The notes beneath the pieces were generated by a model. The model had not been told where the DNA came from and ran no database searches. It saw only the letters and a list, made by a program, of their open reading frames with translations. Both the position numbers and the translations under genes were made by a program. DNA of 64,000 bases from Pseudovibrio brasiliensis (GTDB lineage: Bacteria > Pseudomonadota > Alphaproteobacteria > Rhizobiales > Stappiaceae), in the NCBI RefSeq assembly GCF_018282095.1, contig NZ_CP074126.1, positions 4,562,341-4,626,340 on the forward strand. Reading direction: 5' to 3'. Below are positions 1-64,000 of this stretch, one piece after another. The first letter of the stretch is position 1. Each line of letters begins with the position of its first letter.

Positions 1-98
1 GAAATCCAGCAAAAAGAGCTCTGCTCCAAACACTCTGCAGAATTTGTCTCTTCTTCCAGCACTTCAAAAGTTGGAATATCTCGGAATGTCAGAGAGAG

Positions 99-338
99 AG
101 AGTATTGCCAATCAACGGTTTACGTCTCCCACCCGTTGGAGACACCAATGGTTGGTATATTTATGCAGGCGAAGAACTATCATCTAATCCAGACTTTTTC
201 GTCCCCTTACATACCTTACATCTGGACGAATGGTGTCCCTCAATAAGAAAATACCTAGGGCTTGGTCCCGGTTAGCGCTTTCTCGTAGCTGGTGATTATG
301 AGGACGTTTGGTTCGATGAGAGTTTACTGAAGAGCTAA
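99..338 (+). pseudogene. Imm33-like immunity protein remnant with in-frame TAG
   Basis: Reading the frame that ends at the TAA at 336-338 gives a C-terminal domain with the motifs [32 protein letters not shown] and RFLVAGDYEDVWFDESLL. I recognise this pattern from Imm33-type immunity-like proteins (polymorphic toxin neighbourhoods). A TAG at 273-275 interrupts it between GPG and RFLVAG, where family members usually carry tryptophan, so one G-to-A change (TGG to TAG) would explain it. Upstream of about position 99 the frame no longer resembles the family and has no good start, so the 5' part is lost or diverged. No toxin gene is visible in the window. The stop is seen directly; the family assignment is from memory of the motif. 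Confidence 0.6.
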
Positions 339-471
339 GCAAGCTACATGAAAGCTCAGCGCATCCGTAGCCTCAAATTTCAGAAACTTTCTACACTTCC
401 ATTGTGTTGTGATAAGCAGCCCCCACATTCAACACGGACTTCCTGACTTCACAGATATAAAGGATTGCACA

Positions 472-1011
472 ATGATCGACGGAACCAAGCTCTTTTTTCA
501 GCTGCTCCGTATCGCATTAGGCTTCTCATTGGCAATCATCGCAGCCGGTCTGTTCTTATCTTGGGGTTTCTTCAGAACCTTGAGCGTTCATGGTGGACCT
601 GAGGCAGATATCATTCAGCTCATCGCGATCACGTGGAGCACGATTATCTCCGCAAGCGTGATTGGAGCTCTGTCGCTCATCCCAAGTGGTTTTGCTATTG
701 GCTTTGCTGAACTGATGAAATGGCGAGGCGTCATCTACCACGTTTCCGCAGGTGGCCTCATCGCCCTCGTGCTCTGGGGCATCGGCGGCGTTCTCCCCGC
801 TGACTTGTTCTACGCCTCAAACGAAGCAGGCAGCATCATCGCCTACTCCGCACCAGGAACCCCAACACCACCAACCGAAGGCCTCCGTCCCGGCTCATCC
901 GTAGCAGCCTCCGCAGGCTTCATCGCCGGTTTCATCTACTGGCTCATCGCAGGCAGAGCATCAGGCAGCTGGTGGATGGACAAACGACCTTCAAACGAAG
1001 ATCCGAGATAA
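472..1011 (+). CDS. Hypothetical multi-pass membrane protein (179 aa)
   Basis: I do not recognise the family. The protein has about four hydrophobic segments: residues near 10-30 (LLRIALGFSLAIIAAGLFL), 48-75, 85-105 and 150-165 (IAGFIYWLIAG), so it should sit in the inner membrane. The ATG at 472 is chosen because AAGGA lies about 8 nt upstream; a GTG at 409 is in frame but has no ribosome binding site. A proline- and glycine-rich loop (residues about 120-145) separates the last two segments. The gene is monocistronic and ends in a strong hairpin at 1022-1054. No function can be proposed. Confidence 0.7.
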   Translation: MIDGTKLFFQLLRIALGFSLAIIAAGLFLSWGFFRTLSVHGGPEADIIQLIAITWSTIISASVIGALSLIPSGFAIGFAELMKWRGVIYHVSAGGLIALVLWGIGGVLPADLFYASNEAGSIIAYSAPGTPTPPTEGLRPGSSVAASAGFIAGFIYWLIAGRASGSWWMDKRPSNEDPR

Positions 1012-1021
1012 AGCCCTAAGA

Positions 1022-1054
1022 AAAAGCCGAGGCACTGACCTCGGCTTTTCTTTT
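1022..1054. terminator. Bidirectional intrinsic terminator
   Basis: Ten-base stem AAAAGCCGAG / CTCGGCTTTT with an 8-nt loop, A-rich on the left and T-rich on the right. It lies between the convergent membrane-protein gene and the P-type ATPase gene and can serve both. Confidence 0.85.
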
Positions 1055-1055
1055 G

Positions 1056-3518
1056 CTATTCTGCGCGATCCTTCAGCAATCGCAGGGCGTTGGTCACCAC
1101 GATCAGCGTAGCCCCCACATCCCCGAGGATCGCAGCCCAGAGGCTGGCGAAGCCGAGGGCGGTCAGGATTACCAGCAGGCCTTTCACAATAAACGCGAAA
1201 GCAATGTTCTGGTGGATGATCTGGAGCGTCCGTTTTGAGTGATGGATCAGCCACGGCAAGCGGGAAAGATCATCTTTCATCAACGCGATATCTGCTGTCT
1301 CAATCGCAGCATCCGAACCAATCGCTCCCATTGCCACGCCAAAGCTCGCCCGGGCCATCGCAGGTGCGTCGTTCACACCATCACCGATCATCGCCACAGT
1401 CTCATATTCATGAGAGAGCTGCTCAACAGCGGCAACCTTATCTTCCGGCAGCAACTCAGCGCGCACCTCATCGATACCAACAGAAGCCGCAACCCGCTCC
1501 GCCGTTGCCTTGTTGTCACCCGTCAGCATAACCAGCTTTTCAACACCAGCTTTATGCAGCTGAGAAACCAGCTCCTCTGCAGTGTCGCGAACAGTATCGG
1601 CCAGCGCGATCAGGCCACAGACGTGGGCATCGGTGCCAACCGCAACCACGGTCTTGCCTTCAGCTTCCAGCTCACGCGCCTTGGCATCTGCTTCACCAAT
1701 ATCGAAGTCTTTTTCATTCAGGAACCGGCGAGACCCAAGCCAATAGCTCTTGCCATTGTGCTGACCAGAAAGGCCACGCCCTGGCAACAGCTCAACATTC
1801 TCAGCAGGCTGATACGCGACGCCATCTTCCTTCGCACGTGTCAGGATCGCCTCTGCCAGAGGGTGGGAACTGCGGGCTTCCAGAGAAGCTGCACGCACAA
1901 GAAGCTCTTCCACACTATGGCCGGACAGCGGGTATACATCCGTCACTGTTGGCAGGCCGTTGGTGATGGTGCCGGTCTTATCAAAAGCCAACGCCTTCAA
2001 ACGAGCAGGCAGCTCAAGGAACACACCACCTTTGATCAGCACGCCATTGCGAGCGGCAGAAGTTAAACCAGCAACAATGGAGACAGGCGTAGAGATAACC
2101 AGCGCACAGGGGCAGGCAATAACCAGCAGAACCAGAGCGCGATAGAACCAGTCCATCCAGGCCGCACCAAACAGCAACGGCGGAATAACAGCCAGTAACA
2201 CAGCCAGAACCATCACAGCTGGTGTGTAAACCCGAGCGAACTTCTCAACCCACTGCTCAGCAGCAGCACGACGCGCCTGCGCTTCACTTACCATGCGAAT
2301 GATACGGGCCAGCATGGTGTCATCAGCGCCCTTGGTCGCCTCTACCTCAAAGCTGCCTTCACCATTGATGGTACCAGCATAAACGTCATCACCAGCCTCC
2401 TTCATCACGGGAACGCTTTCACCCGTAATCGGAGCCTGATCAACACTGCCAACCCCTTTGCGCACCACGCCATCCAGCGGAATGCGATCTCCACCGCGCA
2501 CCACAAACACTGCACCCGGCTTCACGCTGTTAGCAGCAACTTCCTCTTCACCACCATCTGGCTTGAGCAAGCGCACAACGGTTGGGGCGATATCCATAAG
2601 CGCGGCCACAGCCTTACGGGCACGCCCAACACTCCAGCTTTCCAGATAAAGCGAGAGAGAAAACAGGAAGGCAACCGTCGCCCCTTCAAACCACTCACCA
2701 ATGCCAATCGCGCCAGCAACGGCCACCAGCATCAGCAGGTTCATGTCAGGCCGCAATGTCTTCAATGCGTACCAGCCCTTGGGAGCGACCAGCCGCAGAC
2801 CAGCAACAATGGCCAGCATATACAGCACTTCAACCGGCCCGGAAGGAACGGAGTCAAAGACGCTGAACACGTCTGTGGAACTGGTGCTTGAGAAGAACAG
2901 TGTTGCCTGAGCAATAATGGCTGCAATCCAGAACAGGCCACTGGCGATGGTAAAGGTACCCAAGCGCCGGTGCTGTTTTGCACGTGCATCAGCCGCTTCC
3001 TGCTCAATGAACAAAGCGGCTTTCATCCCCGTACTATCAACCGCCTTCATAATCTGCTCGTCGGTAACATCACGGGCAACGGGAGAAACAATCATCTTCC
3101 CGTTCAGCACATCAAACGCCAGATACTCGGAATCGCCAACAACGGGGCCAACCACGCGGCGAAGAATACCCATCTCCTCCGCACAGCACAGCCCTTCAAC
3201 ACGGAATGAACGCGCACCCTTCCAGTTGGTTACATCGGGGATAGCAACTTCATTTTCGCTGGCACAGCCACATCCGGTATGAGCGTGAACATGCGTGTGA
3301 TTGTGCTCGTGAGCCGAACCACAGCACTCATCCGCAGAAGCTTCAGGCTTGGAAGAACAGCAAGAGCTCTTGTTCTCTTGCCCATCGCCTTGACCAGAAC
3401 AACAGGAACTCTCTGCCTTTTGAGGCTGCTCAGCCTTATTGGAGCAGCAGCTTTTTGTGGCGTGATCCTGTGGCTCTTCCGGTGAGATGTTTTGGCTTCG
3501 ATCTTCCGCGTTGGACAT
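1056..3518 (-). CDS. zntA: Zn/Cd/Pb-translocating P-type ATPase
   Basis: Heavy-metal efflux ATPase (P1B-2 type, ZntA/CadA), 820 aa, inner membrane. Residues 1-85 form an unusual metal-binding tail: cysteine pairs at 24-25, 39-40, 53-54 and 65-66, a histidine run at 70-80 and a CxC at 83-85. An HMA-like domain with GLCCAEE (Cys 111-112) follows, then transmembrane segments, the TGES actuator loop, the CPC membrane motif (IACPCALVIS), DKTGT phosphorylation site, SSHPLAEAI and GDGVNDAPA. CPC plus the CC-E HMA motif points to divalent soft metals rather than copper. The ATG is preceded by GGAG. A MerR-type promoter lies directly upstream (3552-3582). The exact metal is not shown by sequence; the symbol is by family. 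Confidence 0.92.
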   Translation of the reverse strand: MSNAEDRSQNISPEEPQDHATKSCCSNKAEQPQKAESSCCSGQGDGQENKSSCCSSKPEASADECCGSAHEHNHTHVHAHTGCGCASENEVAIPDVTNWKGARSFRVEGLCCAEEMGILRRVVGPVVGDSEYLAFDVLNGKMIVSPVARDVTDEQIMKAVDSTGMKAALFIEQEAADARAKQHRRLGTFTIASGLFWIAAIIAQATLFFSSTSSTDVFSVFDSVPSGPVEVLYMLAIVAGLRLVAPKGWYALKTLRPDMNLLMLVAVAGAIGIGEWFEGATVAFLFSLSLYLESWSVGRARKAVAALMDIAPTVVRLLKPDGGEEEVAANSVKPGAVFVVRGGDRIPLDGVVRKGVGSVDQAPITGESVPVMKEAGDDVYAGTINGEGSFEVEATKGADDTMLARIIRMVSEAQARRAAAEQWVEKFARVYTPAVMVLAVLLAVIPPLLFGAAWMDWFYRALVLLVIACPCALVISTPVSIVAGLTSAARNGVLIKGGVFLELPARLKALAFDKTGTITNGLPTVTDVYPLSGHSVEELLVRAASLEARSSHPLAEAILTRAKEDGVAYQPAENVELLPGRGLSGQHNGKSYWLGSRRFLNEKDFDIGEADAKARELEAEGKTVVAVGTDAHVCGLIALADTVRDTAEELVSQLHKAGVEKLVMLTGDNKATAERVAASVGIDEVRAELLPEDKVAAVEQLSHEYETVAMIGDGVNDAPAMARASFGVAMGAIGSDAAIETADIALMKDDLSRLPWLIHHSKRTLQIIHQNIAFAFIVKGLLVILTALGFASLWAAILGDVGATLIVVTNALRLLKDRAE

Positions 3519-3551
3519 GATCTGCTCCGTGCAATTTTGTCATTGCAAGAG

Positions 3552-3582
3552 AAGATAAGACCTCTAGTCGCTGTAGCTTCAA
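3552..3582 (-). promoter_or_regulatory. MerR-family-type promoter of the metal ATPase
   Basis: On the minus strand a -35 TTGAAG (3577-3582) and a -10 TATCTT (3552-3557) are separated by 19 bp, the stretched spacing that MerR-family activators (ZntR, CadR, PbrR) correct by DNA twisting. The spacer contains CTACAGCGACTAGAGG, close to the CTATAG..ACTAGAGG pattern of CadR/PbrR operators, although the dyad is imperfect. The start of transcription would fall about 30 nt before the ATPase ATG. No merR-like gene is in the window. Confidence 0.6.
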
Positions 3583-3664
3583 GGGTAAAAATGCGATTTC
3601 TATGAATTTTCTTTTTGAAGACACGATCGGTTTTGATCAAGCCGAATAGCTAAGGCTTCAGATC

Positions 3665-4111
3665 TTATGGCTTTCCATGTTTTGTCTGAACGCTCTGGAG
3701 CATGCGTTCCAGCATCGGAAGCAACAGCTTCTGCTCTTCCTCGGTCAGGTCAGCCAGCAAAACCCCATTCACATGCCTGTACATATCAATGAGATGAGAA
3801 AGCCCCTGCCCTTTTTCCGTCAGATGGATTTTCACTGAGCGCTTATCATCCTCAACCGCTGACCGGCTCACCAGTTCTTTGCTCTCCATCCGATCGAGTA
3901 AACGCGAAAGCGCGGCAGTTTTCTTGCCAGAGTAATCAGAAAGCTCCGAAACACTCAGTCCGTCATGACGCCACAGCGCAGAAAGCACCACCCATTGTGC
4001 CAGAGAAAGATCATGAGGACGCAGATAATCTTCAGCCAGGCTACACGCCGCCTCTGACAAGGTGTTGAGTAGTCTGCCCATGGACGGCAGATATGAAATC
4101 GTCTCGGTCAT
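3665..4111 (-). CDS. MarR-family transcriptional regulator
   Basis: 148-aa winged-helix repressor. The central region LSVSELSDYSGKKTAALSRLLDRMESKELVSR is the MarR helix-turn-helix, followed by the wing (SAVEDDKRSVKIHLTEKG) and a C-terminal dimerisation helix. The ATG follows AGGA at a 5-nt spacing. It is transcribed divergently from cytochrome b561, and a perfect 12-bp palindrome lies in the shared region (4156-4167), so autoregulation and control of the b561 gene are likely. The ligand cannot be read from the sequence: the only cysteine visible is Cys23 (EAACSLAED), so a thiol switch would be a simple one if it exists. Confidence 0.88.
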   Translation of the reverse strand: MTETISYLPSMGRLLNTLSEAACSLAEDYLRPHDLSLAQWVVLSALWRHDGLSVSELSDYSGKKTAALSRLLDRMESKELVSRSAVEDDKRSVKIHLTEKGQGLSHLIDMYRHVNGVLLADLTEEEQKLLLPMLERMLQSVQTKHGKP

Positions 4112-4144
4112 CGAATTCCTGAAATTATTGCTTCTATTATATTA

Positions 4145-4174
4145 TTGACATCTAATTTACATGTAAACTAAAAT
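4145..4174 (+). promoter_or_regulatory. Promoter with palindromic operator for cytochrome b561 gene
   Basis: TTGACA (4145-4150) and TAAAAT (4169-4174) are separated by 18 bp. The spacer holds the perfect palindrome TTTACATGTAAA (4156-4167). A palindrome sitting between -35 and -10 in a divergent marR/target intergenic region is the classic arrangement for MarR repression. Binding is inferred. Confidence 0.65.
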
Positions 4175-4205
4175 CAGTTCATTCCTATCGCCAAAGGTAA
4201 TTCTA

Positions 4206-4727
4206 ATGTCTTCGCCACAAAAATATAGTCGCCCAACAATCATCCTGCACTGGCTGTTTGCCGCCACCATCATTGCTGTCTTCATTCTGGGCAAAGTCCT
4301 TGAAGGAACAGCCGTCTCACCTGAAAAGCTCAACATCTTCATGGCACACGCAGGCCTTGGAGCTCTCACTGGGCTGTTTCTGATCTACCGCATCGTGCTG
4401 CTCATCAAACACGCGCGGCCAAAACCAGATCCGGATTGGGGTGTTGTGATGATCAGCCTGTCAAAGCTGGTTCACCTGCTGCTCTACCTCGCCCCGCTGG
4501 CTCTCGTCATCACAGGCATGGGCATGTCGCTGTTTGCTGGTCTGATGGAACTGGCAATCGCTGGTGATTGGCAGGCATGGCCGGAGAACATCACAATCCC
4601 ACCGGCTGCACTTCATGGCTTCGCGGCACCTGTTCTGCTCGCCTCATTCGCACTGCACGTTATCGCAGCGCTCTATCATCAGTTTGTGCTGAAGGATAAT
4701 CTGGTCGCCAGAATGAAGACGGCTTAA
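4206..4727 (+). CDS. Cytochrome b561 family protein
   Basis: 173-aa inner-membrane di-haem cytochrome b (YodB/CybB type), thought to oxidise quinol or move electrons to or from the periplasm. Four membrane helices are visible: residues about 12-32 (ILHWLFAATIIAVFILG), 48-68, 88-108 and 135-160. Candidate haem ligands are His15 (LHW), His48 (MAHAG), the His in KLVHLLLYLA and the His in LHVIAALYHQF. An AAAGG ribosome binding site precedes the ATG. Pairing with a divergent marR gene suggests induction by a quinone, oxidant or phenolic compound, as for other MarR-controlled b561 genes; this is inference. Confidence 0.88.
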   Translation: MSSPQKYSRPTIILHWLFAATIIAVFILGKVLEGTAVSPEKLNIFMAHAGLGALTGLFLIYRIVLLIKHARPKPDPDWGVVMISLSKLVHLLLYLAPLALVITGMGMSLFAGLMELAIAGDWQAWPENITIPPAALHGFAAPVLLASFALHVIAALYHQFVLKDNLVARMKTA

Positions 4728-4737
4728 GCAGATCAAA

Positions 4738-4782
4738 GCGTATCGCCGAAAAGTGGAAACTGGTTTTCGGATAAAGATACGC
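4738..4782. repeat. Intergenic palindromic repeat (alphaproteobacterial type)
   Basis: Two nested inverted repeats: GCGTATC (4738-4744) with GATACGC (4776-4782), and CCGAAAA (4746-4752) with TTTTCGG (4764-4770). I recognise the GTGGAA..GGTTTTCGGATAAAGAT core from a dispersed palindromic repeat common in rhizobial and related genomes, usually between convergent genes, as here between the b561 gene and folK. Confidence 0.7.
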
Positions 4783-4842
4783 AAAGTTAAAGCCTAAAGC
4801 AGTTCATGTGTTTCAACGAAACCAAGGACTGTTTTACGGCAT

Positions 4843-5334
4843 CTACAGCTTGTAGATGCCTTCCTTATCAGCGCAGGTTTCCAGCGCTTCTGCAGCTGTA
4901 CGTCCATCCAACAAAGGCGCTTCCGGCCAGATCTCGGTCAGCGGAATAAGCACGAACGCACGTTCACCCATGCGTGGGTGTGGAACCTGAAGCCCCTCTT
5001 CCTCAACGCTTGCGTGATCATAGATCAGCAGGTCGATATCAATCGTTCGCGGCCCCCAGCGCACATCACGCACACGGCCAAGCTGCTTTTCGACATCCAG
5101 ACCAGCGTTCAGCAGGTCGCGCGGAGACAGAACCGTCTCCACCGTAATGCAACAGTTGCGGTAGTCATCTTGTGGCACAGGCCCCCACGGCGGTGTGCGA
5201 TAGTCGGACGACTTCTTTAAAACAGATATTCCCTCGACAGCATTCAATGCGGCCACTGCACCGTCAATATTCGCTTTGGTATCGCCAAGATTTGAGCCCA
5301 AACCAAGTGCTGCAACAATCTTTTCTTGTGTCAT
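4843..5334 (-). CDS. folK: 2-amino-4-hydroxy-6-hydroxymethyldihydropteridine pyrophosphokinase
   Basis: HPPK transfers pyrophosphate from ATP to 6-hydroxymethyl-7,8-dihydropterin, the step before dihydropteroate synthase in folate synthesis. 163 aa, usual length. Visible motifs: ALGLGSNLGDT at the N-terminus, the substrate loop YRTPPWGPVPQDDYRN, and the metal/ATP motif VRWGPRTIDIDLLIYD, then VPHPRMGERAFVLIPL. The start overlaps the folP stop by one base (TAATG), so translation is probably coupled. The order folP-folK is the usual alphaproteobacterial one. Confidence 0.95.
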   Translation of the reverse strand: MTQEKIVAALGLGSNLGDTKANIDGAVAALNAVEGISVLKKSSDYRTPPWGPVPQDDYRNCCITVETVLSPRDLLNAGLDVEKQLGRVRDVRWGPRTIDIDLLIYDHASVEEEGLQVPHPRMGERAFVLIPLTEIWPEAPLLDGRTAAEALETCADKEGIYKL

Positions 5335-6155
5335 TATTGGCTGCTGCCTAGTTCTTTCATTGCTTGGAAGATCCGCACAGCATCAGCATGCGGCTTCACA
5401 TCATGCACTCGCAGAATTTGCGCTCCGTGTTGTAGCGAAAGCGTGTGGACTGCAAGCGATCCAGCCATACGCTCTGGCGCTTCATTATTCAACACATATC
5501 CAATCATACGTTTGCGAGATGCCCCCGCAAGGATTGGCCGGTTAAACTTACGAAGCTCAGAAAGCCGGTTCAGGATCTGATAGTTCTGCTGAAGGGTTTT
5601 ACCAAAGCCAAAGCCCGGATCGAGGATCTGATGCTCTTCCGGAATGCCAGCATCAGAGGCCAGCTTGATTGACTTTTCAAAGAAGCGCTCGATGTCAGCC
5701 ATAATGTCCAGCTGCTCATCAACCTCGGTGCGATTGTGCATCATGATGACAGGCACACCAGCATCAGCCACAACACCAGCCATGTCAGGGTCTTTCTGCA
5801 AGCCCCAAACATCATTGACAATGTGCGCGCCAGCCTTGCAGGCGGCGGCTGCAACCCTGGCCTTATAGGTATCGATGGAAATCAGAACCGGCAGCTCTTT
5901 GATGAGATCCAGCACCGGCAGAACCCGATCCAGCTCATCTAGCTCTTCAACCACAGTCGCGCCGGGCCGCGTGCTTTCGCCGCCAACATCAATGATATCC
6001 GCCCCTTCGGCGATCATCTCAATCGCATGCGCAAGCGCAGCGGTGGGAGCATCAAACTGCCCACCATCAGAAAAGCTATCCGGGGTCACGTTCAAGATGC
6101 CCATGACAAGCGGCCGCTGAGAGCTTTCCAGCACTCGATGATCAAACTCTGCCAT
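5334..6155 (-). CDS. folP: Dihydropteroate synthase
   Basis: Condenses hydroxymethyldihydropterin pyrophosphate with p-aminobenzoate; the sulfonamide target. A TIM-barrel protein of 273 aa from the chosen start. Motifs: GILNVTPDSFSDGG (loop 1), IIDVGGESTRPGA (loop 2), ISIDTYKARVA, IVNDVWGL, MMHNR and the C-terminal RVHDV. The ATG at 6155 is preceded by GGGAGGGACCCTT, a far better ribosome binding site than that of an in-frame ATG at 6200, so I use 6155. First gene of a folP-folK operon. Confidence 0.94.
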   Translation of the reverse strand: MAEFDHRVLESSQRPLVMGILNVTPDSFSDGGQFDAPTAALAHAIEMIAEGADIIDVGGESTRPGATVVEELDELDRVLPVLDLIKELPVLISIDTYKARVAAAACKAGAHIVNDVWGLQKDPDMAGVVADAGVPVIMMHNRTEVDEQLDIMADIERFFEKSIKLASDAGIPEEHQILDPGFGFGKTLQQNYQILNRLSELRKFNRPILAGASRKRMIGYVLNNEAPERMAGSLAVHTLSLQHGAQILRVHDVKPHADAVRIFQAMKELGSSQ

Positions 6156-6311
6156 AAGGGTCCCTCCCACTTTCTGGTCCCTCATAGCCTCCCACTGCAT
6201 CCGTTTCCAGCAAAAATCGAGAGATCCGAGAACAGTTCACCATCCTCAGACCAATCGTTTGCCGGCAAAAGCGAAGAGTGATCGTTACCCCACCACTCAG
6301 TTCAAGGCTTT

Positions 6312-6602
6312 TTACAGAACTTCACGCTCGTAATAGGTGATCACTGGCGCATCCTGCATGAAGGAAAGCAACTGGCTCATGACGCCGTTCTCTGAGATGA
6401 ACTGAATGTAGGCTTGGTGGTGTTCTTTAGACAGCCATTCTTCAAAGAGCATCAAATCCTGCTGCTCAGCATTATAAAAAACACCGACGCTCAGAGCACC
6501 GGAAAACCCGCGTACATTGGGAAGGTTGGCCTGCAAAAATTGCTGCAGCTCCGCATAGCGCGCCTCTTTAACCTTCATTTGCAATGTAACAGTGATAGAC
6601 AT
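6312..6602 (-). CDS. Antibiotic biosynthesis monooxygenase (ABM) family protein
   Basis: 96-aa single ABM (dimeric alpha+beta barrel) domain, related to YgiN-type quinol monooxygenases. Motifs: MSITVTLQMKVKEARYAELQQFL, GFSGALSVGVFYN, LMLFEEWLSKEHHQAYIQF. The ATG at 6602 follows AAAGGAG with 5 nt spacing; an in-frame start at 6638 lacks one. It is the last gene of a minus-strand cluster with a Bcr-type exporter and an AraC regulator, consistent with modifying a small molecule that is also exported. Substrate unknown. Confidence 0.8.
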   Translation of the reverse strand: MSITVTLQMKVKEARYAELQQFLQANLPNVRGFSGALSVGVFYNAEQQDLMLFEEWLSKEHHQAYIQFISENGVMSQLLSFMQDAPVITYYEREVL

Positions 6603-6694
6603 GCTTTTCTCCTTTAAAAACAAGGAGAAATTACCCATTCATCTCATTCGCCTATACGCGCAAAACACCAAAAATGCCGTTTTCAGCTCACGAA

Positions 6695-7618
6695 TTATCC
6701 GGCAAAACTATCTTGGTAGGCCAGCCGCGCCTGCTTCGGCGTTTCATCATATCGCCCTTTGAAGGCTTTTATGAAATGAGAGGTGTTGGCAAAGCCAATC
6801 TGCATCGCAATCTCTGTCACGCTAAGCTTACTCTCAAAAACAAGCTCCCGTGCTTTTTCTAAACGAGCATCCAACAGCCACTTGCTCGGCGTCACACCGT
6901 TGAGCCGCTTGAAATCCCGGTTAAAGCTGGAAACTGAACGCCCCGACAGTTTGGCAAAGTCTTTCACTGAGAGATTGTAGGCGTTCCCGTTCCGCATCAG
7001 ATGCTTGATGTTGCGGCGTTTCCCTGCAGCGCTTACCCCGATCAAAAAACTGAGCAAACGTTGCTCATGCCCTAGCAAATCCACCAGAGACAACAGCTCA
7101 AGCAGCTTCATGCGCACCAGGTCCGAAGGTGCCTTATTGAGATCTTTATAGATAGATTTTAGGCCAGCCACATATTCGCTTATGGAAGCATTAGCCTCAA
7201 CTTTGAACGGCTGATGCGCTGCGGCTTTATCCCCTTCTGCGATGCGTTTGCGCTTCAGGAACTCTGCAATAACAGCAGTATCAAAGAAAAAGAGGACAGC
7301 CTCCAAAGGCCCATCTTCATTGGTGAAGTCCGAAATCATATGCAGATCGCGCCCCATAAAGAGCATCTCACCATCATTCAAGACAAACTCTTCATGCTCA
7401 GCCGAAGAAAAACTCTCCCGCCCTGAGATCACGAAAGCCAGGCAAGGTGTGCTCGTAAAAAACTCGATATCCCGCATGTCGTCGCGGATAAGCTTATGAA
7501 AAACAGAGGCCTTCCCGTCTGACATGATCAAACGCGCATCAGCCATATCGTGAAGTGATTCCGGAATAAGCAAAGTGTTGGCCGAGCAATATTCGGCGAT
7601 CTGCTGGTTCATAATCAT
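6695..7618 (-). CDS. AraC-family transcriptional regulator (ExsA-like N-terminal domain)
   Basis: 307 aa. The C-terminal third carries two helix-turn-helix motifs (YNLSVKDFAKLSGRSVSSFN and VTEIAMQIGFANTSHFIKAF) followed by KGRYDETPKQAR, typical of AraC/XylS DNA-binding domains. The N-terminal part (residues about 20-170) resembles the ExsA/YqhC-type cupin-like sensing domain (FVISGRESFSS, LNDGEMLFMGRDLHMISDF). It starts 17 bp after the efflux gene stop and lies upstream of the ABM gene, so probably regulates this cluster. Inducer unknown. Confidence 0.85.
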   Translation of the reverse strand: MIMNQQIAEYCSANTLLIPESLHDMADARLIMSDGKASVFHKLIRDDMRDIEFFTSTPCLAFVISGRESFSSAEHEEFVLNDGEMLFMGRDLHMISDFTNEDGPLEAVLFFFDTAVIAEFLKRKRIAEGDKAAAHQPFKVEANASISEYVAGLKSIYKDLNKAPSDLVRMKLLELLSLVDLLGHEQRLLSFLIGVSAAGKRRNIKHLMRNGNAYNLSVKDFAKLSGRSVSSFNRDFKRLNGVTPSKWLLDARLEKARELVFESKLSVTEIAMQIGFANTSHFIKAFKGRYDETPKQARLAYQDSFAG

Positions 7619-7635
7619 CTCATAAATTCAGCCAG

Positions 7636-8868
7636 TTACATACTGACCGGCTCTTCCACGCCTCGTTTCTTAACCGGCAAAATCAGCAAGAACAGCGCGA
7701 TGAAGGCCATCCCCGGCATAACAACACCAAGCGCCGTCACAGGATCAGGTACTACAATAGCTGTAACGAGGCTGCCAAAGAACCCGCCTGCCATCTGAAT
7801 GAAACCCATCAGAGCGGAAGCAGCACCAGCAATCTCAGGAAACGGCTCCATCCCCCGCATGGAAAGCGCAGGCAACGCCATGGACGCCCCAAAAGCAAAC
7901 ACCCCAATCGGGATCATGATGCTCAGAAAGCTCAGATATTCAAGCTGGGTGACAACAAACAACGCCAAACCACCCAAGCCGCAACAGATCAAGGCAGGCG
8001 CAAGCAGCGCTTCTGTGCTGAACCGCCGAAGCAGCAGCCGCGTCACCACTCCACCCATGAAGAACGAGCCAGACTGCAACACCATCCCCATGCCAAACTG
8101 CAAGGGCGTCAGGCCAATCCGCTCAATCAAAACAAACGGCAGCACCGTGGAGAGCGTATAGATCACCCCAATCGTGAACCCGAGGATCAGCGAGGGCTGC
8201 ATAAACTCAAAGGAGCGCAGCAGCGTCCAGTAAGACGCAAGAATCTGCTTCGGGCGAATAAGGCGAGCATCCCGATAGGAGTTCGTCTCCGGCAAAATAG
8301 TCAGCGTCAACAACAGGATGAAACCGGCATAGGCCACCATCAAAACAAAGATCGCCTGCCACCCAAACGCACTCAGCGTCAAAGCGCCAATGGTGGGCGA
8401 GATCGCGGGCCCGATACCCAGCATCACCGCCAACAGGTTCATGATCCGCGCGCCTGCCTCACCGGAAAACTGATCCCGAACAATCGCCCGCGCCACAGCA
8501 ATCCCGCTGGACGCACCAATCCCCTGAATCAACCGCCCCAACAACAGCATCTCAATGTTAGGAGCCAACCAGGCGAGAAGACTGCCTATCAAATAACAAC
8601 TGAAGAACCCCAGAATAATAGGCCGCCGCCCAAACGCATCCGAGAGCGGCCCGCAGAGCAGCTGAGCGAGCGTAAAGCCAGCGAAGTAAACCGTAAGCGT
8701 AAGCTTGGCGACCGCTTCCGTTGTTCCAAACACCTCGGCCAGCGTTGGCAAGGCAGGCGTATACAGCGCCATGGACAGCGGACCGATTGTAACCAGCAAT
8801 GCCCCGAAAACCGCAGTCCGTCCTGCAGAGAGCTGCAGCTCTGTGGGTGTACCCGTTGCCTTTTTCAT
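7636..8868 (-). CDS. Bcr/CflA-family MFS drug efflux transporter
   Basis: About 410 aa, 12 transmembrane helices. MFS signature GPLSDAFGRRPIILG between helices 2 and 3, motif C region GPAISPTIGAL, and DHA1-type helices. The Bcr/CflA subfamily exports bicyclomycin, sulfonamides or other small compounds by proton antiport. ATG at 8868 (MKKATGT) has GGGG 9 nt upstream; an in-frame ATG at 8886 is the alternative. First gene of a probable operon with the AraC regulator and the ABM protein. The substrate is not predictable. Confidence 0.88.
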   Translation of the reverse strand: MKKATGTPTELQLSAGRTAVFGALLVTIGPLSMALYTPALPTLAEVFGTTEAVAKLTLTVYFAGFTLAQLLCGPLSDAFGRRPIILGFFSCYLIGSLLAWLAPNIEMLLLGRLIQGIGASSGIAVARAIVRDQFSGEAGARIMNLLAVMLGIGPAISPTIGALTLSAFGWQAIFVLMVAYAGFILLLTLTILPETNSYRDARLIRPKQILASYWTLLRSFEFMQPSLILGFTIGVIYTLSTVLPFVLIERIGLTPLQFGMGMVLQSGSFFMGGVVTRLLLRRFSTEALLAPALICCGLGGLALFVVTQLEYLSFLSIMIPIGVFAFGASMALPALSMRGMEPFPEIAGAASALMGFIQMAGGFFGSLVTAIVVPDPVTALGVVMPGMAFIALFLLILPVKKRGVEEPVSM

Positions 8869-8978
8869 TCCCGAACCCCAAGGCAAGGCACGTTGCTAAC
8901 CCGAATGCGCTTCACCAGTTTTCTTGAAAATCACGTGTTGAGCGGCAACTCTAGGGAAATTGCTTAGAGCGCACAACG

Positions 8979-9014
8979 AAAAACAGGTGCCCGATTATCC
9001 ACCGGACACCTGTT
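8979..9014 (-). terminator. Intrinsic terminator after second AraC gene
   Basis: Stem AACAGGTG (8982-8989) / CACCTGTT (9007-9014), extended by CCG/CGG inside, and on the minus strand followed by a run of five T. It ends the AraC gene at 9043-9933. Confidence 0.75.
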
Positions 9015-9042
9015 CAAAATCAAAGAGCAATGACGCCAAGCC

Positions 9043-9933
9043 TTAGCCCACAACACGAAACTTCGCTGCTTCCTGCGTTGGAGAGCTGCCGAAGAAGCGC
9101 TTGAACTCACGGCTGAACTGAGACGGGCTTGCATAGCCAACCCGGTAAGCAGCCTGACTGGCGCTCATGTTCTGGCTCAGCATCATGGAGCGCGCCTTAT
9201 GCAGGCGGATCGACTTCACATACTGCAGCGGAGACAGGCCAGTTGCACCCTTAAAGCCGGCATGGAAAGCAGAAATGCTCATGCACGCCATCTTCGCCAT
9301 TTGGTCCACGCTTAGATTTGTTGAGAAATCTTCGTGCAACACTTGAAGAACTCGCGCGATGCCCTGAGACTTCTCACTGTTCTGGAAAAGCACGCGCAGG
9401 CTCGCACCGTACTCGGACTTGAGCACGTGATACAAAAACTCTCGATAATATCCATCAGCGAGAATTTTCGTTTGTTCTTCGCTATTTAGCGTCTGCATCA
9501 GACGACAAACGGAAAACAACGCTTCTTCAGAAAGGTGCGCTGGACGACCAAGCGTTTCGCCGTACTCAAACTCGAGTGGTTCCTGCTCGATCAGCAGCAT
9601 CAGTTCTGCCAATACGTTGATATCAATCGCTAAATTGACCGCGTAGAGAGGTTTCTCCGGCGAAGCTTCGACGATCTCGATCTCAAGTGGAATCGGAGAC
9701 ACAAGTGCCGCATAGCTCTGCTGGGAATAAAGGAAACTCTGGCTACCCAAATGGCCTCTGACCAGACCCTGAAAAACGATACGAATGCTTGGTGAATACA
9801 TAACAGCGCGAGGCTTTGTCGCGGTTGTCATGCGAATCACTTCTACACATTCATGTCTGGTTGCACTCACGCCCTCGCTTGGGGCGAGAGGGGCAAACCA
9901 TTCTTCTAACCACTGTTGGGTTGCAAATTGCAT
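9043..9933 (-). CDS. AraC-family regulator with AraC_N domain
   Basis: 296 aa. N-terminal AraC-type arabinose-binding-like domain (residues about 20-160; SIRIVFQGLVRGHLGSQSF, LVSPIPLEIEIVEAS) followed by two helix-turn-helix motifs (LSVDQMAKMACMSISAFHAGFK and SASQAAYRVGYASPSQFSRE FKR split over two helices). ATG at 9933 is used because it has GGA nearby; a GTG at 9966 is in frame. The gene is divergent from a cupin-like gene at 10162, the likely partner or target. This regulator type is often linked to aldehyde reductases, none of which is present here. Confidence 0.85.
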   Translation of the reverse strand: MQFATQQWLEEWFAPLAPSEGVSATRHECVEVIRMTTATKPRAVMYSPSIRIVFQGLVRGHLGSQSFLYSQQSYAALVSPIPLEIEIVEASPEKPLYAVNLAIDINVLAELMLLIEQEPLEFEYGETLGRPAHLSEEALFSVCRLMQTLNSEEQTKILADGYYREFLYHVLKSEYGASLRVLFQNSEKSQGIARVLQVLHEDFSTNLSVDQMAKMACMSISAFHAGFKGATGLSPLQYVKSIRLHKARSMMLSQNMSASQAAYRVGYASPSQFSREFKRFFGSSPTQEAAKFRVVG

Positions 9934-10161
9934 TGGTTTTCCAACAACTTTTGGGATTACGCGCACAGGGGGTATTCTATTGTCTTATAATCACCCACCA
10001 CGAATAAGTTGGTGTAAATATTGGGGATTGCAATACCCAATATTGCGATATTGAATGGTATTAGATTGCCATATTCCTTTTTGTAGTCAAGCGACTGTCT
10101 ACGGATGGTCCCGACCCATAATTTATTAGTTAGCCGAAGGTCTAAATTAAAGGAGCACTGC

Positions 10162-10542
10162 TTGCTTTTACCTGAACTGTCTAACCTTGAACAACAGAAA
10201 CAGGAGCTTCAAGCAAGCTTTCGCGAACGTGGATACGCATTTCACCATCAAATTGACACGCCCGGACGGATCTGGAGAAATCTGTTTGCGGAGGCAGAAG
10301 AGATTTTCGTCGCCCTGACACCTGGCATGTCTATAGGGATCAATGGTCAGTTTATCAATTTAGAGCCCTTCGAAGAATTCTATATTCCTGCAGGCAAGAG
10401 CTTCGATATCGTAGGCCGTTGCCCGGATGAGTGCCAATGGATGCACGCATATGACCTTGCTGAGATCGATGTGCGCTCAAGATTGGTGAGAAAATCCGGC
10501 CTGCTTTCTATCGACGATTACAACTTCCTCAATGAAGAGTAA
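10162..10542 (+). CDS. Small cupin-like hypothetical protein with TTG start
   Basis: 126 aa from a TTG at 10162, chosen because AGGAG ends 6 nt before it; an in-frame upstream start at 10105 has no ribosome binding site. The middle (residues about 45-95) looks like a short cupin barrel: IFVALTPGMSIGINGQFINLEP then EEFYIPAGKSFDIVG and CQWMHAYDL. No metal-binding HxH is visible, so enzyme activity is doubtful and a ligand-binding or regulatory role is as likely. It is transcribed divergently from an AraC regulator. I do not recognise a specific family. Confidence 0.6.
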   Translation: MLLPELSNLEQQKQELQASFRERGYAFHHQIDTPGRIWRNLFAEAEEIFVALTPGMSIGINGQFINLEPFEEFYIPAGKSFDIVGRCPDECQWMHAYDLAEIDVRSRLVRKSGLLSIDDYNFLNEE

Positions 10543-10861
10543 GTGATCTGGCACACTTTTGCGCCGAAAGCCGCAATAAACCTCATTTTTTGATGCCTCG
10601 GTGAGAACTTGTCAGCTTATCGGAAGCTGAATTGCGTTCTTTTTCCGGCAAAATCTATCAAACCAACCAACCTAGACAAGAAAAAAGCGTTCTCGACTAA
10701 ATACTTAGCAGTTTTTTGGCGAGATGGTTTGAAATGACACAAAAATAGGATAGAAGAGCGCATCTTTCATTAGAGAAAAACCAGATTGAAGGAATGGCGT
10801 GGATCGGGCACCTCATGATCCTCCCACACGCCGCGACTTCCTATGGCCAGACGGAGCCTCC
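10543..10861 (+). other. Long leader region before typA
   Basis: 319 bp without a convincing gene. A possible sigma-70 promoter is TTGAAA .. TAGAAG around 10731-10758. The last 60 nt hold GGATC..GATCC and GC-rich arms that could fold over the typA ribosome binding site. Nothing more is supported. Confidence 0.3.
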
Positions 10862-12679
10862 ATGAAACTTCGCAATATTGCGATCATCGCCCACGTTGAC
10901 CACGGCAAGACAACCCTGATCGACGTCCTGTTGAAGCAGTCCGGCGTCTTCCGCGACAACCAGCGCACCGAAGAACGCATGATGGACTCCAACGATATCG
11001 AGCGTGAGCGCGGCATCACCATTCTGGCGAAGAACACTTCGCTTGTATGGAAAGACACCCGCATCAACATCGTTGACACCCCAGGCCACGCCGACTTCGG
11101 CGGTGAAGTTGAGCGTATCCTTCACATGGTTGACGGTGTTGTCCTGCTCGTTGACGCAGCTGAAGGCCCAATGCCGCAGACCAAGTTCGTACTTGGTAAA
11201 GCGCTGAAGCTTGGCCTCAAGCCAATCGTCGCGATCAACAAGATCGACAAGCCTGAGCAGCGTGCTGACGAAGTGCTGGACGAAGTGTTCGACCTGTTCG
11301 CATCTTTGGATGCAAACGAAGAGCAGCTCGACTTCCCAGTCGTCTACGGTTCTGCAAAGCAAGAATGGATGTCTCTTGAGCCAACAGGCCCACAGGACTC
11401 CATGGCTCCACTGTTCGACATGATCCTCGACAAAGTGTCCGAGCCACAGGCTGAAGAAGGTGAATTCCGCCTCCTGGCAACCACCATCGAATCCGATCCA
11501 TTCCTCGGTCGCATCCTCACAGGCCGCATCGCTTCCGGCGTTGCCAAGCCAAACATGGCTGTGAAGGCCCTGTCCCGTGATGGCAAGCTGATCGAAACCG
11601 GTCGTATCTCCAAGGTTCTCGCATTCCGTGGCCTTGAGCGTCAGGCAATTGACGAAGGTGAAGCAGGCGACATCGTTTCCGTAGCTGGCCTGACAAAGGC
11701 AACTGTTGCTGACACCATTGTTGACCCGCAGGTCACTGAGCCAATTCAGGCACAGCCAATTGATCCGCCAACCCTGTCCATGATGTTCCGCGTGAACGAT
11801 GGTCCTCTGGCAGGCACCGAAGGCTCCAAGGTTCAGTCCCGCGTTATCCGCGAGCGTCTGCTGAAGGAAGCTGAAGGTAACGTTGCACTGCGCGTTGAAG
11901 AAACCGACGAACCAGATGCATTCATCGTTTCTGGCCGCGGCGAACTTCTGCTCGCGATCCTGATCGAAAACATGCGTCGTGAAGGCTTCGAGCTTTGCGT
12001 TGGCCGTCCACGCGTTGTTTATCAGGAAGATGAAGCAGGTAACCGCCTTGAGCCAATCGAAGAAGTTATCATTGATGTTGATGACGAGTTCTCCGGTGCT
12101 GTTGTTCAGAAGCTGACCGAGCGCAAAGCAGAACTGCTTGAAATGCGTCCGTCCGGCGGTGGTCGTACACGTCTCGTGTTCAACGCACCAACCCGTGGTC
12201 TCATCGGTTATCAGGCAGAACTGATGTCTGACACCCGTGGTTCTGCAATCTTCAACCGCGTATTCCACGAATACGCACCGTACAAAGGTCAGATCCAGGG
12301 TCGCCACACCGGCGTTCTGCTGTCCAACGGTCAGGGCGAAGCAGTGGCCTACGCACTGTTCAACCTGGAAGATCGCGGTCCAATGATGATCGATCCGGGC
12401 ACCAAGGTGTATCAGGGCATGATCGTAGGTGAGCACACCCGCGGCAACGACCTTGAAGTGAACGTTCTGAAGGGCAAGCAGCTCACCAACATCCGTTCTG
12501 CAGGTAAGGACGATGCAGTTAAGCTGACCACCCCAATGAAGCTGAGCCTTGAAGGCGCGCTCTCTTACATCTCAGAGGATGAGCTGGTGGAAGTTACTCC
12601 AGAATCCATCCGTCTGCGTAAAGCGCTGCTCTGCCCGCATGAGCGCAAACGCGCTGAGCGTGCTGCAAAAGCAAGCTAA
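10862..12679 (+). CDS. typA: Ribosome-associated GTPase TypA/BipA
   Basis: 605 aa, full length for TypA/BipA, a translational GTPase that binds ribosomes under stress and at low temperature and helps 50S assembly. G-domain motifs: [10 protein letters not shown] (P-loop), ERERGITI (switch I), DTPGHADFG (G3), NKIDKP (G4), GSAKQ (G5). Domains II, III, V and the BipA-specific C-terminal domain ([18 protein letters not shown], then [20 protein letters not shown]) follow. ATG at 10862 has GGAG 5-6 nt upstream, better than an in-frame upstream GTG at 10799. Highly biased codon use suggests strong expression. Confidence 0.96.
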
Positions 12680-12701
12680 TCAGCTCGCATTTAGAATTCT
12701 G

Positions 12702-12729
12702 AAGGGAGGGCCTCGGCTCTCCCTTTTTT
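12702..12729 (+). terminator. typA intrinsic terminator
   Basis: AAGGGAG (12702-12708) pairs with CTCCCTT (12719-12725), 10-nt loop, followed by a T run. Confidence 0.8.
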
Positions 12730-12745
12730 GTTGCGCTTCAAAGGC

Positions 12746-13708
12746 TCACTCAGCTGGCTCAACAGCTTTGGCAGCCGGATCACCCTCACCGGTCGACAAC
12801 TCGTCTTCCTGAGCCTTCAAACGCTCCTGCTTACGCTTCCAGTTCGCCTTCGCCTTCTTCGTGGTCATGCGAGACCCATCCGGCGTCCAGCCCGGCGTGC
12901 GGAACATGTAGCCAAAAACATCTCTCAAAGAGCGCGCGGTCTTCAGGTCCTTCACCATCGCAATCCACTCATGGAACGCAACGATAAGCAGGTTGTTGGT
13001 TTCAAGGTTCTTGCCAATCCCATAGCGCGGCGGGTCTTCAGCAACTTCCGGGCTAAAGGTGCCAAACATCCGGTCCCAGACGATCAACGTGCCTGCATAA
13101 TTAGAGTCCAGATATCGCGGGTTCGTCGCATGATGCACGCGGTGATGGCTCGGCGTGTTGAAGATCCATTCCAGCGGCCCCATGCGATCCACCAGTTCCG
13201 TATGAATCCAGAACTGATAAAGCAGGTTCCAGGCCGCAACAAAGAAGATCATCTCCGGTTGAAAGCCAATCAACGCGATTGGCAAGCCGAAGATAAATGT
13301 AAAAGTAATTGTCCCAGTCCACGTCTGCCGTAGAGCTGTTGAAAGGTTATATCGCTGAGAAGAATGATGATTTACGTGGCTCGCCCAGAACCATCGATAC
13401 TCATGCCCAAACCGGTGTTTCCAATAATATGCAAAGTCATAAAGAACAAAACAAACGACGATCGTCCACCAGTTAACTGGTATGTTCTCGATAAGACGAT
13501 AGCCGTAAATCCAGTTATGTGCTGCGTAAGACATTGATGTGCCCAACGCAACGCCTGCAACAAGGCTCCCAATCCCCATCGCCAAACTGAAAAACGTGTC
13601 TTTCACGTCATAGCCATCAATACCGCGCAGCTTCAAAGCCACGCCTTCAGCAATCATCAGAATAATAAAAAACGGCACCGCATACGAAATCGGATCAAAA
13701 AACTCCAT
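12746..13708 (-). CDS. Sterol desaturase / fatty acid hydroxylase family protein
   Basis: 320-aa membrane di-iron oxygenase. Histidine clusters typical of the family: HRFGH, HVNHHSS and HRVHH, between hydrophobic helices at residues about 10-30, 45-75, 85-105 and 165-190. A charged C-terminal tail (KANWKRKQERLKAQEDE) follows. Members hydroxylate or desaturate fatty acyl chains, ornithine lipids, carotenoids or alkylglycerols; the substrate here cannot be told. ATG at 13708 has GGGAGGG upstream; an in-frame TTG at 13726 overlaps that site and is rejected. Its last codons abut the typA terminator. Confidence 0.88.
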   Translation of the reverse strand: MEFFDPISYAVPFFIILMIAEGVALKLRGIDGYDVKDTFFSLAMGIGSLVAGVALGTSMSYAAHNWIYGYRLIENIPVNWWTIVVCFVLYDFAYYWKHRFGHEYRWFWASHVNHHSSQRYNLSTALRQTWTGTITFTFIFGLPIALIGFQPEMIFFVAAWNLLYQFWIHTELVDRMGPLEWIFNTPSHHRVHHATNPRYLDSNYAGTLIVWDRMFGTFSPEVAEDPPRYGIGKNLETNNLLIVAFHEWIAMVKDLKTARSLRDVFGYMFRTPGWTPDGSRMTTKKAKANWKRKQERLKAQEDELSTGEGDPAAKAVEPAE

Positions 13709-13860
13709 TGAGATGGCCCTCCCCAACCAAACTCAATTGCCCGCAGCACTCCCAACACACACGAGCAACTTACCTTAACGGTAACATACTCCTGTATGTG
13801 TCATCAAACCCCGGCTAACGATCCCATAAAACGTCCAGAACACGCCCTTTACAGCCTCTC

Positions 13861-14309
13861 TTCAAAAAACTTATTCCCCTCGCTCAAAACCTCCTTAAGC
13901 TTGTTCTCGTGCCCACGCATTCGGGCAGGAGTGGACCGTCCATTCCGTGGCGTGGGTGGGGTTGGGCTACCGGCATGAGGTAACGTATCGTGTCGGGAGG
14001 TCCGGTGAAGCGCCATACCCTATTGAGACCACAGTGGTAGTAGGGAGCTTGGGGTCGTTCCGGAGGGCGTCCGGTGGTGACAGGAAACTGTCAAAGGTAT
14101 GGAAGCGCATCTGTAATGCGCAAACGTGCCTGTCGCGTCTGTTCGAGAGGGAGCCCGCGTGTTCATGATAAAAGGCCCGGGCGAGGCGAACAGCCAATGC
14201 CGAAGAAACATACCTAACAAGTAGCGCAGGCAGAGCCTGTTCGCCTTGCTCCACCCGTTTTCGCGGGAACTTTCAGCGCCAACACTGCATGGATTGCCAT
14301 GCGGTGCTA
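13861..14309 (+). ncRNA. Candidate large structured RNA / mobile element, copy A
   Basis: About 449 bp with no credible gene, closely matched by 33666-34153 on the opposite strand (copy B). Conserved 5' block (13909-14008): GTGCCCACGC pairing with GCGTGGG and an inner TGGAC/GTCCA hairpin. Variable middle: GCGCCATACC near 14010 can pair with GGTATGG..GCGC near 14097-14108, and a GACAG GAAA CTGTC hairpin is present. Conserved 3' block (14172-14309): GAGGCGAAC pairs with GTTCGCCTT, CAGGC aga GCCTG, CCCG..CGGG, and a final GCATGG/CCATGC hairpin ending in GGTGCTA, 3 bp short of the sodC stop codon. Function unknown; a mobile or repeated RNA is most likely. Families such as HEARO/IscB guide RNA were considered but not established. 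Confidence 0.5.
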
Positions 14310-14312
14310 AAA

Positions 14313-14921
14313 CTACTTGGTGTCGCTCACTGGCTCTTCAGGGTAGCTCTGGAAGCCATCTGCATTTTGCGTCACAGGCACAATCACCCCGCAGGCAATC
14401 CGCCCACCCGCATCACCCGTTGGCTGGCTGTGATAGTCATCAGGGTCCGCATGCACAATCAACGCCCTGCCCGGCCCACCAATCAGGCTGTCCGGATCAT
14501 CAGGCGCAAGGTCGAGCCTCTCCGTAAAGTACTCCACCACAAGCTTCCCGTTTTCCGGCACATGCAGGTTCGGCAAATCACCCGCATGCGGTCCACCGGC
14601 AACGCCAACGCCATGCTCATTCCCTTCCGGCGCAAAGTGCCCGCCCGCAGCTGAGAAGGTTGGCTCACAAAGGCCTGTCTCATGCACATGGAAGCCGTGC
14701 ACCCCAGGAGGAAGCCCATCAAACGAAGCGGTGATGTGAAGGATGTGGCTCGGTGTTTCTGTCAACACCACCCGGCCAACCTGCTTGCCATCCGCGTCTT
14801 TCATGACAGCAACAGCAGTTGGACCAGCGGGAACTTGATCCTCTTTCGAAGCCATCGCAGCAAAACTCGCAACAGCAAACCCGGCTGCAACAACAGCTGC
14901 CAATCCACTCAGCTTCATCAT
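14313..14921 (-). CDS. sodC: Periplasmic Cu/Zn superoxide dismutase
   Basis: 202 aa with an N-terminal signal peptide (MMKLSGLAAVVAAGFAVASFAAMA). Dismutates superoxide in the periplasm. Copper/zinc ligands and family signatures: GVHGFHVHETGLC, GGHFAPEGNEHG, GGPHAGDLPNLHV and the C-terminal GDAGGRIACGVI, with two cysteines for the structural disulphide. ATG at 14921 is 8 nt after AGGAG; a longer frame to 15014 lacks a site. The structured element copy A ends 3 bp beyond its stop codon. Confidence 0.94.
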   Translation of the reverse strand: MMKLSGLAAVVAAGFAVASFAAMASKEDQVPAGPTAVAVMKDADGKQVGRVVLTETPSHILHITASFDGLPPGVHGFHVHETGLCEPTFSAAGGHFAPEGNEHGVGVAGGPHAGDLPNLHVPENGKLVVEYFTERLDLAPDDPDSLIGGPGRALIVHADPDDYHSQPTGDAGGRIACGVIVPVTQNADGFQSYPEEPVSDTK

Positions 14922-15059
14922 CCAATAAACTCCTGAAAGCGCTTCATTCACTCTCAGAGTATTCAGCGGCGAGGCCACCTCAAAATCACTCTTGAAACCT
15001 CGGTAAACCAACACCGCCTGCCCTGATAAGAAGTTGATTGGTCTTGGTTACAACTCCAA

Positions 15060-15095
15060 AAGAAAACCCGGATCAGAAGCACTCTGACCCGGGTT
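15060..15095 (-). terminator. Terminator of the aromatic amino acid operon
   Basis: AACCCGG/CCGGGTT and TCAGA/TCTGA arms form an interrupted hairpin (15065-15095); read on the minus strand it is followed by TTTTCTTTT. It lies just after tyrC. Confidence 0.75.
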
Positions 15096-15119
15096 GAATT
15101 CTCATCGATCTGACAGAGC

Positions 15120-16055
15120 TTACTCCGCAGGCTCACCCTGCTCGTTCTCACGACCAAAGTTCGGCGCTGCGGATTCCTGACCTGCCTCAACCAGCTGATG
15201 GCGAATGCCTTTGGTGCGGGTAAACAGCTTGAACAGCGCATCCCCATCACTCCAGCGGATCGCACGCTGCAACGCAGACAAGTCTTCGGAGAAGCGGGAA
15301 AGCATCTCCAGAATGGCCTCTTTGTTGTTCAGGCAAACATCACGCCACATGGTCGGGTCAGAAGATGCCAGACGGGTGAAGTCGCGGAAACCAGAAGCGG
15401 AGTACTTGATAACCTCAGACTTGGTCACAGTCTCCAGATCATCTGCCGTTCCAACAATGTTGTAAGCGATAATATGCGGAAGGTGAGACACAACTGCCAG
15501 CACCAGATCGTGGTGCTCAGCATCCATTGTCTCAACCTGAGAGCCACACGCTTCCCAGAACGCAGTCAGGCGCTCAGTAGCACCCTGATCGGAGTTCGGC
15601 ACAGGCGTCAGAATGCACCAGCGGTTCTCAAAGAGAGAGGCAAAGCCCGCATCAGGACCAGAATATTCAGTACCCGCAATCGGGTGGCCCGGAACGAAAT
15701 GAACATTGTCCGGCAGATGCGGCTGCATCGCAGATATAACGGAGGCCTTAACAGAACCCACATCCGTCACGATCGCACCATCAGCCAGATGCGGCGCAAT
15801 GGTTTTCGCAACGGCTCCACATGCACCAACCGGCACACAAACGATGACAAGGTCTGCCCCTTTTACGGCTTCTGCTGCGTCCAGATAATATCGGTCCCCA
15901 AGCTTCAACTCTTCCGCACGCTTCAGAGTAACTTCTGAGCGCGTGGATACAACAATTTCACCCGCCAGCTTTTCGCGGCGCATGACATGCGAAAGAGAGG
16001 AGCCGATCAGACCGATACCAATCAGTGCGACCCGGCCAAACAAGGGTTCAGACAT
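15120..16055 (-). CDS. tyrC: Prephenate/arogenate dehydrogenase
   Basis: 311 aa. NAD(P)-dependent oxidative decarboxylation toward tyrosine. Rossmann motif VALIGIGLIGSSLSHV at the N-terminus, substrate region VTDVGSVKASVISAM, PGHPIAGTEYSGPDAG and SHLPHIIAYNIV, then an alpha-helical dimerisation domain. No ACT or chorismate-mutase domain is fused, as in cyclohexadienyl dehydrogenases (TyrC); mutase is supplied by the gene at 17204. The start follows GAAGG. Third gene of the operon chorismate mutase-hisC-tyrC, 18 bp after hisC. Confidence 0.92.
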   Translation of the reverse strand: MSEPLFGRVALIGIGLIGSSLSHVMRREKLAGEIVVSTRSEVTLKRAEELKLGDRYYLDAAEAVKGADLVIVCVPVGACGAVAKTIAPHLADGAIVTDVGSVKASVISAMQPHLPDNVHFVPGHPIAGTEYSGPDAGFASLFENRWCILTPVPNSDQGATERLTAFWEACGSQVETMDAEHHDLVLAVVSHLPHIIAYNIVGTADDLETVTKSEVIKYSASGFRDFTRLASSDPTMWRDVCLNNKEAILEMLSRFSEDLSALQRAIRWSDGDALFKLFTRTKGIRHQLVEAGQESAAPNFGRENEQGEPAE

Positions 16056-16073
16056 GGAGACCTTCTATTAGAA

Positions 16074-17171
16074 CTACTTCAGAAATTCAGTGAGAGCAGC
16101 AACAACATCTCTATTGGCTTCCTCACTGCCGATTGACATGCGCAGGGCATTGTCAAATCCATAAGCTTTCACCTGCCGCAGCACACACCCGCGTTCCAGC
16201 AGGAAGGCATCAGCATCGACAGCCCGTTTGCCCTGTTCTTCAGGGAAATGGATCAAAATGAAATTGCCGACACTTGGCGTTACGTCAAGACCTAGTTTGG
16301 TCAGTTCGTTAACTACCCACGGCAACCATTCGTTATTGTGGCTAACTGCCTGCTCAATAAACGCCTGATCCCGCACAGCAGCAGCACCAGCCGCAATCGC
16401 AGCAGCGTTCATGTTGAAAGGACCACGAATACGGTTCAGCGCATCAATAATGTGCTCAGGACCATACGCCCAGCCAACACGCAGCGCTGGCAAACCATAA
16501 GCCTTGGAGAACGTCCGTGTCATGACAACGTTCTCTGAGTTCGCAACCAGTTCAATACCGGACTGATAATCATTGCGGCGCACATACTCAGCATAAGCCG
16601 CATCAAGCACCAGAATACAGGACTTCGGCAATCCAGCGTGCAGGCGCTTAACTTCGTCAAATGGAATATAAGTGCCGGTCGGGTTGTTCGGATTGGCCAC
16701 AAAGACCATTTTGGTCTTCTCAGTCACGCGCTCCAGAATGGCGTCTACATCCGTTTTCAGATCTTTCTCAGGCGCAACAACAGGCGTTGCACCCGCAGCG
16801 TGGATCGCAATCTTATAAACAAGGAAGCCATGCGTGGTATAAATAGCTTCATCACCTTCGCCCAGATAAGCATAGGCCAGCAGGCTCAGCACTTCATCAG
16901 AACCACACCCACAAATAACGTGGTCAGGGTTCAGGCCGTACACTTCACCAATCGCGGTACGAAGCTCACCAGCACTTCCGTCTGGGTAAAACTGGAGCTC
17001 AGAAACGGTGCGATAGGCTTCCAGCGCTTTTGGGCTCGCACCTAAAGGAGATTCATTGGAGGAGAGCTTATGCAGTTTATGCCCACCGTTTGCCTTCGCC
17101 TTACCAGGTACATACGGATCAATCGCCAACACACCAGCACGAGGGACAGGGCGTACTACCTGCTCTTCCAT
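16074..17171 (-). CDS. hisC: Histidinol-phosphate / aromatic aminotransferase
   Basis: 365-aa class I/II PLP aminotransferase. Motifs: [18 protein letters not shown] (substrate), [22 protein letters not shown], and [17 protein letters not shown] carrying the PLP lysine. HisC enzymes of this subgroup use both histidinol phosphate and aromatic 2-oxo acids; placement between chorismate mutase and tyrC argues for a role in Phe/Tyr synthesis. ATG at 17171 is 8 nt after AAGGA. Whether this is the only HisC in the genome is unknown. Confidence 0.92.
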
Positions 17172-17203
17172 CAACTCATTCCTTCATTCAAAAAACACGC
17201 AGT

Positions 17204-18085
17204 TTAACGGACTGCGTCTGCTTCACTATCAAATTCATCATCTAGGTCAAGCGGCGCGGGGTATCCACCGACATATCTAAGTTTATCCGGCGTCGCCTCA
17301 GCAGTTTCAAAGAAAGTCGCCAGCTCTTGCTCGGATATATTCCCCGGAACAGCTAATAGCGCATCTACGCCTTCAAAGCTGCGATAAAAACTCAACACTT
17401 CTATACCTTTGTGCATCAATGAGCCCGGTATAGCCCCAGTCCAGCGCACATCGTAAACGCAGATGTCCGGCTTCTCCGTCTCTGCGGTCTGCGCAGCAAC
17501 AACAACAGCTGGCAAGTCTGCCGGACGATCCTGAACCACCAGAAACGGGAGCCGTGCAATAATCGATGGACCGTTTGAACCATCCTCACGCAACCCCAGA
17601 CCACGCCACCAGGGTGTTTCCGCACGCTCATCCAGCGCGATCACGCCAAGATCCACCTGTGAATAATCAACCTCCGCAAGCACAGCAGAAGGGTCGATTT
17701 CGCGCCGCTGCTCAATCGCATATCCAAAATAGAACCGCGCCAGCTCACTCATGGCGACTCGATCTGCACTTCCATCAAGATGAACACGATAAGTTGTCTG
17801 GGCTTTGGTCAGCGAAGAGATTATCTCACGCCAGATATGTTCCAATGACATAATTGGCAGAACACCCCGGTGGTTCTCAACCAGCCGCCGCATAATGTCT
17901 GCTTCACGAGATGGACGGAAAACAGCATGCATAGAACCTTGTTCAGCTTTTGCCGCAACAATATGCTCAATCAGGTCCGCCCGTTCCATGAGCAAGGCAT
18001 GGAGTTTGTCATCAACTTCATCCAGTTTATCGCGGACTTGAGACAAGCTCATTTTAGTATCCGTAACTGATGAAGACCCAGACAT
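17204..18085 (-). CDS. Chorismate mutase (AroQ) with long C-terminal extension
   Basis: 293 aa. Residues about 10-95 are an AroQ alpha-helical mutase: LSQVRDKLDEVDDKLHALLMERADLIEHIVAAK, RPSREADIMRRLVENHRGVLP, LEHIWREIISSLTKAQ. It converts chorismate to prephenate. About 190 further residues (RVHLDGSADRVAMSELARFYFG, VAAQTAETEKPDICVYDVRWTGAIPGS) have no signature that I can name, though such extensions recur in alphaproteobacterial homologues. First gene of the mutase-hisC-tyrC operon, divergent from metX. The ribosome binding site before ATG 18085 is weak (GAGTGGG far upstream); ATG at residue 12 is a possible alternative. Confidence 0.85.
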   Translation of the reverse strand: MSGSSSVTDTKMSLSQVRDKLDEVDDKLHALLMERADLIEHIVAAKAEQGSMHAVFRPSREADIMRRLVENHRGVLPIMSLEHIWREIISSLTKAQTTYRVHLDGSADRVAMSELARFYFGYAIEQRREIDPSAVLAEVDYSQVDLGVIALDERAETPWWRGLGLREDGSNGPSIIARLPFLVVQDRPADLPAVVVAAQTAETEKPDICVYDVRWTGAIPGSLMHKGIEVLSFYRSFEGVDALLAVPGNISEQELATFFETAEATPDKLRYVGGYPAPLDLDDEFDSEADAVR

Positions 18086-18255
18086 TGCACTAACCCACTC
18101 GAATTATTGAACAGAACCTATGTAAATTCATAGGAAACAACGCGGATGAAAGCAAAAGAAAACGTTGACACACTGCCAATAGACACCTAGCAAAAACTCT
18201 CTTGCAATCCCTTAGAGGAACACCCAATTCGCTTTCACGTACCTTGGAAGAAAAC

Positions 18256-19485
18256 ATGACTGAGACTGCCAGCGCACAGCCGGAGAAAACTCCGATTACC
18301 TCGCCCTCAACACAAGCCAGTGTTGCAGCGGAGCAGATGGATATGCCTGCCAGCAAGCTCATGCGATTTGGACCTGAAAACCCTCTCAGGCTGGATGAAG
18401 GCACAGAACTTGCGCCTTGGCAGATCGCCTACGAAACATATGGCGAGCTCAATGCTGACAAAACCAATGCCATCCTCGTATGCCACGCCCTCACCGGCGA
18501 CCAGTACGTTGCCTCCGAAAATCCGGTAACAGGCAAGCCGGGCTGGTGGTCCATGATGGTTGGTCCGGGTCAACCAGTAGACACCGACAAGTACTTCGTT
18601 ATTTGCGCAAACGTACTCGGCGGCTGCCTCGGCACCACAGGCCCTGCATGTACCAATCCGGAAACTGATGAAGTCTACGGACTGGATCTTCCGGTTGTCA
18701 CCATCGGTGACATGGTGCGCTCCCAGGCAAAACTGGTAGAAGCGCTCGGCATTGAAACCCTGTTTGCAGTGGTCGGCGGCTCCATGGGCGGCATGCAGGT
18801 GCTGCAATGGGCTTCTGCTTATCCGGAAAAGGTGTTCGCTGCGGTTCCTATCGCAACCGGACCACGCCATTCCAGTCAGAACATCGCCTTCCACGAAGTT
18901 GGTCGTCAGGCTGTGATGGCAGATCCGGATTGGTGCCACGGCCAGTACGCCAAAGAAGGCAAACGTCCTTTGAAGGGCTTGTCCGTTGCGCGTATGGCAG
19001 CGCACATCACCTACATGTCTGACGAAAGCCTGCACAACAAGTTTGGTCGCAACCTGCAAGACCGCTCTGCCATCACCTTCGGTTTTGATGCGGACTTCCA
19101 GATCGAGAGCTATCTCCGCCACCAAGGTATGACCTTCGTGGACCGCTTTGATGCAAACTCATATCTCTATGTGACCCGCGCGATGGACTACTTCGACCTC
19201 GCAGCAGCACATGGCGGCAAGCTGGCCAACGCGTTCTTGCACAGCGACACCCGTTTCTGCGTCATGTCCTTTACCACCGATTGGCTTTTCCCAACCTCGG
19301 AAAGTAAGGATATTGTACGCGCCCTCAACGCAGCCGGAGCAAACGTCTCCTTCGTCGAGATCGAGAGTTCTCGCGGACACGATGCATTCCTTCTTGATGA
19401 ACCTGAATTGTTCAAAACAATGCGTGGCTTCCTAACCGGAGCTGCCAAAGCCAGAGGCATCCCTGCCCCCAGCAATGGTGATTGA
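18256..19485 (+). CDS. metX: Homoserine O-acetyltransferase
   Basis: 409-aa alpha/beta hydrolase-fold acyltransferase; first committed step of methionine synthesis. Motifs: [22 protein letters not shown], nucleophile elbow [14 protein letters not shown] (Ser), late Asp in [12 protein letters not shown] and His in [14 protein letters not shown] at 18256 follows GGAAG; an in-frame start at 18202 lacks one. Pairs with metW immediately downstream, as in most alphaproteobacteria. I looked for a SAM-II riboswitch in 18086-18255 and saw none. Acetyl versus succinyl specificity cannot be settled by eye. Confidence 0.94.
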
Positions 19486-19528
19486 CCGTAGTCTTGAACA
19501 ACCAGCTTCATCAGAAAGCAGATCTATT

Positions 19529-20152
19529 ATGACAAAACTTGATTTGAGTGATGTACGCGGCGACCACCGAATTCTCTGCGATTTTGTAGCACCGGGCTCT
19601 CGTGTACTGGATATCGGCTGCGGCACAGGAGAGCTGTTGGAACTCCTGATCGACACGCGCGGCGTTGATGGCCGTGGCTTTGATACATCCCAGAAAGGCG
19701 TGAACGAAGCCGTTGCTCGCGGCCTCTCTGTTGTTCAGGGCGATGCAGACAACGACCTTGCTGCCTATCCGGACGACGCGTTTGATTATGCAATCCTAAG
19801 CCATACCCTTCAGGCCACCATGGACCCGAAACAGGTTCTTGAGCAGCTGCTACGCATCGGCAAAAAAGTCGTTGTATCCTTCCCAAACTTCGGCCACTGG
19901 CGCAACCGCATGCAGTTGCTCTTCAAAGGCAGAATGCCAGTCACCGACTATCTGCCTTACGAATGGTACGACACACCAAACATCCATTTTTGCACAATCC
20001 GAGACTTTGTTGCTCTCTCAGAAGAGGTCCATGCTAAAGTCATCAAGGCAGAAGCGCTGGATGCAAGAGGCCAGCGTATAGGGTTTAACGCACCATGGTG
20101 GGTTTGGAACCTGATCGGCGATCAGGCTGTCTTCCTTCTGGAGCGAAAATAA
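19529..20152 (+). CDS. metW: Methionine biosynthesis protein MetW
   Basis: 207 aa, SAM-methyltransferase-like fold. Motif I SRVLDIGCGTGELLELL, then GRGFDTSQKGVNEAVARG, LVVQGDADNDLAAYPD and SFPNFGHWRNRMQLLFKGRMP, which is characteristic of MetW. Works with MetX in homoserine acylation. I use ATG 19529; an ATG at 19475 overlapping the metX end by 11 nt is possible. The binding site is weak in both cases, consistent with coupling to metX. Convergent with a methyltransferase gene 7 bp downstream. Confidence 0.92.
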   Translation: MTKLDLSDVRGDHRILCDFVAPGSRVLDIGCGTGELLELLIDTRGVDGRGFDTSQKGVNEAVARGLSVVQGDADNDLAAYPDDAFDYAILSHTLQATMDPKQVLEQLLRIGKKVVVSFPNFGHWRNRMQLLFKGRMPVTDYLPYEWYDTPNIHFCTIRDFVALSEEVHAKVIKAEALDARGQRIGFNAPWWVWNLIGDQAVFLLERK

Positions 20153-20159
20153 CGGGAAC

Positions 20160-20960
20160 TCAACTTTCGCCCTCGTTGGCGAAAGTTCCTTCCTGGTGGC
20201 GCCGATGTCCGTTCATTGCCTGCGCGCCGGCAGTTTTACCATTTGGCAGAAAGACTGGCCGCAAGACCCGCGTCACATGGCTCGCCTTCATCGGAATACC
20301 ACGATACACCTGTTTCTCAGCTTCAGTAACGAGCAACCCTGCAAAAGCAGACCAGGCCACCGCCCCTAAACGCTCAAAACTACGTGCATTTTTCAAAACC
20401 ATTCTTGAGTTCGTTGGCGGCACAAACAGCGCCTCCTCCCGCGAAACAACCGAAAGGTAATGATTACTCAGGAAGTTATCAAGCTGCGGTCGAGAGTACG
20501 GACGACCATATCCAAACGGCGAAACTTCAGACCGTGCCCACGCACCACGCCGATTAGGCACAATCACAATTACCCGCCCACCCGGAGACAGAACACGATA
20601 AACTTCATCCAGCAACGCGCCAGGCTGTCCCGCCATCTCCAGTGAGTGCACAAGCAAGATACGATCGATGCAGGAATCTGGAAAAGGCAGCTGACTATCT
20701 TCCATCAGGAAAGCCTTGTTGGGCACTTCCACTTCACGCGGCCACTTCACCACGCCTTGCGCCGCGGGCATGCCTGCAAACACCCGATTGGTCTTCTTCA
20801 GATAGGGCCGCAGATAAGGAGCAGCATATCCAATTCCAAGCAAACTCTGCCCCCGCATTTCGGGCCAAAGCATTTTCACGCGGCTCCCAACCAACACCCG
20901 AAGCATCCGTCCGAGTGGCAGGTCGTAGAACTCTTTTAAGTGAGTAACATCAAGATACAA
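20160..20960 (-). CDS. Class I SAM-dependent methyltransferase, TTG start
   Basis: 266 aa. Begins YLDVTHLKEFYDLPLGRMLR, the usual N-terminus of a conserved alphaproteobacterial methyltransferase encoded beside gloB. Motif I is degenerate (LLGIGYAAPYLRPYL); later motifs are DRILLVHSLEMAGQPGALLDEVYRVLSPGGRVIVIVPNRRG interrupted by charged turns. The TTG at 20960 is 6 nt after CGGAG, and homologues start here; the frame extends upstream to 21002 without a better site. Divergent from gloB. Substrate unknown. Confidence 0.82.
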   Translation of the reverse strand: MYLDVTHLKEFYDLPLGRMLRVLVGSRVKMLWPEMRGQSLLGIGYAAPYLRPYLKKTNRVFAGMPAAQGVVKWPREVEVPNKAFLMEDSQLPFPDSCIDRILLVHSLEMAGQPGALLDEVYRVLSPGGRVIVIVPNRRGAWARSEVSPFGYGRPYSRPQLDNFLSNHYLSVVSREEALFVPPTNSRMVLKNARSFERLGAVAWSAFAGLLVTEAEKQVYRGIPMKASHVTRVLRPVFLPNGKTAGAQAMNGHRRHQEGTFANEGES

Positions 20961-21143
20961 CTGGTTCTCCGCGCGTTGCCTTCTCTTATCATGGGGTGCC
21001 AAAGGCTCCGACGCAACGCTTCTTCCTGATGATTTGCAAGCTTAAATCAACCACTCCCAGAGTTTTATGAGTTTGCAGTTGAATTTGACAGCGTGTCCTC
21101 TCATGATCTCTCTAGGATTTATTGTGCGCTTGGGAGCTGGTTG

Positions 21144-21917
21144 ATGATTGAAGTTGAAGTTCGGCAGTTTGTTTGTCTGAAAGATAATTTCGGCGTTCTC
21201 GTCCACCACCCAGACAGCGGCTGCACTGTTGCGATCGACGTACCCGAAGCCGCTCCCTATCTTCAGGTTTTGGAAGAAACCGGTTGGAAGTTGACCGATA
21301 TCCTCATCACGCACCATCACTGGGACCATGTCGGCGGCATGGCAGAGCTCGTAGAGAAAACCGGTGCTAAAGTGACTGGTCCGGAACGCTCTCGGCAACA
21401 TATCACTGGCATGGATCGCTTTGTAGAAGATGGAGATGATATCCTTGTTGGCCCGATTGCAGTGAAAGCTATCGGCACTCCCGGGCACACCATCGATCAT
21501 ATCTCATGGTGGTTCCAGGAAGCAGGCCTAGCACACACCGGCGACACCCTCTTCGCCCTTGGCTGCGGACGCGTATTTGAAGGTGACCCCGAAATGATGT
21601 GGGCTTCCCTCAGCCATCTGGCAAACACGCTCCCGCCGGAGACAACAATTTACTGCGGTCACGAATACACACTCTCAAACGCCAAGTTTGCGCTGACAAT
21701 TGATCCAAACAATCAGGCTCTGCAGGAACGCACCAAACGCATCGAAGCTCTTCGCGAAGTCGGACGTCCTACCCTGCCAACCTCTATGGCAGCTGAGCTT
21801 TCAACCAATCCCTTCTTGCGTGTTCGCGATCCGGAAGTTCAGAAGAACCTCAACATGGTCAACGCAGAACCTGCTGACATCTTTGCCGAAATCCGCCGTC
21901 GCAAGGATAACTTCTGA
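21144..21917 (+). CDS. gloB: Hydroxyacylglutathione hydrolase (glyoxalase II)
   Basis: 257-aa metallo-beta-lactamase-fold hydrolase of S-D-lactoylglutathione, last step of methylglyoxal detoxification. Metal motif THHHWDHVGG, then GTPGHTIDHISWW, HTGDTLFALGCGRVFEG and YCGHEYTLSNAKFAL; C-terminal glutathione-binding helices (NPFLRVRDPEVQ). ATG at 21144 has GGGAG 7 nt upstream. The stop overlaps the next ATG (TGATG), so it is coupled to the cupin gene downstream. Confidence 0.95.
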   Translation: MIEVEVRQFVCLKDNFGVLVHHPDSGCTVAIDVPEAAPYLQVLEETGWKLTDILITHHHWDHVGGMAELVEKTGAKVTGPERSRQHITGMDRFVEDGDDILVGPIAVKAIGTPGHTIDHISWWFQEAGLAHTGDTLFALGCGRVFEGDPEMMWASLSHLANTLPPETTIYCGHEYTLSNAKFALTIDPNNQALQERTKRIEALREVGRPTLPTSMAAELSTNPFLRVRDPEVQKNLNMVNAEPADIFAEIRRRKDNF

Positions 21918-22360
21918 TGTCATTGGACCAGCTTACTTCAGTAACAACAGCCGATGAAATCATCGCCGAACTGCAGATGAAAGAGCATCCAGAAGGTGGC
22001 TACTACACCGAAACCTTCCGCGATACAGAAGGCCCGGAAGGCCGAGGATACTCAACCGCGATTTACTACCTGCTCAAGAAGGGCCAGAGATCCCACTGGC
22101 ACCGTATCGATGCAATTGAGACCTGGCACTACTACGGCGGCGCTCCTCTCAAACTCTCCATCAGCACCGCACAAGGCGAGCAAACCGACATCATTCTCGG
22201 CGTGGATGTACTAAATGGCCAACGCCCTCAAGGCATTGTTCCACGTGAAGCATGGCAGTCTGCACAAAGCCTCGGCGAGTGGACACTGGTCGGCTGCACC
22301 GTTGCCCCTGGCTTCTTGTTTGACGGCTTCGAACTCGCCCCACCAGATTGGAATCCTTGA
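21917..22360 (+). CDS. Cupin domain protein (DUF985/COG3542)
   Basis: 147 aa single-domain cupin. Motifs: LQMKEHPEGGYYTETFRD, STAIYYLLKKGQRSHWHRIDAIETWHYYGG with His residues typical of a metal site, and VGCTVAPGFLFDGFELAPP at the C-terminus. Biochemical role of the family is unclear. Overlaps gloB by one base, so co-translated with it. Complete compared with family length. Confidence 0.88.
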   Translation: MSLDQLTSVTTADEIIAELQMKEHPEGGYYTETFRDTEGPEGRGYSTAIYYLLKKGQRSHWHRIDAIETWHYYGGAPLKLSISTAQGEQTDIILGVDVLNGQRPQGIVPREAWQSAQSLGEWTLVGCTVAPGFLFDGFELAPPDWNP

Positions 22361-22856
22361 GCCCAAATCATCGAATCGAGCTTGCTCCGCACCACTAAGC
22401 TTGACCAAAACTCAAAGAGAACCCCGCGCAAGTTTAGACAAAAGACGCATAAGTCCTGCCGGGAAATCCTCGTAGATACAGGCACTTGTTGGTTAACAAC
22501 GAAAGCCCGTTAAAATTTTCTGCGCATAAACTCTACGGTTTTTCCGCAGAAACAGTTGAGAGATAATGCAGTTTAGCAAGTCCTTATACGCACCCAAAAC
22601 GTGCAGATTTTGGAGTATCAGGACATGCCGTAGAGATCATTATCCTCGCGTTTTCAAAATCTTACCTACCTAACTGTTGAGCTGAGCAGTAGCTTTCACC
22701 CACAGCACTGCTCAAGACACCTGTACGTAGCTCAACTATCCCGATTAATAACTCAGTACTCACCCCTCAATCATCACTTGCGTTGCTCGCTCTCCTCGGT
22801 AGATTGCGCATCATAGGCGCTTTTATGCGCCCGAACACACATTTGGAAACTAATCT
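22361..22856 (+). other. Long intergenic region upstream of argG
   Basis: About 496 bp without a credible gene. It contains three hairpin-capable segments: TTCTGCG..CGCAGAA near 22517-22551, GAGCAGT (22684-22690) with ACTGCTC (22707-22713), and GCGCAT (22806-22811) with ATGCGC (22825-22830) about 27 bp before the argG ATG. None carries a clear terminator T run. An argG leader or a small RNA could be here but nothing is demonstrated. Confidence 0.3.
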
Positions 22857-24101
22857 ATGGCCCAAGGCGACATCAAAAAGGTTGTGCTTGCCTATTCTGG
22901 CGGGCTCGACACCTCGATTATTCTCAAGTGGTTGCAGGCGGAATACGGCTGCGAAGTTGTGACTTTCACTGCTGACTTAGGTCAGGGTGAAGAGTTGGAG
23001 CCAGCACGACGAAAAGCTGAACTGCTTGGTATTCGAGAAATCTACATTGATGATCTCCGCGAAGAATTCATTCGGGACTTCGTTTTCCCGATGTTCCGGG
23101 CCAACGCAGTTTACGAAGGCGTTTACCTCCTCGGCACCTCTATCGCACGTCCGCTCATTTCCAAGCGTCTCATCGAGATCGCTGAAGAAACCGGCGCAGA
23201 CGCAGTTGCACACGGCGCAACCGGTAAAGGCAACGACCAGGTACGCTTTGAGCTTGCTTGCTACGCACTGAACCCAGACATCAAGGTGATCGCACCTTGG
23301 CGTGACTGGACTCTGAAGTCCCGTACCGACCTGATCGAGTTCGCAGAACAGCATCAGATCCCGGTACCAAAGGACAAGCGCGGCGAAGCTCCATTCTCCG
23401 TTGACGCAAACATGCTGCATTCCTCTTCCGAAGGTAAAGTTCTGGAAGATCCGAATGAAGAAGCACCAGACTACGTCTTCCAACGCACAGTTGATCCAAT
23501 CAACGCGCCGGACGAAGTCACCGAGATCGAAATCGGCTTTGAAAAAGGCGATGCGTGCTCCATCAATGGCGTACACATGTCTCCGGCAACTCTGTTTGCC
23601 AAGCTGAACGACCTTGGCCGTGACAACGGCATCGGTCGTCTCGATCTGGTAGAAAACCGCTTCGTCGGCATGAAGTCTCGCGGCATCTACGAAACACCAG
23701 GCGGCACCATCCTCCTGTCAGCACACCGTGCGATGGAATCCATCACACTGGACCGTGACGCAGCTCACCTCAAAGACGAGTTGATGCCACGCTACGCAAA
23801 GCTGATCTATAACGGCTTCTGGTTCTCCCCTGAGCGCGAAATGCTTCAGGCAATGATCGACAAGTCTCAGGAGTTCGTGACCGGTACGGTTAAGCTGAAG
23901 CTCTACAAAGGCAACGTGATCGTTGTTGGTCGTGCGTCCCCTTACTCTCTCTACTCAGAAGAGCTGGTGACCTTCGAAGACGACCACGGCGCTTACGACC
24001 AGAAAGACGCTGCAGGCTTTATCCGCCTCAACGCTCTTCGTCTGCGTACGCTTGCAAAGCGTGACCAGATGAACAAAGCAAAAGAACTGACAGACGCCTG
24101 A
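22857..24101 (+). CDS. argG: Argininosuccinate synthase
   Basis: 414 aa, full length. ATP-dependent ligation of citrulline and aspartate in arginine synthesis. PP-loop [17 protein letters not shown], then [40 protein letters not shown] and [22 protein letters not shown] follows GGA at suitable distance. Codon use is strongly biased toward the highly expressed set (like typA). Ends in a strong terminator. Stands alone with a long leader. Confidence 0.96.
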
Positions 24102-24137
24102 AAGGGTAAAAGCTCTTAGGCTTTACGACAGGTTACC

Positions 24138-24167
24138 AACCCGCAGTGGAGACACTGCGGGTTTTTT
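24138..24167 (+). terminator. argG intrinsic terminator
   Basis: AACCCGCAGTG / CACTGCGGGTT with a GAGA tetraloop and six T. Confidence 0.92.
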
Positions 24168-24308
24168 ACATCCGCACAGATATAACTCATAAAAATCAGA
24201 TAATTACTATAGCTGCATCCTTTTTGCCGCTAACAGAATGACTCACCGTTCCTTAATTTTTTCATGGCTCAATTATCCTAGTATTCAACGCTAAGGATAC
24301 TGGCAGTC

Positions 24309-25160
24309 ATGGATAACGATAAGAACGAAGAACAAACCAATCCACTCGAAGATATCCTCCGCCACTTCAAACTGTACGATCAGGCACTTGATCTGAAAGC
24401 GAGCAAAGAGTTCAACGCTGCTGCAGACCATCTTCTGAAAAGGCTGGAGCAAGACTCAGGAGAGGTTTCGGAGCAAGAACCAGAACTCTCTCTTCATGAC
24501 ACGCAGGTTGCAACATCTGAGAGTTTACCAACCGATTATGTCTCAGCCTTGTTTGATCAAAAAGCAGAGCTCTTTGACCTCAAGCTCATAGAGATCTTGA
24601 AGTACAGTGTCCCGCGCAAAATACATCAGTCACTTCAGTCCAATAATCTTGGCCCCTTCAAACGCCTCCTCGATCTAGGCTGCGGAACCGGCCTCGCCGC
24701 AGAAGCCCTACAAGAGCAAGTTTCTCACAAAACGGGTGTCGATATATCGAAGGAAATGCTCAAGCTTGCACAAGACAAGCACATCTACAATGAGTATCAC
24801 CTGAGCGAAATCAACGCATTTCTCTATCAAAATCACGCGTATAAATGGGACTTGGTCGTCGCTGCAGAGCTGTTTCCTTATTTCGGTGCACTTGAAGAAG
24901 CCTTTGAAGGCATCAGGCGTAACATAGAAGAAGACGGTATCTTCGTGTTCTCCGCAGAAGCACTGCTGGACCAAACAGAGGAAGCGCCTGACTATCGCAT
25001 GAGTGATACCCATCGCTTCTCTCATACAGAGCATTACCTGCGTAACGTGCTGAAGCAATTTGGGTTCACGCCCGTAGAGTTCAGCCAGATCAACTTGCGC
25101 AAAGAACGGGAAACCCCTGTTCCAGGGTACTTCGTCATCGCTTGCTATAAACCAAAATAG
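24309..25160 (+). CDS. SAM-dependent methyltransferase with short N-terminal region
   Basis: 283 aa. Residues about 75-283 are a class I methyltransferase: DYVSALFDQKAELFDLKLIE, motif I RLLDLGCGTGLAAEALQ, GVDISKEMLKLAQDK, DLVVAAELFPYFG, then GIFVFSAEALL. The first 70 residues are acidic and helical, where relatives carry several TPR repeats, so this member looks shortened or diverged there. Base composition is slightly more AT-rich than the neighbours. Single gene; no ribosome binding site stronger than CTGGCAG. Substrate unknown. Confidence 0.78.
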   Translation: MDNDKNEEQTNPLEDILRHFKLYDQALDLKASKEFNAAADHLLKRLEQDSGEVSEQEPELSLHDTQVATSESLPTDYVSALFDQKAELFDLKLIEILKYSVPRKIHQSLQSNNLGPFKRLLDLGCGTGLAAEALQEQVSHKTGVDISKEMLKLAQDKHIYNEYHLSEINAFLYQNHAYKWDLVVAAELFPYFGALEEAFEGIRRNIEEDGIFVFSAEALLDQTEEAPDYRMSDTHRFSHTEHYLRNVLKQFGFTPVEFSQINLRKERETPVPGYFVIACYKPK

Positions 25161-25179
25161 CCCAAACAACAGGCGGGGC

Positions 25180-25713
25180 TTAAAGTCCCGCCATTAACGT
25201 AATCAGCACCACCACCAGCATGAAGATTGTGGGATAGAACGTCAGCGCAAAGCCCGTTCCACGCCATGGAGCGCCTTTTTCATAACTGGCAAAAAACAGA
25301 ACGCGCCCTAATGCAAAGAGCAATGCAGCCAGAAGCGGGACGGACATGGTAGAGCCCGGCATGATGGCCACCCAGGCTACATAGACAAACCCAGCCAGAA
25401 CGGCCTGCTCTAAAGTGTTTTGGAGGATGCTTTGCAGCATCTTGGCTTCCTCACTGCCATGGGTCAGCCCTCCGCCATCAATATCATCAGCATGATAAAA
25501 CCGGCGCATTGCCAAGCGGCCAATAGAGATCATCAGCAACAAGGCCGGCGAGAGGATTGAGACGGCAGCGACCCACAGCCGCTCTGAGGCATTCCAGTCC
25601 ACGGCAAAGCCAAATGGATTAAGAAGCGCACCAAACAACAAAACGATTGCGGTCACCAAAGCACCAACAATCATCCGCTGAAACACACCCCGCTGTTTTT
25701 CTGCAAAGTCCAA
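25180..25713 (-). CDS. MAPEG-family membrane protein
   Basis: About 177 aa with four transmembrane helices. The region SILQNTLEQAVLAGFVYVAW and LLFALGRVLFFASYEKGAPWRGTGFALTF fits the MAPEG fold (membrane-associated eicosanoid/glutathione metabolism). Bacterial members may be glutathione transferases or structural proteins. The TTG at 25713 is preceded by GGAGG with a 5-nt gap, whereas the in-frame ATG at 25725 has no site of its own (its GGAGG lies inside the codons), so I prefer TTG. Convergent with the methyltransferase gene. Confidence 0.75.
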   Translation of the reverse strand: MDFAEKQRGVFQRMIVGALVTAIVLLFGALLNPFGFAVDWNASERLWVAAVSILSPALLLMISIGRLAMRRFYHADDIDGGGLTHGSEEAKMLQSILQNTLEQAVLAGFVYVAWVAIMPGSTMSVPLLAALLFALGRVLFFASYEKGAPWRGTGFALTFYPTIFMLVVVLITLMAGL

Positions 25714-25831
25714 TACAACCTCCATTCAGAGAACATAATAGGAACAAACCCACAACTATCTGCTGCTAGTTGCTTGCGGCAAGGCGTTTGCTCTCCTAGC
25801 CTACGCACATCAGACGAAGCAGGAGAAGCTG

Positions 25832-27049
25832 ATGACTATGGAAGCGCAGTTAGTTTTAAAAGTTGATAACACCGCTGCGCGCCGCTTGTTTCTGAGCAAA
25901 CACGCCCTTCTGGAAACACCAACAGGCTCCTCAAAAGGCAGTGATCTCCTCAACCTCATTCACCGGATCGGCTTCGTACAGGTCGACAGCATCAACACGG
26001 TTGAACGGGCCCACCACATGATCCTCTGGTCACGTCGCCAGAGTTATCGCCCCAAGCATCTTCAGAAGCTCCTTGAGACCGACAGAAGTCTCTTTGAGCA
26101 CTGGACACACGATGCTTCAATCATTCCCACCGAGTTCTTCCCTTATTGGAATTACCGCTTCCAGAAGAGCGCAGAGAGCCTCCAGTCACGCTGGAAGGTC
26201 TGGCGCGGTGCGGAGTATCAGGAAAAGCTCAACCTCATTCTCTGCCATATCGAGGAAAACGGCCCCGCTGGCACTTCAGATGTCGGCAAGGATGAAAAAC
26301 GCAGCAAAGGCGGTTGGTGGGAGTGGAACCCGTCCAAGACAGCCCTTGAGTATCTCTGGCGCACCGGACAAATCTCTGTTTCCCGCCGAGAAAACTTCCA
26401 GAAACTCTATGACCTGACCGAACGCGTTATTCCTTCCCAGCATCGCGCCTCCAAACCGTCAAAAGCTGAAACCATCGAGTGGGCCTGCAACTCTGCAATC
26501 GACCGCCTCGGATTCGCAACGCCCAGCGAAGTCGCAGCCTATTGGGACAAGCTTGATCTTGCCGATGTGAAAGCATGGTGCGAGCGCGCCCGGCAAAGAG
26601 GCGAGCTGATCTCCGTTGAAATTGAAGCAGCCAGTGATGGCAAACCCAAACTCTGTCTGGCACGCCCACAAATCGAAGATGAACTTGCATCACTCGATGC
26701 TCCTTCCCAACGCGTACGCATCCTCAGCCCGTTTGATCCGGCTCTGAGAGATCGCAAACGCGCTGAGTTCCTCTTTGACTTCAACTACCGCATTGAAATC
26801 TTCGTTCCAGAACCAAAGAGGCAGTACGGCTATTATGTCTTCCCGGTGATGGAAGGGGACAAACTGATTGGCCGGATCGATATGAAACGCGAGAAAGCTT
26901 CCAATGCACTTGCAGTAAAGCACTTTTGGCTTGAAGCCGGTATGCGTATGGGTAAAGGCCGCCAGCAGCGGCTGGAGGCAGAGCTGGAACGCTGCGCCCT
27001 GTTTGCAGGCTGCTCAGACCTTCAGTATCTCAAAACCTGGCAAGGATAG
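25832..27049 (+). CDS. ycaQ: YcaQ/AlkX-family crosslink-repair DNA glycosylase
   Basis: 405 aa with winged-helix (HTH_42) domains. N-terminal IHRIGFVQVDSINTVERAHHMILWSR contains the QxD motif that is catalytic in YcaQ-type glycosylases. Later FEHWTHDASIIP, then RILSPFDPALRDRKRAEFLFDFNYRIEIFVPEPKRQYGYYVFPVM and KHFWLEAGMRMG are conserved across the family. YcaQ unhooks interstrand crosslinks and N7-alkylguanine. GGAG is 6 nt before the ATG. Single gene, divergent from MAPEG. Confidence 0.88.
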   Translation: MTMEAQLVLKVDNTAARRLFLSKHALLETPTGSSKGSDLLNLIHRIGFVQVDSINTVERAHHMILWSRRQSYRPKHLQKLLETDRSLFEHWTHDASIIPTEFFPYWNYRFQKSAESLQSRWKVWRGAEYQEKLNLILCHIEENGPAGTSDVGKDEKRSKGGWWEWNPSKTALEYLWRTGQISVSRRENFQKLYDLTERVIPSQHRASKPSKAETIEWACNSAIDRLGFATPSEVAAYWDKLDLADVKAWCERARQRGELISVEIEAASDGKPKLCLARPQIEDELASLDAPSQRVRILSPFDPALRDRKRAEFLFDFNYRIEIFVPEPKRQYGYYVFPVMEGDKLIGRIDMKREKASNALAVKHFWLEAGMRMGKGRQQRLEAELERCALFAGCSDLQYLKTWQG

Positions 27050-27136
27050 CCCGCTGGATGGCAGGGCTATCAGAAACAGCAGCAAGCCCTAATACTGCTG
27101 TCAGGTTTCGCTTCTTCGTCAGCTTCATGAGAGCAA

Positions 27137-28030
27137 ATGAGCCAACTCTCTCGAACTTTACTGCGTGTTCTGTTCTGCCTGTTGGCGATGGCCACTTCCA
27201 CAAGCATGGCTCAGTCTCTCACTGATCTGGACGACCACTTCACCTTCAACCCACAAGGCAAATACCAGCCACGCCTTATCGGCCTGTTCGAGACGGATCG
27301 AAACAACACCTCTGGTGCTGCTGAAATCATCACCCCCGTCTTTCAGGACAGTCAGGGTATGGCCTTCGCAGATATCCGCGTGGGCAACTCATCTGAAGCA
27401 GTTTATCTCCTGAGTGCTGGCGGTGGCCTGCGCCACTTCGTAAGCCCCAATCTGATCGGCAGCACCTACATCTTCATGAACTACAAGGAAGATTACAAAC
27501 GCGGTCCAGAATCTGCGATCACCACAGGCATAGAGTTCCTTGCTCACGGCTACGAAGCCCGTTTCAACGCCCAGTTCCCAACAAGCAAGGTTCGCATTTT
27601 GGAACCAAAGCCTGGGAGCACAGAACAGCGAGAGAGCGTTCCACTTCTCAATCTCTCCGGAGAAATCGGCTACGACCTGCCCGGAACCGAGGACTTAGGC
27701 TTTGGCTTGCGCATCTACGCAGGTGGTTTTTACAGAACGGCCAACAACGTGGAAGAGATCAGCGGCGCACAAGGACGATTTGAAATTTCCCGGGCTGGCT
27801 GGTTCGGGGTCCCCGGCCTGAAAACCACCTTTGTTGGACAAATCCGATATCACAGCGACATCAACTATCCCCTTGGCGTCTTTCAACTTCGCGTCGGCTT
27901 GCCTCTGGTGAAGTACTGGAAAGGGATCGCAGTCGATAACTACAACACTCTCAGCCCCATCGAACGCCGCATGACAGAGCGTGTACGCCGCCCCCTCACC
28001 ATTCACAATCTCACGCGTCCTATTCCCTAG
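27137..28030 (+). CDS. Outer-membrane beta-barrel protein, inverse-autotransporter-like
   Basis: 297 aa with signal peptide (LLRVLFCLLAMATSTSMAQ, cut after AQ). Alternating strands such as ITPVFQDSQGMAFADIRVG, GGLRHFVSPNLIGSTYIFMNY, GIEFLAHGYEARFNAQFP, IGYDLPGTEDLGFGLRIYAGG and GLKTTFVGQIRYHSD resemble the 12-strand inverse autotransporter barrel (intimin/invasin). The end RRMTERVRRPLTIHNLTRPIP matches the linker helix zone of that barrel. Here the protein stops directly after it: no Ig-like passenger follows. Function unknown. The classification is by pattern, not by search. Confidence 0.55.
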   Translation: MSQLSRTLLRVLFCLLAMATSTSMAQSLTDLDDHFTFNPQGKYQPRLIGLFETDRNNTSGAAEIITPVFQDSQGMAFADIRVGNSSEAVYLLSAGGGLRHFVSPNLIGSTYIFMNYKEDYKRGPESAITTGIEFLAHGYEARFNAQFPTSKVRILEPKPGSTEQRESVPLLNLSGEIGYDLPGTEDLGFGLRIYAGGFYRTANNVEEISGAQGRFEISRAGWFGVPGLKTTFVGQIRYHSDINYPLGVFQLRVGLPLVKYWKGIAVDNYNTLSPIERRMTERVRRPLTIHNLTRPIP

Positions 28031-28171
28031 AACCCTGCTGAAAATGAAGGCACTAGAGCCCAAACCACTCGAAGCGTTACCCCTCCCGGTTTCAGGGCAT
28101 CACAGACACCCAGCATTAGTGTTAATCTTTTCAGATAGGATACCGCTTCCAGCTCATCCGGGGACAACCAC

Positions 28172-28609
28172 ATGAGGACTATTCCACTCACGCTCATTCC
28201 ATTCCTGCTGTACAACGCAGTGGCTTTCCGATGGTTTGAAGATCTGGAGCCAGTGCTCGACCAAGGCTACAATGTTACGCCTTGGGCCGCCGTCCTCATC
28301 AACATCCCGCTCCCATCAGGCCTCGTGGTTCCGCTGGATGTAGCAACCGTCCTGCTCGCAGCTTCTCTCGTCCTACTCTTCATCGAGATTATCAAGGCAA
28401 CTCGCACCAGCACGCTCTCTCTGGTCGATCACAGCTTATCCCTGCTCATCCTCGTGGCTTACCTCATCGAGTTCCTCTCCGTTCAGGAAGCTGCCACCCC
28501 ACTCTTCCTCCTGCTCATGACCATCACGTTTCTGGATGTTATTGCAGGCTTCATCATCACCTTGTCCGGTGCACGAAGAGATGTGGTCGTCGCCTCAGGC
28601 AACAGCTGA
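28172..28609 (+). CDS. Hypothetical four-helix membrane protein
   Basis: 145 aa. Hydrophobic helices at about residues 5-20, 50-72, 83-102 and 108-130, and an N-terminal segment VAFRWFEDLEPVLDQGYNVTPW on the likely periplasmic side. No recognised domain. Lies 141 bp after the barrel gene and ends 3 bp before the convergent permease stop. No clear function. Confidence 0.7.
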   Translation: MRTIPLTLIPFLLYNAVAFRWFEDLEPVLDQGYNVTPWAAVLINIPLPSGLVVPLDVATVLLAASLVLLFIEIIKATRTSTLSLVDHSLSLLILVAYLIEFLSVQEAATPLFLLLMTITFLDVIAGFIITLSGARRDVVVASGNS

Positions 28610-28612
28610 TAC

Positions 28613-29842
28613 TCAAACCCCTGACGGAATACCGAAGAGAACCACTAGCGCGCACAGCAAACCAGTCGCGCCTGTAAACCAGAACATCCCCACCCGGTTT
28701 CGCATCCCTTTCAGTTGCCAAAGCGCTGTTAGAGCTACACAGCACTGAAGCATGTAGAACAACGCAAAGGCTCTGGAAGACAACGTGATGATATGCAGGA
28801 TATCAGTACTCCAGATGAGGGTAACAGATACGAAGGTGATAAACGGATAGGCATGCCTTATCTTCACACGCCTATTGGTTACATCCTCCAGCAATCCAGC
28901 TGAACCAATGGAATCCGCAACAGAGGCCCCAAACTGGCTAGCAACTGCCCCCAGTGTCAGCAGCAACGGCAATACAATCGCCACATGCCCCACCAGCGTG
29001 ATGATCCCCGATACGCTTTCATCATTCTTCAGCAGCGGAAACAGCACTGTCAGCAATGCGAAGAAGCAGAGGTAAATCACGGCAGAGTACATCTGCGCAT
29101 TCCTCATCGTTTCAGCACGCATCTTGGGTGAGTATTCATCACCGATGAACTTCGAGGTCTCAAACCCCTGCACCACAATCAGCAGCCCTAGCATGATCTG
29201 AACCTTCTCCAACCCAACAGCCTTCAGTCCATCTCTCACTTCCCATTGCCCACTAAAAGCAAGCTCACCATTGTAAAACAGCAACCCCACCAGCAAACCG
29301 AAGATCACCGTCAGGTTCAGAGAAACAGCATATTTCTCCACCCGCTCCACCAGATGCAAACCACCGGAGAAGCCCACCAGCCCGATGAAGACCGTCAGCA
29401 CAGTCCCAATCCAGTTGGCTATCTCCCGATGTTCATACCCAAAGCCCTTAAGCAGAAAGTTCCCAAGCAGCACGAGGTAATAGGCAATCGAGATGAAATA
29501 AGCGAACGCCAGAGTTAGCTGCGAAAGCTTCTCCAGCGACGTGGTCAGACGAATACGCCCTTCCTGTTGCTGCTGCTCCACAATCTGCTCGGTGTGTAGA
29601 ATGTTGAACCGGATCACCGCCCCCACGCAGTACGCCGCCAGAATAAGCCCACTGATGCCGATAATCGCCCAGTGCCCAATCTCCTTGGCGATAATCGGCA
29701 CTGAGACCAGAAACCCGCTCCCGATAATCGAAGCCAGCGGCGTGACAGTTGCCTGCCATTTCTCCGAGACCCGGACACGGTGTGAGAACAGCACCAGCAA
29801 TCCAAGCAGCATGGCAACAAACACGACAACAGAGTTGAGCAT
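28613..29842 (-). CDS. APC-superfamily-like membrane transporter
   Basis: 409 aa, about 11-12 transmembrane helices. The N-terminal part (ATVTPLASIIGSGFLVSVPIIAKEIGHWAIIG) resembles the first helices of APC amino-acid permeases with a GSG unwinding motif, and helix 6 region GLLIVVQGFETSKFIGDEY contains the FE/Y pattern of APC carriers. ATG at 29842 has GAGAG nearby; an in-frame start at 29887 is less likely. Substrate unknown. Follows metZ on the same strand after a terminator. Confidence 0.65.
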   Translation of the reverse strand: MLNSVVVFVAMLLGLLVLFSHRVRVSEKWQATVTPLASIIGSGFLVSVPIIAKEIGHWAIIGISGLILAAYCVGAVIRFNILHTEQIVEQQQQEGRIRLTTSLEKLSQLTLAFAYFISIAYYLVLLGNFLLKGFGYEHREIANWIGTVLTVFIGLVGFSGGLHLVERVEKYAVSLNLTVIFGLLVGLLFYNGELAFSGQWEVRDGLKAVGLEKVQIMLGLLIVVQGFETSKFIGDEYSPKMRAETMRNAQMYSAVIYLCFFALLTVLFPLLKNDESVSGIITLVGHVAIVLPLLLTLGAVASQFGASVADSIGSAGLLEDVTNRRVKIRHAYPFITFVSVTLIWSTDILHIITLSSRAFALFYMLQCCVALTALWQLKGMRNRVGMFWFTGATGLLCALVVLFGIPSGV

Positions 29843-29885
29843 GGTTCTCTCGCAGGCAGAGGAGCAGCACCCAAGCACCAAAAGC

Positions 29886-29914
29886 AAAAAAGGGCACCAG
29901 TTCAGGCACCCTTT
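29886..29914 (-). terminator. metZ terminator
   Basis: On the minus strand AAGGGTGCC pairs with GGTGCCCTT (two G-T pairs) around a 6-nt loop and is followed by TTTT. Confidence 0.7.
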
Positions 29915-29951
29915 CTAAGTTCAGAAGCAAAATTTGCTCTTAAGCAGTCTA

Positions 29952-31142
29952 TTAGCCCTTTAAGCTTTCCAGCGCACGAGCAACATCTTCCAGCAGATCA
30001 TCCGGATCTTCCAGGCCAACAGAAAGACGAAGTGTCTTGTCTGTGATGCCCAGCTCCAGACGCGCATCTTCCGCAACACTCTGGTGCGTTGTGGTCGCCG
30101 GATGGGTAATCAGGCTCTTCGCATCACCCAGGTTGTTGGAAAGGCTGACAATGTCCAGCGCGTTGGAGAACTTGAACGCAGCCTCTTTGCCGCCTGCCAG
30201 ATCAAACGCCAGCATGGTGGAACCACCACGCATCTGCTTCGCCACAATATCCGCCTGCGGGTGATCCGCACGGCCCGGATAGATCAGGCGAGACACAGCA
30301 GAATGATCCGCAAGGAACTCCGCCAGTTTACCCGCTGTCGCAGTCTGACGCTCCACGCGCAGAGACAGCGTCTCCAGACCTTTCAGCAGAACCCATGCAT
30401 TAAACGGGCTCATTGCAGGACCGGTATGCTTGAACGGGTCATGGAACTCTTCCACGATCCACTTCTCATCGGAAAGCACAATACCGCCCAGGCATCGGCC
30501 CTGACCGTCAATATGCTTGGTCGCAGAGTAGATCACCACATCCGCACCTAGCGCCAGCGGGCTCTGCCAGATAGCAGTCGCAAACACGTTGTCGACAATA
30601 AGCCGTCCACCAGCTTCGTGAATAATATCCGCCACAGCAGGAATATCGATAACTTCAAGCGTCGGGTTGGTTGGGCTTTCAAGAAATGCCGCTGTGGTGT
30701 TCGGACGAACCGCAGCTTTCCATTGCTCAATGTCGGTGCCATCAATCAGTGTGGACTCCACACCGTAGCGTGGCAGCAGCTTTTCGATGATGTAGCGGCA
30801 GGAGCCAAACAGCGCCTTTGGTGCAATCACGTGATCGCCCGCTTTCACGCAGGCCATAATCGCAGAGTTAACAGCCGCCATACCGGAAGCAGTGCCACGT
30901 GCAGCCTCAGCGCCTTCCAGCTCGCACATTCGCTGCTCGAACATTCCGACAGTCGGGTTTGCATACCGAGAATAAATGTAACCCGGATTCTCGCCAAGAA
31001 AGCGTGCTTCTGCCGCTTCTGAGCTGTCGTAAACATACCCTTGTGTAAGGAAGATAGCTTCGGATGTTTCACCAAAGCTGGAGCGCGTTGTGCCTCCATG
31101 AACAAGCCGAGTTGCTGGCTTCCAGTTCTTTGCGTCTGTCAT
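29952..31142 (-). CDS. metZ: O-succinylhomoserine sulfhydrylase
   Basis: 396-aa Cys/Met-metabolism PLP enzyme that makes homocysteine from acylated homoserine and sulfide. Motifs: ATRLVHGGTTRS, TQGYVYDSSEAAEARF, YSRYANPTVGMFEQRM, SPTNPTLEVIDIPAVADI, and the PLP lysine in VIYSATKHIDGQGR. Complete length. It sits behind a SAM-II riboswitch (31227-31279) and a terminator (31185-31208). Together with metX-metW at 18 kb this gives the direct-sulfhydrylation route. The substrate name follows the family; metX suggests the acetyl ester may be used in vivo. Confidence 0.94.
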   Translation of the reverse strand: MTDAKNWKPATRLVHGGTTRSSFGETSEAIFLTQGYVYDSSEAAEARFLGENPGYIYSRYANPTVGMFEQRMCELEGAEAARGTASGMAAVNSAIMACVKAGDHVIAPKALFGSCRYIIEKLLPRYGVESTLIDGTDIEQWKAAVRPNTTAAFLESPTNPTLEVIDIPAVADIIHEAGGRLIVDNVFATAIWQSPLALGADVVIYSATKHIDGQGRCLGGIVLSDEKWIVEEFHDPFKHTGPAMSPFNAWVLLKGLETLSLRVERQTATAGKLAEFLADHSAVSRLIYPGRADHPQADIVAKQMRGGSTMLAFDLAGGKEAAFKFSNALDIVSLSNNLGDAKSLITHPATTTHQSVAEDARLELGITDKTLRLSVGLEDPDDLLEDVARALESLKG

Positions 31143-31184
31143 CGCTCATTCCTGCCCGAAGAGATATTGCTCTACCCCTTCATT

Positions 31185-31208
31185 AAAAAACCCCGGCGCG
31201 GGCCGAGG
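31185..31208 (-). terminator. Intrinsic terminator between SAM-II aptamer and metZ
   Basis: On the minus strand CCTCGGC (31202-31208) pairs with GCCGGGG (31191-31197, one T-G pair) around a 4-nt loop and is followed by six T. It lies inside the metZ leader, 19 nt after the aptamer, so it must be read through for metZ expression. Confidence 0.82.
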
Positions 31209-31226
31209 TCTATACAAGAACCCGAC

Positions 31227-31279
31227 CCTTTAGCTACTTGTTTAACGTGGTTGCAAGCCGGTCGACCAAATCACCACGG
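31227..31279 (-). promoter_or_regulatory. SAM-II riboswitch aptamer controlling metZ
   Basis: On the minus strand the segment carries the SAM-II consensus in order: CCGTGGTGATTTG, the GACCGGCTTGCA block, CCACGTTAAACAAGT and GCTAAAGG. The P1 stem CGTGGT/ACCACG and the 3' strand that forms the H-type pseudoknot are present. SAM-II binds S-adenosylmethionine and lowers expression of methionine genes in alphaproteobacteria. Here a terminator follows, suggesting control of transcription. Confidence 0.92.
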
Positions 31280-31290
31280 AATAGGCAGCG

Positions 31291-31319
31291 GTTCTACCGC
31301 GAAAATTCCATAGGGTCAA
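31291..31319 (-). promoter_or_regulatory. metZ promoter
   Basis: TTGACC (31314-31319) and TAGAAC (31291-31296) with 17-bp spacing on the minus strand, placing the transcription start a few bases before the aptamer. Confidence 0.65.
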
Positions 31320-31410
31320 TCAATCAGCTCTGGTTGCAGACTTGGCGTAGGATCAAACTTACGTTAATCAGTGTCAGAACGATTTGAGTACGAGTGGGGC
31401 GGGACCAACA

Positions 31411-32517
31411 ATGACAGGCATTCTTCCGGCAAAAGCGATTGAAGCTATGTTTGCCAACAGTGCAATTAAAGCAGACAGAGCGCCTGACGAGGACCAGATT
31501 CAGCCAGCAAGCCTCGACCTGCGACTGGGCGCTAAAGCATGGCGTGTCCGTGCCTCTTTCCTGCCCGGCCCGGATGCCAAAGTAGAAGACAAACTGGACA
31601 AGCTGATCCTGCACGAAATCGACCTCAGCAAAAGCGCCGTGCTGGAAACCAACTGCGTTTACATCGTCCAGCTTCAGGAAGCACTCAACCTGCCGGATGA
31701 CCTGTCCGCCACGGCAAACCCGAAGAGCTCTACTGGCCGCATCGACGTTTTCACCCGTGTCATCACCGATCAGGGCAAAGCCTTCGACCGCGTTGAGGCA
31801 GGCTACAACGGCCCGCTCTATGCAGAGATTTCGCCAAAGACCTTTCCGGTTCTGGTCCGCGAAGGCTCCCGTTTGTGCCAGATCCGCTTCCGCAATGGCG
31901 GTGGCTTCATTCCGGATGAGCATCTGCTGCACATCCACAAGGAGCACACCCTTGTCTCCGGCGGCAATGATGAGCACGCCATCAGCAACGGTGTACAAGT
32001 CTCTATCGACCTGAAAGGCAACGGCAAAGACAGCCTCATCGGCTACCGCGCCAAACGCCACACCGGCGTGATCGATGTGGACCGCAAGGACGCACAGGAC
32101 CCGGCAGACTTCTGGGAGCCAATCTACAATCGCGGTGACGCAACCCTGATCCTTGATCCAAACGAGTTCTACATCCTCGTCTCGCAGGAAGCTGTTCACG
32201 TCCCGCCAAACTACGCCGCAGAGATGGTGCCGTTTGACCCGCTCGTCGGTGAGTTCCGCGTCCACTACGCTGGCTTCTTCGATCCCGGCTTCGGTCACTC
32301 CACCGTAGGTGGCACTGGCTCTCGCGCCGTTCTGGAAGTCCGCTCGCACGACGTGCCGTTCATCGTCGAACATGGCCAGACCGTTGGCCGCCTCGTCTAT
32401 GAACACATGCAGGAAGTGCCGGAAACCCTCTACGGCGAAGGCATCGGCTCCAACTATCAGGGTCAAGCTCTCAAGCTCTCCAAGCACTTCAGAGCGACAC
32501 AGACGGAAGAGGCATAA
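31411..32517 (+). CDS. dcd: dCTP deaminase (two-domain alphaproteobacterial type)
   Basis: 368 aa, about twice the length of E. coli Dcd (193 aa). Deaminates dCTP to dUTP for thymidylate synthesis. Two dUTPase-like halves: the first with QPASLDLRLGAKAWRVRASFL and SATANPKSSTGRIDVFTRVITD; the second with EVRSHDVPFIVEHGQTVGRLVYEHM and PETLYGEGIGSNYQGQALKLSKHF. The name 2'-deoxycytidine 5'-triphosphate deaminase is the usual one for this long form. ATG at 31411 is used. Followed 6 bp later by yigZ. Divergent from metZ. Confidence 0.88.
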   Translation: MTGILPAKAIEAMFANSAIKADRAPDEDQIQPASLDLRLGAKAWRVRASFLPGPDAKVEDKLDKLILHEIDLSKSAVLETNCVYIVQLQEALNLPDDLSATANPKSSTGRIDVFTRVITDQGKAFDRVEAGYNGPLYAEISPKTFPVLVREGSRLCQIRFRNGGGFIPDEHLLHIHKEHTLVSGGNDEHAISNGVQVSIDLKGNGKDSLIGYRAKRHTGVIDVDRKDAQDPADFWEPIYNRGDATLILDPNEFYILVSQEAVHVPPNYAAEMVPFDPLVGEFRVHYAGFFDPGFGHSTVGGTGSRAVLEVRSHDVPFIVEHGQTVGRLVYEHMQEVPETLYGEGIGSNYQGQALKLSKHFRATQTEEA

Positions 32518-32522
32518 GATCC

Positions 32523-33071
32523 ATGCCTCTCTTCACCGTAGAGCGCGAGTTTTATGCAGAGCTGGAGGAGAAGAAGTCTCGCTTCCTCGCCTTTCTGCTT
32601 CCGCATGCTGACTTTGCTGAGCGCCTCGCACAGCTACGGGATGAGCACAAAAAAGCCAATCACCACGTCACCGCTTTCCGCCGCATGCTTCCGGAAGGCC
32701 GCATCGATGAAGGCGGTAAAGACGATGGCGAACCTGCCGGCACCTCCGGCATGCCGACGCTGAAAACCCTCATCGGCGCAGATCTTGTAGATGTGGGCGT
32801 CATCATCGTACGCTACTTTGGCGGCACCAAGCTGGGCACCGGCGGTCTGGCACGGGCCTACTCCGGTGCCTCAAACCTCGCTATTCAGGAAGCTGAACTT
32901 GTGCCATGGCTGCGCACCAAAACCCGCTCAGTCTCCGCAAGCTTCGCCAGCAGTGCCGAACTGGAACGCCAGGTCATTCTGCTACAGCTGGAAATCCTCG
33001 AACGCACCTTCACAGAAGACGGTGTAACCCTTCTGGTGAGCGGACCTGAAGACCAGGTCGACCAGCTCTAA
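32523..33071 (+). CDS. yigZ: YigZ/IMPACT family protein
   Basis: 182 aa. N-terminal UPF0029/IMPACT domain (EEKKSRFLAFLLPHADFAERLAQL, HHVTAFRRMLPEGRIDEGGKDDGEPAGTSGMP, GVIIVRYFGGTKLGTGGLARAYSGA) and a C-terminal DUF1949-like segment (residues about 125-180). IMPACT proteins touch translation or stress control in eukaryotes; the bacterial role is uncertain. Starts 6 bp after dcd, probably one transcript. Confidence 0.9.
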   Translation: MPLFTVEREFYAELEEKKSRFLAFLLPHADFAERLAQLRDEHKKANHHVTAFRRMLPEGRIDEGGKDDGEPAGTSGMPTLKTLIGADLVDVGVIIVRYFGGTKLGTGGLARAYSGASNLAIQEAELVPWLRTKTRSVSASFASSAELERQVILLQLEILERTFTEDGVTLLVSGPEDQVDQL

Positions 33072-33155
33072 CCCACTGCTTATATAAAACTTTCAGCTCT
33101 CTTCACCTCTTCTCCTTCAGCTAGATAATTAAAATCCTAATAAAAACTTAAACGT

Positions 33156-33170
33156 TGGCACGCGCCTTGC
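33156..33170 (+). promoter_or_regulatory. Sigma-54 promoter for gene at 33230
   Basis: TGGCACG-N4-TTGC: GG at 33157-33158 and GC at 33169-33170 are exactly 10 bp apart, matching the -24/-12 consensus of RpoN promoters. The start of transcription would be near 33182, giving a leader of about 48 nt. Confidence 0.8.
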
Positions 33171-33229
33171 GATGTGAATGTCAGGAAACGGCATTCGTCT
33201 CATTTTGAGACAGTCGGGGGAGTGAAGTC

Positions 33230-33640
33230 ATGCGTGTCACCCGCACTGGAAAAGCGATTAACACTGGAACAGACGCTGATCGTCGCTATCGCGACATCGG
33301 TTCCCGCCGTCACGCCAAAATCACCGAACAACGGGCAGAAAACGTCTCAAGACGAAACACCTACGGCAAAGCAGGCAAAGAGCTGCAGACCGCCGAAGAT
33401 GTTACCAGCACACACACGCCACACGATAACGATGCGCAGTTCTATGATCTGCCAAAGCGCATCAACGTCTTCCGCTGCAACTCCGCTTTCCTCGCCCACC
33501 TCATCGGTATCAAGGAAAACGCCGCCCACCTGCGCGAACGCCGCCGCGTAGAACCCCAGGAAGGCGCCATCAGCTACACCACCACCGAAAAAGCCCCCCG
33601 CCTCATCGGCGAAGGCCGCATCATCGAATACAACGCGTAA
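33230..33640 (+). CDS. Hypothetical protein under sigma-54 promoter (136 aa)
   Basis: Not recognised. Very basic N-terminal half (TGTDADRRYRDIGSRRHAKITEQRAENVSRRNTYG, positions 12-46) that looks disordered and nucleic-acid-friendly, then a more ordered C-terminal part FYDLPKRINVFRCNSAFLAHLIGIKENAAHLRERRRVEP ending GRIIEYNA. No signal peptide or membrane segment. GGGGAG precedes the ATG by 7 nt. The strong sigma-54 promoter at 33156-33170 implies control by an NtrC/NifA-type activator, for instance nitrogen supply or another stress. It could be a small regulator or a locally acquired gene. Structured element copy B starts 26 bp after its stop. Confidence 0.7.
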   Translation: MRVTRTGKAINTGTDADRRYRDIGSRRHAKITEQRAENVSRRNTYGKAGKELQTAEDVTSTHTPHDNDAQFYDLPKRINVFRCNSAFLAHLIGIKENAAHLRERRRVEPQEGAISYTTTEKAPRLIGEGRIIEYNA

Positions 33641-33665
33641 GCTGACATCCTGTCACAAACACCAA

Positions 33666-34153
33666 TAGCACCGCATGGCATCCCATGCAGTGGTGAGGCT
33701 GAAAGTCCCCGCAAGGCGGGTGGAGCAAGACGAACAGGCTGAGCCTGCGCTACTTGTTAGAAATGAGTCTTCGGCAACAGCTGGTCGCCTCGCTCGGGTC
33801 TTTTAATATGGACAACATCGCCTCTTATCCTGAAAGACACGATGGCCAGTTTCCTGGAAAGACAAAGCTGCCCTCGCAACGGGTTTCCCCAAGAGCAAAA
33901 GCTCTTTGCCTCTGGCATTCACCGCTCTGACCAGTAAATGCCACCGCTTGATGCCCTTCAGACTTGGGCCCTTCCTCCCAGACCATGCGGTCACGCCTGA
34001 AAATCGGTTCCACCGGACAACCGAAAGATGCGTTACTTCTCCCGAAAGCCCAACCCCGCCCACGCCGCGAGATGGACGGTCCACCCCGGCCCGATTGCGT
34101 GGGCACACAACAAAGATAATGCCGCTAAGTAGGAGGGGGATAAGTTTTCTAGA
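33666..34153 (-). ncRNA. Candidate large structured RNA / mobile element, copy B
   Basis: Minus-strand counterpart of 13861-14309. Read 5' to 3' from 34153: AAACTTATCCCCCTC, then at 34106 GTGCCCACGC..GCGTGGG with the inner TGGAC/GTCCA hairpin, then a variable middle with its own hairpins (GGCATT..AATGCC, AAGAGC..GCTCTT, CCAG GAAA CTGG), then the conserved 3' block GAGGCGA..TCGTCTT, AACAAGTAGCGCAGG, CAGGC tca GCCTG, CCCGC ctt GCGGG and the terminal GCATGG/CCATGC hairpin ending GGTGCTA at 33666. Longer than copy A because of the middle. Lies 26 bp downstream of the 136-aa gene's stop. No nuclease or transposase gene is adjacent. A 158-codon frame crosses it but is not conserved in copy A. Confidence 0.5.
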
Positions 34154-34208
34154 CCCCTCGTATCCTGACCACCGCCAACCAGCATGCGATGCAGGAGCCT
34201 CCCCAGCA

Positions 34209-34249
34209 CTGGATACCAGATCTCCGCTTCGCTCCGTCCGGCATGACGA
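34209..34249. repeat. Dispersed intergenic palindromic repeat, type 1
   Basis: CTGGATACCAGATCTCCGC followed by TTCGCTCCGTCCGGCATGACG: I recognise this as the short repeat found at many intergenic sites in Hyphomicrobiales-type genomes (reverse complement CGTCATGCCGGACGGAGC). Adjacent to copy B of the structured element. Confidence 0.6.
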
Positions 34250-34304
34250 CGGGGCATAAAGCACAGTCCTCAGCGACATTCACTCAGAAAATGCCCTCTC
34301 TCCG

Positions 34305-34333
34305 ACGTCATCCCTGACTTGATCAGGGACCCA
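34305..34333. repeat. Dispersed intergenic palindromic repeat, type 2
   Basis: CGTCATCCCTGACTTGATCAGGGACCCA with the arms TCCCTGA and TCAGGGA. Same family as the unit at 36316-36346 but inverted; such units are frequent between genes in alphaproteobacteria. Confidence 0.6.
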
Positions 34334-34535
34334 TAACCCCTTGAGTTTGTGGGTTAACAGAACACATCCCACAAAGAACATGCCCTAAATCCAACCCTCA
34401 CAAACGTATCCATCCACGCACACAAAAACGCTGGCCTGCGGGCAAGAGGCGCCCGGCCGCAGACCAGCAGGACACTCATGAAGGGCTGTGCAAGGGTAGG
34501 TAGAGACCAGCCCTTGGAGTGCCGATCACAGTGAT

Positions 34536-34742
34536 CTAATCCAGAGACACAATATTGGTGTTGACCGGTTTAGGAGAGGCGACGCTGCGTGTCGCGCTGT
34601 CGGATGCTCCTCTAGGGGAGAAGGTGCCAAGCAACTCATCACGCTCACAACTGTTCTTCATCCGCCCGCACAGCACCAGATGTTGCCAGTAAGCAAGGCT
34701 CTGAAGATCAGAAACAGCAATTGCTAAGTACTTAACCCAAAA
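34536..34742 (-). pseudogene. Possible gene remnant, no proper start
   Basis: A 68-residue open stretch reads FWVKYLAIAVSDLQSLAYWQ then HLVLCGRMKNSCERDELLG and ends PKPVNTNIVSLD before a TAG. The composition looks protein-like but the frame opens directly after a TGA, has no ATG before residue 28 and no ribosome binding site. It may be the end of a decayed gene or chance. The rest of 34334-34894 holds an imperfect hairpin GCTGGCCTGCGG..CCGCAGACCAGC near 34430-34470 and otherwise AT-rich sequence with nothing I can name. Confidence 0.25.
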
Positions 34743-34894
34743 TCAGCACCCACACACCAAACAGCATGAATACATCTCACTCATATCATTAAGTAGATTA
34801 ATTAATTCAATCTATTGGCTCCAGATAACAATTGCAGCCACTAACACCATCTACTTACTATTAGATTCAGATTTTATTATTTCATGAGGGCAAT

Positions 34895-36262
34895 ATGTTT
34901 AATCCTGCGGATAACCTAAAATCTGGAGACAAAGCTCGTCTTTTTCCGGTTCTTTCAGAAAACTCCAAAGAAGGGCGAGCACTATCTATTCTTCTTTCAT
35001 GCCTTCAAAACATACCTGAATTTGGTCAAGCTATGCTTGCTGACCTCGGTATCCGAATCGGCGCTCGCACGAAGATCGAGACTTACACTGAAGTCGTGTT
35101 TTCCGACGGAAAAAGCGAGAGCAAACTTAGGCCTGACGGACTTATTGTAGTCAAGACAGGTTCTAGAATCTGGACTGCTCTGGTGGAGGCCAAGATCGGC
35201 AATGCTGATCTGGATTCTTCACAAATCGAGAGCTATATAGACATTGCGAAAGCGAACAAAATCGATGCTGTAATAACAATTTCCAACCAGTTTGCTCCAC
35301 TACCATCGCACCATCCACTCACTGTTTCAGCCGCAACCAGAAAGAAAGCTGAGCTTTATCATTGGTCATGGATGTATGTGCTCACAGAAGCCTCGCTGCT
35401 ACTCCAAGGTGATATGATTGAAGATCTAGAGCGACGGATTATCATCAACGAATTTGTTCGCTTCCTTACTCATACCAGCGCTGGAATTAAAAGCTTCACG
35501 CAAATGCCTGCTTCATGGACAACAATCGTTTCAGCAATCCAAGCAGGTGGTGCAATTTCTCAAAACTCAGAAGATGCGAAGGAAGTTATCGGCGCTTGGC
35601 ACCAAGAAGCCAGAGATTTGAGTTTGATCTTAAGTCGGCAACTTGGTCGCGATGTGAATATCAAAACGACAAGAGCACATGCCATTGACCACCAAGCACG
35701 CATAAAATCTGATCTTCAAAAGCTCTCTGTAGAAACCCGCTTGGAAACCACGCTGTCAGTACCAAATGCTGCAGCACCCGTAGAAATATGCGCTGATTTA
35801 CAGACAAAATCTATCAGTGTTTACATGCGCTTAAAAGCTCCTGAAGACAAGAAGTCGACAAAAGCGCGCACGAACTGGCTACTCAGACAGTTACAGTCAG
35901 CAGAACCTGCAAATCTACACATTCGCCATTTTTGGCCGGGCAGAGGACCGTTTGCCCAACATTCTCTTAGTGACCTGCGACAAGACCCAAGCCTCGCATT
36001 TACAGAGAAGCCCAATGCCGTTGCATCTAGCTTTGAAGTGGTGATGGTCTGTGATCTAGGCGGAAAGTTTTCCCAACGGAAGAACTTCATCAGTGAGCTC
36101 GAGAGGATTGTTCCGGAGTTTTATGAACAAGCCGGACAGAACTTAAAAGCGTGGCAACCGCCAGCGCCACGTTTGAAAGAGAATAAAACAGAAGCAGACA
36201 ATGTTAGTCCTCAAGCACTCGCAGAAGCTGCCAATAGTGCAGAATTTGAAACGACAGAATAG
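34895..36262 (+). CDS. PD-(D/E)XK-nuclease-like hypothetical protein (455 aa)
   Basis: Not assigned to a named family. Residues about 78-135 carry a candidate PD-(D/E)XK core: KLRPDGLIVVKTGSRIWTAL, VEAKIGNADLDSSQIESYI and DAVITISNQF, i.e. D..E-x-K with a following Q-x3-Y helix, as in restriction or recombination nucleases. The remaining 300 residues are helical and end in an acidic tail (ENKTEADN). ATG follows GAGGG at a spacing of about 6. The gene is more AT-rich and uses codons (ttt, tca, aaa, att) unlike its core neighbours, and lies alone between dispersed repeats, so recent acquisition is likely. A defence or DNA-processing role is possible but is only inference. Confidence 0.65.
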   Translation: MFNPADNLKSGDKARLFPVLSENSKEGRALSILLSCLQNIPEFGQAMLADLGIRIGARTKIETYTEVVFSDGKSESKLRPDGLIVVKTGSRIWTALVEAKIGNADLDSSQIESYIDIAKANKIDAVITISNQFAPLPSHHPLTVSAATRKKAELYHWSWMYVLTEASLLLQGDMIEDLERRIIINEFVRFLTHTSAGIKSFTQMPASWTTIVSAIQAGGAISQNSEDAKEVIGAWHQEARDLSLILSRQLGRDVNIKTTRAHAIDHQARIKSDLQKLSVETRLETTLSVPNAAAPVEICADLQTKSISVYMRLKAPEDKKSTKARTNWLLRQLQSAEPANLHIRHFWPGRGPFAQHSLSDLRQDPSLAFTEKPNAVASSFEVVMVCDLGGKFSQRKNFISELERIVPEFYEQAGQNLKAWQPPAPRLKENKTEADNVSPQALAEAANSAEFETTE

Positions 36263-36315
36263 AACATCGAGAAGTTAGAATGCTTCGCTATCTTCTGTTT
36301 CAAAAAGCCACTTCC

Positions 36316-36346
36316 GTCTGGATCCCGCATCAAGTGCGGGAAGACG
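36316..36346. repeat. Dispersed intergenic palindromic repeat, type 2
   Basis: GTCTGGATCCCGCATCAAG followed by TGCGGGAAGACG: arms TCCCGCA and TGCGGGA. Same architecture (TGGATCCC..ATCAAGT..GGGA.GACG) as the unit at 34305-34333. Located between the PD-(D/E)XK-like gene and the gamma-glutamyltransferase gene. Confidence 0.6.
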
Positions 36347-36472
36347 GCAGTGGACGACTAGCTTGTTGTTCTACAAAGATCCGCGCCTCACTAACATTGA
36401 AACACACAAGCATCCAGAGCAACTCCAACTGGTCACTCTGGAAACTCATCAAAGTCAGCAAAACATCAGCAC

Positions 36473-38071
36473 TTAATAACCCAGCGCGCAGCCATCTTTG
36501 CGGGGATCGGAGCCACCAATCAGACCGCCGCCATTGGCACGGTCAAACATGATGGCCTGACCGCCGCCGATTGGAGAGGCTACGATAGCTACTTCATGAC
36601 CCAGCGCTTTCAGGGCCTCAACCGTTTCCATCGGAACACTGGTTTCCGCCTGCAATGACAGGGACTTCTCGTCGATGAACATACGCGGACAATCAATTGC
36701 TTCCTGCATGTTCATGCCGTAGTCCAGATGGTTGGAAAGCACGTGCGCATGGCCACATGGCTGATAGCCGCCACCCATCACACCAAAGCTCATGTAAGGC
36801 AATCCATCTTTTAGAGCCATGGCCGGAATGATGGTGTGCATTGGCCGCTTGCCACCAGCAATCTGATTGGGATGGTCCGCTTCCAACGTGAAACACGCCC
36901 CACGGTTCTGAAGCAGAACACCAGATTTCGGCGTGGCAATGCCAGAGCCAAAGCCGTGATAGATGGAGTTGATGAAGGAAACAGCCAGACCATTCTCATC
37001 AACCACACTCAGATAAACCGTGTCAGACTTTGGTGAGAGCACATCTTCTGGCTGACGCGGCAAGACAGCATCCGGGCGGATGAGTTTTGCCAAACCATCA
37101 ATGTAATCAGGATCAAGGAAGGCCTGCGGATCATGCTCCATGAACTCTGGATCAGCCAGAAAACGATCCCGGCCTGAGTAAGCAAGCTTGGCAATCTCCA
37201 TCTGAAGGTGGAAGCGCTCTGGCCCCATCGGATCCAGATCAGCCCAGTCAAACCGCTTCATCAACTCCAGCATAACAAGCGCGATGATGCCCTGCCCGTT
37301 CGGCGGCAACTCAGCAACCGTCACACCACGGTAATCCGTGGTCACCGGTGTCAGATCAACGGCTTCATGCGCAGCAAGGTCTTCAACGGTCAGATATCCG
37401 CCCTTGGACTGCACTACTGCTGCAATCTCTTCAGCAATCGGCCCATGATAGAACGCATCTGCACCACCTTTTGCGATTGCTTCCAGCGTTTCTGCCAGCT
37501 GCGGGTTCCGCATCACCTCACCAGCGACAGGCGCACGGCCATTCTTCAAGAACAGCTCCGTCGCACCTTCATCGCGCTTGAGAAAATCAACCGCTTCTTT
37601 CCAGTCAAAGGCTGCGCGTGGACTAACAGCATATCCGTCACGCGCATAGCCAATAGCGCGCTGAAGCACCTGCTCAAAGGAAAACTTACCGTGATCCTTG
37701 AGCATTTTCTCCCAGCCACGCAGAGCGCCAGGAACGGTGATAGCATGGACAGAATGTGGCTCAATATCCAGCAGACCATCCGCTATCAGTTTGTCAGCGC
37801 TAACGTTTTTAGGAGCGCGACCAGAAGAGTTCATGCCCGACAGCGTTCCATCCGGCTGCGCAACAATGGCAAAGCAATCACCACCAATACCCGTCATATG
37901 CGGCTCAGCCACAGCATACACTGCCATTGCAGCAACCGCCGCATCAGCAGCAGTACCGCCCTCTCTTAAAATTTCGAGCGCTGCATTGGTAGCCAATGGA
38001 TGGGATGTCGCTGCCATTGCATGCGGAGCATAAACAGCAGAGCGACCTGGAGCATGAAAATCTCTAAACAC
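36473..38071 (-). CDS. Gamma-glutamyltransferase family protein, GTG start
   Basis: 532 aa Ntn-hydrolase proenzyme. N-terminal MAATSHPLATNAALEILREGGTAADAAVAAM and EPHMTGIGGDCFAIV, autoprocessing site at about DTVYLSVVDENGLAVSFINS (nucleophile Thr), and C-terminal GVMGGGYQPCGHAHVLSNHLDYGMNMQEAIDCPR. Members cleave gamma-glutamyl amides (glutathione) or acylated beta-lactams. No signal peptide is visible, so it is likely cytoplasmic, unlike E. coli Ggt. GTG at 38071 has GAGGG 7 nt upstream; an in-frame ATG cluster at 38140 lacks a site. Divergent from a GlcG-like gene. Confidence 0.88.
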   Translation of the reverse strand: MFRDFHAPGRSAVYAPHAMAATSHPLATNAALEILREGGTAADAAVAAMAVYAVAEPHMTGIGGDCFAIVAQPDGTLSGMNSSGRAPKNVSADKLIADGLLDIEPHSVHAITVPGALRGWEKMLKDHGKFSFEQVLQRAIGYARDGYAVSPRAAFDWKEAVDFLKRDEGATELFLKNGRAPVAGEVMRNPQLAETLEAIAKGGADAFYHGPIAEEIAAVVQSKGGYLTVEDLAAHEAVDLTPVTTDYRGVTVAELPPNGQGIIALVMLELMKRFDWADLDPMGPERFHLQMEIAKLAYSGRDRFLADPEFMEHDPQAFLDPDYIDGLAKLIRPDAVLPRQPEDVLSPKSDTVYLSVVDENGLAVSFINSIYHGFGSGIATPKSGVLLQNRGACFTLEADHPNQIAGGKRPMHTIIPAMALKDGLPYMSFGVMGGGYQPCGHAHVLSNHLDYGMNMQEAIDCPRMFIDEKSLSLQAETSVPMETVEALKALGHEVAIVASPIGGGQAIMFDRANGGGLIGGSDPRKDGCALGY

Positions 38072-38187
38072 GAAAAATCCCTCTTTGTATTTTGGCAGAG
38101 TATTTCCGCTCCTCCAACGAAGAATACCCCGCATCATCATCCTCTGCTAAAACAGGGTGATTCAGCAAAAACTATCAGGAAATACTT

Positions 38188-38619
38188 ATGACGCAATTCA
38201 ATCTTGAGCATGCCCGCACAATCATCTCCGCAGCGCAGACAAAAGGAAGTGAGCTTGGCCTCAAACCTCTCACCGTCGCTGTACTGGATGCTGGCGGCCA
38301 TCTGGTTGCTCTCGAACGTCAGGATGGTTCATCCATTTTGCGTCCACAAATCGCAATGGGCAAAGCCTACGGTGCAGTTGCCGTTGGTGCAGGGTCCCGT
38401 TGGCTCAACGAAAACGCCCAGAGCCGCCCTCACTTCGTGCAGGCCCTCAACGGCGTAGCAGGCGGCGGCATAGTGCCAGTTCCAGGCGGCGTGCTGGTGC
38501 GCAATGCTGAAGGCGACATCCTCGGCGCAGTTGGCATCACCGGCGACACCTCCGAAAACGACGAAGCCTCAGCCATTGCAGGCATTGAAGCAGCAGGCTT
38601 CACCGCCGACGCAGGCTGA
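38188..38619 (+). CDS. GlcG/HbpS-family (DUF336) protein
   Basis: 143 aa. Motifs: LTVAVLDAGGHLVALERQDGS, RPQIAMGKAYGAVAVGAGSR and PVPGGVLVRNAEGDILGAVGITGDTSENDEASAIAGI. The family includes haem-binding HbpS and GlcG of glycolate clusters; role often unclear. Follows AGGAAATACTT before ATG. Transcribed divergently from gamma-glutamyltransferase, sharing a region of about 116 bp. Confidence 0.9.
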   Translation: MTQFNLEHARTIISAAQTKGSELGLKPLTVAVLDAGGHLVALERQDGSSILRPQIAMGKAYGAVAVGAGSRWLNENAQSRPHFVQALNGVAGGGIVPVPGGVLVRNAEGDILGAVGITGDTSENDEASAIAGIEAAGFTADAG

Positions 38620-38702
38620 CACAACATTACCGCAGTTGCTGGATTATATTGCCCCGGCAACTGCCCATGCTCTTAGGTTCACTTCTTTTCAGGTTGGTTC
38701 CC

Positions 38703-39317
38703 ATGCCCATTCGCTTTGTTATTTTTGATATGGACAATGTCCTTTACGATTACGACCATCCCTATCGTCTCAACGTCCTTTCCAAGATGACCGGCAAACC
38801 TGCGGAAGAGATTGACGCCATCGTCTTCAATGGACCAGAAGAGAATGCAGCCGAGGCAGGTACACCAGACACCCCAGAGGAATATCTCTCGCAGTATCAA
38901 AAGCTTCTGGGCCATCCTATTTCACGCGAAACGTGGGTTAAAATCCGTCGCGATATGATGACCGAGTGGCCGGATATGCTCTCTCACGTTGAGGCCATCA
39001 AGCAGAACCACGAAGTCGCCCTGCTGACCAACAACGGTATGATGCTGAAAGATGCTCTCTACGAAGTCGCCCCGGCACTGGAGCCAATCTTCGGCAACCG
39101 CGGCCATGCCTCAGCAGAATTCGGCACCCGCAAGCCAGACCCGAACATCTATCTCACAGTCTGCGAAAAGTATGGCTTCCATCCAGAAGAAAGCCTCTTC
39201 GTGGATGACCGCCTCGACAACGTGGAAGGCGCCCGCGAAGCTGGCCTCACAGCGTATCAGTTCACCACAGAACCAGCTTTCGCCAGCTACATCCGCACAC
39301 TGGGCCTGATCAACTAG
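38703..39317 (+). CDS. HAD-superfamily hydrolase (class IA-like)
   Basis: 204 aa. Motif I FVIFDMDNVLYDYDHP (nucleophile Asp and acid/base Asp), motif II LLTNNGM, motif III lysine in FGTRKPDPNIYLTV and motif IV ESLFVDDRLDNVEGAREAGL. Likely phosphatase on a small metabolite. ATG at 38703 has AGG 10 nt upstream; an upstream in-frame start at 38649 gives an odd N-terminus. Same strand as the GlcG-like gene, 83 bp downstream. Confidence 0.88.
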   Translation: MPIRFVIFDMDNVLYDYDHPYRLNVLSKMTGKPAEEIDAIVFNGPEENAAEAGTPDTPEEYLSQYQKLLGHPISRETWVKIRRDMMTEWPDMLSHVEAIKQNHEVALLTNNGMMLKDALYEVAPALEPIFGNRGHASAEFGTRKPDPNIYLTVCEKYGFHPEESLFVDDRLDNVEGAREAGLTAYQFTTEPAFASYIRTLGLIN

Positions 39318-39413
39318 CCGTGTTCTGCAAATTCGAAATATCCCACTAACCGGGTATTCAGCAGCCGAGCAATCAGTTCGCCTCAAAGACGATTTCTCTC
39401 CTTAAGCTTGTAA

Positions 39414-40142
39414 GTGTTGCGACACACGCAAACCAAGTTGGAGAGAAATCTGTACCTGCGTTTGATCATAAGCTCAGCGGTTCTGGCCATATTCATAGCA
39501 CTGGCGATCATCCCATCCATCGCCTTCGCAGGCTCAACCCTGGCTTGGCCGCGTGGCTGGATGATTGTGGCGCTGGTCTACTTCGCACAAGTCGGCGTCG
39601 GCCTTTGGCTCGCCCGCATCAATCCGTGGCTGTTCAAAGAACGCACCACACTGCCCACCAAAAAACTCAAGGCAGACAAACGCGCCACCGGCATCCTCTT
39701 CGGCGCTGTCTTCATCTACTTCTTCTTGGCAGCTTTAGATGCCCACGTCTGGCAGATCCTGCCGCAAACAGGAGACGTGAAGCCGATCCTGAGAGGTCTG
39801 TTCCTCTTCCTCTGTGGTGTCGCCCTTATCGTCTGGACCTTCAGCAAAAGCCCGTTTGCACAGCCCACACCACATATCGAAATCAACAAACAGCAATGCT
39901 TTGACAGTTGCGGCCCTTACGCTTTGGTCCGCCACCCCATGTATCTCGGCATCATGTTCTGCATCGCAGGGCTCTCCATGATACTGGGCTCAAAGCTCTT
40001 CGCCTTGTTGGCCATCCCTCTGGTCATCCTCGGGTTCCTGCCCCTGATGAGACACGAAGAAAAAGCCCTCGCCGAAAACGTTGACGGCTACACCACCTAC
40101 TCAGAAAATGTCCGCTGCCGCCTGTTCCCATGGATCTACTAA
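39414..40142 (+). CDS. Isoprenylcysteine carboxyl methyltransferase-like membrane protein
   Basis: 242 aa with five to six transmembrane helices and the C-terminal motif CGPYALVRHPMYLGIMF, followed by HEEKALAENVDGYTTYSENVRCRLFPW: the SAM-binding end of ICMT/PEMT methyltransferases. In bacteria the substrate is usually unknown (lipids or isoprenoids). The start is uncertain: GTG 39414 has no good ribosome binding site, and a site GGAGAG near 39440 could serve a start inside the gene. Ends against the phaR terminator. Confidence 0.82.
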   Translation: MLRHTQTKLERNLYLRLIISSAVLAIFIALAIIPSIAFAGSTLAWPRGWMIVALVYFAQVGVGLWLARINPWLFKERTTLPTKKLKADKRATGILFGAVFIYFFLAALDAHVWQILPQTGDVKPILRGLFLFLCGVALIVWTFSKSPFAQPTPHIEINKQQCFDSCGPYALVRHPMYLGIMFCIAGLSMILGSKLFALLAIPLVILGFLPLMRHEEKALAENVDGYTTYSENVRCRLFPWIY

Positions 40143-40168
40143 AAAAGCCGAAGGGAATCCTCCGGCTT
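40141..40168 (-). terminator. phaR terminator
   Basis: Minus strand: AAGCCGGAGG pairs with CCTTCGGCTT (one mismatch), followed by six T. Lies at the end of the convergent methyltransferase gene. Confidence 0.75.
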
Positions 40169-40195
40169 CTGTAATCTTGCAATGATATCAGCAGA

Positions 40196-40813
40196 TCAGG
40201 CGTCTTTTTTGGCCTCTGCAAGAGCTGCAATCTGCTTCTGCATTTCTGCCAGCTGCTCTTTCAGGTCAGAGATATCGCCGCTGCTTGGCTGAGGTTCAGC
40301 CGGTTTCGGCGCTGGCTCTGGTTCAGGAGCCTTCTGCTGTGCTGCACCATCTGCACCCGCCGTCCCGTCAAACGGCAGAAACATCTTCATCGCACGATCA
40401 AACATATCCGCATTACGCTTCACCTGATCTTCCAGCACTTCAAACGCAGAACTACCAAAGTTCTGGCTCATCTGCGAACGCAGCTTCTCCTGTTCACGGG
40501 TGAGAGAAGACATGGAAAATTCCAGATAACTCGGCACCAGGTTCTGCATGCTGTCGCCATAAAAGCGGATCAGCTGCCGCAAGAAAGTGATCGGCAGCAG
40601 GTTCTGGCCCTTGCTTTCCTGCTCAAAGATAATCTGCGTCAGCACGGAACGAGTGATATCATCCCCCGACTTGGCGTCGATGACGACGAAGTCCTCTTCA
40701 TCCTTCACCATCACCGCCAGATCCTCAAGAGTCACGTAAGTGCTGGTTCCAGTATTATAGAGCCGCCTGTTGGCGTACTTCTTGATGATAGTGGCTTCGC
40801 TTGTCTTAGCCAT
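40196..40813 (-). CDS. phaR: Polyhydroxyalkanoate synthesis repressor PhaR
   Basis: 205 aa. N-terminal PHB/PHA accumulation DNA-binding domain: TIIKKYANRRLYNTGTSTYVTLEDLAVMVK and VIDAKSGDDITRSVLTQIIFE, then FLRQLIRFYGDSMQNLVPSYLE. C-terminal proline/glutamate-rich linker and a coiled coil (ISDLKEQLAEMQKQIAALAEAKK). PhaR senses PHB and represses phasin and PHA genes. ATG at 40813 is chosen since the conserved domain begins there. Divergent from phaA-phaB. Confidence 0.93.
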   Translation of the reverse strand: MAKTSEATIIKKYANRRLYNTGTSTYVTLEDLAVMVKDEEDFVVIDAKSGDDITRSVLTQIIFEQESKGQNLLPITFLRQLIRFYGDSMQNLVPSYLEFSMSSLTREQEKLRSQMSQNFGSSAFEVLEDQVKRNADMFDRAMKMFLPFDGTAGADGAAQQKAPEPEPAPKPAEPQPSSGDISDLKEQLAEMQKQIAALAEAKKDA

Positions 40814-41165
40814 CAGATTTGAGTACCTCAATGCGCTATTACGGCTGATCAGGAACACTATCCCAATTTGCTCCAACCAGCTCCCCCCTTATCCCATATT
40901 TTTTTACATACGGGATTAACTAGTAAGCCGCAGAGTAAGCCATATCCCACCTTTCACGCCAGCAGTTTCATAGGTGAACTATGGTCTTAATTGGATTTAT
41001 CGAATTCATCTGGCTTTACCCCCTACAAATTGAATAGTCTGCCCATTAGGTATTCTACGAGTTCGAAGGACGTCTTATGCTGCAATGCACCAGCATGGCT
41101 GCCCGCCCTGGTGATTTGCGTGAGAACAAGAAGTCCCGCATTGCACAAATATTGGAGAATTGCTC
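40814..41165. promoter_or_regulatory. phaR-phaA divergent regulatory region
   Basis: 352 bp without a gene. It contains several TGC-rich segments, for example TGCTGCAATGCACCAGCA near 41077-41094 and TTGCACAAA near 41141-41149, which resemble the TGCA/CTGC patterns bound by PhaR in other alphaproteobacteria. Promoter boxes are not clear. Binding is inferred only. Confidence 0.35.
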
Positions 41166-42350
41166 ATGACCTCGCCTAATGATGTTGTAATTGTAAGCGC
41201 AACACGTACCCCAATCGGGTCCTTCAACGGTTCCTTCGCCAACACCCCTGCTCAGGATCTTGGCACCGCAGTTATCAAGTCAGCGCTTGATCAGGCAAAA
41301 GTGGAAGCAAACGACGTCAACGAAGTCATCTTCGGTCACGTGCTCACATCTGGTCTCGGTCAGAACCCGGCACGTCAGGCAGCACTCAATGCTGGCATGG
41401 CAGATGATTCGACCGCAATCATCATCAACCAGGTTTGTGGTTCAGGCCTGCGCGCAGTCGCCATGGGCATGCAGCAGATCCAGTCCGGCGATGCAGACAT
41501 CATCGTTGCAGGCGGTCAGGAAAACATGACCCTGTCCCCACACTGCCAGAGCCTGCGGGCGGGCGTGAAAATGGGCGACTACTCCATGACCGACACCATG
41601 CTCAAAGACGGCCTGATCGACGCATTCCAGGGCTATCACATGGGTATCACTGCAGAAAACATTGCAGAAAAGTACCAGATCACCCGTGAAGCACAGGACG
41701 AGTTCGCTGTCTCCTCTCAGAACAAAGCAGAAGCTGCGCTGAAGGCTGGTAAGTTCAAAGACGAAATCACTCCAATCACCGTGAAAGAGCGTAGAGCTGA
41801 GCGTGTAGTGGAAGATGATGAATACATCCGCGTAGGCGCCAACATTGAATCCATGCAGAAACTGCGTCCGGCATTCAAAAAGGAAGGCACCGTAACCGCA
41901 GCAAACGCATCCGGTATCAACGATGGTGCAGCAGCACTCGTTCTCATGAGCGCAGATGCAGCTGAAAAGCGCGGCCTCACCCCACTGGCAACCATCAAGT
42001 CCTGGGCAACCGCTGGTGTTGATCCTGCATACATGGGTCTCGGCCCAATCCCAGCATCTAAGAAAGCACTTGAGAAAGCTGGCTGGTCTATTGAAGATCT
42101 GGATCTGGTGGAAGCAAACGAAGCATTCGCTGCACAGGCACTGGCAGTTGGTCAGGAGCTGGGAATCGACTCAGACAAGCTCAACGTCAACGGCGGCGCA
42201 ATCGCACTGGGTCACCCTATTGGAGCATCCGGCGCACGTGTACTTGTTACTCTGCTGCACGAAATGAAGCGTGAAGAGAAGAAAAAAGGCCTCGCAACTC
42301 TTTGCATTGGTGGAGGCATGGGTATCGCACTGTGTGTTGAGAGAAAATAA
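41166..42350 (+). CDS. phaA: Acetyl-CoA acetyltransferase (PHB beta-ketothiolase)
   Basis: 394 aa. Condenses two acetyl-CoA to acetoacetyl-CoA. Motifs: [20 protein letters not shown], active Cys in [46 protein letters not shown] (His) and [14 protein letters not shown] (second Cys). GGAG precedes the ATG. Followed by phaB after 169 bp that include a hairpin. Codons are strongly biased, suggesting high expression. Confidence 0.95.
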
Positions 42351-42432
42351 CCTCAACATTGGTAGTAATGTCACCCAATTGGAATAATTGAGCTTTATGG
42401 TCCCTGCGTAAAGTTCAAGTCAATTCCCTAAC

Positions 42433-42466
42433 TAATGACGGAGTTGTCTTTGCTCCGTCATTATTA
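42433..42466 (+). terminator. Hairpin between phaA and phaB
   Basis: TAATGACGGAG (42433-42443) / CTCCGTCATTA (42453-42463) with a 9-nt loop, followed by TTATTA rather than a pure T run. Either a partial terminator that lowers phaB relative to phaA or an RNA-stability element. Confidence 0.65.
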
Positions 42467-42519
42467 TTACCTGTAACTGTGGGTTCCAATATTTTATTCC
42501 TAAGGCGGGGAGTATATCG

Positions 42520-43248
42520 ATGAGCAGGGTAGCAATTGTAACCGGAGGAACGCGTGGCATCGGCGCAGCTATTTCCAAAGGGTTGAAGGATGCAGGTTAC
42601 ACAGTTGCAGCAACTTATGCAGGCAACACCGAAGCAGCTGAAAAATTCAGCGCAGAAACCGGCATCAGTGTTTTCAAATGGGATGTAGCGGACCCTAAAG
42701 CCTGCGAAGCAGGTATTGCTCAGGTGACAGAAGAACTCGGCCCGGTCGAAGTTCTTGTAAACAACGCGGGCATCACCCGTGATGGCTGGTTCCACAAAAT
42801 GGATTACGACCAGTGGTCCGCAGTGATGAAAACCAATCTGGACTCCATGTTCACCATGAGCCGTCCGGTTCTGGATGGTATGCGCGAGCGTGGCGCAGGC
42901 CGCATCATCAACATTTCTTCCATCAACGGACAGAAAGGCCAGATCGGCCAGACCAACTACTCCGCAGCAAAAGCAGGTGTGATCGGCTTCACCAAAGCAC
43001 TGGCGCAGGAAACCGCGCGCAAGGGCATCACAGTGAACTGCATCTGCCCGGGCTACATCGACACCGACATGGTGGCAGCTGTGCCTGAGAAGGTTCTGGA
43101 AAGCATTATTGGTCAGATCCCGGTTGGCCGCCTCGGCAAGGCAGAAGAGATCGCAGGCATGGTCTGCTACCTCGCCTCCTCCGCCGCAGCCTTCGTCACC
43201 GGCTCCGTCATGACCATCAACGGCGCCCAATACGTCGCCAACGGCTAA
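42520..43248 (+). CDS. phaB: Acetoacetyl-CoA reductase
   Basis: 242-aa short-chain dehydrogenase, NADPH-dependent, forms (R)-3-hydroxybutyryl-CoA for PHB. Motifs: VAIVTGGTRGIGAAISKGL, NNAGITRDGWFHKM, IINISSINGQKGQIGQTNYSAAKAGVIGF (Ser, Tyr, Lys) and CPGYIDTDMV. GGGGAG upstream of the ATG. Second gene of phaAB; PHA synthase (phaC) is not in the window. Confidence 0.95.
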   Translation: MSRVAIVTGGTRGIGAAISKGLKDAGYTVAATYAGNTEAAEKFSAETGISVFKWDVADPKACEAGIAQVTEELGPVEVLVNNAGITRDGWFHKMDYDQWSAVMKTNLDSMFTMSRPVLDGMRERGAGRIINISSINGQKGQIGQTNYSAAKAGVIGFTKALAQETARKGITVNCICPGYIDTDMVAAVPEKVLESIIGQIPVGRLGKAEEIAGMVCYLASSAAAFVTGSVMTINGAQYVANG

Positions 43249-43276
43249 AACAGCTCATAGTCGTGATGTAAGCCTC

Positions 43277-43306
43277 AAAGCCGCAGTTCTTTAGCTGCGG
43301 CTTTTT
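43277..43306 (+). terminator. phaB intrinsic terminator
   Basis: AAAGCCGCAG / CTGCGGCTTT with an 8-nt loop and a T run. Confidence 0.9.
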
Positions 43307-43454
43307 ACTGCGTGCTGCATTATCAATATTGATAATTCATTGTTTCCTGAGTGCTACTGCAGCCCACCAACTTCCCCTGCCAGATTCAACCGGATGTTCC
43401 ATCCCTCATCCTCATACTTGCATCGTCCATATCAACATCAAGCGAGACGAAGCA

Positions 43455-45266
43455 ATGAAACCCCTACACCTCGCTGCCGCCGCCCTAATCGGCCTCGGAT
43501 GCAGCACATTTCCCCTAAATGCAGCAGCAGATGAGTACTGTGTGCCACTAGAGAACGGCGGATCAATTTGCGGGGAGACGCAGTCTGAGGGCGGCAATAA
43601 CTACAGCGTCTTCAAAGGCATTCAGTACGCGACAGCAGAACGTTGGTCGCCTTCGCAGCTAGTATCAAGCTACGAGACCAACACTCCAGCAACCGAGTTC
43701 GGCGCTATTTGCCCCCAACCTGATTACCCTGGCCCTCCACCAGTTGGCACGACACAAGACGAAGATTGCCTCTACCTGAACATCTGGACCCCAAAAACAT
43801 CAGAAAACTCACAGGAAAACCTTCCTGTGATGGTCTTCATTCATGGTGGCGGTTTTATTTCCGGCAGTAGCAGTGCCGCTTACCCACCGAACTTCCCAGA
43901 CAAGAGCACACAAAAAGTACTTTATGATGGTACAACCTTTGCCTCAGAGCAAGGTGTGATCCTCGTAACTATAAACTATCGGCTTGGTGCGCTTGGCTTC
44001 TTAGATCTTGGTCCTACAGGGACTTCCGACGCAAAAGTTGGAGGCAATTACGGCCTGCAAGATCAGGTTACTGCTTTAAAGTGGGTGCAAGAAAACATTG
44101 CAGCATTAGGTGGTGATAAAAACAACGTCACTCTCTTCGGAGAGAGCGCAGGCGCAATGTCAACTGGCCTACACTTACTATCTTCAGATCAGGCCAAAAG
44201 TGACTTCCATGCTGCAATCATGGAAAGTAATCCGATAGGTTACAACTACCGTACAGCTAAGCAAGGAGATACTCAGGCTACGAAATTCATAAAGTGCATA
44301 AACGCTGCTATCGGAGGGGATGCAAAATGCTCTGATGCACAGTCAGACATACTCCCGCCGCAAGATAAAATAACCACTGAGGACATTATCACCGCTCAAA
44401 AAATGTATGCTAGAAATACAGACAAGGTAATTGTCGGCTTACCAGCAGCCTTACCATTTGCTCCAATCGTAGACGGTTCATTTATTACCGCACAACCCTC
44501 AGAGCAGATTCGCCACGGTAGCCCCAAGCCCCTAATTTTTGGCTTTAACAAAGACGAGGGTGTTTACTTTGCAAATTGGGCAGGAGCAACTTTGACAGCC
44601 TCTGAGTACCTTGCTCTGGTCGGACGCTTATTTAAATGCTCAACATTCCTGTGCCCAAACAACTTAACGAAACAAGACCGGTATAATCCTGCTTACAATT
44701 TCTCACCTGTTCAAATGGGCGGACTTATTGATAACGTCGACACTGCTCTTTCTGACCTTATCAATGACTTTGCATTTTCTTGCTCGAACATGGCTGCAAA
44801 CCAAACTTCCAGCCAAAAGCCAATATGGGCCTATTACTTCACCCAAACAGATGCAATCCAAAACTTAGCACCACCTAACAATAAGAATCGCAAAGTTCCA
44901 CTTAACAATGTCTGCGCTCCCGATAATCAGTGGAGCAACTCGTGTCACGCCGCCGAACTTCCATTTGTCTTCAACTCACTACCGGAAAAAAGCAATACCT
45001 CTTTGAAGCAACTGGCGAAAACAATGAACACTGCATGGGCCACATTTGCTCGAAATCACAACCCGGCAGGCCCTGACATAAAATGGGAAAAATGGGAAAA
45101 AGTCGTATCTGCTAAGGCGCATCTTCATAATTTTGCAACGCAGCAAAACCCGTCTGATGACGATATCTTCAATACCCAGAATTGTTCGAGCTGGCTATCA
45201 ACTTGGCAACCCCGATTGGTTGACTACAATGCTACCTTCGAAGAAATTCAGGAGAGCATGAAATAG
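43455..45266 (+). CDS. Secreted type-B carboxylesterase
   Basis: 603 aa with signal peptide (MKPLHLAAAALIGLGCSTF, cut near NAAADE). Carboxylesterase/cholinesterase family: EDCLYLNIWTP, oxyanion loop VFIHGGGFISGSS, nucleophile elbow LFGESAGAMS, acid in FGFNKDEGVYF, and His in SCHAAELPFVFNSL. Several cysteine pairs suggest disulphides. The middle and 3' part are more AT-rich with less-biased codons than the flanking pha genes, so transfer or relaxed expression is possible. ATG at 43455 is used since the signal peptide begins there. Ester substrate unknown. Confidence 0.88.
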   Translation: MKPLHLAAAALIGLGCSTFPLNAAADEYCVPLENGGSICGETQSEGGNNYSVFKGIQYATAERWSPSQLVSSYETNTPATEFGAICPQPDYPGPPPVGTTQDEDCLYLNIWTPKTSENSQENLPVMVFIHGGGFISGSSSAAYPPNFPDKSTQKVLYDGTTFASEQGVILVTINYRLGALGFLDLGPTGTSDAKVGGNYGLQDQVTALKWVQENIAALGGDKNNVTLFGESAGAMSTGLHLLSSDQAKSDFHAAIMESNPIGYNYRTAKQGDTQATKFIKCINAAIGGDAKCSDAQSDILPPQDKITTEDIITAQKMYARNTDKVIVGLPAALPFAPIVDGSFITAQPSEQIRHGSPKPLIFGFNKDEGVYFANWAGATLTASEYLALVGRLFKCSTFLCPNNLTKQDRYNPAYNFSPVQMGGLIDNVDTALSDLINDFAFSCSNMAANQTSSQKPIWAYYFTQTDAIQNLAPPNNKNRKVPLNNVCAPDNQWSNSCHAAELPFVFNSLPEKSNTSLKQLAKTMNTAWATFARNHNPAGPDIKWEKWEKVVSAKAHLHNFATQQNPSDDDIFNTQNCSSWLSTWQPRLVDYNATFEEIQESMK

Positions 45267-45299
45267 CGGTTGCTGTATCCAACAGCCCTCGCATAATCG

Positions 45300-45326
45300 A
45301 AACCGCCTCTTTAAGGGGCGGTTTTG
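45300..45326 (+). terminator. Esterase gene terminator
   Basis: AAACCGCC (45300-45307) / GGCGGTTT (45317-45324) with a 9-nt loop and T-rich end. Confidence 0.75.
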
Positions 45327-45493
45327 CCTTCTTCTATTTAACTCTGAAATCAATGTAGCAATACCCTTACTTCAACCTCGGTCAGAATAGAATACGCAGT
45401 TAGAGATACTGCCTTGCACTGCACTATGATCACTAGACAAGATCTCTGCCGGACTCAAATTGCAAACAGCTCCAATATAAACGCCACAAAAAG

Positions 45494-45516
45494 AAAAAGC
45501 CGCCCCAAGGGACGGC
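45494..45516 (-). terminator. rpmF terminator
   Basis: Minus strand: GCCGTCCC pairs with GGGGCGGC across two T (one T-G pair), followed by five T, C and more T. Confidence 0.82.
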
Positions 45517-45548
45517 CTGATCTTTAAATCGCGATGATCGCTTCAGTC

Positions 45549-45734
45549 TTAGACGTCGTCTTTAGCCTGAAGGATCTGACGACCCCGGTACATACCAGTT
45601 TTCAGGTCAACATGGTGCGGGCGACGCAGTTCGCCGGAATCCTTGTCTTCCACGTATGTTGGTTGTGCCAGAGCGTCAGCAGAACGGCGGAAGCCGCGCT
45701 TCATACGCGTAACCTTTTTCTTAGGAACAGCCAT
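45549..45734 (-). CDS. rpmF: 50S ribosomal protein L32
   Basis: 61 aa. Starts [19 protein letters not shown] and contains [19 protein letters not shown], the alphaproteobacterial L32 form without the zinc cysteines. ATG at 45734 follows a GAGAGAG stretch; a longer in-frame start at 45770 is not conserved in L32. Downstream of mtgA, a usual alphaproteobacterial order. Confidence 0.96.
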
Positions 45735-45874
45735 CGTAGCTCTCTCTCTCGTCACATACGCACGCGCCACTCAAGCGCGGCGTCAACGTGCGAAATACAC
45801 AATCTGTCAGATTGGCGGGGGTTATACAGGCAAACCGAAGGATTTGCCAGTCATAAAACGAAAATAATTTCGCA

Positions 45875-46591
45875 CTACCTCTCCGTCGCCGAAATACAGC
45901 TAAGTACATCGCCGGCCACCTGAGCTCGGCTACGGTTTATACCGGCCAGCCTGCGATGTCCAGAGCTAGGTTTTGCGGGATTTCTTGCAATCGGATTCGG
46001 AAGCGCTGTCGCCAGCAAAGAGGCCTGAGTCGCAGAAAGTTTTGCAGCACTTTTCCCAAAGAAAGTTCGCGATGCTGCTTCCGCTCCAAATATCCCCGGG
46101 CCCCATTCAGCCACGTTCAGATAGATCTCCAGCACCCGCCGCTTTGACAACACCGTGTCGAGCAGCATGGCCAGCGGAACCTCCAGCACCTTGCGCAGAT
46201 AATCACGGTCGTTCCAGAGAAACAGGTTCTTCGCAACCTGCATGGTGATCGTACTGGCACCACGCGGGCGCTTGCCCTCAAACAGTTTGCCCACCTGCCC
46301 ACGCACCGCAGACCAGTCCACACCGCCATGTTTGCAGAAGGTAGCATCCTCTGACACAACCACAGACCTTTGTAAATTAACGGATATTTCTTCCAAAGGA
46401 ACCCATTCACGCCAAACAGGCTGTCCAGTCACAGTACGAAGCAGCATGAGACTGGAGTAAGGAGGAACCACCGTATACAGCAGTGTCAGCACCACCGGCA
46501 AAGCCACCAGCACTCCTAAAGTACGGAGCGCCCAACGCTTTATTCTGCGCATGAGTGGCTCTGGTTTCTCCTTTGATCGCGCTTTCTTCAA
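45875..46591 (-). CDS. mtgA: Monofunctional peptidoglycan transglycosylase
   Basis: 238-aa GT51 glycosyltransferase polymerising lipid II. One N-terminal membrane anchor (WALRTLGVLVALPVVLTLLY), catalytic motif VVVSEDATFCKHGGVDW, then KRPRGASTITMQVAKNLFLW and VLEIYLNVAEWGPGIFGAE. TTG start at 46591 with GGAG 8 nt upstream, overlapping the oxyR stop (TTGA). Transcribed with oxyR upstream, so possibly co-expressed with the oxidative-stress regulator, which is unusual. Confidence 0.92.
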   Translation of the reverse strand: MKKARSKEKPEPLMRRIKRWALRTLGVLVALPVVLTLLYTVVPPYSSLMLLRTVTGQPVWREWVPLEEISVNLQRSVVVSEDATFCKHGGVDWSAVRGQVGKLFEGKRPRGASTITMQVAKNLFLWNDRDYLRKVLEVPLAMLLDTVLSKRRVLEIYLNVAEWGPGIFGAEAASRTFFGKSAAKLSATQASLLATALPNPIARNPAKPSSGHRRLAGINRSRAQVAGDVLSCISATER

Positions 46592-47532
46592 GCACTCTTC
46601 TCCGATACATCTTGAGGAACCGAGACGTCTCTTTGAGTTTCAACCATAAAGCGTTCCAGAGCCTTGCAAAGTAATTTTGCATTTCCTTCAAAAGAAGATT
46701 TGCGCCTCCAGACCATTCCAATCGTCCGGCGCGCTTTGGGATCGGCAATCTTGATCAGCTTCAAAGAGGTCCCGCGGTCGATATCTGCATCTACTGCAAT
46801 ACGTGGCACCAAAGTGACGCCGATACCGTTATCCACCATTTGCACAAGTGTTGATAAAGATGTGGCTTGTACATCCTCATTCGCGGTCAACATGCGCCCT
46901 CCCGCTGCGGCAAGCACATGGTTTCGTAAACAGTGACCATCTTCCAGCAGCAACAACACCTCATTCGCAAGATCTTCCATCAGCACTTCACGCAAGCCCG
47001 CCAGTGGATGCACACCCGGCACAGCCAGATAGAAAGCATCGCTTCCGATCTCCGCAGATTCAAACCCCGTAGTGTCATAGGGCAGCGCCATCAGGGCCGC
47101 ATCAATACGCCCTTCCCGCAAAGCAATCATCAGATTGCGGGAGATGTCCTCACGCAGGAACAACTGCAGCTCTGGATAGAGATCTCGCAGCTGAGGCAAA
47201 AAGCGTGGCAACAGGAACGGAGCGACGGATGGGATCACCCCCAGCCGGAATCGACCACACAACGGCTTATTCTGTGCCTGCACACCCTGAACGAGATCCT
47301 CCGCATCCCGCAGAAGCAGCGATGCCTTCTCCAACACGCTCTCGCCCGCCTCGGTCAGCACCAGCGTTCGCCCGGAGCGGTCCAGCAGCTCACATCCAAG
47401 AATGCCTTCCAACTGCTTGATTGAGGCAGAAAGCGTTGATTGCGTGATGAAACAAGCCTCCGCCGCCTTTGAAAAAGACAGGTGTTTGGCCAGCGTTTTG
47501 AAATACTGAAGCTGTTTTAATGTGGGTAACAT
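46588..47532 (-). CDS. oxyR: OxyR-type LysR hydrogen-peroxide regulator
   Basis: 314 aa. N-terminal LysR helix-turn-helix (LKQLQYFKTLAKHLSFSKAAEACFITQSTLSASIKQLE) and OxyR effector domain with the peroxide motif LLLEDGHCLRNH (Cys201, equivalent of E. coli C199). At the place of E. coli C208, nine residues on, this protein has Ala210 (HVLAAAGGR), so the usual resolving cysteine is missing. Other cysteines are at 27, 47, 92 and one near 295 (LLCKAL). Divergent from ahpC-ahpD, its expected targets. ATG at 47532 is used; a start at 47550 is less likely. Stop overlaps mtgA. Confidence 0.9.
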   Translation of the reverse strand: MLPTLKQLQYFKTLAKHLSFSKAAEACFITQSTLSASIKQLEGILGCELLDRSGRTLVLTEAGESVLEKASLLLRDAEDLVQGVQAQNKPLCGRFRLGVIPSVAPFLLPRFLPQLRDLYPELQLFLREDISRNLMIALREGRIDAALMALPYDTTGFESAEIGSDAFYLAVPGVHPLAGLREVLMEDLANEVLLLLEDGHCLRNHVLAAAGGRMLTANEDVQATSLSTLVQMVDNGIGVTLVPRIAVDADIDRGTSLKLIKIADPKARRTIGMVWRRKSSFEGNAKLLCKALERFMVETQRDVSVPQDVSEKSA

Positions 47533-47567
47533 CGTGCGACCAGATGACACAGATCAAAGCCTGTAGA

Positions 47568-47582
47568 TTAGAATTTCTCTAA
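47568..47582. promoter_or_regulatory. Candidate OxyR/LysR half-site
   Basis: TTAG-N7-CTAA, the spacing of the OxyR ATAG-N7-CTAT element, 36 bp upstream of the oxyR ATG. A second dyad ATCG-N7-CGAT (47658-47672) overlaps the ahpC -35. Binding is inferred. Confidence 0.4.
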
Positions 47583-47663
47583 GTTTTGGCGGAATTCGGC
47601 CAATCCCGAGAAAACTTAGCATGCCCATCGAAAAAATCGATCGACTTCTTCGTTATTATCGTT

Positions 47664-47692
47664 TTGACCGATCAAATCAAGAGTTGCATAAA
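47664..47692 (+). promoter_or_regulatory. ahpC promoter
   Basis: TTGACC (47664-47669) and CATAAA (47687-47692) with 17-bp spacing, about 80 bp before the ahpC ATG; the -35 overlaps a dyad that could bind OxyR. Confidence 0.5.
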
Positions 47693-47779
47693 GACCCCAA
47701 CGAAGACGCGGTTTTCTAGGTCTTCATGAGAATCACTAATCGACGCGCTCTGGCGTCATTCCATATTTAGGAGAGTACT

Positions 47780-48331
47780 ATGCTCGGTATCGGCGAAAAG
47801 CTTCCAGAATTTGAAGTAGTTGGCGTTAAGCCTGGTTTCAACAACCACGAAGAAAACGGCGAAAGCGCATTTGAAGCAATCACTGAAAAGAGCTTCGAAG
47901 GTAAGTGGAAAGTAATCTTCTTCTACCCAAAAGACTTCACTTTCGTTTGCCCAACTGAAATCGCTGAATTCGCTCGCCTCGCTGGTGAGTTCGAAGACCG
48001 TGACGCAGTTGTTCTCGGCGGTTCCTCCGACAACGAATTCTGTAAGCTGGCATGGCGCCGTGATCACCCAGATCTCGACAAGCTGCCAATCTGGGCATTT
48101 GCTGACACCAACGGTTCCTTGATCGACGGCCTCGGTGTTCGCGCTCCAGAAGGCGTTGCTTACCGCTACACCTTCATCGTCGACAACGAGAACACCATCC
48201 AGCACGTTTACGCAACCAACCTGAACGTTGGCCGTAACCCGAAAGACACCCTGCGTGTTCTCGACGCTCTGCAGACCGACGAACTCTGCCCTTGTAACCG
48301 TGAAGTAGGCGGCGACGTAATCGCAGCTTAA
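47780..48331 (+). CDS. ahpC: Alkyl hydroperoxide reductase AhpC-type peroxiredoxin
   Basis: 183 aa 2-Cys-type peroxiredoxin reducing H2O2 and organic hydroperoxides. Peroxidatic Cys in YPKDFTFVCPTEIAEF, later FCKLAWRRDHPD, and C-terminal LQTDELCPCNREVGG with two further cysteines able to resolve. TTTAGGAGAGTACT before the ATG is a strong ribosome binding site. Very biased codons point to high expression. With ahpD downstream it forms the AhpC-AhpD system, in which AhpD rather than AhpF supplies electrons. Confidence 0.93.
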   Translation: MLGIGEKLPEFEVVGVKPGFNNHEENGESAFEAITEKSFEGKWKVIFFYPKDFTFVCPTEIAEFARLAGEFEDRDAVVLGGSSDNEFCKLAWRRDHPDLDKLPIWAFADTNGSLIDGLGVRAPEGVAYRYTFIVDNENTIQHVYATNLNVGRNPKDTLRVLDALQTDELCPCNREVGGDVIAA

Positions 48332-48501
48332 GTCCGGAAGGATCAGAAGCCGGAGCACATAAAGCGAAAAATCGCAAGCTCCGGCTCCTCTAACGTATTC
48401 CCGAAAAATATAAAAACAGACTTCGGAAAAGAATACGCGCCAAATAAGTCAAAACATCACTTTGCATGTGGCCCATTGCCAAAATCATTAGGAGAAGCAT
48501 C

Positions 48502-49044
48502 ATGTCCATCGATACCTTGAAATCCCGCCTTGGCGACTTTGCTAAAGACGTACGTTTGAATCTTGGTTCTATGGCAACTGATGAATCTCTGACTGCTCAA
48601 CAGAAGTACGGCCTGATCGTTGCTTGCGCCATCGCCACCCGCAACAACGACGTAAAGAAGGCCCTGATCGCAGAAGCTGCTCCGCACCTGTCTCCGGAAG
48701 CGATGAGCGCTGCCAAAGCTGCTGTATCAATCATGAGCATGAACAACGTCTACTACCGCTTCGTCCACCTCTCCTCGAATGATCAGTACGGCACAATGCC
48801 TGCCAAACTGCGCATGAACGTGATTGGAAAGCCTGGCGTAGACAAAGTTGATTTTGAACTGTGGTCGCTTGCTGTTTCCGCCATCAACGGCTGTGGCATG
48901 TGCATTGATAGCCATGAAGCTATCCTGCGCAAAGCCGGAGTAACTGCCGAGATGGTTCAAACAGCTGTTCGTTTCGCATCAATCATCCAATCTGCTGCAG
49001 TCGCCCTTGAAGCATCAGAACTGGAATTGGAAGCAGCTGAATAA
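48502..49044 (+). CDS. ahpD: Alkylhydroperoxidase AhpD
   Basis: 180 aa carboxymuconolactone-decarboxylase-fold protein. Redox motif [14 protein letters not shown] (CxxC with following His) near residues 125-140. AhpD reduces AhpC through a lipoyl-linked chain. AGGAG precedes the ATG; an in-frame start at 48466 is rejected. Lies 170 bp downstream of ahpC on the same strand. Confidence 0.93.
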
Positions 49045-49143
49045 TCACAAGCGCCTCTCCTAAGCGTGTCGCCCGGTCTGATCCCCTCCCAGGATTGTTC
49101 GTGCCCCGAATAACGGGCGATACCAAACTCGCTCTAAGAGCTC

Positions 49144-49171
49144 AGCCGAAGCCCCCCAGCTTCGGCTTTTT
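49144..49171. terminator. ahpD terminator
   Basis: AGCCGAAGC / GCTTCGGCT with a C-rich loop and five T on the plus strand. It lies between convergent ahpD and the TM2 gene. Confidence 0.85.
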
Positions 49172-49184
49172 CTTTGCTTGAACC

Positions 49185-49544
49185 CTAGCGAACCTCATCA
49201 TGACTGGCCGATGCGCTGAACACGCCCACCAGAATGATCAGTAGATCAACCAGCGCCCAGGCTGACACAATCATCCCAAACCCCAGAGCCCCGCTGACAA
49301 CCGCCAGCATCCCATTCGGCTCCAGTGTTTCGAGTTGGTTGAGGCCGGTGGCAATCAAAGCAAGCGTGATCAAAGAAAGAATGAGCATCACCGCACCGCT
49401 GAGCGGTTTGCCCAGATAAAACCGGTGCAGCCCGAAGCCCCCCAGAAAGAGGGAGAGGAACACTGTCATCCCAGCAGACTTATGCGGGTTCTTGAGATAA
49501 AAAAAGCCTCTGTTGGCAGGCGAGATTGCGCTTCGATCGCTCAT
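49185..49544 (-). CDS. TM2 domain-containing protein
   Basis: 119 aa. Classic TM2 pattern: MTVFLSLFLGGFGLHRFYLGKPLSGAVMLIL with the GxxGxHRFYLG turn between two helices, then a third hydrophobic stretch and LVDLLIILVGVF. Function of TM2 proteins in bacteria is poorly known. ATG at 49544 has GAGGTGG just upstream. A second TM2-like gene follows upstream on the same strand (49677-50060). Confidence 0.85.
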   Translation of the reverse strand: MSDRSAISPANRGFFYLKNPHKSAGMTVFLSLFLGGFGLHRFYLGKPLSGAVMLILSLITLALIATGLNQLETLEPNGMLAVVSGALGFGMIVSAWALVDLLIILVGVFSASASHDEVR

Positions 49545-49676
49545 GACCACCTCAGCTGTGCTTCAGTCACACCCAAAGGCTGGCACGCCTTATCGATCAA
49601 CACACCTCTAGATATTTAGGGCATCAATCTACCAGCTGAAACTTCTACCCAAGCAAAAGCGTCAAGTACTACGCGC

Positions 49677-50060
49677 CTAAAAGCTCTCTCGCACAAGCAG
49701 CACGATCAGCACAATCAGATCGACGAACACCCATATGTTCGCGATCATCGCCATCCCAATGGCAACGCCGAAGCCAATCCATTCTCCAGTGGTGAGGCTT
49801 GTAATCAGATCACGCCCCTCCAACCCCAGCAGAAGCGGAATGAGGATCAAAACAGCCGTGATGTTCAGGCAGTTGATGACAATAGCACTGCCCAGCTTGC
49901 GCAGATAAAAGCGATGGGCCGCAAACTGCCCAAGCAAAAGCGCGAACAAAATGGCATAGGCCGTAGATTTACCCGGTTCGGAAAAGTTGAAAATGCCTTC
50001 TCGCCGCCTTTGCGAAGGCAATGGAATATCATCAAACACCAACGACCTGCTTTCACCCAT
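49677..50060 (-). CDS. TM2-like membrane protein, paralogue
   Basis: 127 aa. N-terminal cytoplasmic SLVFDDIPLPSQRRREGIFNF, then ILFALLLGQFAAHRFYLRKLGSAIVINCLN, a diverged TM2 turn (QFAAHRFYLRK instead of GxxGxHRFYLG), and two further helices ending VDLIVLIVLLVRESF. Paralogue of the neighbouring gene, from which it is separated by 132 bp. No function is known. Confidence 0.75.
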   Translation of the reverse strand: MGESRSLVFDDIPLPSQRRREGIFNFSEPGKSTAYAILFALLLGQFAAHRFYLRKLGSAIVINCLNITAVLILIPLLLGLEGRDLITSLTTGEWIGFGVAIGMAMIANIWVFVDLIVLIVLLVRESF

Positions 50061-50117
50061 GCATTTGAAACATGCGGAAAGTAGCCAATGATTTCAGCAG
50101 GAGCAATGATCCAACCC

Positions 50118-50143
50118 AAGAAACCCCGGAACTTCTTCCGGGG
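50118..50143 (-). terminator. cfa terminator
   Basis: CCCCGGAA (50124-50131) / TTCCGGGG (50136-50143) around CTTC; on the minus strand followed by TTTCTT. Confidence 0.7.
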
Positions 50144-50166
50144 CCACCTCTTGAAAGCATCGCAGC

Positions 50167-51408
50167 TTAAGCAGACTTTCTACGATCATCCCTATGAGAG
50201 ATCATCGCCTGCTCATTGTCCCCAATAAAGTCACGAATGATTGGCACCGCATCCCGCTCTTTAGAGAGGATCAGCTGGAACACCATCAAACGGCCATGCA
50301 GGAAGTTCATTTCACAGCCAGAGAGATAGAACTCCCACATTTTGCAGAAGCGCTCGTCGTACAGTTCTTTGATCTTGTCGCGATTGCGCTCAAAGTTCAG
50401 GCGCCAATCCCGCAGTGTGTAGTAGTAGTGCAGCCGCAGGATCTCGTTATCACAAACCCAAAGGCCCGTTTTCTCAATATCTGCAAATGTTTCGGAAAGT
50501 GCAGGACAATACCCGCCGGGGAAGATGTACTTGGTCAGGAATGGACCCGTTACGCCCGGAGGACCACTACGGCCAATCGAGTGAATGACCGCATAGCCAT
50601 CCTGCTTCAGACAATCTCTGACCTTCGTGAAGTAGGCACCCAGATTACCGTGACCCACATGCTCCATCATGCCAACGGAAACAACGCGGTCAAACTCGCC
50701 TTCAAACTCGTTGTAGTCCAGACAGACAAACTCGACCTTGCCTTCAAGGCCTGCAGCTTTCACTCGTTCTTCAGCAATCTTGATCTGCTCGGTAGAAACA
50801 TTAAGAGATGTCACCTGCGCGCCCGTTTGCGCCATACGAATGGCAAGAGAGCCCCAACCGCCACCGATTTCTAGCACAGTCATGCCCGGCTTCAGATCCA
50901 GTTTGGCAACAATATGGTCTAGCTTGGCCTGTTGAGCTTCCTCAAGCGTATCTTCCGGCGTCCGGTAATAAGCACAGCTATAATTGAGACCATCGTCAAG
51001 GAACAGACGATAGAGGTCAGTCGAAAGGTCATAGTGATGGCGCACCTGAGCTTTGTTCTTTTTCAGGTTCAGGCCAAGACGTCGCCGCGTATGGCCGTCT
51101 TTCATGAAAGTAAGAAAACGTTGAAGCGGATGTTCTGTAAGCAGACCGTCATTCGCCATGAACACGGCAACAAGATCATTCAGGGTGAACCCCGGCTCCA
51201 TGGTGATCAAGCCATCCATGTAAGCTTCGGCGGCTTTCAGTTCAGGATCAATCAGAAGCGTATAGGGAAGCTTCTTACTGTGAAAACGAAGAGCAGCGGA
51301 GGGGCCGCTATCTTCATCACCAAAAACGAATTTTCGGTCTTTGGCATCAAAAATTACAAGTTGTCCTTTCTGGACAAAATTCGACAAAATCTTCGAAAGT
51401 GCACGCAT
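50167..51408 (-). CDS. cfa: Cyclopropane-fatty-acyl-phospholipid synthase family protein
   Basis: 413 aa. SAM motif GMTVLEIGGGWGSLAIRMAQ, VSVGMMEHVGHGNLGAYF and SIGRSGPPGVTGPFLTKYIFPGGYCPALSE are CFA-synthase hallmarks. Adds a methylene bridge to unsaturated acyl chains of membrane lipids. N-terminal region (residues 1-100) is the usual lipid-binding domain. Single gene behind a 297-bp intergenic region without other features. Confidence 0.9.
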   Translation of the reverse strand: MRALSKILSNFVQKGQLVIFDAKDRKFVFGDEDSGPSAALRFHSKKLPYTLLIDPELKAAEAYMDGLITMEPGFTLNDLVAVFMANDGLLTEHPLQRFLTFMKDGHTRRRLGLNLKKNKAQVRHHYDLSTDLYRLFLDDGLNYSCAYYRTPEDTLEEAQQAKLDHIVAKLDLKPGMTVLEIGGGWGSLAIRMAQTGAQVTSLNVSTEQIKIAEERVKAAGLEGKVEFVCLDYNEFEGEFDRVVSVGMMEHVGHGNLGAYFTKVRDCLKQDGYAVIHSIGRSGPPGVTGPFLTKYIFPGGYCPALSETFADIEKTGLWVCDNEILRLHYYYTLRDWRLNFERNRDKIKELYDERFCKMWEFYLSGCEMNFLHGRLMVFQLILSKERDAVPIIRDFIGDNEQAMISHRDDRRKSA

Positions 51409-51705
51409 TTCTATTCCCCTATCATCTCTTATGCTGACTTATTAGGGCGCCTTGTTGCGAGGCTCTTATTATATGACCTTAGGTAACTTTCAATTTAACC
51501 TAATGAAAAAAACCGTCACAAAGCAACTCCGCAGGAAATCTCAACCCAATATTCAAAGGATGAAAAACTGCAGAGCCCTTACGTAAACTCGCCATTTTGC
51601 TTGACCTTTGGCAGTTTTCAGGACAAACGAACAAACTAATATCTGCCGCTTTGGTAGGCGCTTTCAATTCTGCTGTACTTTATTGCTCGTTTAGGATGGG
51701 GTTCT

Positions 51706-52611
51706 GTGTCTGTTGCTTTGAAATCGGTCATCACCGAAACCGCTCAGTCTCTTGAAGAAATGCTCACCTCTCTTCTGGGAGAGAAAGTCCTTCCTCAAGA
51801 AGTAGCCCGCCCCGAACGTCTTCTGGAAGCGATGAACTACGCAGCCCTGTCCGGTGGCAAGCGCCTGCGCCCTGTTCTGATGGTCGAAGCAGCTCGCCTG
51901 TTTGGTCATGAGGACGAAGGCACGCTGGTCGCAGCTTCTGCGTTGGAATGCATTCACTGCTACTCCCTCGCCCATGATGATCTGCCAGCAATGGACGATG
52001 ATGATCTGCGCCGTGGCCGCCCGACAACGCACAAAGCGTTTGATGAAGCTACCGCAATTTTGGCAGGCGACGCCTTGCTCACCATCGCATTTGATTTCAT
52101 CGCAGGCGAGCAGGTCCATCCAGACGCGGCAATCCGCCTGCGCCTTTCTCAGGAACTCGCACGCGCTTCTGGCATTGGCGGCATGGCAGGTGGTCAGATG
52201 CTTGACCTTGCCTCAGAGCATCGCGACAGAACCGAAGCAGAGATCCGTCAGCTTCAAGCCATGAAAACCGGCGCTCTCATCCGCTACGCCTGCCGCGCTG
52301 GTGCAATTCTGGCAAATGCCTCTGATGATGACATCGCCCGCCTCACCCGCTTTGGCGAAATCATTGGCCTGGCCTTCCAGCTGGCAGACGACCTGCTGGA
52401 CCTGACCGGCGATGCAGAAGTGGTTGGTAAAGCAACGGGTAAAGATGCAGAGGCTGGCAAGGCAACCCTCGTCAGCCTGCTTGGGGAAAGCCACACCCGT
52501 CAGGAACTTTCACGCTTGATCAGCGAAGCAGATGAGCTGCTGGCGCCATACGGTGCAAAGGCCAACACCCTGAAGACGTTGGCCCGCTACATCGCAGATC
52601 GCGAGAGTTAA
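51706..52611 (+). CDS. ispA: Farnesyl/geranyl diphosphate synthase
   Basis: 301-aa polyprenyl synthetase, GTG start with GGATGGGG upstream. First Asp-rich motif HDDLPAMDDDDLRRGRPTTH, second LAFQLADDLLDLTGD, GGKRLRPVL near the N-terminus and GMAGGQMLDLASE. Makes C10-C20 isoprenoid diphosphates. Here it stands alone: xseB and dxs, usual alphaproteobacterial partners, are not adjacent. Its stop overlaps that of the convergent isochorismatase gene. Confidence 0.93.
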   Translation: MSVALKSVITETAQSLEEMLTSLLGEKVLPQEVARPERLLEAMNYAALSGGKRLRPVLMVEAARLFGHEDEGTLVAASALECIHCYSLAHDDLPAMDDDDLRRGRPTTHKAFDEATAILAGDALLTIAFDFIAGEQVHPDAAIRLRLSQELARASGIGGMAGGQMLDLASEHRDRTEAEIRQLQAMKTGALIRYACRAGAILANASDDDIARLTRFGEIIGLAFQLADDLLDLTGDAEVVGKATGKDAEAGKATLVSLLGESHTRQELSRLISEADELLAPYGAKANTLKTLARYIADRES

Positions 52612-53159
52612 GCAGTCTCAGCCTGCACAAACTCAACTTCAGCTTCTGGCAAAACGGCAATGCTGCCCTCATACCCACCAAGATAGATCAGCGTGTTGTT
52701 GTGATGCTCTCTGATCTGCTTGCCAGTGGCATGGTCTTTGTCATGCGTGGTGTGCGCATCATTCACCAGCCGCAGATTATAGCCGAGTGACGCCGCACGG
52801 CGGAACGTGGTATCCACGCAGAACTCTGAAGCAAACCCGCAGATCGTCAGATCCGTAATGCCGCGCTCATCCAGCAAATCCTTCAGGTTGGTTTTGTAAA
52901 AGGAATCCGGCGCAGTCTTGCGCACTTTAAGATCACTCTCAGTCACCACCAGATCATCCGGCAGTTCCCACCCTTCAGAGCCATAGGCCAGCGGATGATT
53001 TTCCCGCTCATGCTGAATAACGATAACTGGAACGCCTGCTTTACGCGCTTTCGCACTCAGGCTGTTGATGCGCGTGATCGTCTCAGTCCGTTCAAAAGGC
53101 TGAGGTTCCACGTCAAACAGCAGTTTTTGAACATCGATAATAATCAGCGCAGTGCTCAT
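52608..53159 (-). CDS. Isochorismatase-family cysteine hydrolase
   Basis: 183 aa. Catalytic triad positions: Asp in TALIIIDVQKLLFDV, Lys in SDLKVRKTAPDSFYKTN, Cys in CGFASEFCVDTTFRRAASLGY. Substrates in the family range from isochorismate to nicotinamide and N-carbamoyl compounds; none can be named. ATG at 53159 has GAGG 6 nt upstream; a longer frame to 53234 is rejected. Overlaps the ispA stop by 4 bp (convergent). Confidence 0.88.
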   Translation of the reverse strand: MSTALIIIDVQKLLFDVEPQPFERTETITRINSLSAKARKAGVPVIVIQHERENHPLAYGSEGWELPDDLVVTESDLKVRKTAPDSFYKTNLKDLLDERGITDLTICGFASEFCVDTTFRRAASLGYNLRLVNDAHTTHDKDHATGKQIREHHNNTLIYLGGYEGSIAVLPEAEVEFVQAETA

Positions 53160-53318
53160 CGTTTCCTCATTATGCCAGGAGAGAAAACCTCTCCCACTTC
53201 CCCTAAAAAATGCCCATGAATTAATCATAAGCAATTGTAATCAATAAGTATTTTCTTTGACCTTTGTGACTATCAAACGGATAGTCGATACCGAAGCAGA
53301 CGGACAGGAGGTCACTTT

Positions 53319-53531
53319 ATGCCCCATGAAATGATGATGGAAGGCTTCGCCCTCTGGCAGGTCGTCATTATGATTGTCTGGATACTCGTCGTCGCCGTTC
53401 CACTGGCAAGGATCCTGAACCGGCTTGGCTTTTCAAGGATCTGGACCATTCTGGCCTTCGTTCCTCTGGTCAACCTGATCTTCCTCTGGATCCTCGCTTA
53501 CACGCATTGGCCGATCGAAGACCGAATGTAG
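53319..53531 (+). CDS. Small hydrophobic membrane protein (70 aa)
   Basis: Two transmembrane helices: FALWQVVIMIVWILVVAVPLA (about 9-29) and TILAFVPLVNLIFLWILAY (about 43-61), joined by RILNRLGFSRIW. The AGGAGG ribosome binding site is excellent, which makes the gene credible. The pattern ILNRLGFS.W..L...P..N is common in small conserved bacterial membrane proteins of unknown role. Confidence 0.75.
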   Translation: MPHEMMMEGFALWQVVIMIVWILVVAVPLARILNRLGFSRIWTILAFVPLVNLIFLWILAYTHWPIEDRM

Positions 53532-53535
53532 CCAA

Positions 53536-54006
53536 CTACTTCACACAGATAACCTGATGCTCTCCCACAATGTCCGGCAGATTTCCGGGCATCATAAACA
53601 CAGCATTCGGCGTGCCCGCGGCTGCCCACACTTCATCAAAGCCCAGCAGATCCTCATCCACGTACACCGTCAGCTGTTGCTTATGGCCCAGCGGAGGAAT
53701 GCCGCCGATTGAAAACCCGGTAACGTTCCTCACAAACTTCGCATCAGGCCGCCCGATAGGCCCACCAACAAGTGCCGAGATTGCCTCTTCATTCACACGG
53801 TTGGTCCCGCTTGCCAACACCAAAATAGCTTCTTCACTATCAAGCTTCTGGAACACCAGCGATTTGACGATCTGCTCCTGCGCACAGCCCAGCGCCTGCG
53901 CCGCTTCTGCGGCAGAACGAGAGGAGTCCGGCAGCTCAACCACCTTCAGGCCAAGACCACGCTCATCCAGAAAACTCTGAAACTGCTTCGCTCGCTTACT
54001 TTGCAA
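53536..54006 (-). CDS. YbaK/EbsC-type aminoacyl-tRNA deacylase
   Basis: 156 aa. Motifs: CAQEQIVKSLVFQKLDSEEAILVLASGTNRVNEEAI, VTGFSIGGIPPLGH and VYVDEDLLGFDEVWAAAGTPNAVFMMP. The family hydrolyses mischarged tRNAs such as Cys-tRNA(Pro) or Ala-tRNA(Pro). ATG at 54006 follows GGAGGGGG; the upstream frame to 54066 runs into the next gene. First residues MLQSKRAKQF. Downstream of the esterase on the same strand. Confidence 0.88.
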   Translation of the reverse strand: MQSKRAKQFQSFLDERGLGLKVVELPDSSRSAAEAAQALGCAQEQIVKSLVFQKLDSEEAILVLASGTNRVNEEAISALVGGPIGRPDAKFVRNVTGFSIGGIPPLGHKQQLTVYVDEDLLGFDEVWAAAGTPNAVFMMPGNLPDIVGEHQVICVK

Positions 54007-54037
54007 CATCACACCCCCTCCTCTGGCATCTGTTCTT

Positions 54038-54709
54038 TTAGATAGTCGACTGCGCCGAAATTCCAAATCGCTCTTTCAAAAACTTCAGTGCCAACGCCTG
54101 CGCTTCACCGTTGATAGAATGATCCAGTCCAGCCAGCGCATGCGCTTCCGCGTCAAATCCGGCATGAGCCAAAGCGTCCTCCGCAGCCCCCAGATAAGCC
54201 ACTGGCACTACGTCATCCTCACTGCCATGCAGCAACATTACCGGAGGCCGAACCACCATCTGCTCCACCAGATGCATGGGCCCGCCCAGAACACCTGAAA
54301 AGCTCAGCAATCCAGCTGCCTCAGAAAACCGCCGTGGCCCAACATGCAGCGCAACCATGGCCCCTTGAGAGAAACCACCCAGAACCATATCCCGCTCCAG
54401 CAAGCCATAATGCTCCAGCTCAGCATCCAGCACCCGGTTGATCAATGGCGCAGCAGCCTGCACCCCAATCCAGACTTCCCGTGCATCAAACTCAGAAGCA
54501 GCGAACCATTGCCGCCCTTCCACCCAATGCGCGCAGGGTTCCGGACCATTCAGGCACACCACGGCGGTTTCCGGCAAAGCATCACGCATCACCTGTGCCG
54601 TCGGCTCCATATCACCCGCATCCCCGCCATAGCCGTGCAGCAACACCACCAGCTTACGAACCGGCGCATGGCTAGGCTCCAGACGAATGCACTCAAGATC
54701 ATGAGGCAT
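54038..54709 (-). CDS. Phospholipase/carboxylesterase (serine hydrolase)
   Basis: 223-aa alpha/beta hydrolase of the YpfH/EstB type. Motifs: KLVVLLHGYGGDAGDM, nucleophile MVLGGFSQGAMVALHV, Asp in LLHGSEDDVVPVAYL and His in LAGLDHSINGEA. Hydrolyses short carboxyl esters; substrate unknown. ATG at 54709 is 6 nt after AAGGAG. Lies 10 bp after the alkA-like gene, so likely co-transcribed with it and with the deacylase. Confidence 0.88.
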   Translation of the reverse strand: MPHDLECIRLEPSHAPVRKLVVLLHGYGGDAGDMEPTAQVMRDALPETAVVCLNGPEPCAHWVEGRQWFAASEFDAREVWIGVQAAAPLINRVLDAELEHYGLLERDMVLGGFSQGAMVALHVGPRRFSEAAGLLSFSGVLGGPMHLVEQMVVRPPVMLLHGSEDDVVPVAYLGAAEDALAHAGFDAEAHALAGLDHSINGEAQALALKFLKERFGISAQSTI

Positions 54710-54719
54710 AGGAATCTCC

Positions 54720-55409
54720 TTAAACCGGCAGGGTCTCACGCCCTTCTTTCATCACACGGTAGTAGGACCAGAACAATCGCGCTGCTGTCCCTCGGTGAGG
54801 AGACCACGCCTCAGCAATTTCGGCAAGCACCTTTCCTTTAGGGCGCTCATCCAGATCAAACGCATGCTGCACAGCGGCTTGCAACGCCACATCCCCAACC
54901 GGAAACACATCCGGATGCCCGGCGCAAAACAGCAAGAAGATATCGGCAGACCATGGCCCAATGCCCTTGATCTCACAAAGCCGCTTATGTGCCACCTCAC
55001 CTGGCCAGTCCACCGCTTCACTCAGGCACAGTCCAGCATTCAGCTCTTCAGCAATCGCCTTCAACGTGCGCAGTTTGGCATTGGAAAGGCCAACACCCAA
55101 CAGCTCTTCATCATTCTTGGAAAGCAACACGTCCGGCTCAAACGGCACCACCAACGCTTCCAGCCGGGCCCAGATGCTCGCAGCTGCAGCCACAGAAAGC
55201 AACTGCGCCACCACAATATTGCAAAGCCCAGCAAAGTCCGCCGAACGCCTGCGCAAAGGCACATCTCCCGCGATATCAACCACGCGAACCAACCGTTCAT
55301 CCAGCAGCACAAGGGACGCCAACTCCCGCTCAATATCCTCAAGCGTATCTATGGGTTTCAACGCCCCCTCCTCAAGCAAGCAAAGATGCTCTAATAACAA
55401 GCTGTCCAT
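54720..55409 (-). CDS. DNA-3-methyladenine glycosylase (AlkA-like, HhH-GPD)
   Basis: 229 aa. HhH-GPD motif LCEIKGIGPWSADIFLLFCAGHPDVFPVGDVALQ with catalytic Asp, preceded by LCNIVVAQLLSVAAAASIWARL. Excises alkylated bases. The frame continues upstream to 55748 but antisense to the gluQ gene; ATG 55409 starts the conserved domain. The AlkA N-terminal TATA-like domain is absent, as in short DNA-3-methyladenine glycosylase II forms. Divergent from gluQ with only 24 bp between. Confidence 0.88.
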   Translation of the reverse strand: MDSLLLEHLCLLEEGALKPIDTLEDIERELASLVLLDERLVRVVDIAGDVPLRRRSADFAGLCNIVVAQLLSVAAAASIWARLEALVVPFEPDVLLSKNDEELLGVGLSNAKLRTLKAIAEELNAGLCLSEAVDWPGEVAHKRLCEIKGIGPWSADIFLLFCAGHPDVFPVGDVALQAAVQHAFDLDERPKGKVLAEIAEAWSPHRGTAARLFWSYYRVMKEGRETLPV

Positions 55410-55433
55410 ATTCCAAGTAGAACCATTTCGCAA

Positions 55434-56291
55434 ATGAACTCGCCTGTCTATCGCTTTGCCCCTTCTCCCAACGGCCACCTCCATCTCGGCCACGCCTATT
55501 CGGCCATCCTCAATGATGAAGCCGCAAAGCAAAACGGCGGAAGGTTCCTGCTGCGCATCGAGGATATCGACACCATCCGCTGCACACCACAGCTGCAGGA
55601 AGATATGCTGGAAGACCTGAAATGGCTTGGCCTGCATTGGGAAACACCAGTCCGCAAGCAATCTGTGCATTTCGACGAGTACGCCAAAGCGCTGGAAAAG
55701 CTGCAGAGCATGGACCTGGTCTACAAGGCCTACCTCACCCGCGCCCAAATCAAACGCTTCGTTGCAGAAAAAGACGCTTCAGACACCCCATGGCCAAGAG
55801 ACCCTGACGGCGCCCCGCTTTATCCCGGAGACAACAGCGTCCTCTCCGAGCAAGAGCAGGAAGCCCAGCAAAACTCAGGTGCCCCCTACGCCCTGCGCCT
55901 CAACATGGCCAAAGCCATCGAGCTGGCAGGCGCATCTCTCACCTGGAACGAAGCACATCACGGAACAATACGGGCAGAACCAGCTGCCTGGGGCGATGTG
56001 GTGCTGGCCCGCAAAGACACGCCAACCAGCTATCACCTGTCAGTGGTAGTAGACGATGCCCTGCAAGGCATCACCCATGTTCTGCGCGGCAAAGACCTCT
56101 ACCACGCCACCAGCGTCCACCGCCTGTTGCAAACCCTGTTGGACCTGCCAGAACCTCACTACGAGCACCACGATCTCATCCTCGACGAAACAGGCCGCAA
56201 ACTCGCCAAATCCGCCAAAGACACTTCTCTCCGCGAACTAAGAGCCAGCGGCACCACACCAGCACAGGTCAGAGAGAAGCTTGGGCTTTAA
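55434..56291 (+). CDS. gluQ: Glutamyl-Q tRNA(Asp) synthetase
   Basis: 285 aa. Looks like a GluRS catalytic domain without anticodon domain: FAPSPNGHLHLGHAYSAI (HIGH motif) and ETGRKLAKSAKDTSL (KMSKS-like), plus LLRIEDIDTIRCTP. It attaches glutamate to queuosine of tRNA(Asp). Compared with E. coli GluQ-RS it lacks an obvious zinc cysteine cluster. Ends at 56291, 3 bp before the convergent AEC transporter stop. Confidence 0.9.
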   Translation: MNSPVYRFAPSPNGHLHLGHAYSAILNDEAAKQNGGRFLLRIEDIDTIRCTPQLQEDMLEDLKWLGLHWETPVRKQSVHFDEYAKALEKLQSMDLVYKAYLTRAQIKRFVAEKDASDTPWPRDPDGAPLYPGDNSVLSEQEQEAQQNSGAPYALRLNMAKAIELAGASLTWNEAHHGTIRAEPAAWGDVVLARKDTPTSYHLSVVVDDALQGITHVLRGKDLYHATSVHRLLQTLLDLPEPHYEHHDLILDETGRKLAKSAKDTSLRELRASGTTPAQVREKLGL

Positions 56292-56293
56292 GC

Positions 56294-57256
56294 TCAATAC
56301 CCCTGCACCTGAATGAACCAGAGCCAGAAGCTGACTGTGAAAACGGAGATCGCGGTGGTGATGGCAATACCGTTGGTGGACATGGCGTGGCCAGTGCCGA
56401 ACTGGTTGGCCATGATGAAGGAAAACACGCCTGTTGGACATGCTGCGATCAGCGTCGCAACGCCCACCCAGACGGAGGGCAGCCCAATCACATGGGCGGC
56501 AACAACAAACACCACAAAAGGCATCAGGATCGATTTGATAATCGCCAGAACGCCGCCAATCGCCAGATTGCCGCGGATACCATAGTTCACCATGCTCATC
56601 CCCACAGCAACCAACGCAACCGGTGAGGCAGCTTTCGCCAGTGGGGCCAAAACATCATCTGCAAGCTTTGGTATTTCCAAACCCGACACATTCCAGAGCA
56701 ACCCACCCACAACCCCATAAAGGATCGGGTTCACCAACAATCCCTTGCCGACAGCAATCAATAGCTCCTGCTTGGAGCGCGGCGCCTTGTGTCCATCAAT
56801 CACCACAGCCCGTTCCATCAAAATGGAAGAGGTTAAAGCCGTCAGCGGGGCGTGGAACACGATGAGCAGCGAAATCAGCAGTGTGCCTTCAGACCCATAA
56901 ACCGCATCGATCAAGGGAATGCCGACAAGCACAGTATTGGAGAACGATGCCGTTAGCCCGGCAATCACCGCCGCACGTGCCTCACGCCCAAACCCAACAC
57001 GAACCAGCAAACCACCGAGAAAGGCAACCACGATCATGGAACCGTAGTAAGTGGCCCAATACCCCCATGGAGAGATCCCGTTGAGGTTTGCAGAGCCAAG
57101 ACTGCGAAACAGCAGGATCGGGATCAGCAGGTTCACACAGAACTTACTGAGAATATCGCCCAGACCACGGTCCAAATACCCAACACTGGCAACAACATAG
57201 CCAATGCCAACAAGGGCAAAGATTGGAAGGACAACAAAGAAGACCTGAACAATCAT
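56294..57256 (-). CDS. AEC-family (auxin efflux carrier) transporter 1
   Basis: 320 aa, ten transmembrane helices. Motifs: FALVGIGYVVASVGYLDRGLGDILSKFCVNLLIPILLFRSL and VATLIAACPTGVFSFIMANQFG. AEC carriers move malate, malonate, auxin or similar acids. Strong similarity in length and sequence to the next gene (57287-58249), so a tandem duplication. Each ends with LWxxQVQGY / LWILNFLGY-type tail. Thirty bp separate the two. Confidence 0.87.
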   Translation of the reverse strand: MIVQVFFVVLPIFALVGIGYVVASVGYLDRGLGDILSKFCVNLLIPILLFRSLGSANLNGISPWGYWATYYGSMIVVAFLGGLLVRVGFGREARAAVIAGLTASFSNTVLVGIPLIDAVYGSEGTLLISLLIVFHAPLTALTSSILMERAVVIDGHKAPRSKQELLIAVGKGLLVNPILYGVVGGLLWNVSGLEIPKLADDVLAPLAKAASPVALVAVGMSMVNYGIRGNLAIGGVLAIIKSILMPFVVFVVAAHVIGLPSVWVGVATLIAACPTGVFSFIMANQFGTGHAMSTNGIAITTAISVFTVSFWLWFIQVQGY

Positions 57257-57286
57257 GGGAAACTCGAAAGAGATGGCAAGCCCCTC

Positions 57287-58249
57287 TTAGTAGCCCAGAA
57301 AGTTTAAGATCCAAAGCCAGAAGCTCATTGTGATTATTGAGAAAATGGTCGTCAGGCTGATGGAGTTCGCACTCATCGCATGCCCGGTTCCAAACTGGCT
57401 GGCATAAAGATACGCAACAACACCGGTCGGGCACGCAGCTGCCAAAGTCGCCACAGCCACCCAAAGCGGTGAAAGCGAAAACACATAAGCCCCCAGAATG
57501 AAGACCATTGCTGGCATCAGCACAATCTTCAAAACACTCAGCACACTGCCAATCGCAATGTTCCCACGCACCCCGTAGTTCAGCAGGGTCATGCCAACAG
57601 AAAACAGCGCAACCGGGCTCGCTGCTTTTGCCAGAGGATGCAACACACCATCCAGCAACACAGGCAGATCATAGCCTGAGAAGTTCCAACCAACCCCGAG
57701 CAAAATGGCAATTACCAGCGGGCTCTTGATCAGCGTGTTGAACAGCGAGTGCATTACGTCCTTGAAAGGCCGCGCCTCCTGATAACCATCCACCACCACG
57801 GCCCGCTCCATAGCCAGCACAAACACCAGCGTCACAGACGGTGCGTGGATTGAGATGATCAGGGAAATCGGAACCAGTGCCTCCTGCCCAAAAGCAGAGG
57901 TAATCACAGGAATGCCAACCAGAGACATATTGGAAAATGCCGCAGAAAACCCGCCAATACAGGCAGCTCTGGCCTCTCGCCTAAACACCTTGCGCACCAT
58001 GTAGCCGCCCAACACAGCACTGATTGTGAGGGCGGTGTAGTAGGTGCCCCAAAGCGCCCAAGGGCTCAGTCCGTCGAGATCAGCTGTTGCAAGAGTGCGG
58101 AAGATCAGAACCGGAATGAGCACGGTGATGCAGAAGGTGCTCAGGTTATCACCAACCTGCTTACTCAGCAGGCCGATATAGCCAAAGCCATAGCCCACAC
58201 CCACTGTCGCAAAAATGGGAAACACCACTTGCAGCGTACTAAACAGCAT
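57287..58249 (-). CDS. AEC-family (auxin efflux carrier) transporter 2
   Basis: 320 aa, paralogue of the gene at 56294. Motifs: FATVGVGYGFGYIGLLSKQVGDNLSTFCITVLIPVLIFRTL, VATLAAACPTGVVAYLYASQFGTGHAMSANSISLTTIF. It is upstream in the pair. The hybrid histidine kinase at 58415 is divergent from it, with 165 bp between. Substrate unknown. Confidence 0.87.
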   Translation of the reverse strand: MLFSTLQVVFPIFATVGVGYGFGYIGLLSKQVGDNLSTFCITVLIPVLIFRTLATADLDGLSPWALWGTYYTALTISAVLGGYMVRKVFRREARAACIGGFSAAFSNMSLVGIPVITSAFGQEALVPISLIISIHAPSVTLVFVLAMERAVVVDGYQEARPFKDVMHSLFNTLIKSPLVIAILLGVGWNFSGYDLPVLLDGVLHPLAKAASPVALFSVGMTLLNYGVRGNIAIGSVLSVLKIVLMPAMVFILGAYVFSLSPLWVAVATLAAACPTGVVAYLYASQFGTGHAMSANSISLTTIFSIITMSFWLWILNFLGY

Positions 58250-58414
58250 TCTGTGTCCGCTTTCTTTCCACCTTACAGCACTATCCCAGAGCGCAAGCAG
58301 AAAGGCTTGCAGGCATCAAACAACAAAATCTCGGTGGATCCTTGCCAGAACTGGGCGAACTTTTACTTTCAGTGTTTTAGGCTCTTCTTCGAGGATTGAT
58401 CAAGGAGTTATCTC

Positions 58415-59542
58415 ATGCCTGCGCCCAAACCGGCCCCAAAGCAGGATCTTGCGAGACTGGTGCACGACCTGAAAACACCGCTGTCCGCCATGAAAACGGC
58501 TTCTGACCTGATTGCTCAGGAGCCGCTCAGCGATCAGCAGCACCATCACCTCAACACCTTGCAGAAAGCCATTGGCTCGCTGGAAGAGCTGACAGGCATC
58601 ATCCTGCAAACGCACACAGAACCAGAGACACACCAAACAAGTACGCATCCAATTGAGCCGGAAGCCAAACCACTTCTGGATCAGCTCACCTACATCGTGG
58701 ATCTGTTCTCACCGCAGGCAGAAAGCTCGGGCCACACGCTCACCCATCGCTGGTCTCGTGATGCCATGTCGGCCTATCAAACACACTCAGATGAGTTGCA
58801 ACGCATTCTGGCAGTGCTGGTTGATAACGCCATCCTTTACAGCAACACGGGCACCATCACACTCAGTGCACACATCAAGTTTTCAAACCACGAACCTAAC
58901 ATCGTGGTCACGCTCAAAGATGCAGGCCCGGGCCTTTCTTCCGAACAAGCCTCTCATCTGGATGCGGCTCCCACACCAAAACGAAAATCAGACGGTCATG
59001 GCCTCGGCCTCTGGTGCGCGCGGCATCTGGCCTGTGAAAATGGTGGCGACCTACGGCTCATCACAAACTCCGAACATGAAGCCAGCTTTGAACTCATCTT
59101 GCCTATTCAGGAGGTTGTAAAGAACCCGCAGCAGACCCCTGCCTCACAGAACATCACCCGCTCAGCACTATCCGGGTCTGTGCTGGTCGTGGACGACAAT
59201 GAGCCGAACCGGGAACTGCTGGCGGCTATCTTCTCCTCGTTCGGCCTGATGGTACGCACCGCTGACAGCGGCAAACAGGCACTGAAGCTGCTGGAAGAAA
59301 CACCGTCAGATCTTATCTTTCTCGATCTGAACATGCCAGAGATGAACGGTGTTGAAACCCTCACCCGAATGCAGACAAACGGCTACGCCAAAGCCAAAGC
59401 TTGCTTCGCAATCACCGCCAGCATTGCGCCGGAAGACCGCCCAGCGCTCTTCAAACAAGGCTTCACGCAAATTCTGGAAAAGCCCATCAATCCATCGGCG
59501 CTCTACAGCCTGCTGGAAAGCACGCTTCATAGCAACGATTAG
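58415..59542 (+). CDS. Sensorless hybrid histidine kinase with receiver domain
   Basis: 375 aa. HisKA at residues about 10-55 (DLARLVHDLKTPLSAMKTA; phospho-His17), HATPase_c at about 85-235 with the N-box VLVDNAILYS, DAGPGLSS and GHGLGLWCARHLACENGG, then a receiver at about 250-370 (VLVVDDNEPNREL, phospho-Asp in LIFLDLNMPEMNG, FAITAS, EKPINPS). No PAS, HAMP or transmembrane segment is present, so its signal must come from a partner or be cytosolic. Strong AAGGAG site. Adjacent to AEC transporter genes. Confidence 0.88.
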   Translation: MPAPKPAPKQDLARLVHDLKTPLSAMKTASDLIAQEPLSDQQHHHLNTLQKAIGSLEELTGIILQTHTEPETHQTSTHPIEPEAKPLLDQLTYIVDLFSPQAESSGHTLTHRWSRDAMSAYQTHSDELQRILAVLVDNAILYSNTGTITLSAHIKFSNHEPNIVVTLKDAGPGLSSEQASHLDAAPTPKRKSDGHGLGLWCARHLACENGGDLRLITNSEHEASFELILPIQEVVKNPQQTPASQNITRSALSGSVLVVDDNEPNRELLAAIFSSFGLMVRTADSGKQALKLLEETPSDLIFLDLNMPEMNGVETLTRMQTNGYAKAKACFAITASIAPEDRPALFKQGFTQILEKPINPSALYSLLESTLHSND

Positions 59543-60141
59543 CCGATCCGCACGAAAGAGGCATCCAGTGCTTCATCAAGCCGGTCGTTGCCCCAATAAA
59601 GCTCACCCTTCTCAGTGATCATGCTCGGCGCCCCAAACACGCCAAGAGCTTCAGCTTCCGCAACCGCAGCTCGTAAGCCGATCTTCACTTCCGTGGTTTC
59701 CGCCTGCCGCATGATCTTATCCGCATCCAGATCCAGCTCACGAAGCAACGCAATCATCAGCTCGGGCTTCGAGATGTCTTCATCCAGCGCAAAAGCCATA
59801 TGAAACACAGCCCGGGTAAACGCTCCGATCCATGGCTCCTTACGCCCGGCAAATGCAATACGTGAGGCCAGCAAGCTATGCTGCGGAAAGATGCGTGGCT
59901 TTTTCCATGGCAATCCGAGATTGGCGGCGATACGCGCCACATCCCGCCACATATAAGCGCCTTTCTTCTGGTTCGCGACAAAGGGAGAGCTCTCAAAGCC
60001 CTGTCTGCGGAAAATCGGACCCAGCAAAATTGGGCGCCAATCCACCTCAATCCCCCTGTCCTTTGCAAGCTGCTCAATACGCGCTGCAGTCAGGTAGGAA
60101 TATGGGCTGGCAAATTCATAATAAAACGCGAGCCGAGGCAT
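59539..60141 (-). CDS. 2-hydroxychromene-2-carboxylate isomerase (DsbA family)
   Basis: 200 aa. Thioredoxin-fold kappa-class GST-like enzyme: FYYEFASPYSYLTAARIEQLAKDRGIEVDWRP with the active Ser/Asp in place of CxxC, then LLGPIFRRQGFESSPF, SLLASRIAFAGRK and GVFGAPSMITEKGELYWGNDRLDEAL. Acts in naphthalene catabolism or glutathione-dependent isomerisation; the true substrate is unknown. ATG 60141 is used. Stop overlaps the kinase stop by 4 bp. Confidence 0.85.
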   Translation of the reverse strand: MPRLAFYYEFASPYSYLTAARIEQLAKDRGIEVDWRPILLGPIFRRQGFESSPFVANQKKGAYMWRDVARIAANLGLPWKKPRIFPQHSLLASRIAFAGRKEPWIGAFTRAVFHMAFALDEDISKPELMIALLRELDLDADKIMRQAETTEVKIGLRAAVAEAEALGVFGAPSMITEKGELYWGNDRLDEALDASFVRIG

Positions 60142-60352
60142 TCTTTCACTTTCTGATCCAACAGACCAACAAGGCACAGCCTATGGCAATGGATGCAATT
60201 TGTAATTATCTCGCAGGCCCCTATATGGGAGTTTGGCGATGCGAGACGTAATCTCGCCGAGCACCAATGGAATTTCAAGGCAGCACATTGGCGCAACGCT
60301 CAAAAACAAGTATACCGCCTTGTAACTCACAAGAGAGAACTCAGGAATTCCC

Positions 60353-61192
60353 GTGGTACAAGACGGCCCAAAGACTTCATTCTTTAAGAAGACCATCAAT
60401 TTCTGCAGTGAACGACCTTTCACAGCAGTCCTGACCTACATTCTTATCGTCTCCGCGATATTTCTGATCTTTCCGGGGCTGGATGTCTGGGCCTCCAACT
60501 TCTTCTACAACGGCGAAGGCAGTTTCCCAGTCTCAAAAGATCCGTTCTGGCGCAGCATACGTTACTTTGGCGTCTATCTCTTCCAGTGGGTCGCAGGCTT
60601 GTCGCTGCTGGTAATGCTGCTCAAGCTGGCCTTCCCCAAGATCAAAGCCCTGATGGATCTGCGTCATCCAATTTTCGTGGTGTCCACGCTCATCCTCGGC
60701 CCGGGCCTTGTCGTCAACGCGTTCTTCAAGAACCTGTGGGGCCGCCCACGCCCACGGCAAACGGATATCTTCGGCGGAGACCTGCCGTTCATTGGCGTTT
60801 GGCAGCCTACTAACCACTGCGATAGTAACTGCTCTTTTGTATCGGGTGAGGCCTCAGCCTCCATCTGGTTGTTCACGCTAGTCTTCATCGCCCCAAAAGC
60901 CTGGCGCATTCCACTGGCAACAGCAATCGGCGCACTGGTCTTCGTTCTCTCAGCCAACCGAGTGGCATTTGGTGGGCACTATTTCTCAGACACTCTGCTC
61001 TCCTGGGGCATCACCATGCTCGTGATCATTGGTGTCTATCACTACCTCTATCAGCGCACCCCTAACTGGGCTCAACCGAATAATCTGGAAACTTCGTTCA
61101 CCAACGGTGGCAACTGGCTGCGCACTAAGATCGGCGCAGCAGCATGCTGGTGCGCTCGCGGCACAAAGAACTTCTTCCGCAAGTTCAAATAA
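60353..61192 (+). CDS. PAP2-family membrane phosphatase (LpxE/lipid-phosphatase-like)
   Basis: 279 aa, five to six transmembrane helices. Signature motifs: KNLWGRPRPRQ (KxxxxxxRP), CSFVSGEASASI (PSGH-like, with SG.) and NRVAFGGHYFSD (SRxxxxxHxxxD). Likely dephosphorylates lipid A, undecaprenyl or phosphatidylglycerol phosphates at the periplasmic face. Starts with GTG (AGGA 6 nt upstream). The C-terminal tail is basic with CWCARG. Substrate undecided. Confidence 0.85.
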   Translation: MVQDGPKTSFFKKTINFCSERPFTAVLTYILIVSAIFLIFPGLDVWASNFFYNGEGSFPVSKDPFWRSIRYFGVYLFQWVAGLSLLVMLLKLAFPKIKALMDLRHPIFVVSTLILGPGLVVNAFFKNLWGRPRPRQTDIFGGDLPFIGVWQPTNHCDSNCSFVSGEASASIWLFTLVFIAPKAWRIPLATAIGALVFVLSANRVAFGGHYFSDTLLSWGITMLVIIGVYHYLYQRTPNWAQPNNLETSFTNGGNWLRTKIGAAACWCARGTKNFFRKFK

Positions 61193-61205
61193 GCATCCCA
61201 AAATG

Positions 61206-61238
61206 AAAAAGCTCCGCAACCGCCTGCAGAGCTTTTCT
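61206..61238. terminator. Hairpin between PAP2 and LMW phosphatase genes
   Basis: AAAAGCTC (61207-61214) / GAGCTTTT (61229-61236), A-rich on one side and T-rich on the other; usable from both convergent genes. Confidence 0.65.
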
Positions 61239-61257
61239 ATATGACCTGAAGAGAAGC

Positions 61258-61743
61258 CTAGATCTCAGTCGGCTCCATCTCCTCGCGGATTTCCTGAAGC
61301 AGATTGTAGGTGCCGTTGCGCACCAAATCATAAACCTCATCAAACCCTTCATTCGCTCCGTAATACGGATCCGGCACATCTTTCTGCTCATCCTGCAGCA
61401 GCAAGCGAATGTTCGCTGTGTGCAGATAAGGCGCTTTAGCCTGTATGTTAGACAGGTTGCTGGCATCCATCGCGATGATGTAGTGGAACTTCTCAAAGTC
61501 CTCATCTTCCAGCTGGCGCGCTTCCTGATTGGAAATATCAACGCCATGCTTCTGCGCTGTCTGAATGCTGCGGATATCCGGCTTCTTGCCAGTGTGCCAA
61601 CTCGCGGTTCCGGCAGAATCTACATAGATCTGCTCTTCCAGCCCAGCCTGCTTCACATGATGACGGAAAACGCCCTCTGCCAACGGGCTTCGACAAATAT
61701 TGCCAAGACACACAAACAGTACACGACGCTGCAACAAGACCAC
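61258..61743 (-). CDS. Low molecular weight protein-tyrosine phosphatase
   Basis: 161 aa. P-loop [17 protein letters not shown] (C-X5-R) and the late acid loop DVPDPYYG. Dephosphorylates phosphotyrosine, often in exopolysaccharide kinases, or small substrates. GTG at 61743 follows GGAGGGAGCA; an upstream TTG at 61755 is in frame but overlaps the site. Divergent from the pterin dehydratase gene at 61898. Confidence 0.9.
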
Positions 61744-61897
61744 TGCTCCCTCCAAATCTGACTGCCTGGATATTTATCCCAGCCGAAATCTTTGCTCCAG
61801 AATTTCGCGCGGGTCTACCCAAATATCCATGGATTTTGCGAGTCAGAAAAACCTACTAAATCTGAGACACCCCTTGCAACAAACCAAAGGTGGTCTT

Positions 61898-62191
61898 GTG
61901 CCCGAGCTGTTGTCCTTTGCCGCAAAAGAATTCGCCCTTGCAGAATTACCGCATTGGACCTTGTCCGAAGATGGCAACTCCATTGAGCGCACCTTCACCT
62001 TCCGGTCCTTTGCACGCGCATTTGGCTTCATGTCCAGCGCTGCAATTCTGGCAGAAAAGCTGAACCATCACCCTACATGGACGAACACCTACAACAAAGT
62101 GGAAGTGTTACTTACCACCCATGATGCAGGTGGGCTCACTGAGTTGGATTTCAAGCTCGCCCGCAAACTGGACAAGCTGTTCGAGGCCTAG
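61898..62191 (+). CDS. phhB: 4a-hydroxytetrahydrobiopterin dehydratase (PCD)
   Basis: 97 aa from a GTG start preceded by AAAGG. Motifs: [69 protein letters not shown]. Recycles pterin cofactors with phenylalanine hydroxylase or acts in folate metabolism; no phhA is near. An ATG at 61829 is in frame but without a ribosome binding site and would add a tail not seen in PCDs. Confidence 0.9.
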
Positions 62192-62212
62192 CCCCGCAAG
62201 ATTAGAGCGCAA

Positions 62213-62437
62213 TCAGCATTCAATCTTGAACTGACGCACATCACCTACCATCTTACTCTCAATCAACACATGGCCGTCTTCCTGGCACATATGTGGAATA
62301 TCGATTGCAGACATTGGATCCGTGGCTTTCACCACAAGCTGATCCCCCTTCGCCATCCGCTTAAGGTGCTTGCGCGTCTTCATCACCGGCAATGGGCAGT
62401 TAAGACCTCTCAGGTCCAGAATGTTTGAATCGTCCAC
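62213..62437 (-). CDS. TusA/SirA-family sulfurtransferase
   Basis: 74 aa. NILDLRGLNCPLPVMKTRKHLKRMAKGD carries the CPxP motif, then VVKATDPMSAIDIPHMCQEDGHVLIE. TusA relays sulfur for tRNA thiolation or molybdenum cofactor. GTG 62437 is chosen (GGTGGAA upstream); the frame runs on to 62689 antisense to the DUF924 gene. Adjacent and divergent to DUF924. Confidence 0.88.
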   Translation of the reverse strand: MDDSNILDLRGLNCPLPVMKTRKHLKRMAKGDQLVVKATDPMSAIDIPHMCQEDGHVLIESKMVGDVRQFKIEC

Positions 62438-62531
62438 CAATGTTCCACCAGGTACTTGAATGTGCCACTGTGTTTGTTGCTGGGCTAACGGAACTTTGCG
62501 CAACAGTAAAGCAAATATTGGGGAGTGGAGC

Positions 62532-63104
62532 ATGGCACTAATGGAACTCGACGGAAAATCAGAGACCAGTAAAGCGCTCGAAATTCTGGATTTCTGGTGG
62601 ACCGCAGGCGGCCCCAAATGGTTCAACGGTGGTGAGGCATTCGATAAGGAAATCCGCGAGAAGTTTGAGGCCGACGTAGAGGCTGCCAATCGCGGAGATT
62701 ACAACGACTGGGTACAAACCCCACACGGCACGCTGGCTCTCCTTTTGCTGCTCGACCAGTTCCCGCGCAACATCTATCGTGGCTCACCCAAAGCATTCGC
62801 TTCCGATCCGAAGGCCATCAAAGTCGCTCTGGAGTCCCTCAACAAGAACTTCCATACCGCCTTCCCGATGGGCTATCGCATGTTCTTCTTCCTGCCTTTC
62901 GAGCATTCAGAAGAAATGGACATGCAGGATCTGAGCGTGGATCTGTTCCGCTGTCTGGGTGATCAGGACACCTATCATTACGCGCTGATCCACATGGACG
63001 TCATCCGCCGCTTTGGCCGCTTCCCCCACCGCAACGAAGTGCTTGGCCGCACCTCAACACCAGAGGAAATCAAGTTCCTCTCATCTGGCGGTTTCAGCGC
63101 ATAA
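62532..63104 (+). CDS. DUF924 family protein
   Basis: 190 aa. ILDFWWTAGGPKWFNGGEAFDKEI, TPHGTLALLLLLDQFPRNIYRGSPKAFASDPKA and FFFLPFEHSEEMDMQDLSV are DUF924 hallmarks (helical, TPR-like fold). Role unknown. GGGGAGTGGAGC before the ATG. Ends before a strong terminator at 63146. Confidence 0.9.
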   Translation: MALMELDGKSETSKALEILDFWWTAGGPKWFNGGEAFDKEIREKFEADVEAANRGDYNDWVQTPHGTLALLLLLDQFPRNIYRGSPKAFASDPKAIKVALESLNKNFHTAFPMGYRMFFFLPFEHSEEMDMQDLSVDLFRCLGDQDTYHYALIHMDVIRRFGRFPHRNEVLGRTSTPEEIKFLSSGGFSA

Positions 63105-63145
63105 GCAACCTGGTTAAAAATTAGCCACACACCAATCATGATTAC

Positions 63146-63184
63146 AAAATAGGCAGAGTCATTTTATGGCTCTGCCTATTTTAG
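63146..63184 (+). terminator. DUF924 gene terminator
   Basis: AAAATAGGCAGAG (63146-63158) / CTCTGCCTATTTT (63170-63182), 11-nt loop. Confidence 0.88.
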
Positions 63185-63324
63185 TGACAGCCACTTTCTG
63201 CGCATATCGACTCGATCCACCCTTCATCAAGAAAATTTAATTTCAATCAAGCCGCTGAATTTTCAAGATTATTCCAACGCCTCTCATTCCCGAAATCTAC
63301 GTAAAAATCGATATTTCTCAAAAC

Positions 63325-63340
63325 TGGCACGCTCCTTGAA
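63325..63340 (+). promoter_or_regulatory. Sigma-54 promoter of glnK-amtB
   Basis: TGGCACG-N4-TTGA with GG at 63326-63327 and the -12 dinucleotide exactly 10 bp on; consensus would be GC, here GA. Matches RpoN/NtrC control of glnK in proteobacteria. NtrC sites were not identified. Confidence 0.75.
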
Positions 63341-63375
63341 AGAGAGGAGGCAAGCGTGCCGGCCGGGCATACTGA

Positions 63376-63807
<432 letters not shown>

Positions 63808-63829
63808 TCAAGTGAAGGGGATAGAGAAT

Positions 63830-64000
63830 ATGAAACGCGCCTCCACCCTTGTTGCCGCAGGTTCGCTGCTGGCACTCTCCGCGGGCCCAGTCATGGCAGA
63901 AGAAAAATACGCTCTTGCTGTCGACACCGCTTACATCTTCAACACTTTGCTCTTCCTGATTGGCGGCTTTCTGGTGATGTGGATGGCAGCTGGCTTTGCC
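63830..64000 (+). CDS. amtB: Ammonium transporter AmtB, 5' part only (cut by window end)
   Basis: 57 codons visible. Signal-peptide-like start KRASTLVAAGSLLALSAGPVMAEE, then TAYIFNTLLFLIGGFLVMWMAAGFA, the first AmtB helix. The gene continues outside. GGGGATAGAGAAT precedes the ATG. Confidence 0.92.
   Translation, partial: MKRASTLVAAGSLLALSAGPVMAEEKYALAVDTAYIFNTLLFLIGGFLVMWMAAGFA

Follow-up and report, generated by a model that had tools for sequence, protein, structure and literature searches.

Results

Two copies of a repeated element in the window

The window (the whole 64,000-nt stretch of the Pseudovibrio brasiliensis genome analyzed here) holds two copies of a repeated element, copy A (~13866-14321, + strand) and copy B (~34148-33650, − strand), which are two of the genome's 27 copies. 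The upstream neighbor of locus A is typA/bipA (10799..12679, +; Pfam, tblastn), and sodC (14313..15014, −; Pfam Sod_Cu) lies downstream, convergent with copy A. The neighbors of the two copies comprise a FA_hydroxylase gene, sodC, a 455-aa gene and a 136-aa ORF, the last two without a family. The 455-aa gene, beside copy B (34895-36262, +), had no match in Pfam, PADLOC or NCBIfam. It falls within a segment (34063..36460) that does not align with P. denitrificans and that includes, in its first ~85 nt, the start of copy B in diverged form. Elsewhere in the window, an Rfam scan placed a SAM_alpha riboswitch at 31210-31287 (−).

An earlier note on this DNA had described the two copies as matching base after base at their ends around a differing middle. 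The repeat pair is real: read on its reverse strand, copy B resembles copy A at both ends and is unrelated to it in the middle. 'Base after base' overstates the match, as the 5' domains are 81% identical (107 nt compared) and the 3' domains 84% (141 nt). The unit limits given there (13861..14309) also shift slightly: a promoter-like box starts the unit at 13866, and it ends near 14321.

Copy A (all +) begins with the box AAAACTTATTCCCC (13866..13879), which is conserved across the four main middle classes as well as beyond the genus, followed by a −10-like hexamer, TAAGCT (13896..13901), 26 nt from the start of the box's CTTAT. The 5' domain (13911..14003) is predicted to form four helices: P1 (13911-13918/13950-13957), the P2 hairpin with loop ACCGT (13928-13946), P3 (13964-13968/13999-14003), and the P4 hairpin with loop GTAACG (13970-13997). 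A variable middle (14004..14170), assigned to class 1 by clustering and by a class-1 alignment, leads into the 3' domain (14171..14252), whose long arm (14181-14193/14237-14249) has the apical loop GCCGAAGA...AACAAGTAGCGCAGG. A CCCG..CGGG hairpin (14254..14267), recognized from sequence and fold and kept by eye in most copies of this genome, precedes the terminal hairpin CACTGCATGG/CCATGCGGTG and its tail (14283..14321), which is terminator-like without a strong T run and overlaps the sodC stop codon (14314-14316). Among the pairings proposed in the earlier note, the 5' stem (here GCCCACGC/GCGTGGGT), the hairpin inside it (TGG/CCA), the long arm (GAGGCGA..TCGCCTT), and the CCCG..CGGG and terminal hairpins are present.

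Copy B (all −) has the same layout, with the box AAAACTTATCCCCC at 34135..34148, the −10-like sequence TATCTT at 34118-34113 (placed with the spacing survey below), a 5' domain at 34010..34110 with P1 from 34104, a class-0 middle at 33804..34009 (from clustering), and the 3' domain with terminal hairpin at 33650..33803 (E 1.2e-47; also a 3' model match). Together with ~490 bp upstream, copy B (33650..34641) is 99.1% identical over 992 bp to another copy, L007 (C1:4360506), whose 99% identical element represents it in the 5' alignment.

Covariation supports a conserved RNA fold

For the 5' domain, 27 base pairs were examined in an alignment of 36 diverse copies drawn from Pseudovibrio and further genera. 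The alignments and counts exclude duplicate loci of one place, L089 (5' score 17.3, coding-like), and L146 and L078, where the 5' profile found no 5' domain. In this alignment 95.2% of cells are paired, and 23 of the 27 pairs show double compensatory changes, amounting to 150 compensatory cells against 43.1 in shuffled alignments (none of 500 reached the observed count) and 18-51 in slid controls. The 3' arm behaves similarly, with compensatory changes in 8 of 15 pairs (38 cells vs. 12.5 shuffled; 0/500). Compensatory changes thus exceed the shuffled and slid controls, as expected of a conserved structured RNA.

One local hairpin fared less well. The CAGGC/GCCTG pairing that the earlier note proposed is formed in 97.2% of cells, yet it has no compensatory change, whereas the extended arm has them in three of nine pairs; we therefore do not count it as a supported helix and place AACAAGTAGCGCAGG in the apical loop of the extended arm. 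The same motif had been thought wholly unpaired between helices; it does lie in the loop, except that its last GG is paired. For the terminal hairpin, whose place is conserved and whose inner stem varies among the copies of this genome, no double-sided change was counted there in the six outer pairs.

Folding energies agree for the conserved parts: z = −4.0 for copy A, −5.0 for its 3' domain (14170-14310), and −2.9 and −2.0 for two arms from another genus. In L080, a stretch covering the middle and some of the arm gives z = +1.55, no better than its shuffles. Because many of the pairs are G-U, we assign the RNA to the + strand for copy A.

The RNA has no match to any Rfam 15 family. Neither the copies in the window nor those at 13 loci, nor those at five loci scanned at E ≤ 1 (two of them for a second time), gave a match, copy A returning only sub-threshold ones (E 1.1-3.7), and a known Rfam family was rejected as its identity at both gathering and relaxed thresholds. 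The HEARO model did not match and no IscB-type ORF is among the neighbors of copies A and B, which sets aside the HEARO/IscB omega RNA; the Domain V/VI models of group II introns were likewise without a match in the Rfam scans.

A family-restricted RNA family, multicopy in large Pseudovibrio genomes

A BLAST search with the 3' block placed it 26 times in the 6.03-Mb genome (best non-self E 2.6e-48). From 25 of these places we built a 3' covariance model, which returned 37 rows, of which 27 are distinct copies, all on the 4.84-Mb contig C1, and the other 10 are opposite-strand overlaps. In related genomes this model matched 14 of 16 from the genus and 33 of 87 from the family, in 5 of 7 genera, the weakest of these matches being possibly due to chance. 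Row counts, which include some opposite-strand rows, are 28-30 in six large-genome congeners including this one (29 rows for its 27 copies), 23 in two others, 9-10 in three and 0-3 in five with small genomes; matching genomes of other genera have 1-4 rows each. With the 5' model and stricter filters, 7 of 397 genomes of the order matched, all among the 20 drawn from the same family.

A sequence-pattern scan of genome contigs yielded at least 120 stretches, and we tested 37 of the 80 listed with both models, together with 19 viral ones. Four of the 56 are real (two from P. exalbescens, one from Roseibium and one from a Labrenzia MAG), which gives no sign of a wide spread beyond the family. A Mesorhizobium stretch (L305) matched part of the 3' model at 14.4 bits (E 0.01) without a 5' match and was set down to chance. 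Carriage by plasmids or phages was also rejected: copy A had no blastn match in plasmid or phage collections, and neither model supported any of the 19 viral stretches at E < 0.1. Among the genomes and stretches tested, matches to the predicted RNA were found only within the family of the source organism.

Three outcomes that the earlier note had named as speaking against a large structured RNA (absence of copies in related genomes, absence of significant covariation, and a common Rfam family) were each examined, and none came out against it.

Each unit starts with a promoter-like sequence

Units follow one order: box, 5' domain, class-specific middle, 3' arm, CCCG hairpin, and terminal hairpin with a weak T tail. 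In this genome they measure 428-520 bp, with predicted RNAs of 384-476 nt and middles of 65-198 nt. Copies start with the box AAAACTTATCCCC, followed by ~20 variable bases and a TAnnCT-type hexamer. The box ACTTATCCCC precedes this −10-like hexamer by 26-27 nt, and the distance from the start of CTTAT falls in that range in 109 of 122 boxed copies, five copies with no box or too little sequence having been left out of the count. The 12-mer AAACTTATCCCC occurs 23 times in the genome, 20 of them at element copies, and its reversed control not at all. Among the three occurrences outside the element, one stands before a gltX-like ORF (by eye; C1:2623567) and one, on contig C2 (470038), keeps the element's spacing. 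Because box and spacing also occur outside the element, together they look like a promoter type, predicted to be of an unusual kind. A generic sigma-70 scan did not recognize the region, and a generic terminator scan did not call the terminal hairpin. Reading ACTTATCCAC as a DnaA box was dropped, since the Pseudovibrio form does not have the ACA end that belongs to the DnaA-box motif.

Positions are mostly inherited and middles are exchanged

Twenty-five of the 27 copies share their downstream flank with one of 26 copies fetched from P. denitrificans, and L178 has its counterpart in a further P. denitrificans copy, so that 26 of 27 have a counterpart. The remaining copy, L016, had no flank match in P. 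denitrificans. The converse, that every P. denitrificans copy has a counterpart here, proved wrong: L143 matched by its flank only through a small cassette described below. At the corresponding site in P. brasiliensis, which is 95% identical downstream and carries the same cassette, ~540 bp of unrelated DNA (C1:984092-984631) stands in place of the element, between the cassette and the downstream flank. Presence of a copy is therefore not fixed.

Locus A adjoins typA directly in P. axinellae, with no hydroxylase gene between, and the same adjacency (typA 87-88% identical; tblastn) recurs in two genomes from a different genus of the family; this gene order suggests that locus A is old. In one genome (G006) the hydroxylase gene and sodC are 131 bp apart and the element is absent, the sequences being too diverged to define a junction; neither of the two element-less sites is therefore a clean empty site. 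Taken together, the flank comparisons show positions that are mostly stable and appear to be old in the family. The earlier note's alternative of a non-autonomous mobile element draws weak support from these data: the shared positions and the shared typA locus stand against it, and one absence speaks for it. The copies do exchange sequence among themselves, and the DNA adjoining them is very mobile.

Clustering 127 middles gave 15 clusters, four of which (49, 27, 17 and 14 members) hold 107. In class-1 middles, GNRA-type hairpins of ~19 nt (TGACAnGGGAAnCnTGTCA) are repeated in tandem, and their number varies. Among 108 downstream-orthologous pairs, 19 differ in middle class, although these are not independent and represent about six loci. 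Locus A illustrates the exchange: its middle is class 1 in P. brasiliensis, P. ascidiaceicola, P. denitrificans and P. japonicus, and class 2 in Pseudovibrio sp. Ad37 and sp. Alg231-02, where both flanks are conserved except for ~80 bp just upstream of the box. The alignments thus show swaps of middle class at fixed loci, from which we infer that copies recombine. Such swaps could also reflect allelic transfer between species in place of ectopic conversion.

DNA turns over beside the copies

We compared 1-kb flanks at the 102 of 107 loci with enough flank. Between P. brasiliensis and P. denitrificans, both flanks are conserved in 12 pairs, the downstream flank only in nine, and the upstream flank only in three (one of these three non-orthologous). 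At nine of the 21 downstream-anchored loci, the DNA immediately before the element has given way to unrelated DNA of 0.02-5 kb. Upstream synteny resumed in all eight of the nine that were extended (up to 20 kb), and the gaps beside the element measure 20-4641 bp in P. brasiliensis and 229-3461 bp in P. denitrificans. Across ~135 kb of these stretches, eight gaps of at least 200 bp adjoin the element and four lie elsewhere, a background rate drawn from eight stretches chosen for having a gap, in one species pair and with intergenic sequence unmatched. Within these stretches, the comparison shows DNA replaced more often beside copies than elsewhere.

Homology starts within 3 nt of the box in three of the nine pairs, inside the element in two, and 38-156 bp upstream of the box in four, and no junction among them proves homologous recombination. 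By eye, the short/filled junction at L017 has no repeated core or direct repeat. Turnover is not confined to the upstream side. Insertions directly follow the terminal hairpin at locus B in Pseudovibrio sp. Alg231-02 (1.4 kb) and P. ascidiaceicola (~0.76 kb), a 1.4-kb insertion lies just after L178 in P. denitrificans, and the flank comparison found downstream changes at L014 and L018, so we gave up a strict upstream-only rule.

The cargo differs from place to place and from genome to genome. At locus B there is the 455-aa gene in P. brasiliensis, a small cassette in P. ascidiaceicola and sp. Alg231-02, and almost nothing in P. denitrificans. This small cassette, a 123-158-aa ORF with DDTACACGATNTLQNEIDEV and a conserved, GC-rich, structured-looking leader, had no Rfam or Pfam match. 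It adjoins the element at four loci and is present in those four genomes and in sp. Ad37. P. brasiliensis carries it at the L007 locus (C1 ~4361250-4362100) and at the element-less site (984632-985417); the cassette therefore does not need the element. Directly upstream of copy L185 (C1 ~4099760-4102810) are CBASS-like phage-defense genes, an HNH-SAVED effector and a cyclase split into two ORFs, and in P. denitrificans RmrT and RmrA defense genes (L194; G004:C17 ~17900-19700) lie beside the counterpart of the copy at C1:4641764. Other cargo ORFs include an amidohydrolase and, by eye only, TetR, MarR, EamA and Sel1-type genes. No integrase was noticed among the cassette ORFs listed, some of which were scanned. 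Palindromic repeats, GTCATCCCGG...CCGGGATGAC, occur upstream of many copies (e.g. window ~34230-34370, −); flanking the cassettes, they may be the left anchor of exchange.

Discussion

We judge it somewhat better than an even chance that the element is a new family of structured-RNA genes whose copies provide the homology that anchors the exchange of cassettes. The comparisons show an RNA family with a predicted fold and strand. According to our model, this RNA is old in the family and would have been amplified to ~27-30 loci in the large-genome Pseudovibrio. Because the copies are repeated and alike, and because their middles have been exchanged, they may supply portable homology. DNA that ends in a copy, whether incoming or ectopic, would recombine with a resident copy, and the event would be completed either by illegitimate joining or in the palindromic repeats of the flank, exchanging the middle of the RNA and the adjoining cassette together. 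Alternatively, the true anchors could be the palindromic repeats that adjoin many of the copies. The RNA itself would probably act in trans as a dosage-amplified structured RNA, given its own promoter-like sequence, its conservation across differing neighbors and its amplification.

Other explanations are taken here in descending order of probability. The element may be a non-autonomous mobile element, MITE-like or a palindromic relative of IS200/IS605, whose ends would form single-stranded DNA hairpins for a transposase acting in trans. Twenty-seven dispersed, gene-less copies with discrete ends at the box and terminal hairpin, neighbors that differ between genera, the recent 990-bp duplication shared by L007 and copy B (L008), and the P. 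denitrificans copy missing from its matching site here all fit this reading. It remains unlikely, as nearly all copies have counterparts in P. denitrificans and L016 matches by no flank at all, the sole presence/absence site has unrelated DNA in the element's place, and locus A beside typA is common to another genus. Moreover, G-U pairs favor an RNA made from one strand, promoter spacers differ between copies whose RNA is nearly the same, and no terminal inverted repeats or target duplications were seen by eye.

We are more doubtful that the ~27 RNA genes form a dispersed docking system, in which either the RNA or the DNA of its gene, folded or transcribed, would actively promote the insertion and exchange of cassettes beside each copy, anti-phage systems among them, while gene conversion keeps the sites alike. 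Its probability is slightly reduced by the finding that the small cassette and the element do not always go together. It is also improbable that the element is a dedicated integration site where a site-specific recombinase would act on the element end or on a folded single strand, as at attC or tRNA genes. In its favor, three of the nine pairs have homology starting no more than 3 nt from the box, the small cassette recurs next to the element at four loci, and insertions abut the unit on either side; the L017 junction, where no core or direct repeat was seen by eye, the cassette at an element-less site, and the lack of a noticed integrase among the cassette ORFs listed argue against it.

There is little to recommend a cis-acting RNA of the neighboring genes, an antisense transcript combined with a bidirectional terminator. 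Copies A and B do each sit between two ORFs that run codirectionally on the other strand, and the terminal hairpin comes just past the convergent stop, but neighbors vary by locus and the upstream ones change, while conservation of the 5' and 3' domains extends over different loci and genera. We also regard it as very improbable that the RNA is the guide or template of one of the known protein-dependent elements (IscB/TnpB omega RNA, retron or DRT RNA, or a group II intron remnant), of which the earlier note had considered the IscB guide RNA and group II intron pieces. A large folded RNA that has a variable segment would be in keeping with this, but no Rfam family matched, the cassettes vary on either side, and no neighboring gene was seen to be constant.

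Returning to an RNA gene family whose copies anchor exchange, structured RNAs without an assigned role are a known kind. OLE, GOLLD and ROOL are large structured bacterial RNAs whose role is unknown or partly known (PMC12286853). The present element resembles them in its length of hundreds of nucleotides, its elaborate covarying fold, the lack of a noticed ORF and its narrow phylogenetic range. OLE, GOLLD and ROOL usually occur in one or a few copies, and GOLLD and ROOL often with phages. In contrast, this element is chromosomal, has ~27-30 copies in each genome of the amplified clade, swaps its middles, and, unlike GOLLD and ROOL, showed no phage or plasmid match for copy A. Genes for tRNA, tmRNA and small RNAs serve as island attachment sites, and the element likewise is an RNA gene at the border of variable DNA; it differs in that both sides vary, at many loci at once, and that no recombinase or att repeat was noticed. 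Integron attC sites are folded, with conserved ends and a variable middle, and lie beside exchangeable cassettes, all of which holds for the element too. Unlike attC, it is several times longer, dispersed rather than arrayed, equipped with promoter-like sequence and mostly inherited vertically. Finally, 6S RNA (RF00013) is also a structured RNA gene of Alphaproteobacteria, but this genome has a separate 6S gene, its single match to that family (C1:4006927-4007086). What sets the element apart is its copy number, its interchangeable middle and its link to cassette turnover.

Titles and opening parts of abstracts in the literature searched contain no description of the element. Passages of two Pseudovibrio genome comparisons (PMC5959193, PMC4811931) mention genomic islands and likewise do not describe it; 'noncoding' or 'non-coding' occurs in neither, 'hotspot' and 'small RNA' do not occur in the former, and 'intergenic' and 'synteny' do not occur in the latter.

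The family adds to the bacterial repertoire a large, family-restricted structured RNA that lies outside Rfam 15, is unusual in its copy number and contains an internal module that can be interchanged. Whether an RNA gene merely sits at a hotspot or makes the hotspot is now a directly testable question. For Pseudovibrio, the element would provide a sequence-defined mark for the places where accessory DNA enters, including CBASS and RmrTA genes, and new copies would therefore point to where undescribed cassettes may lie.
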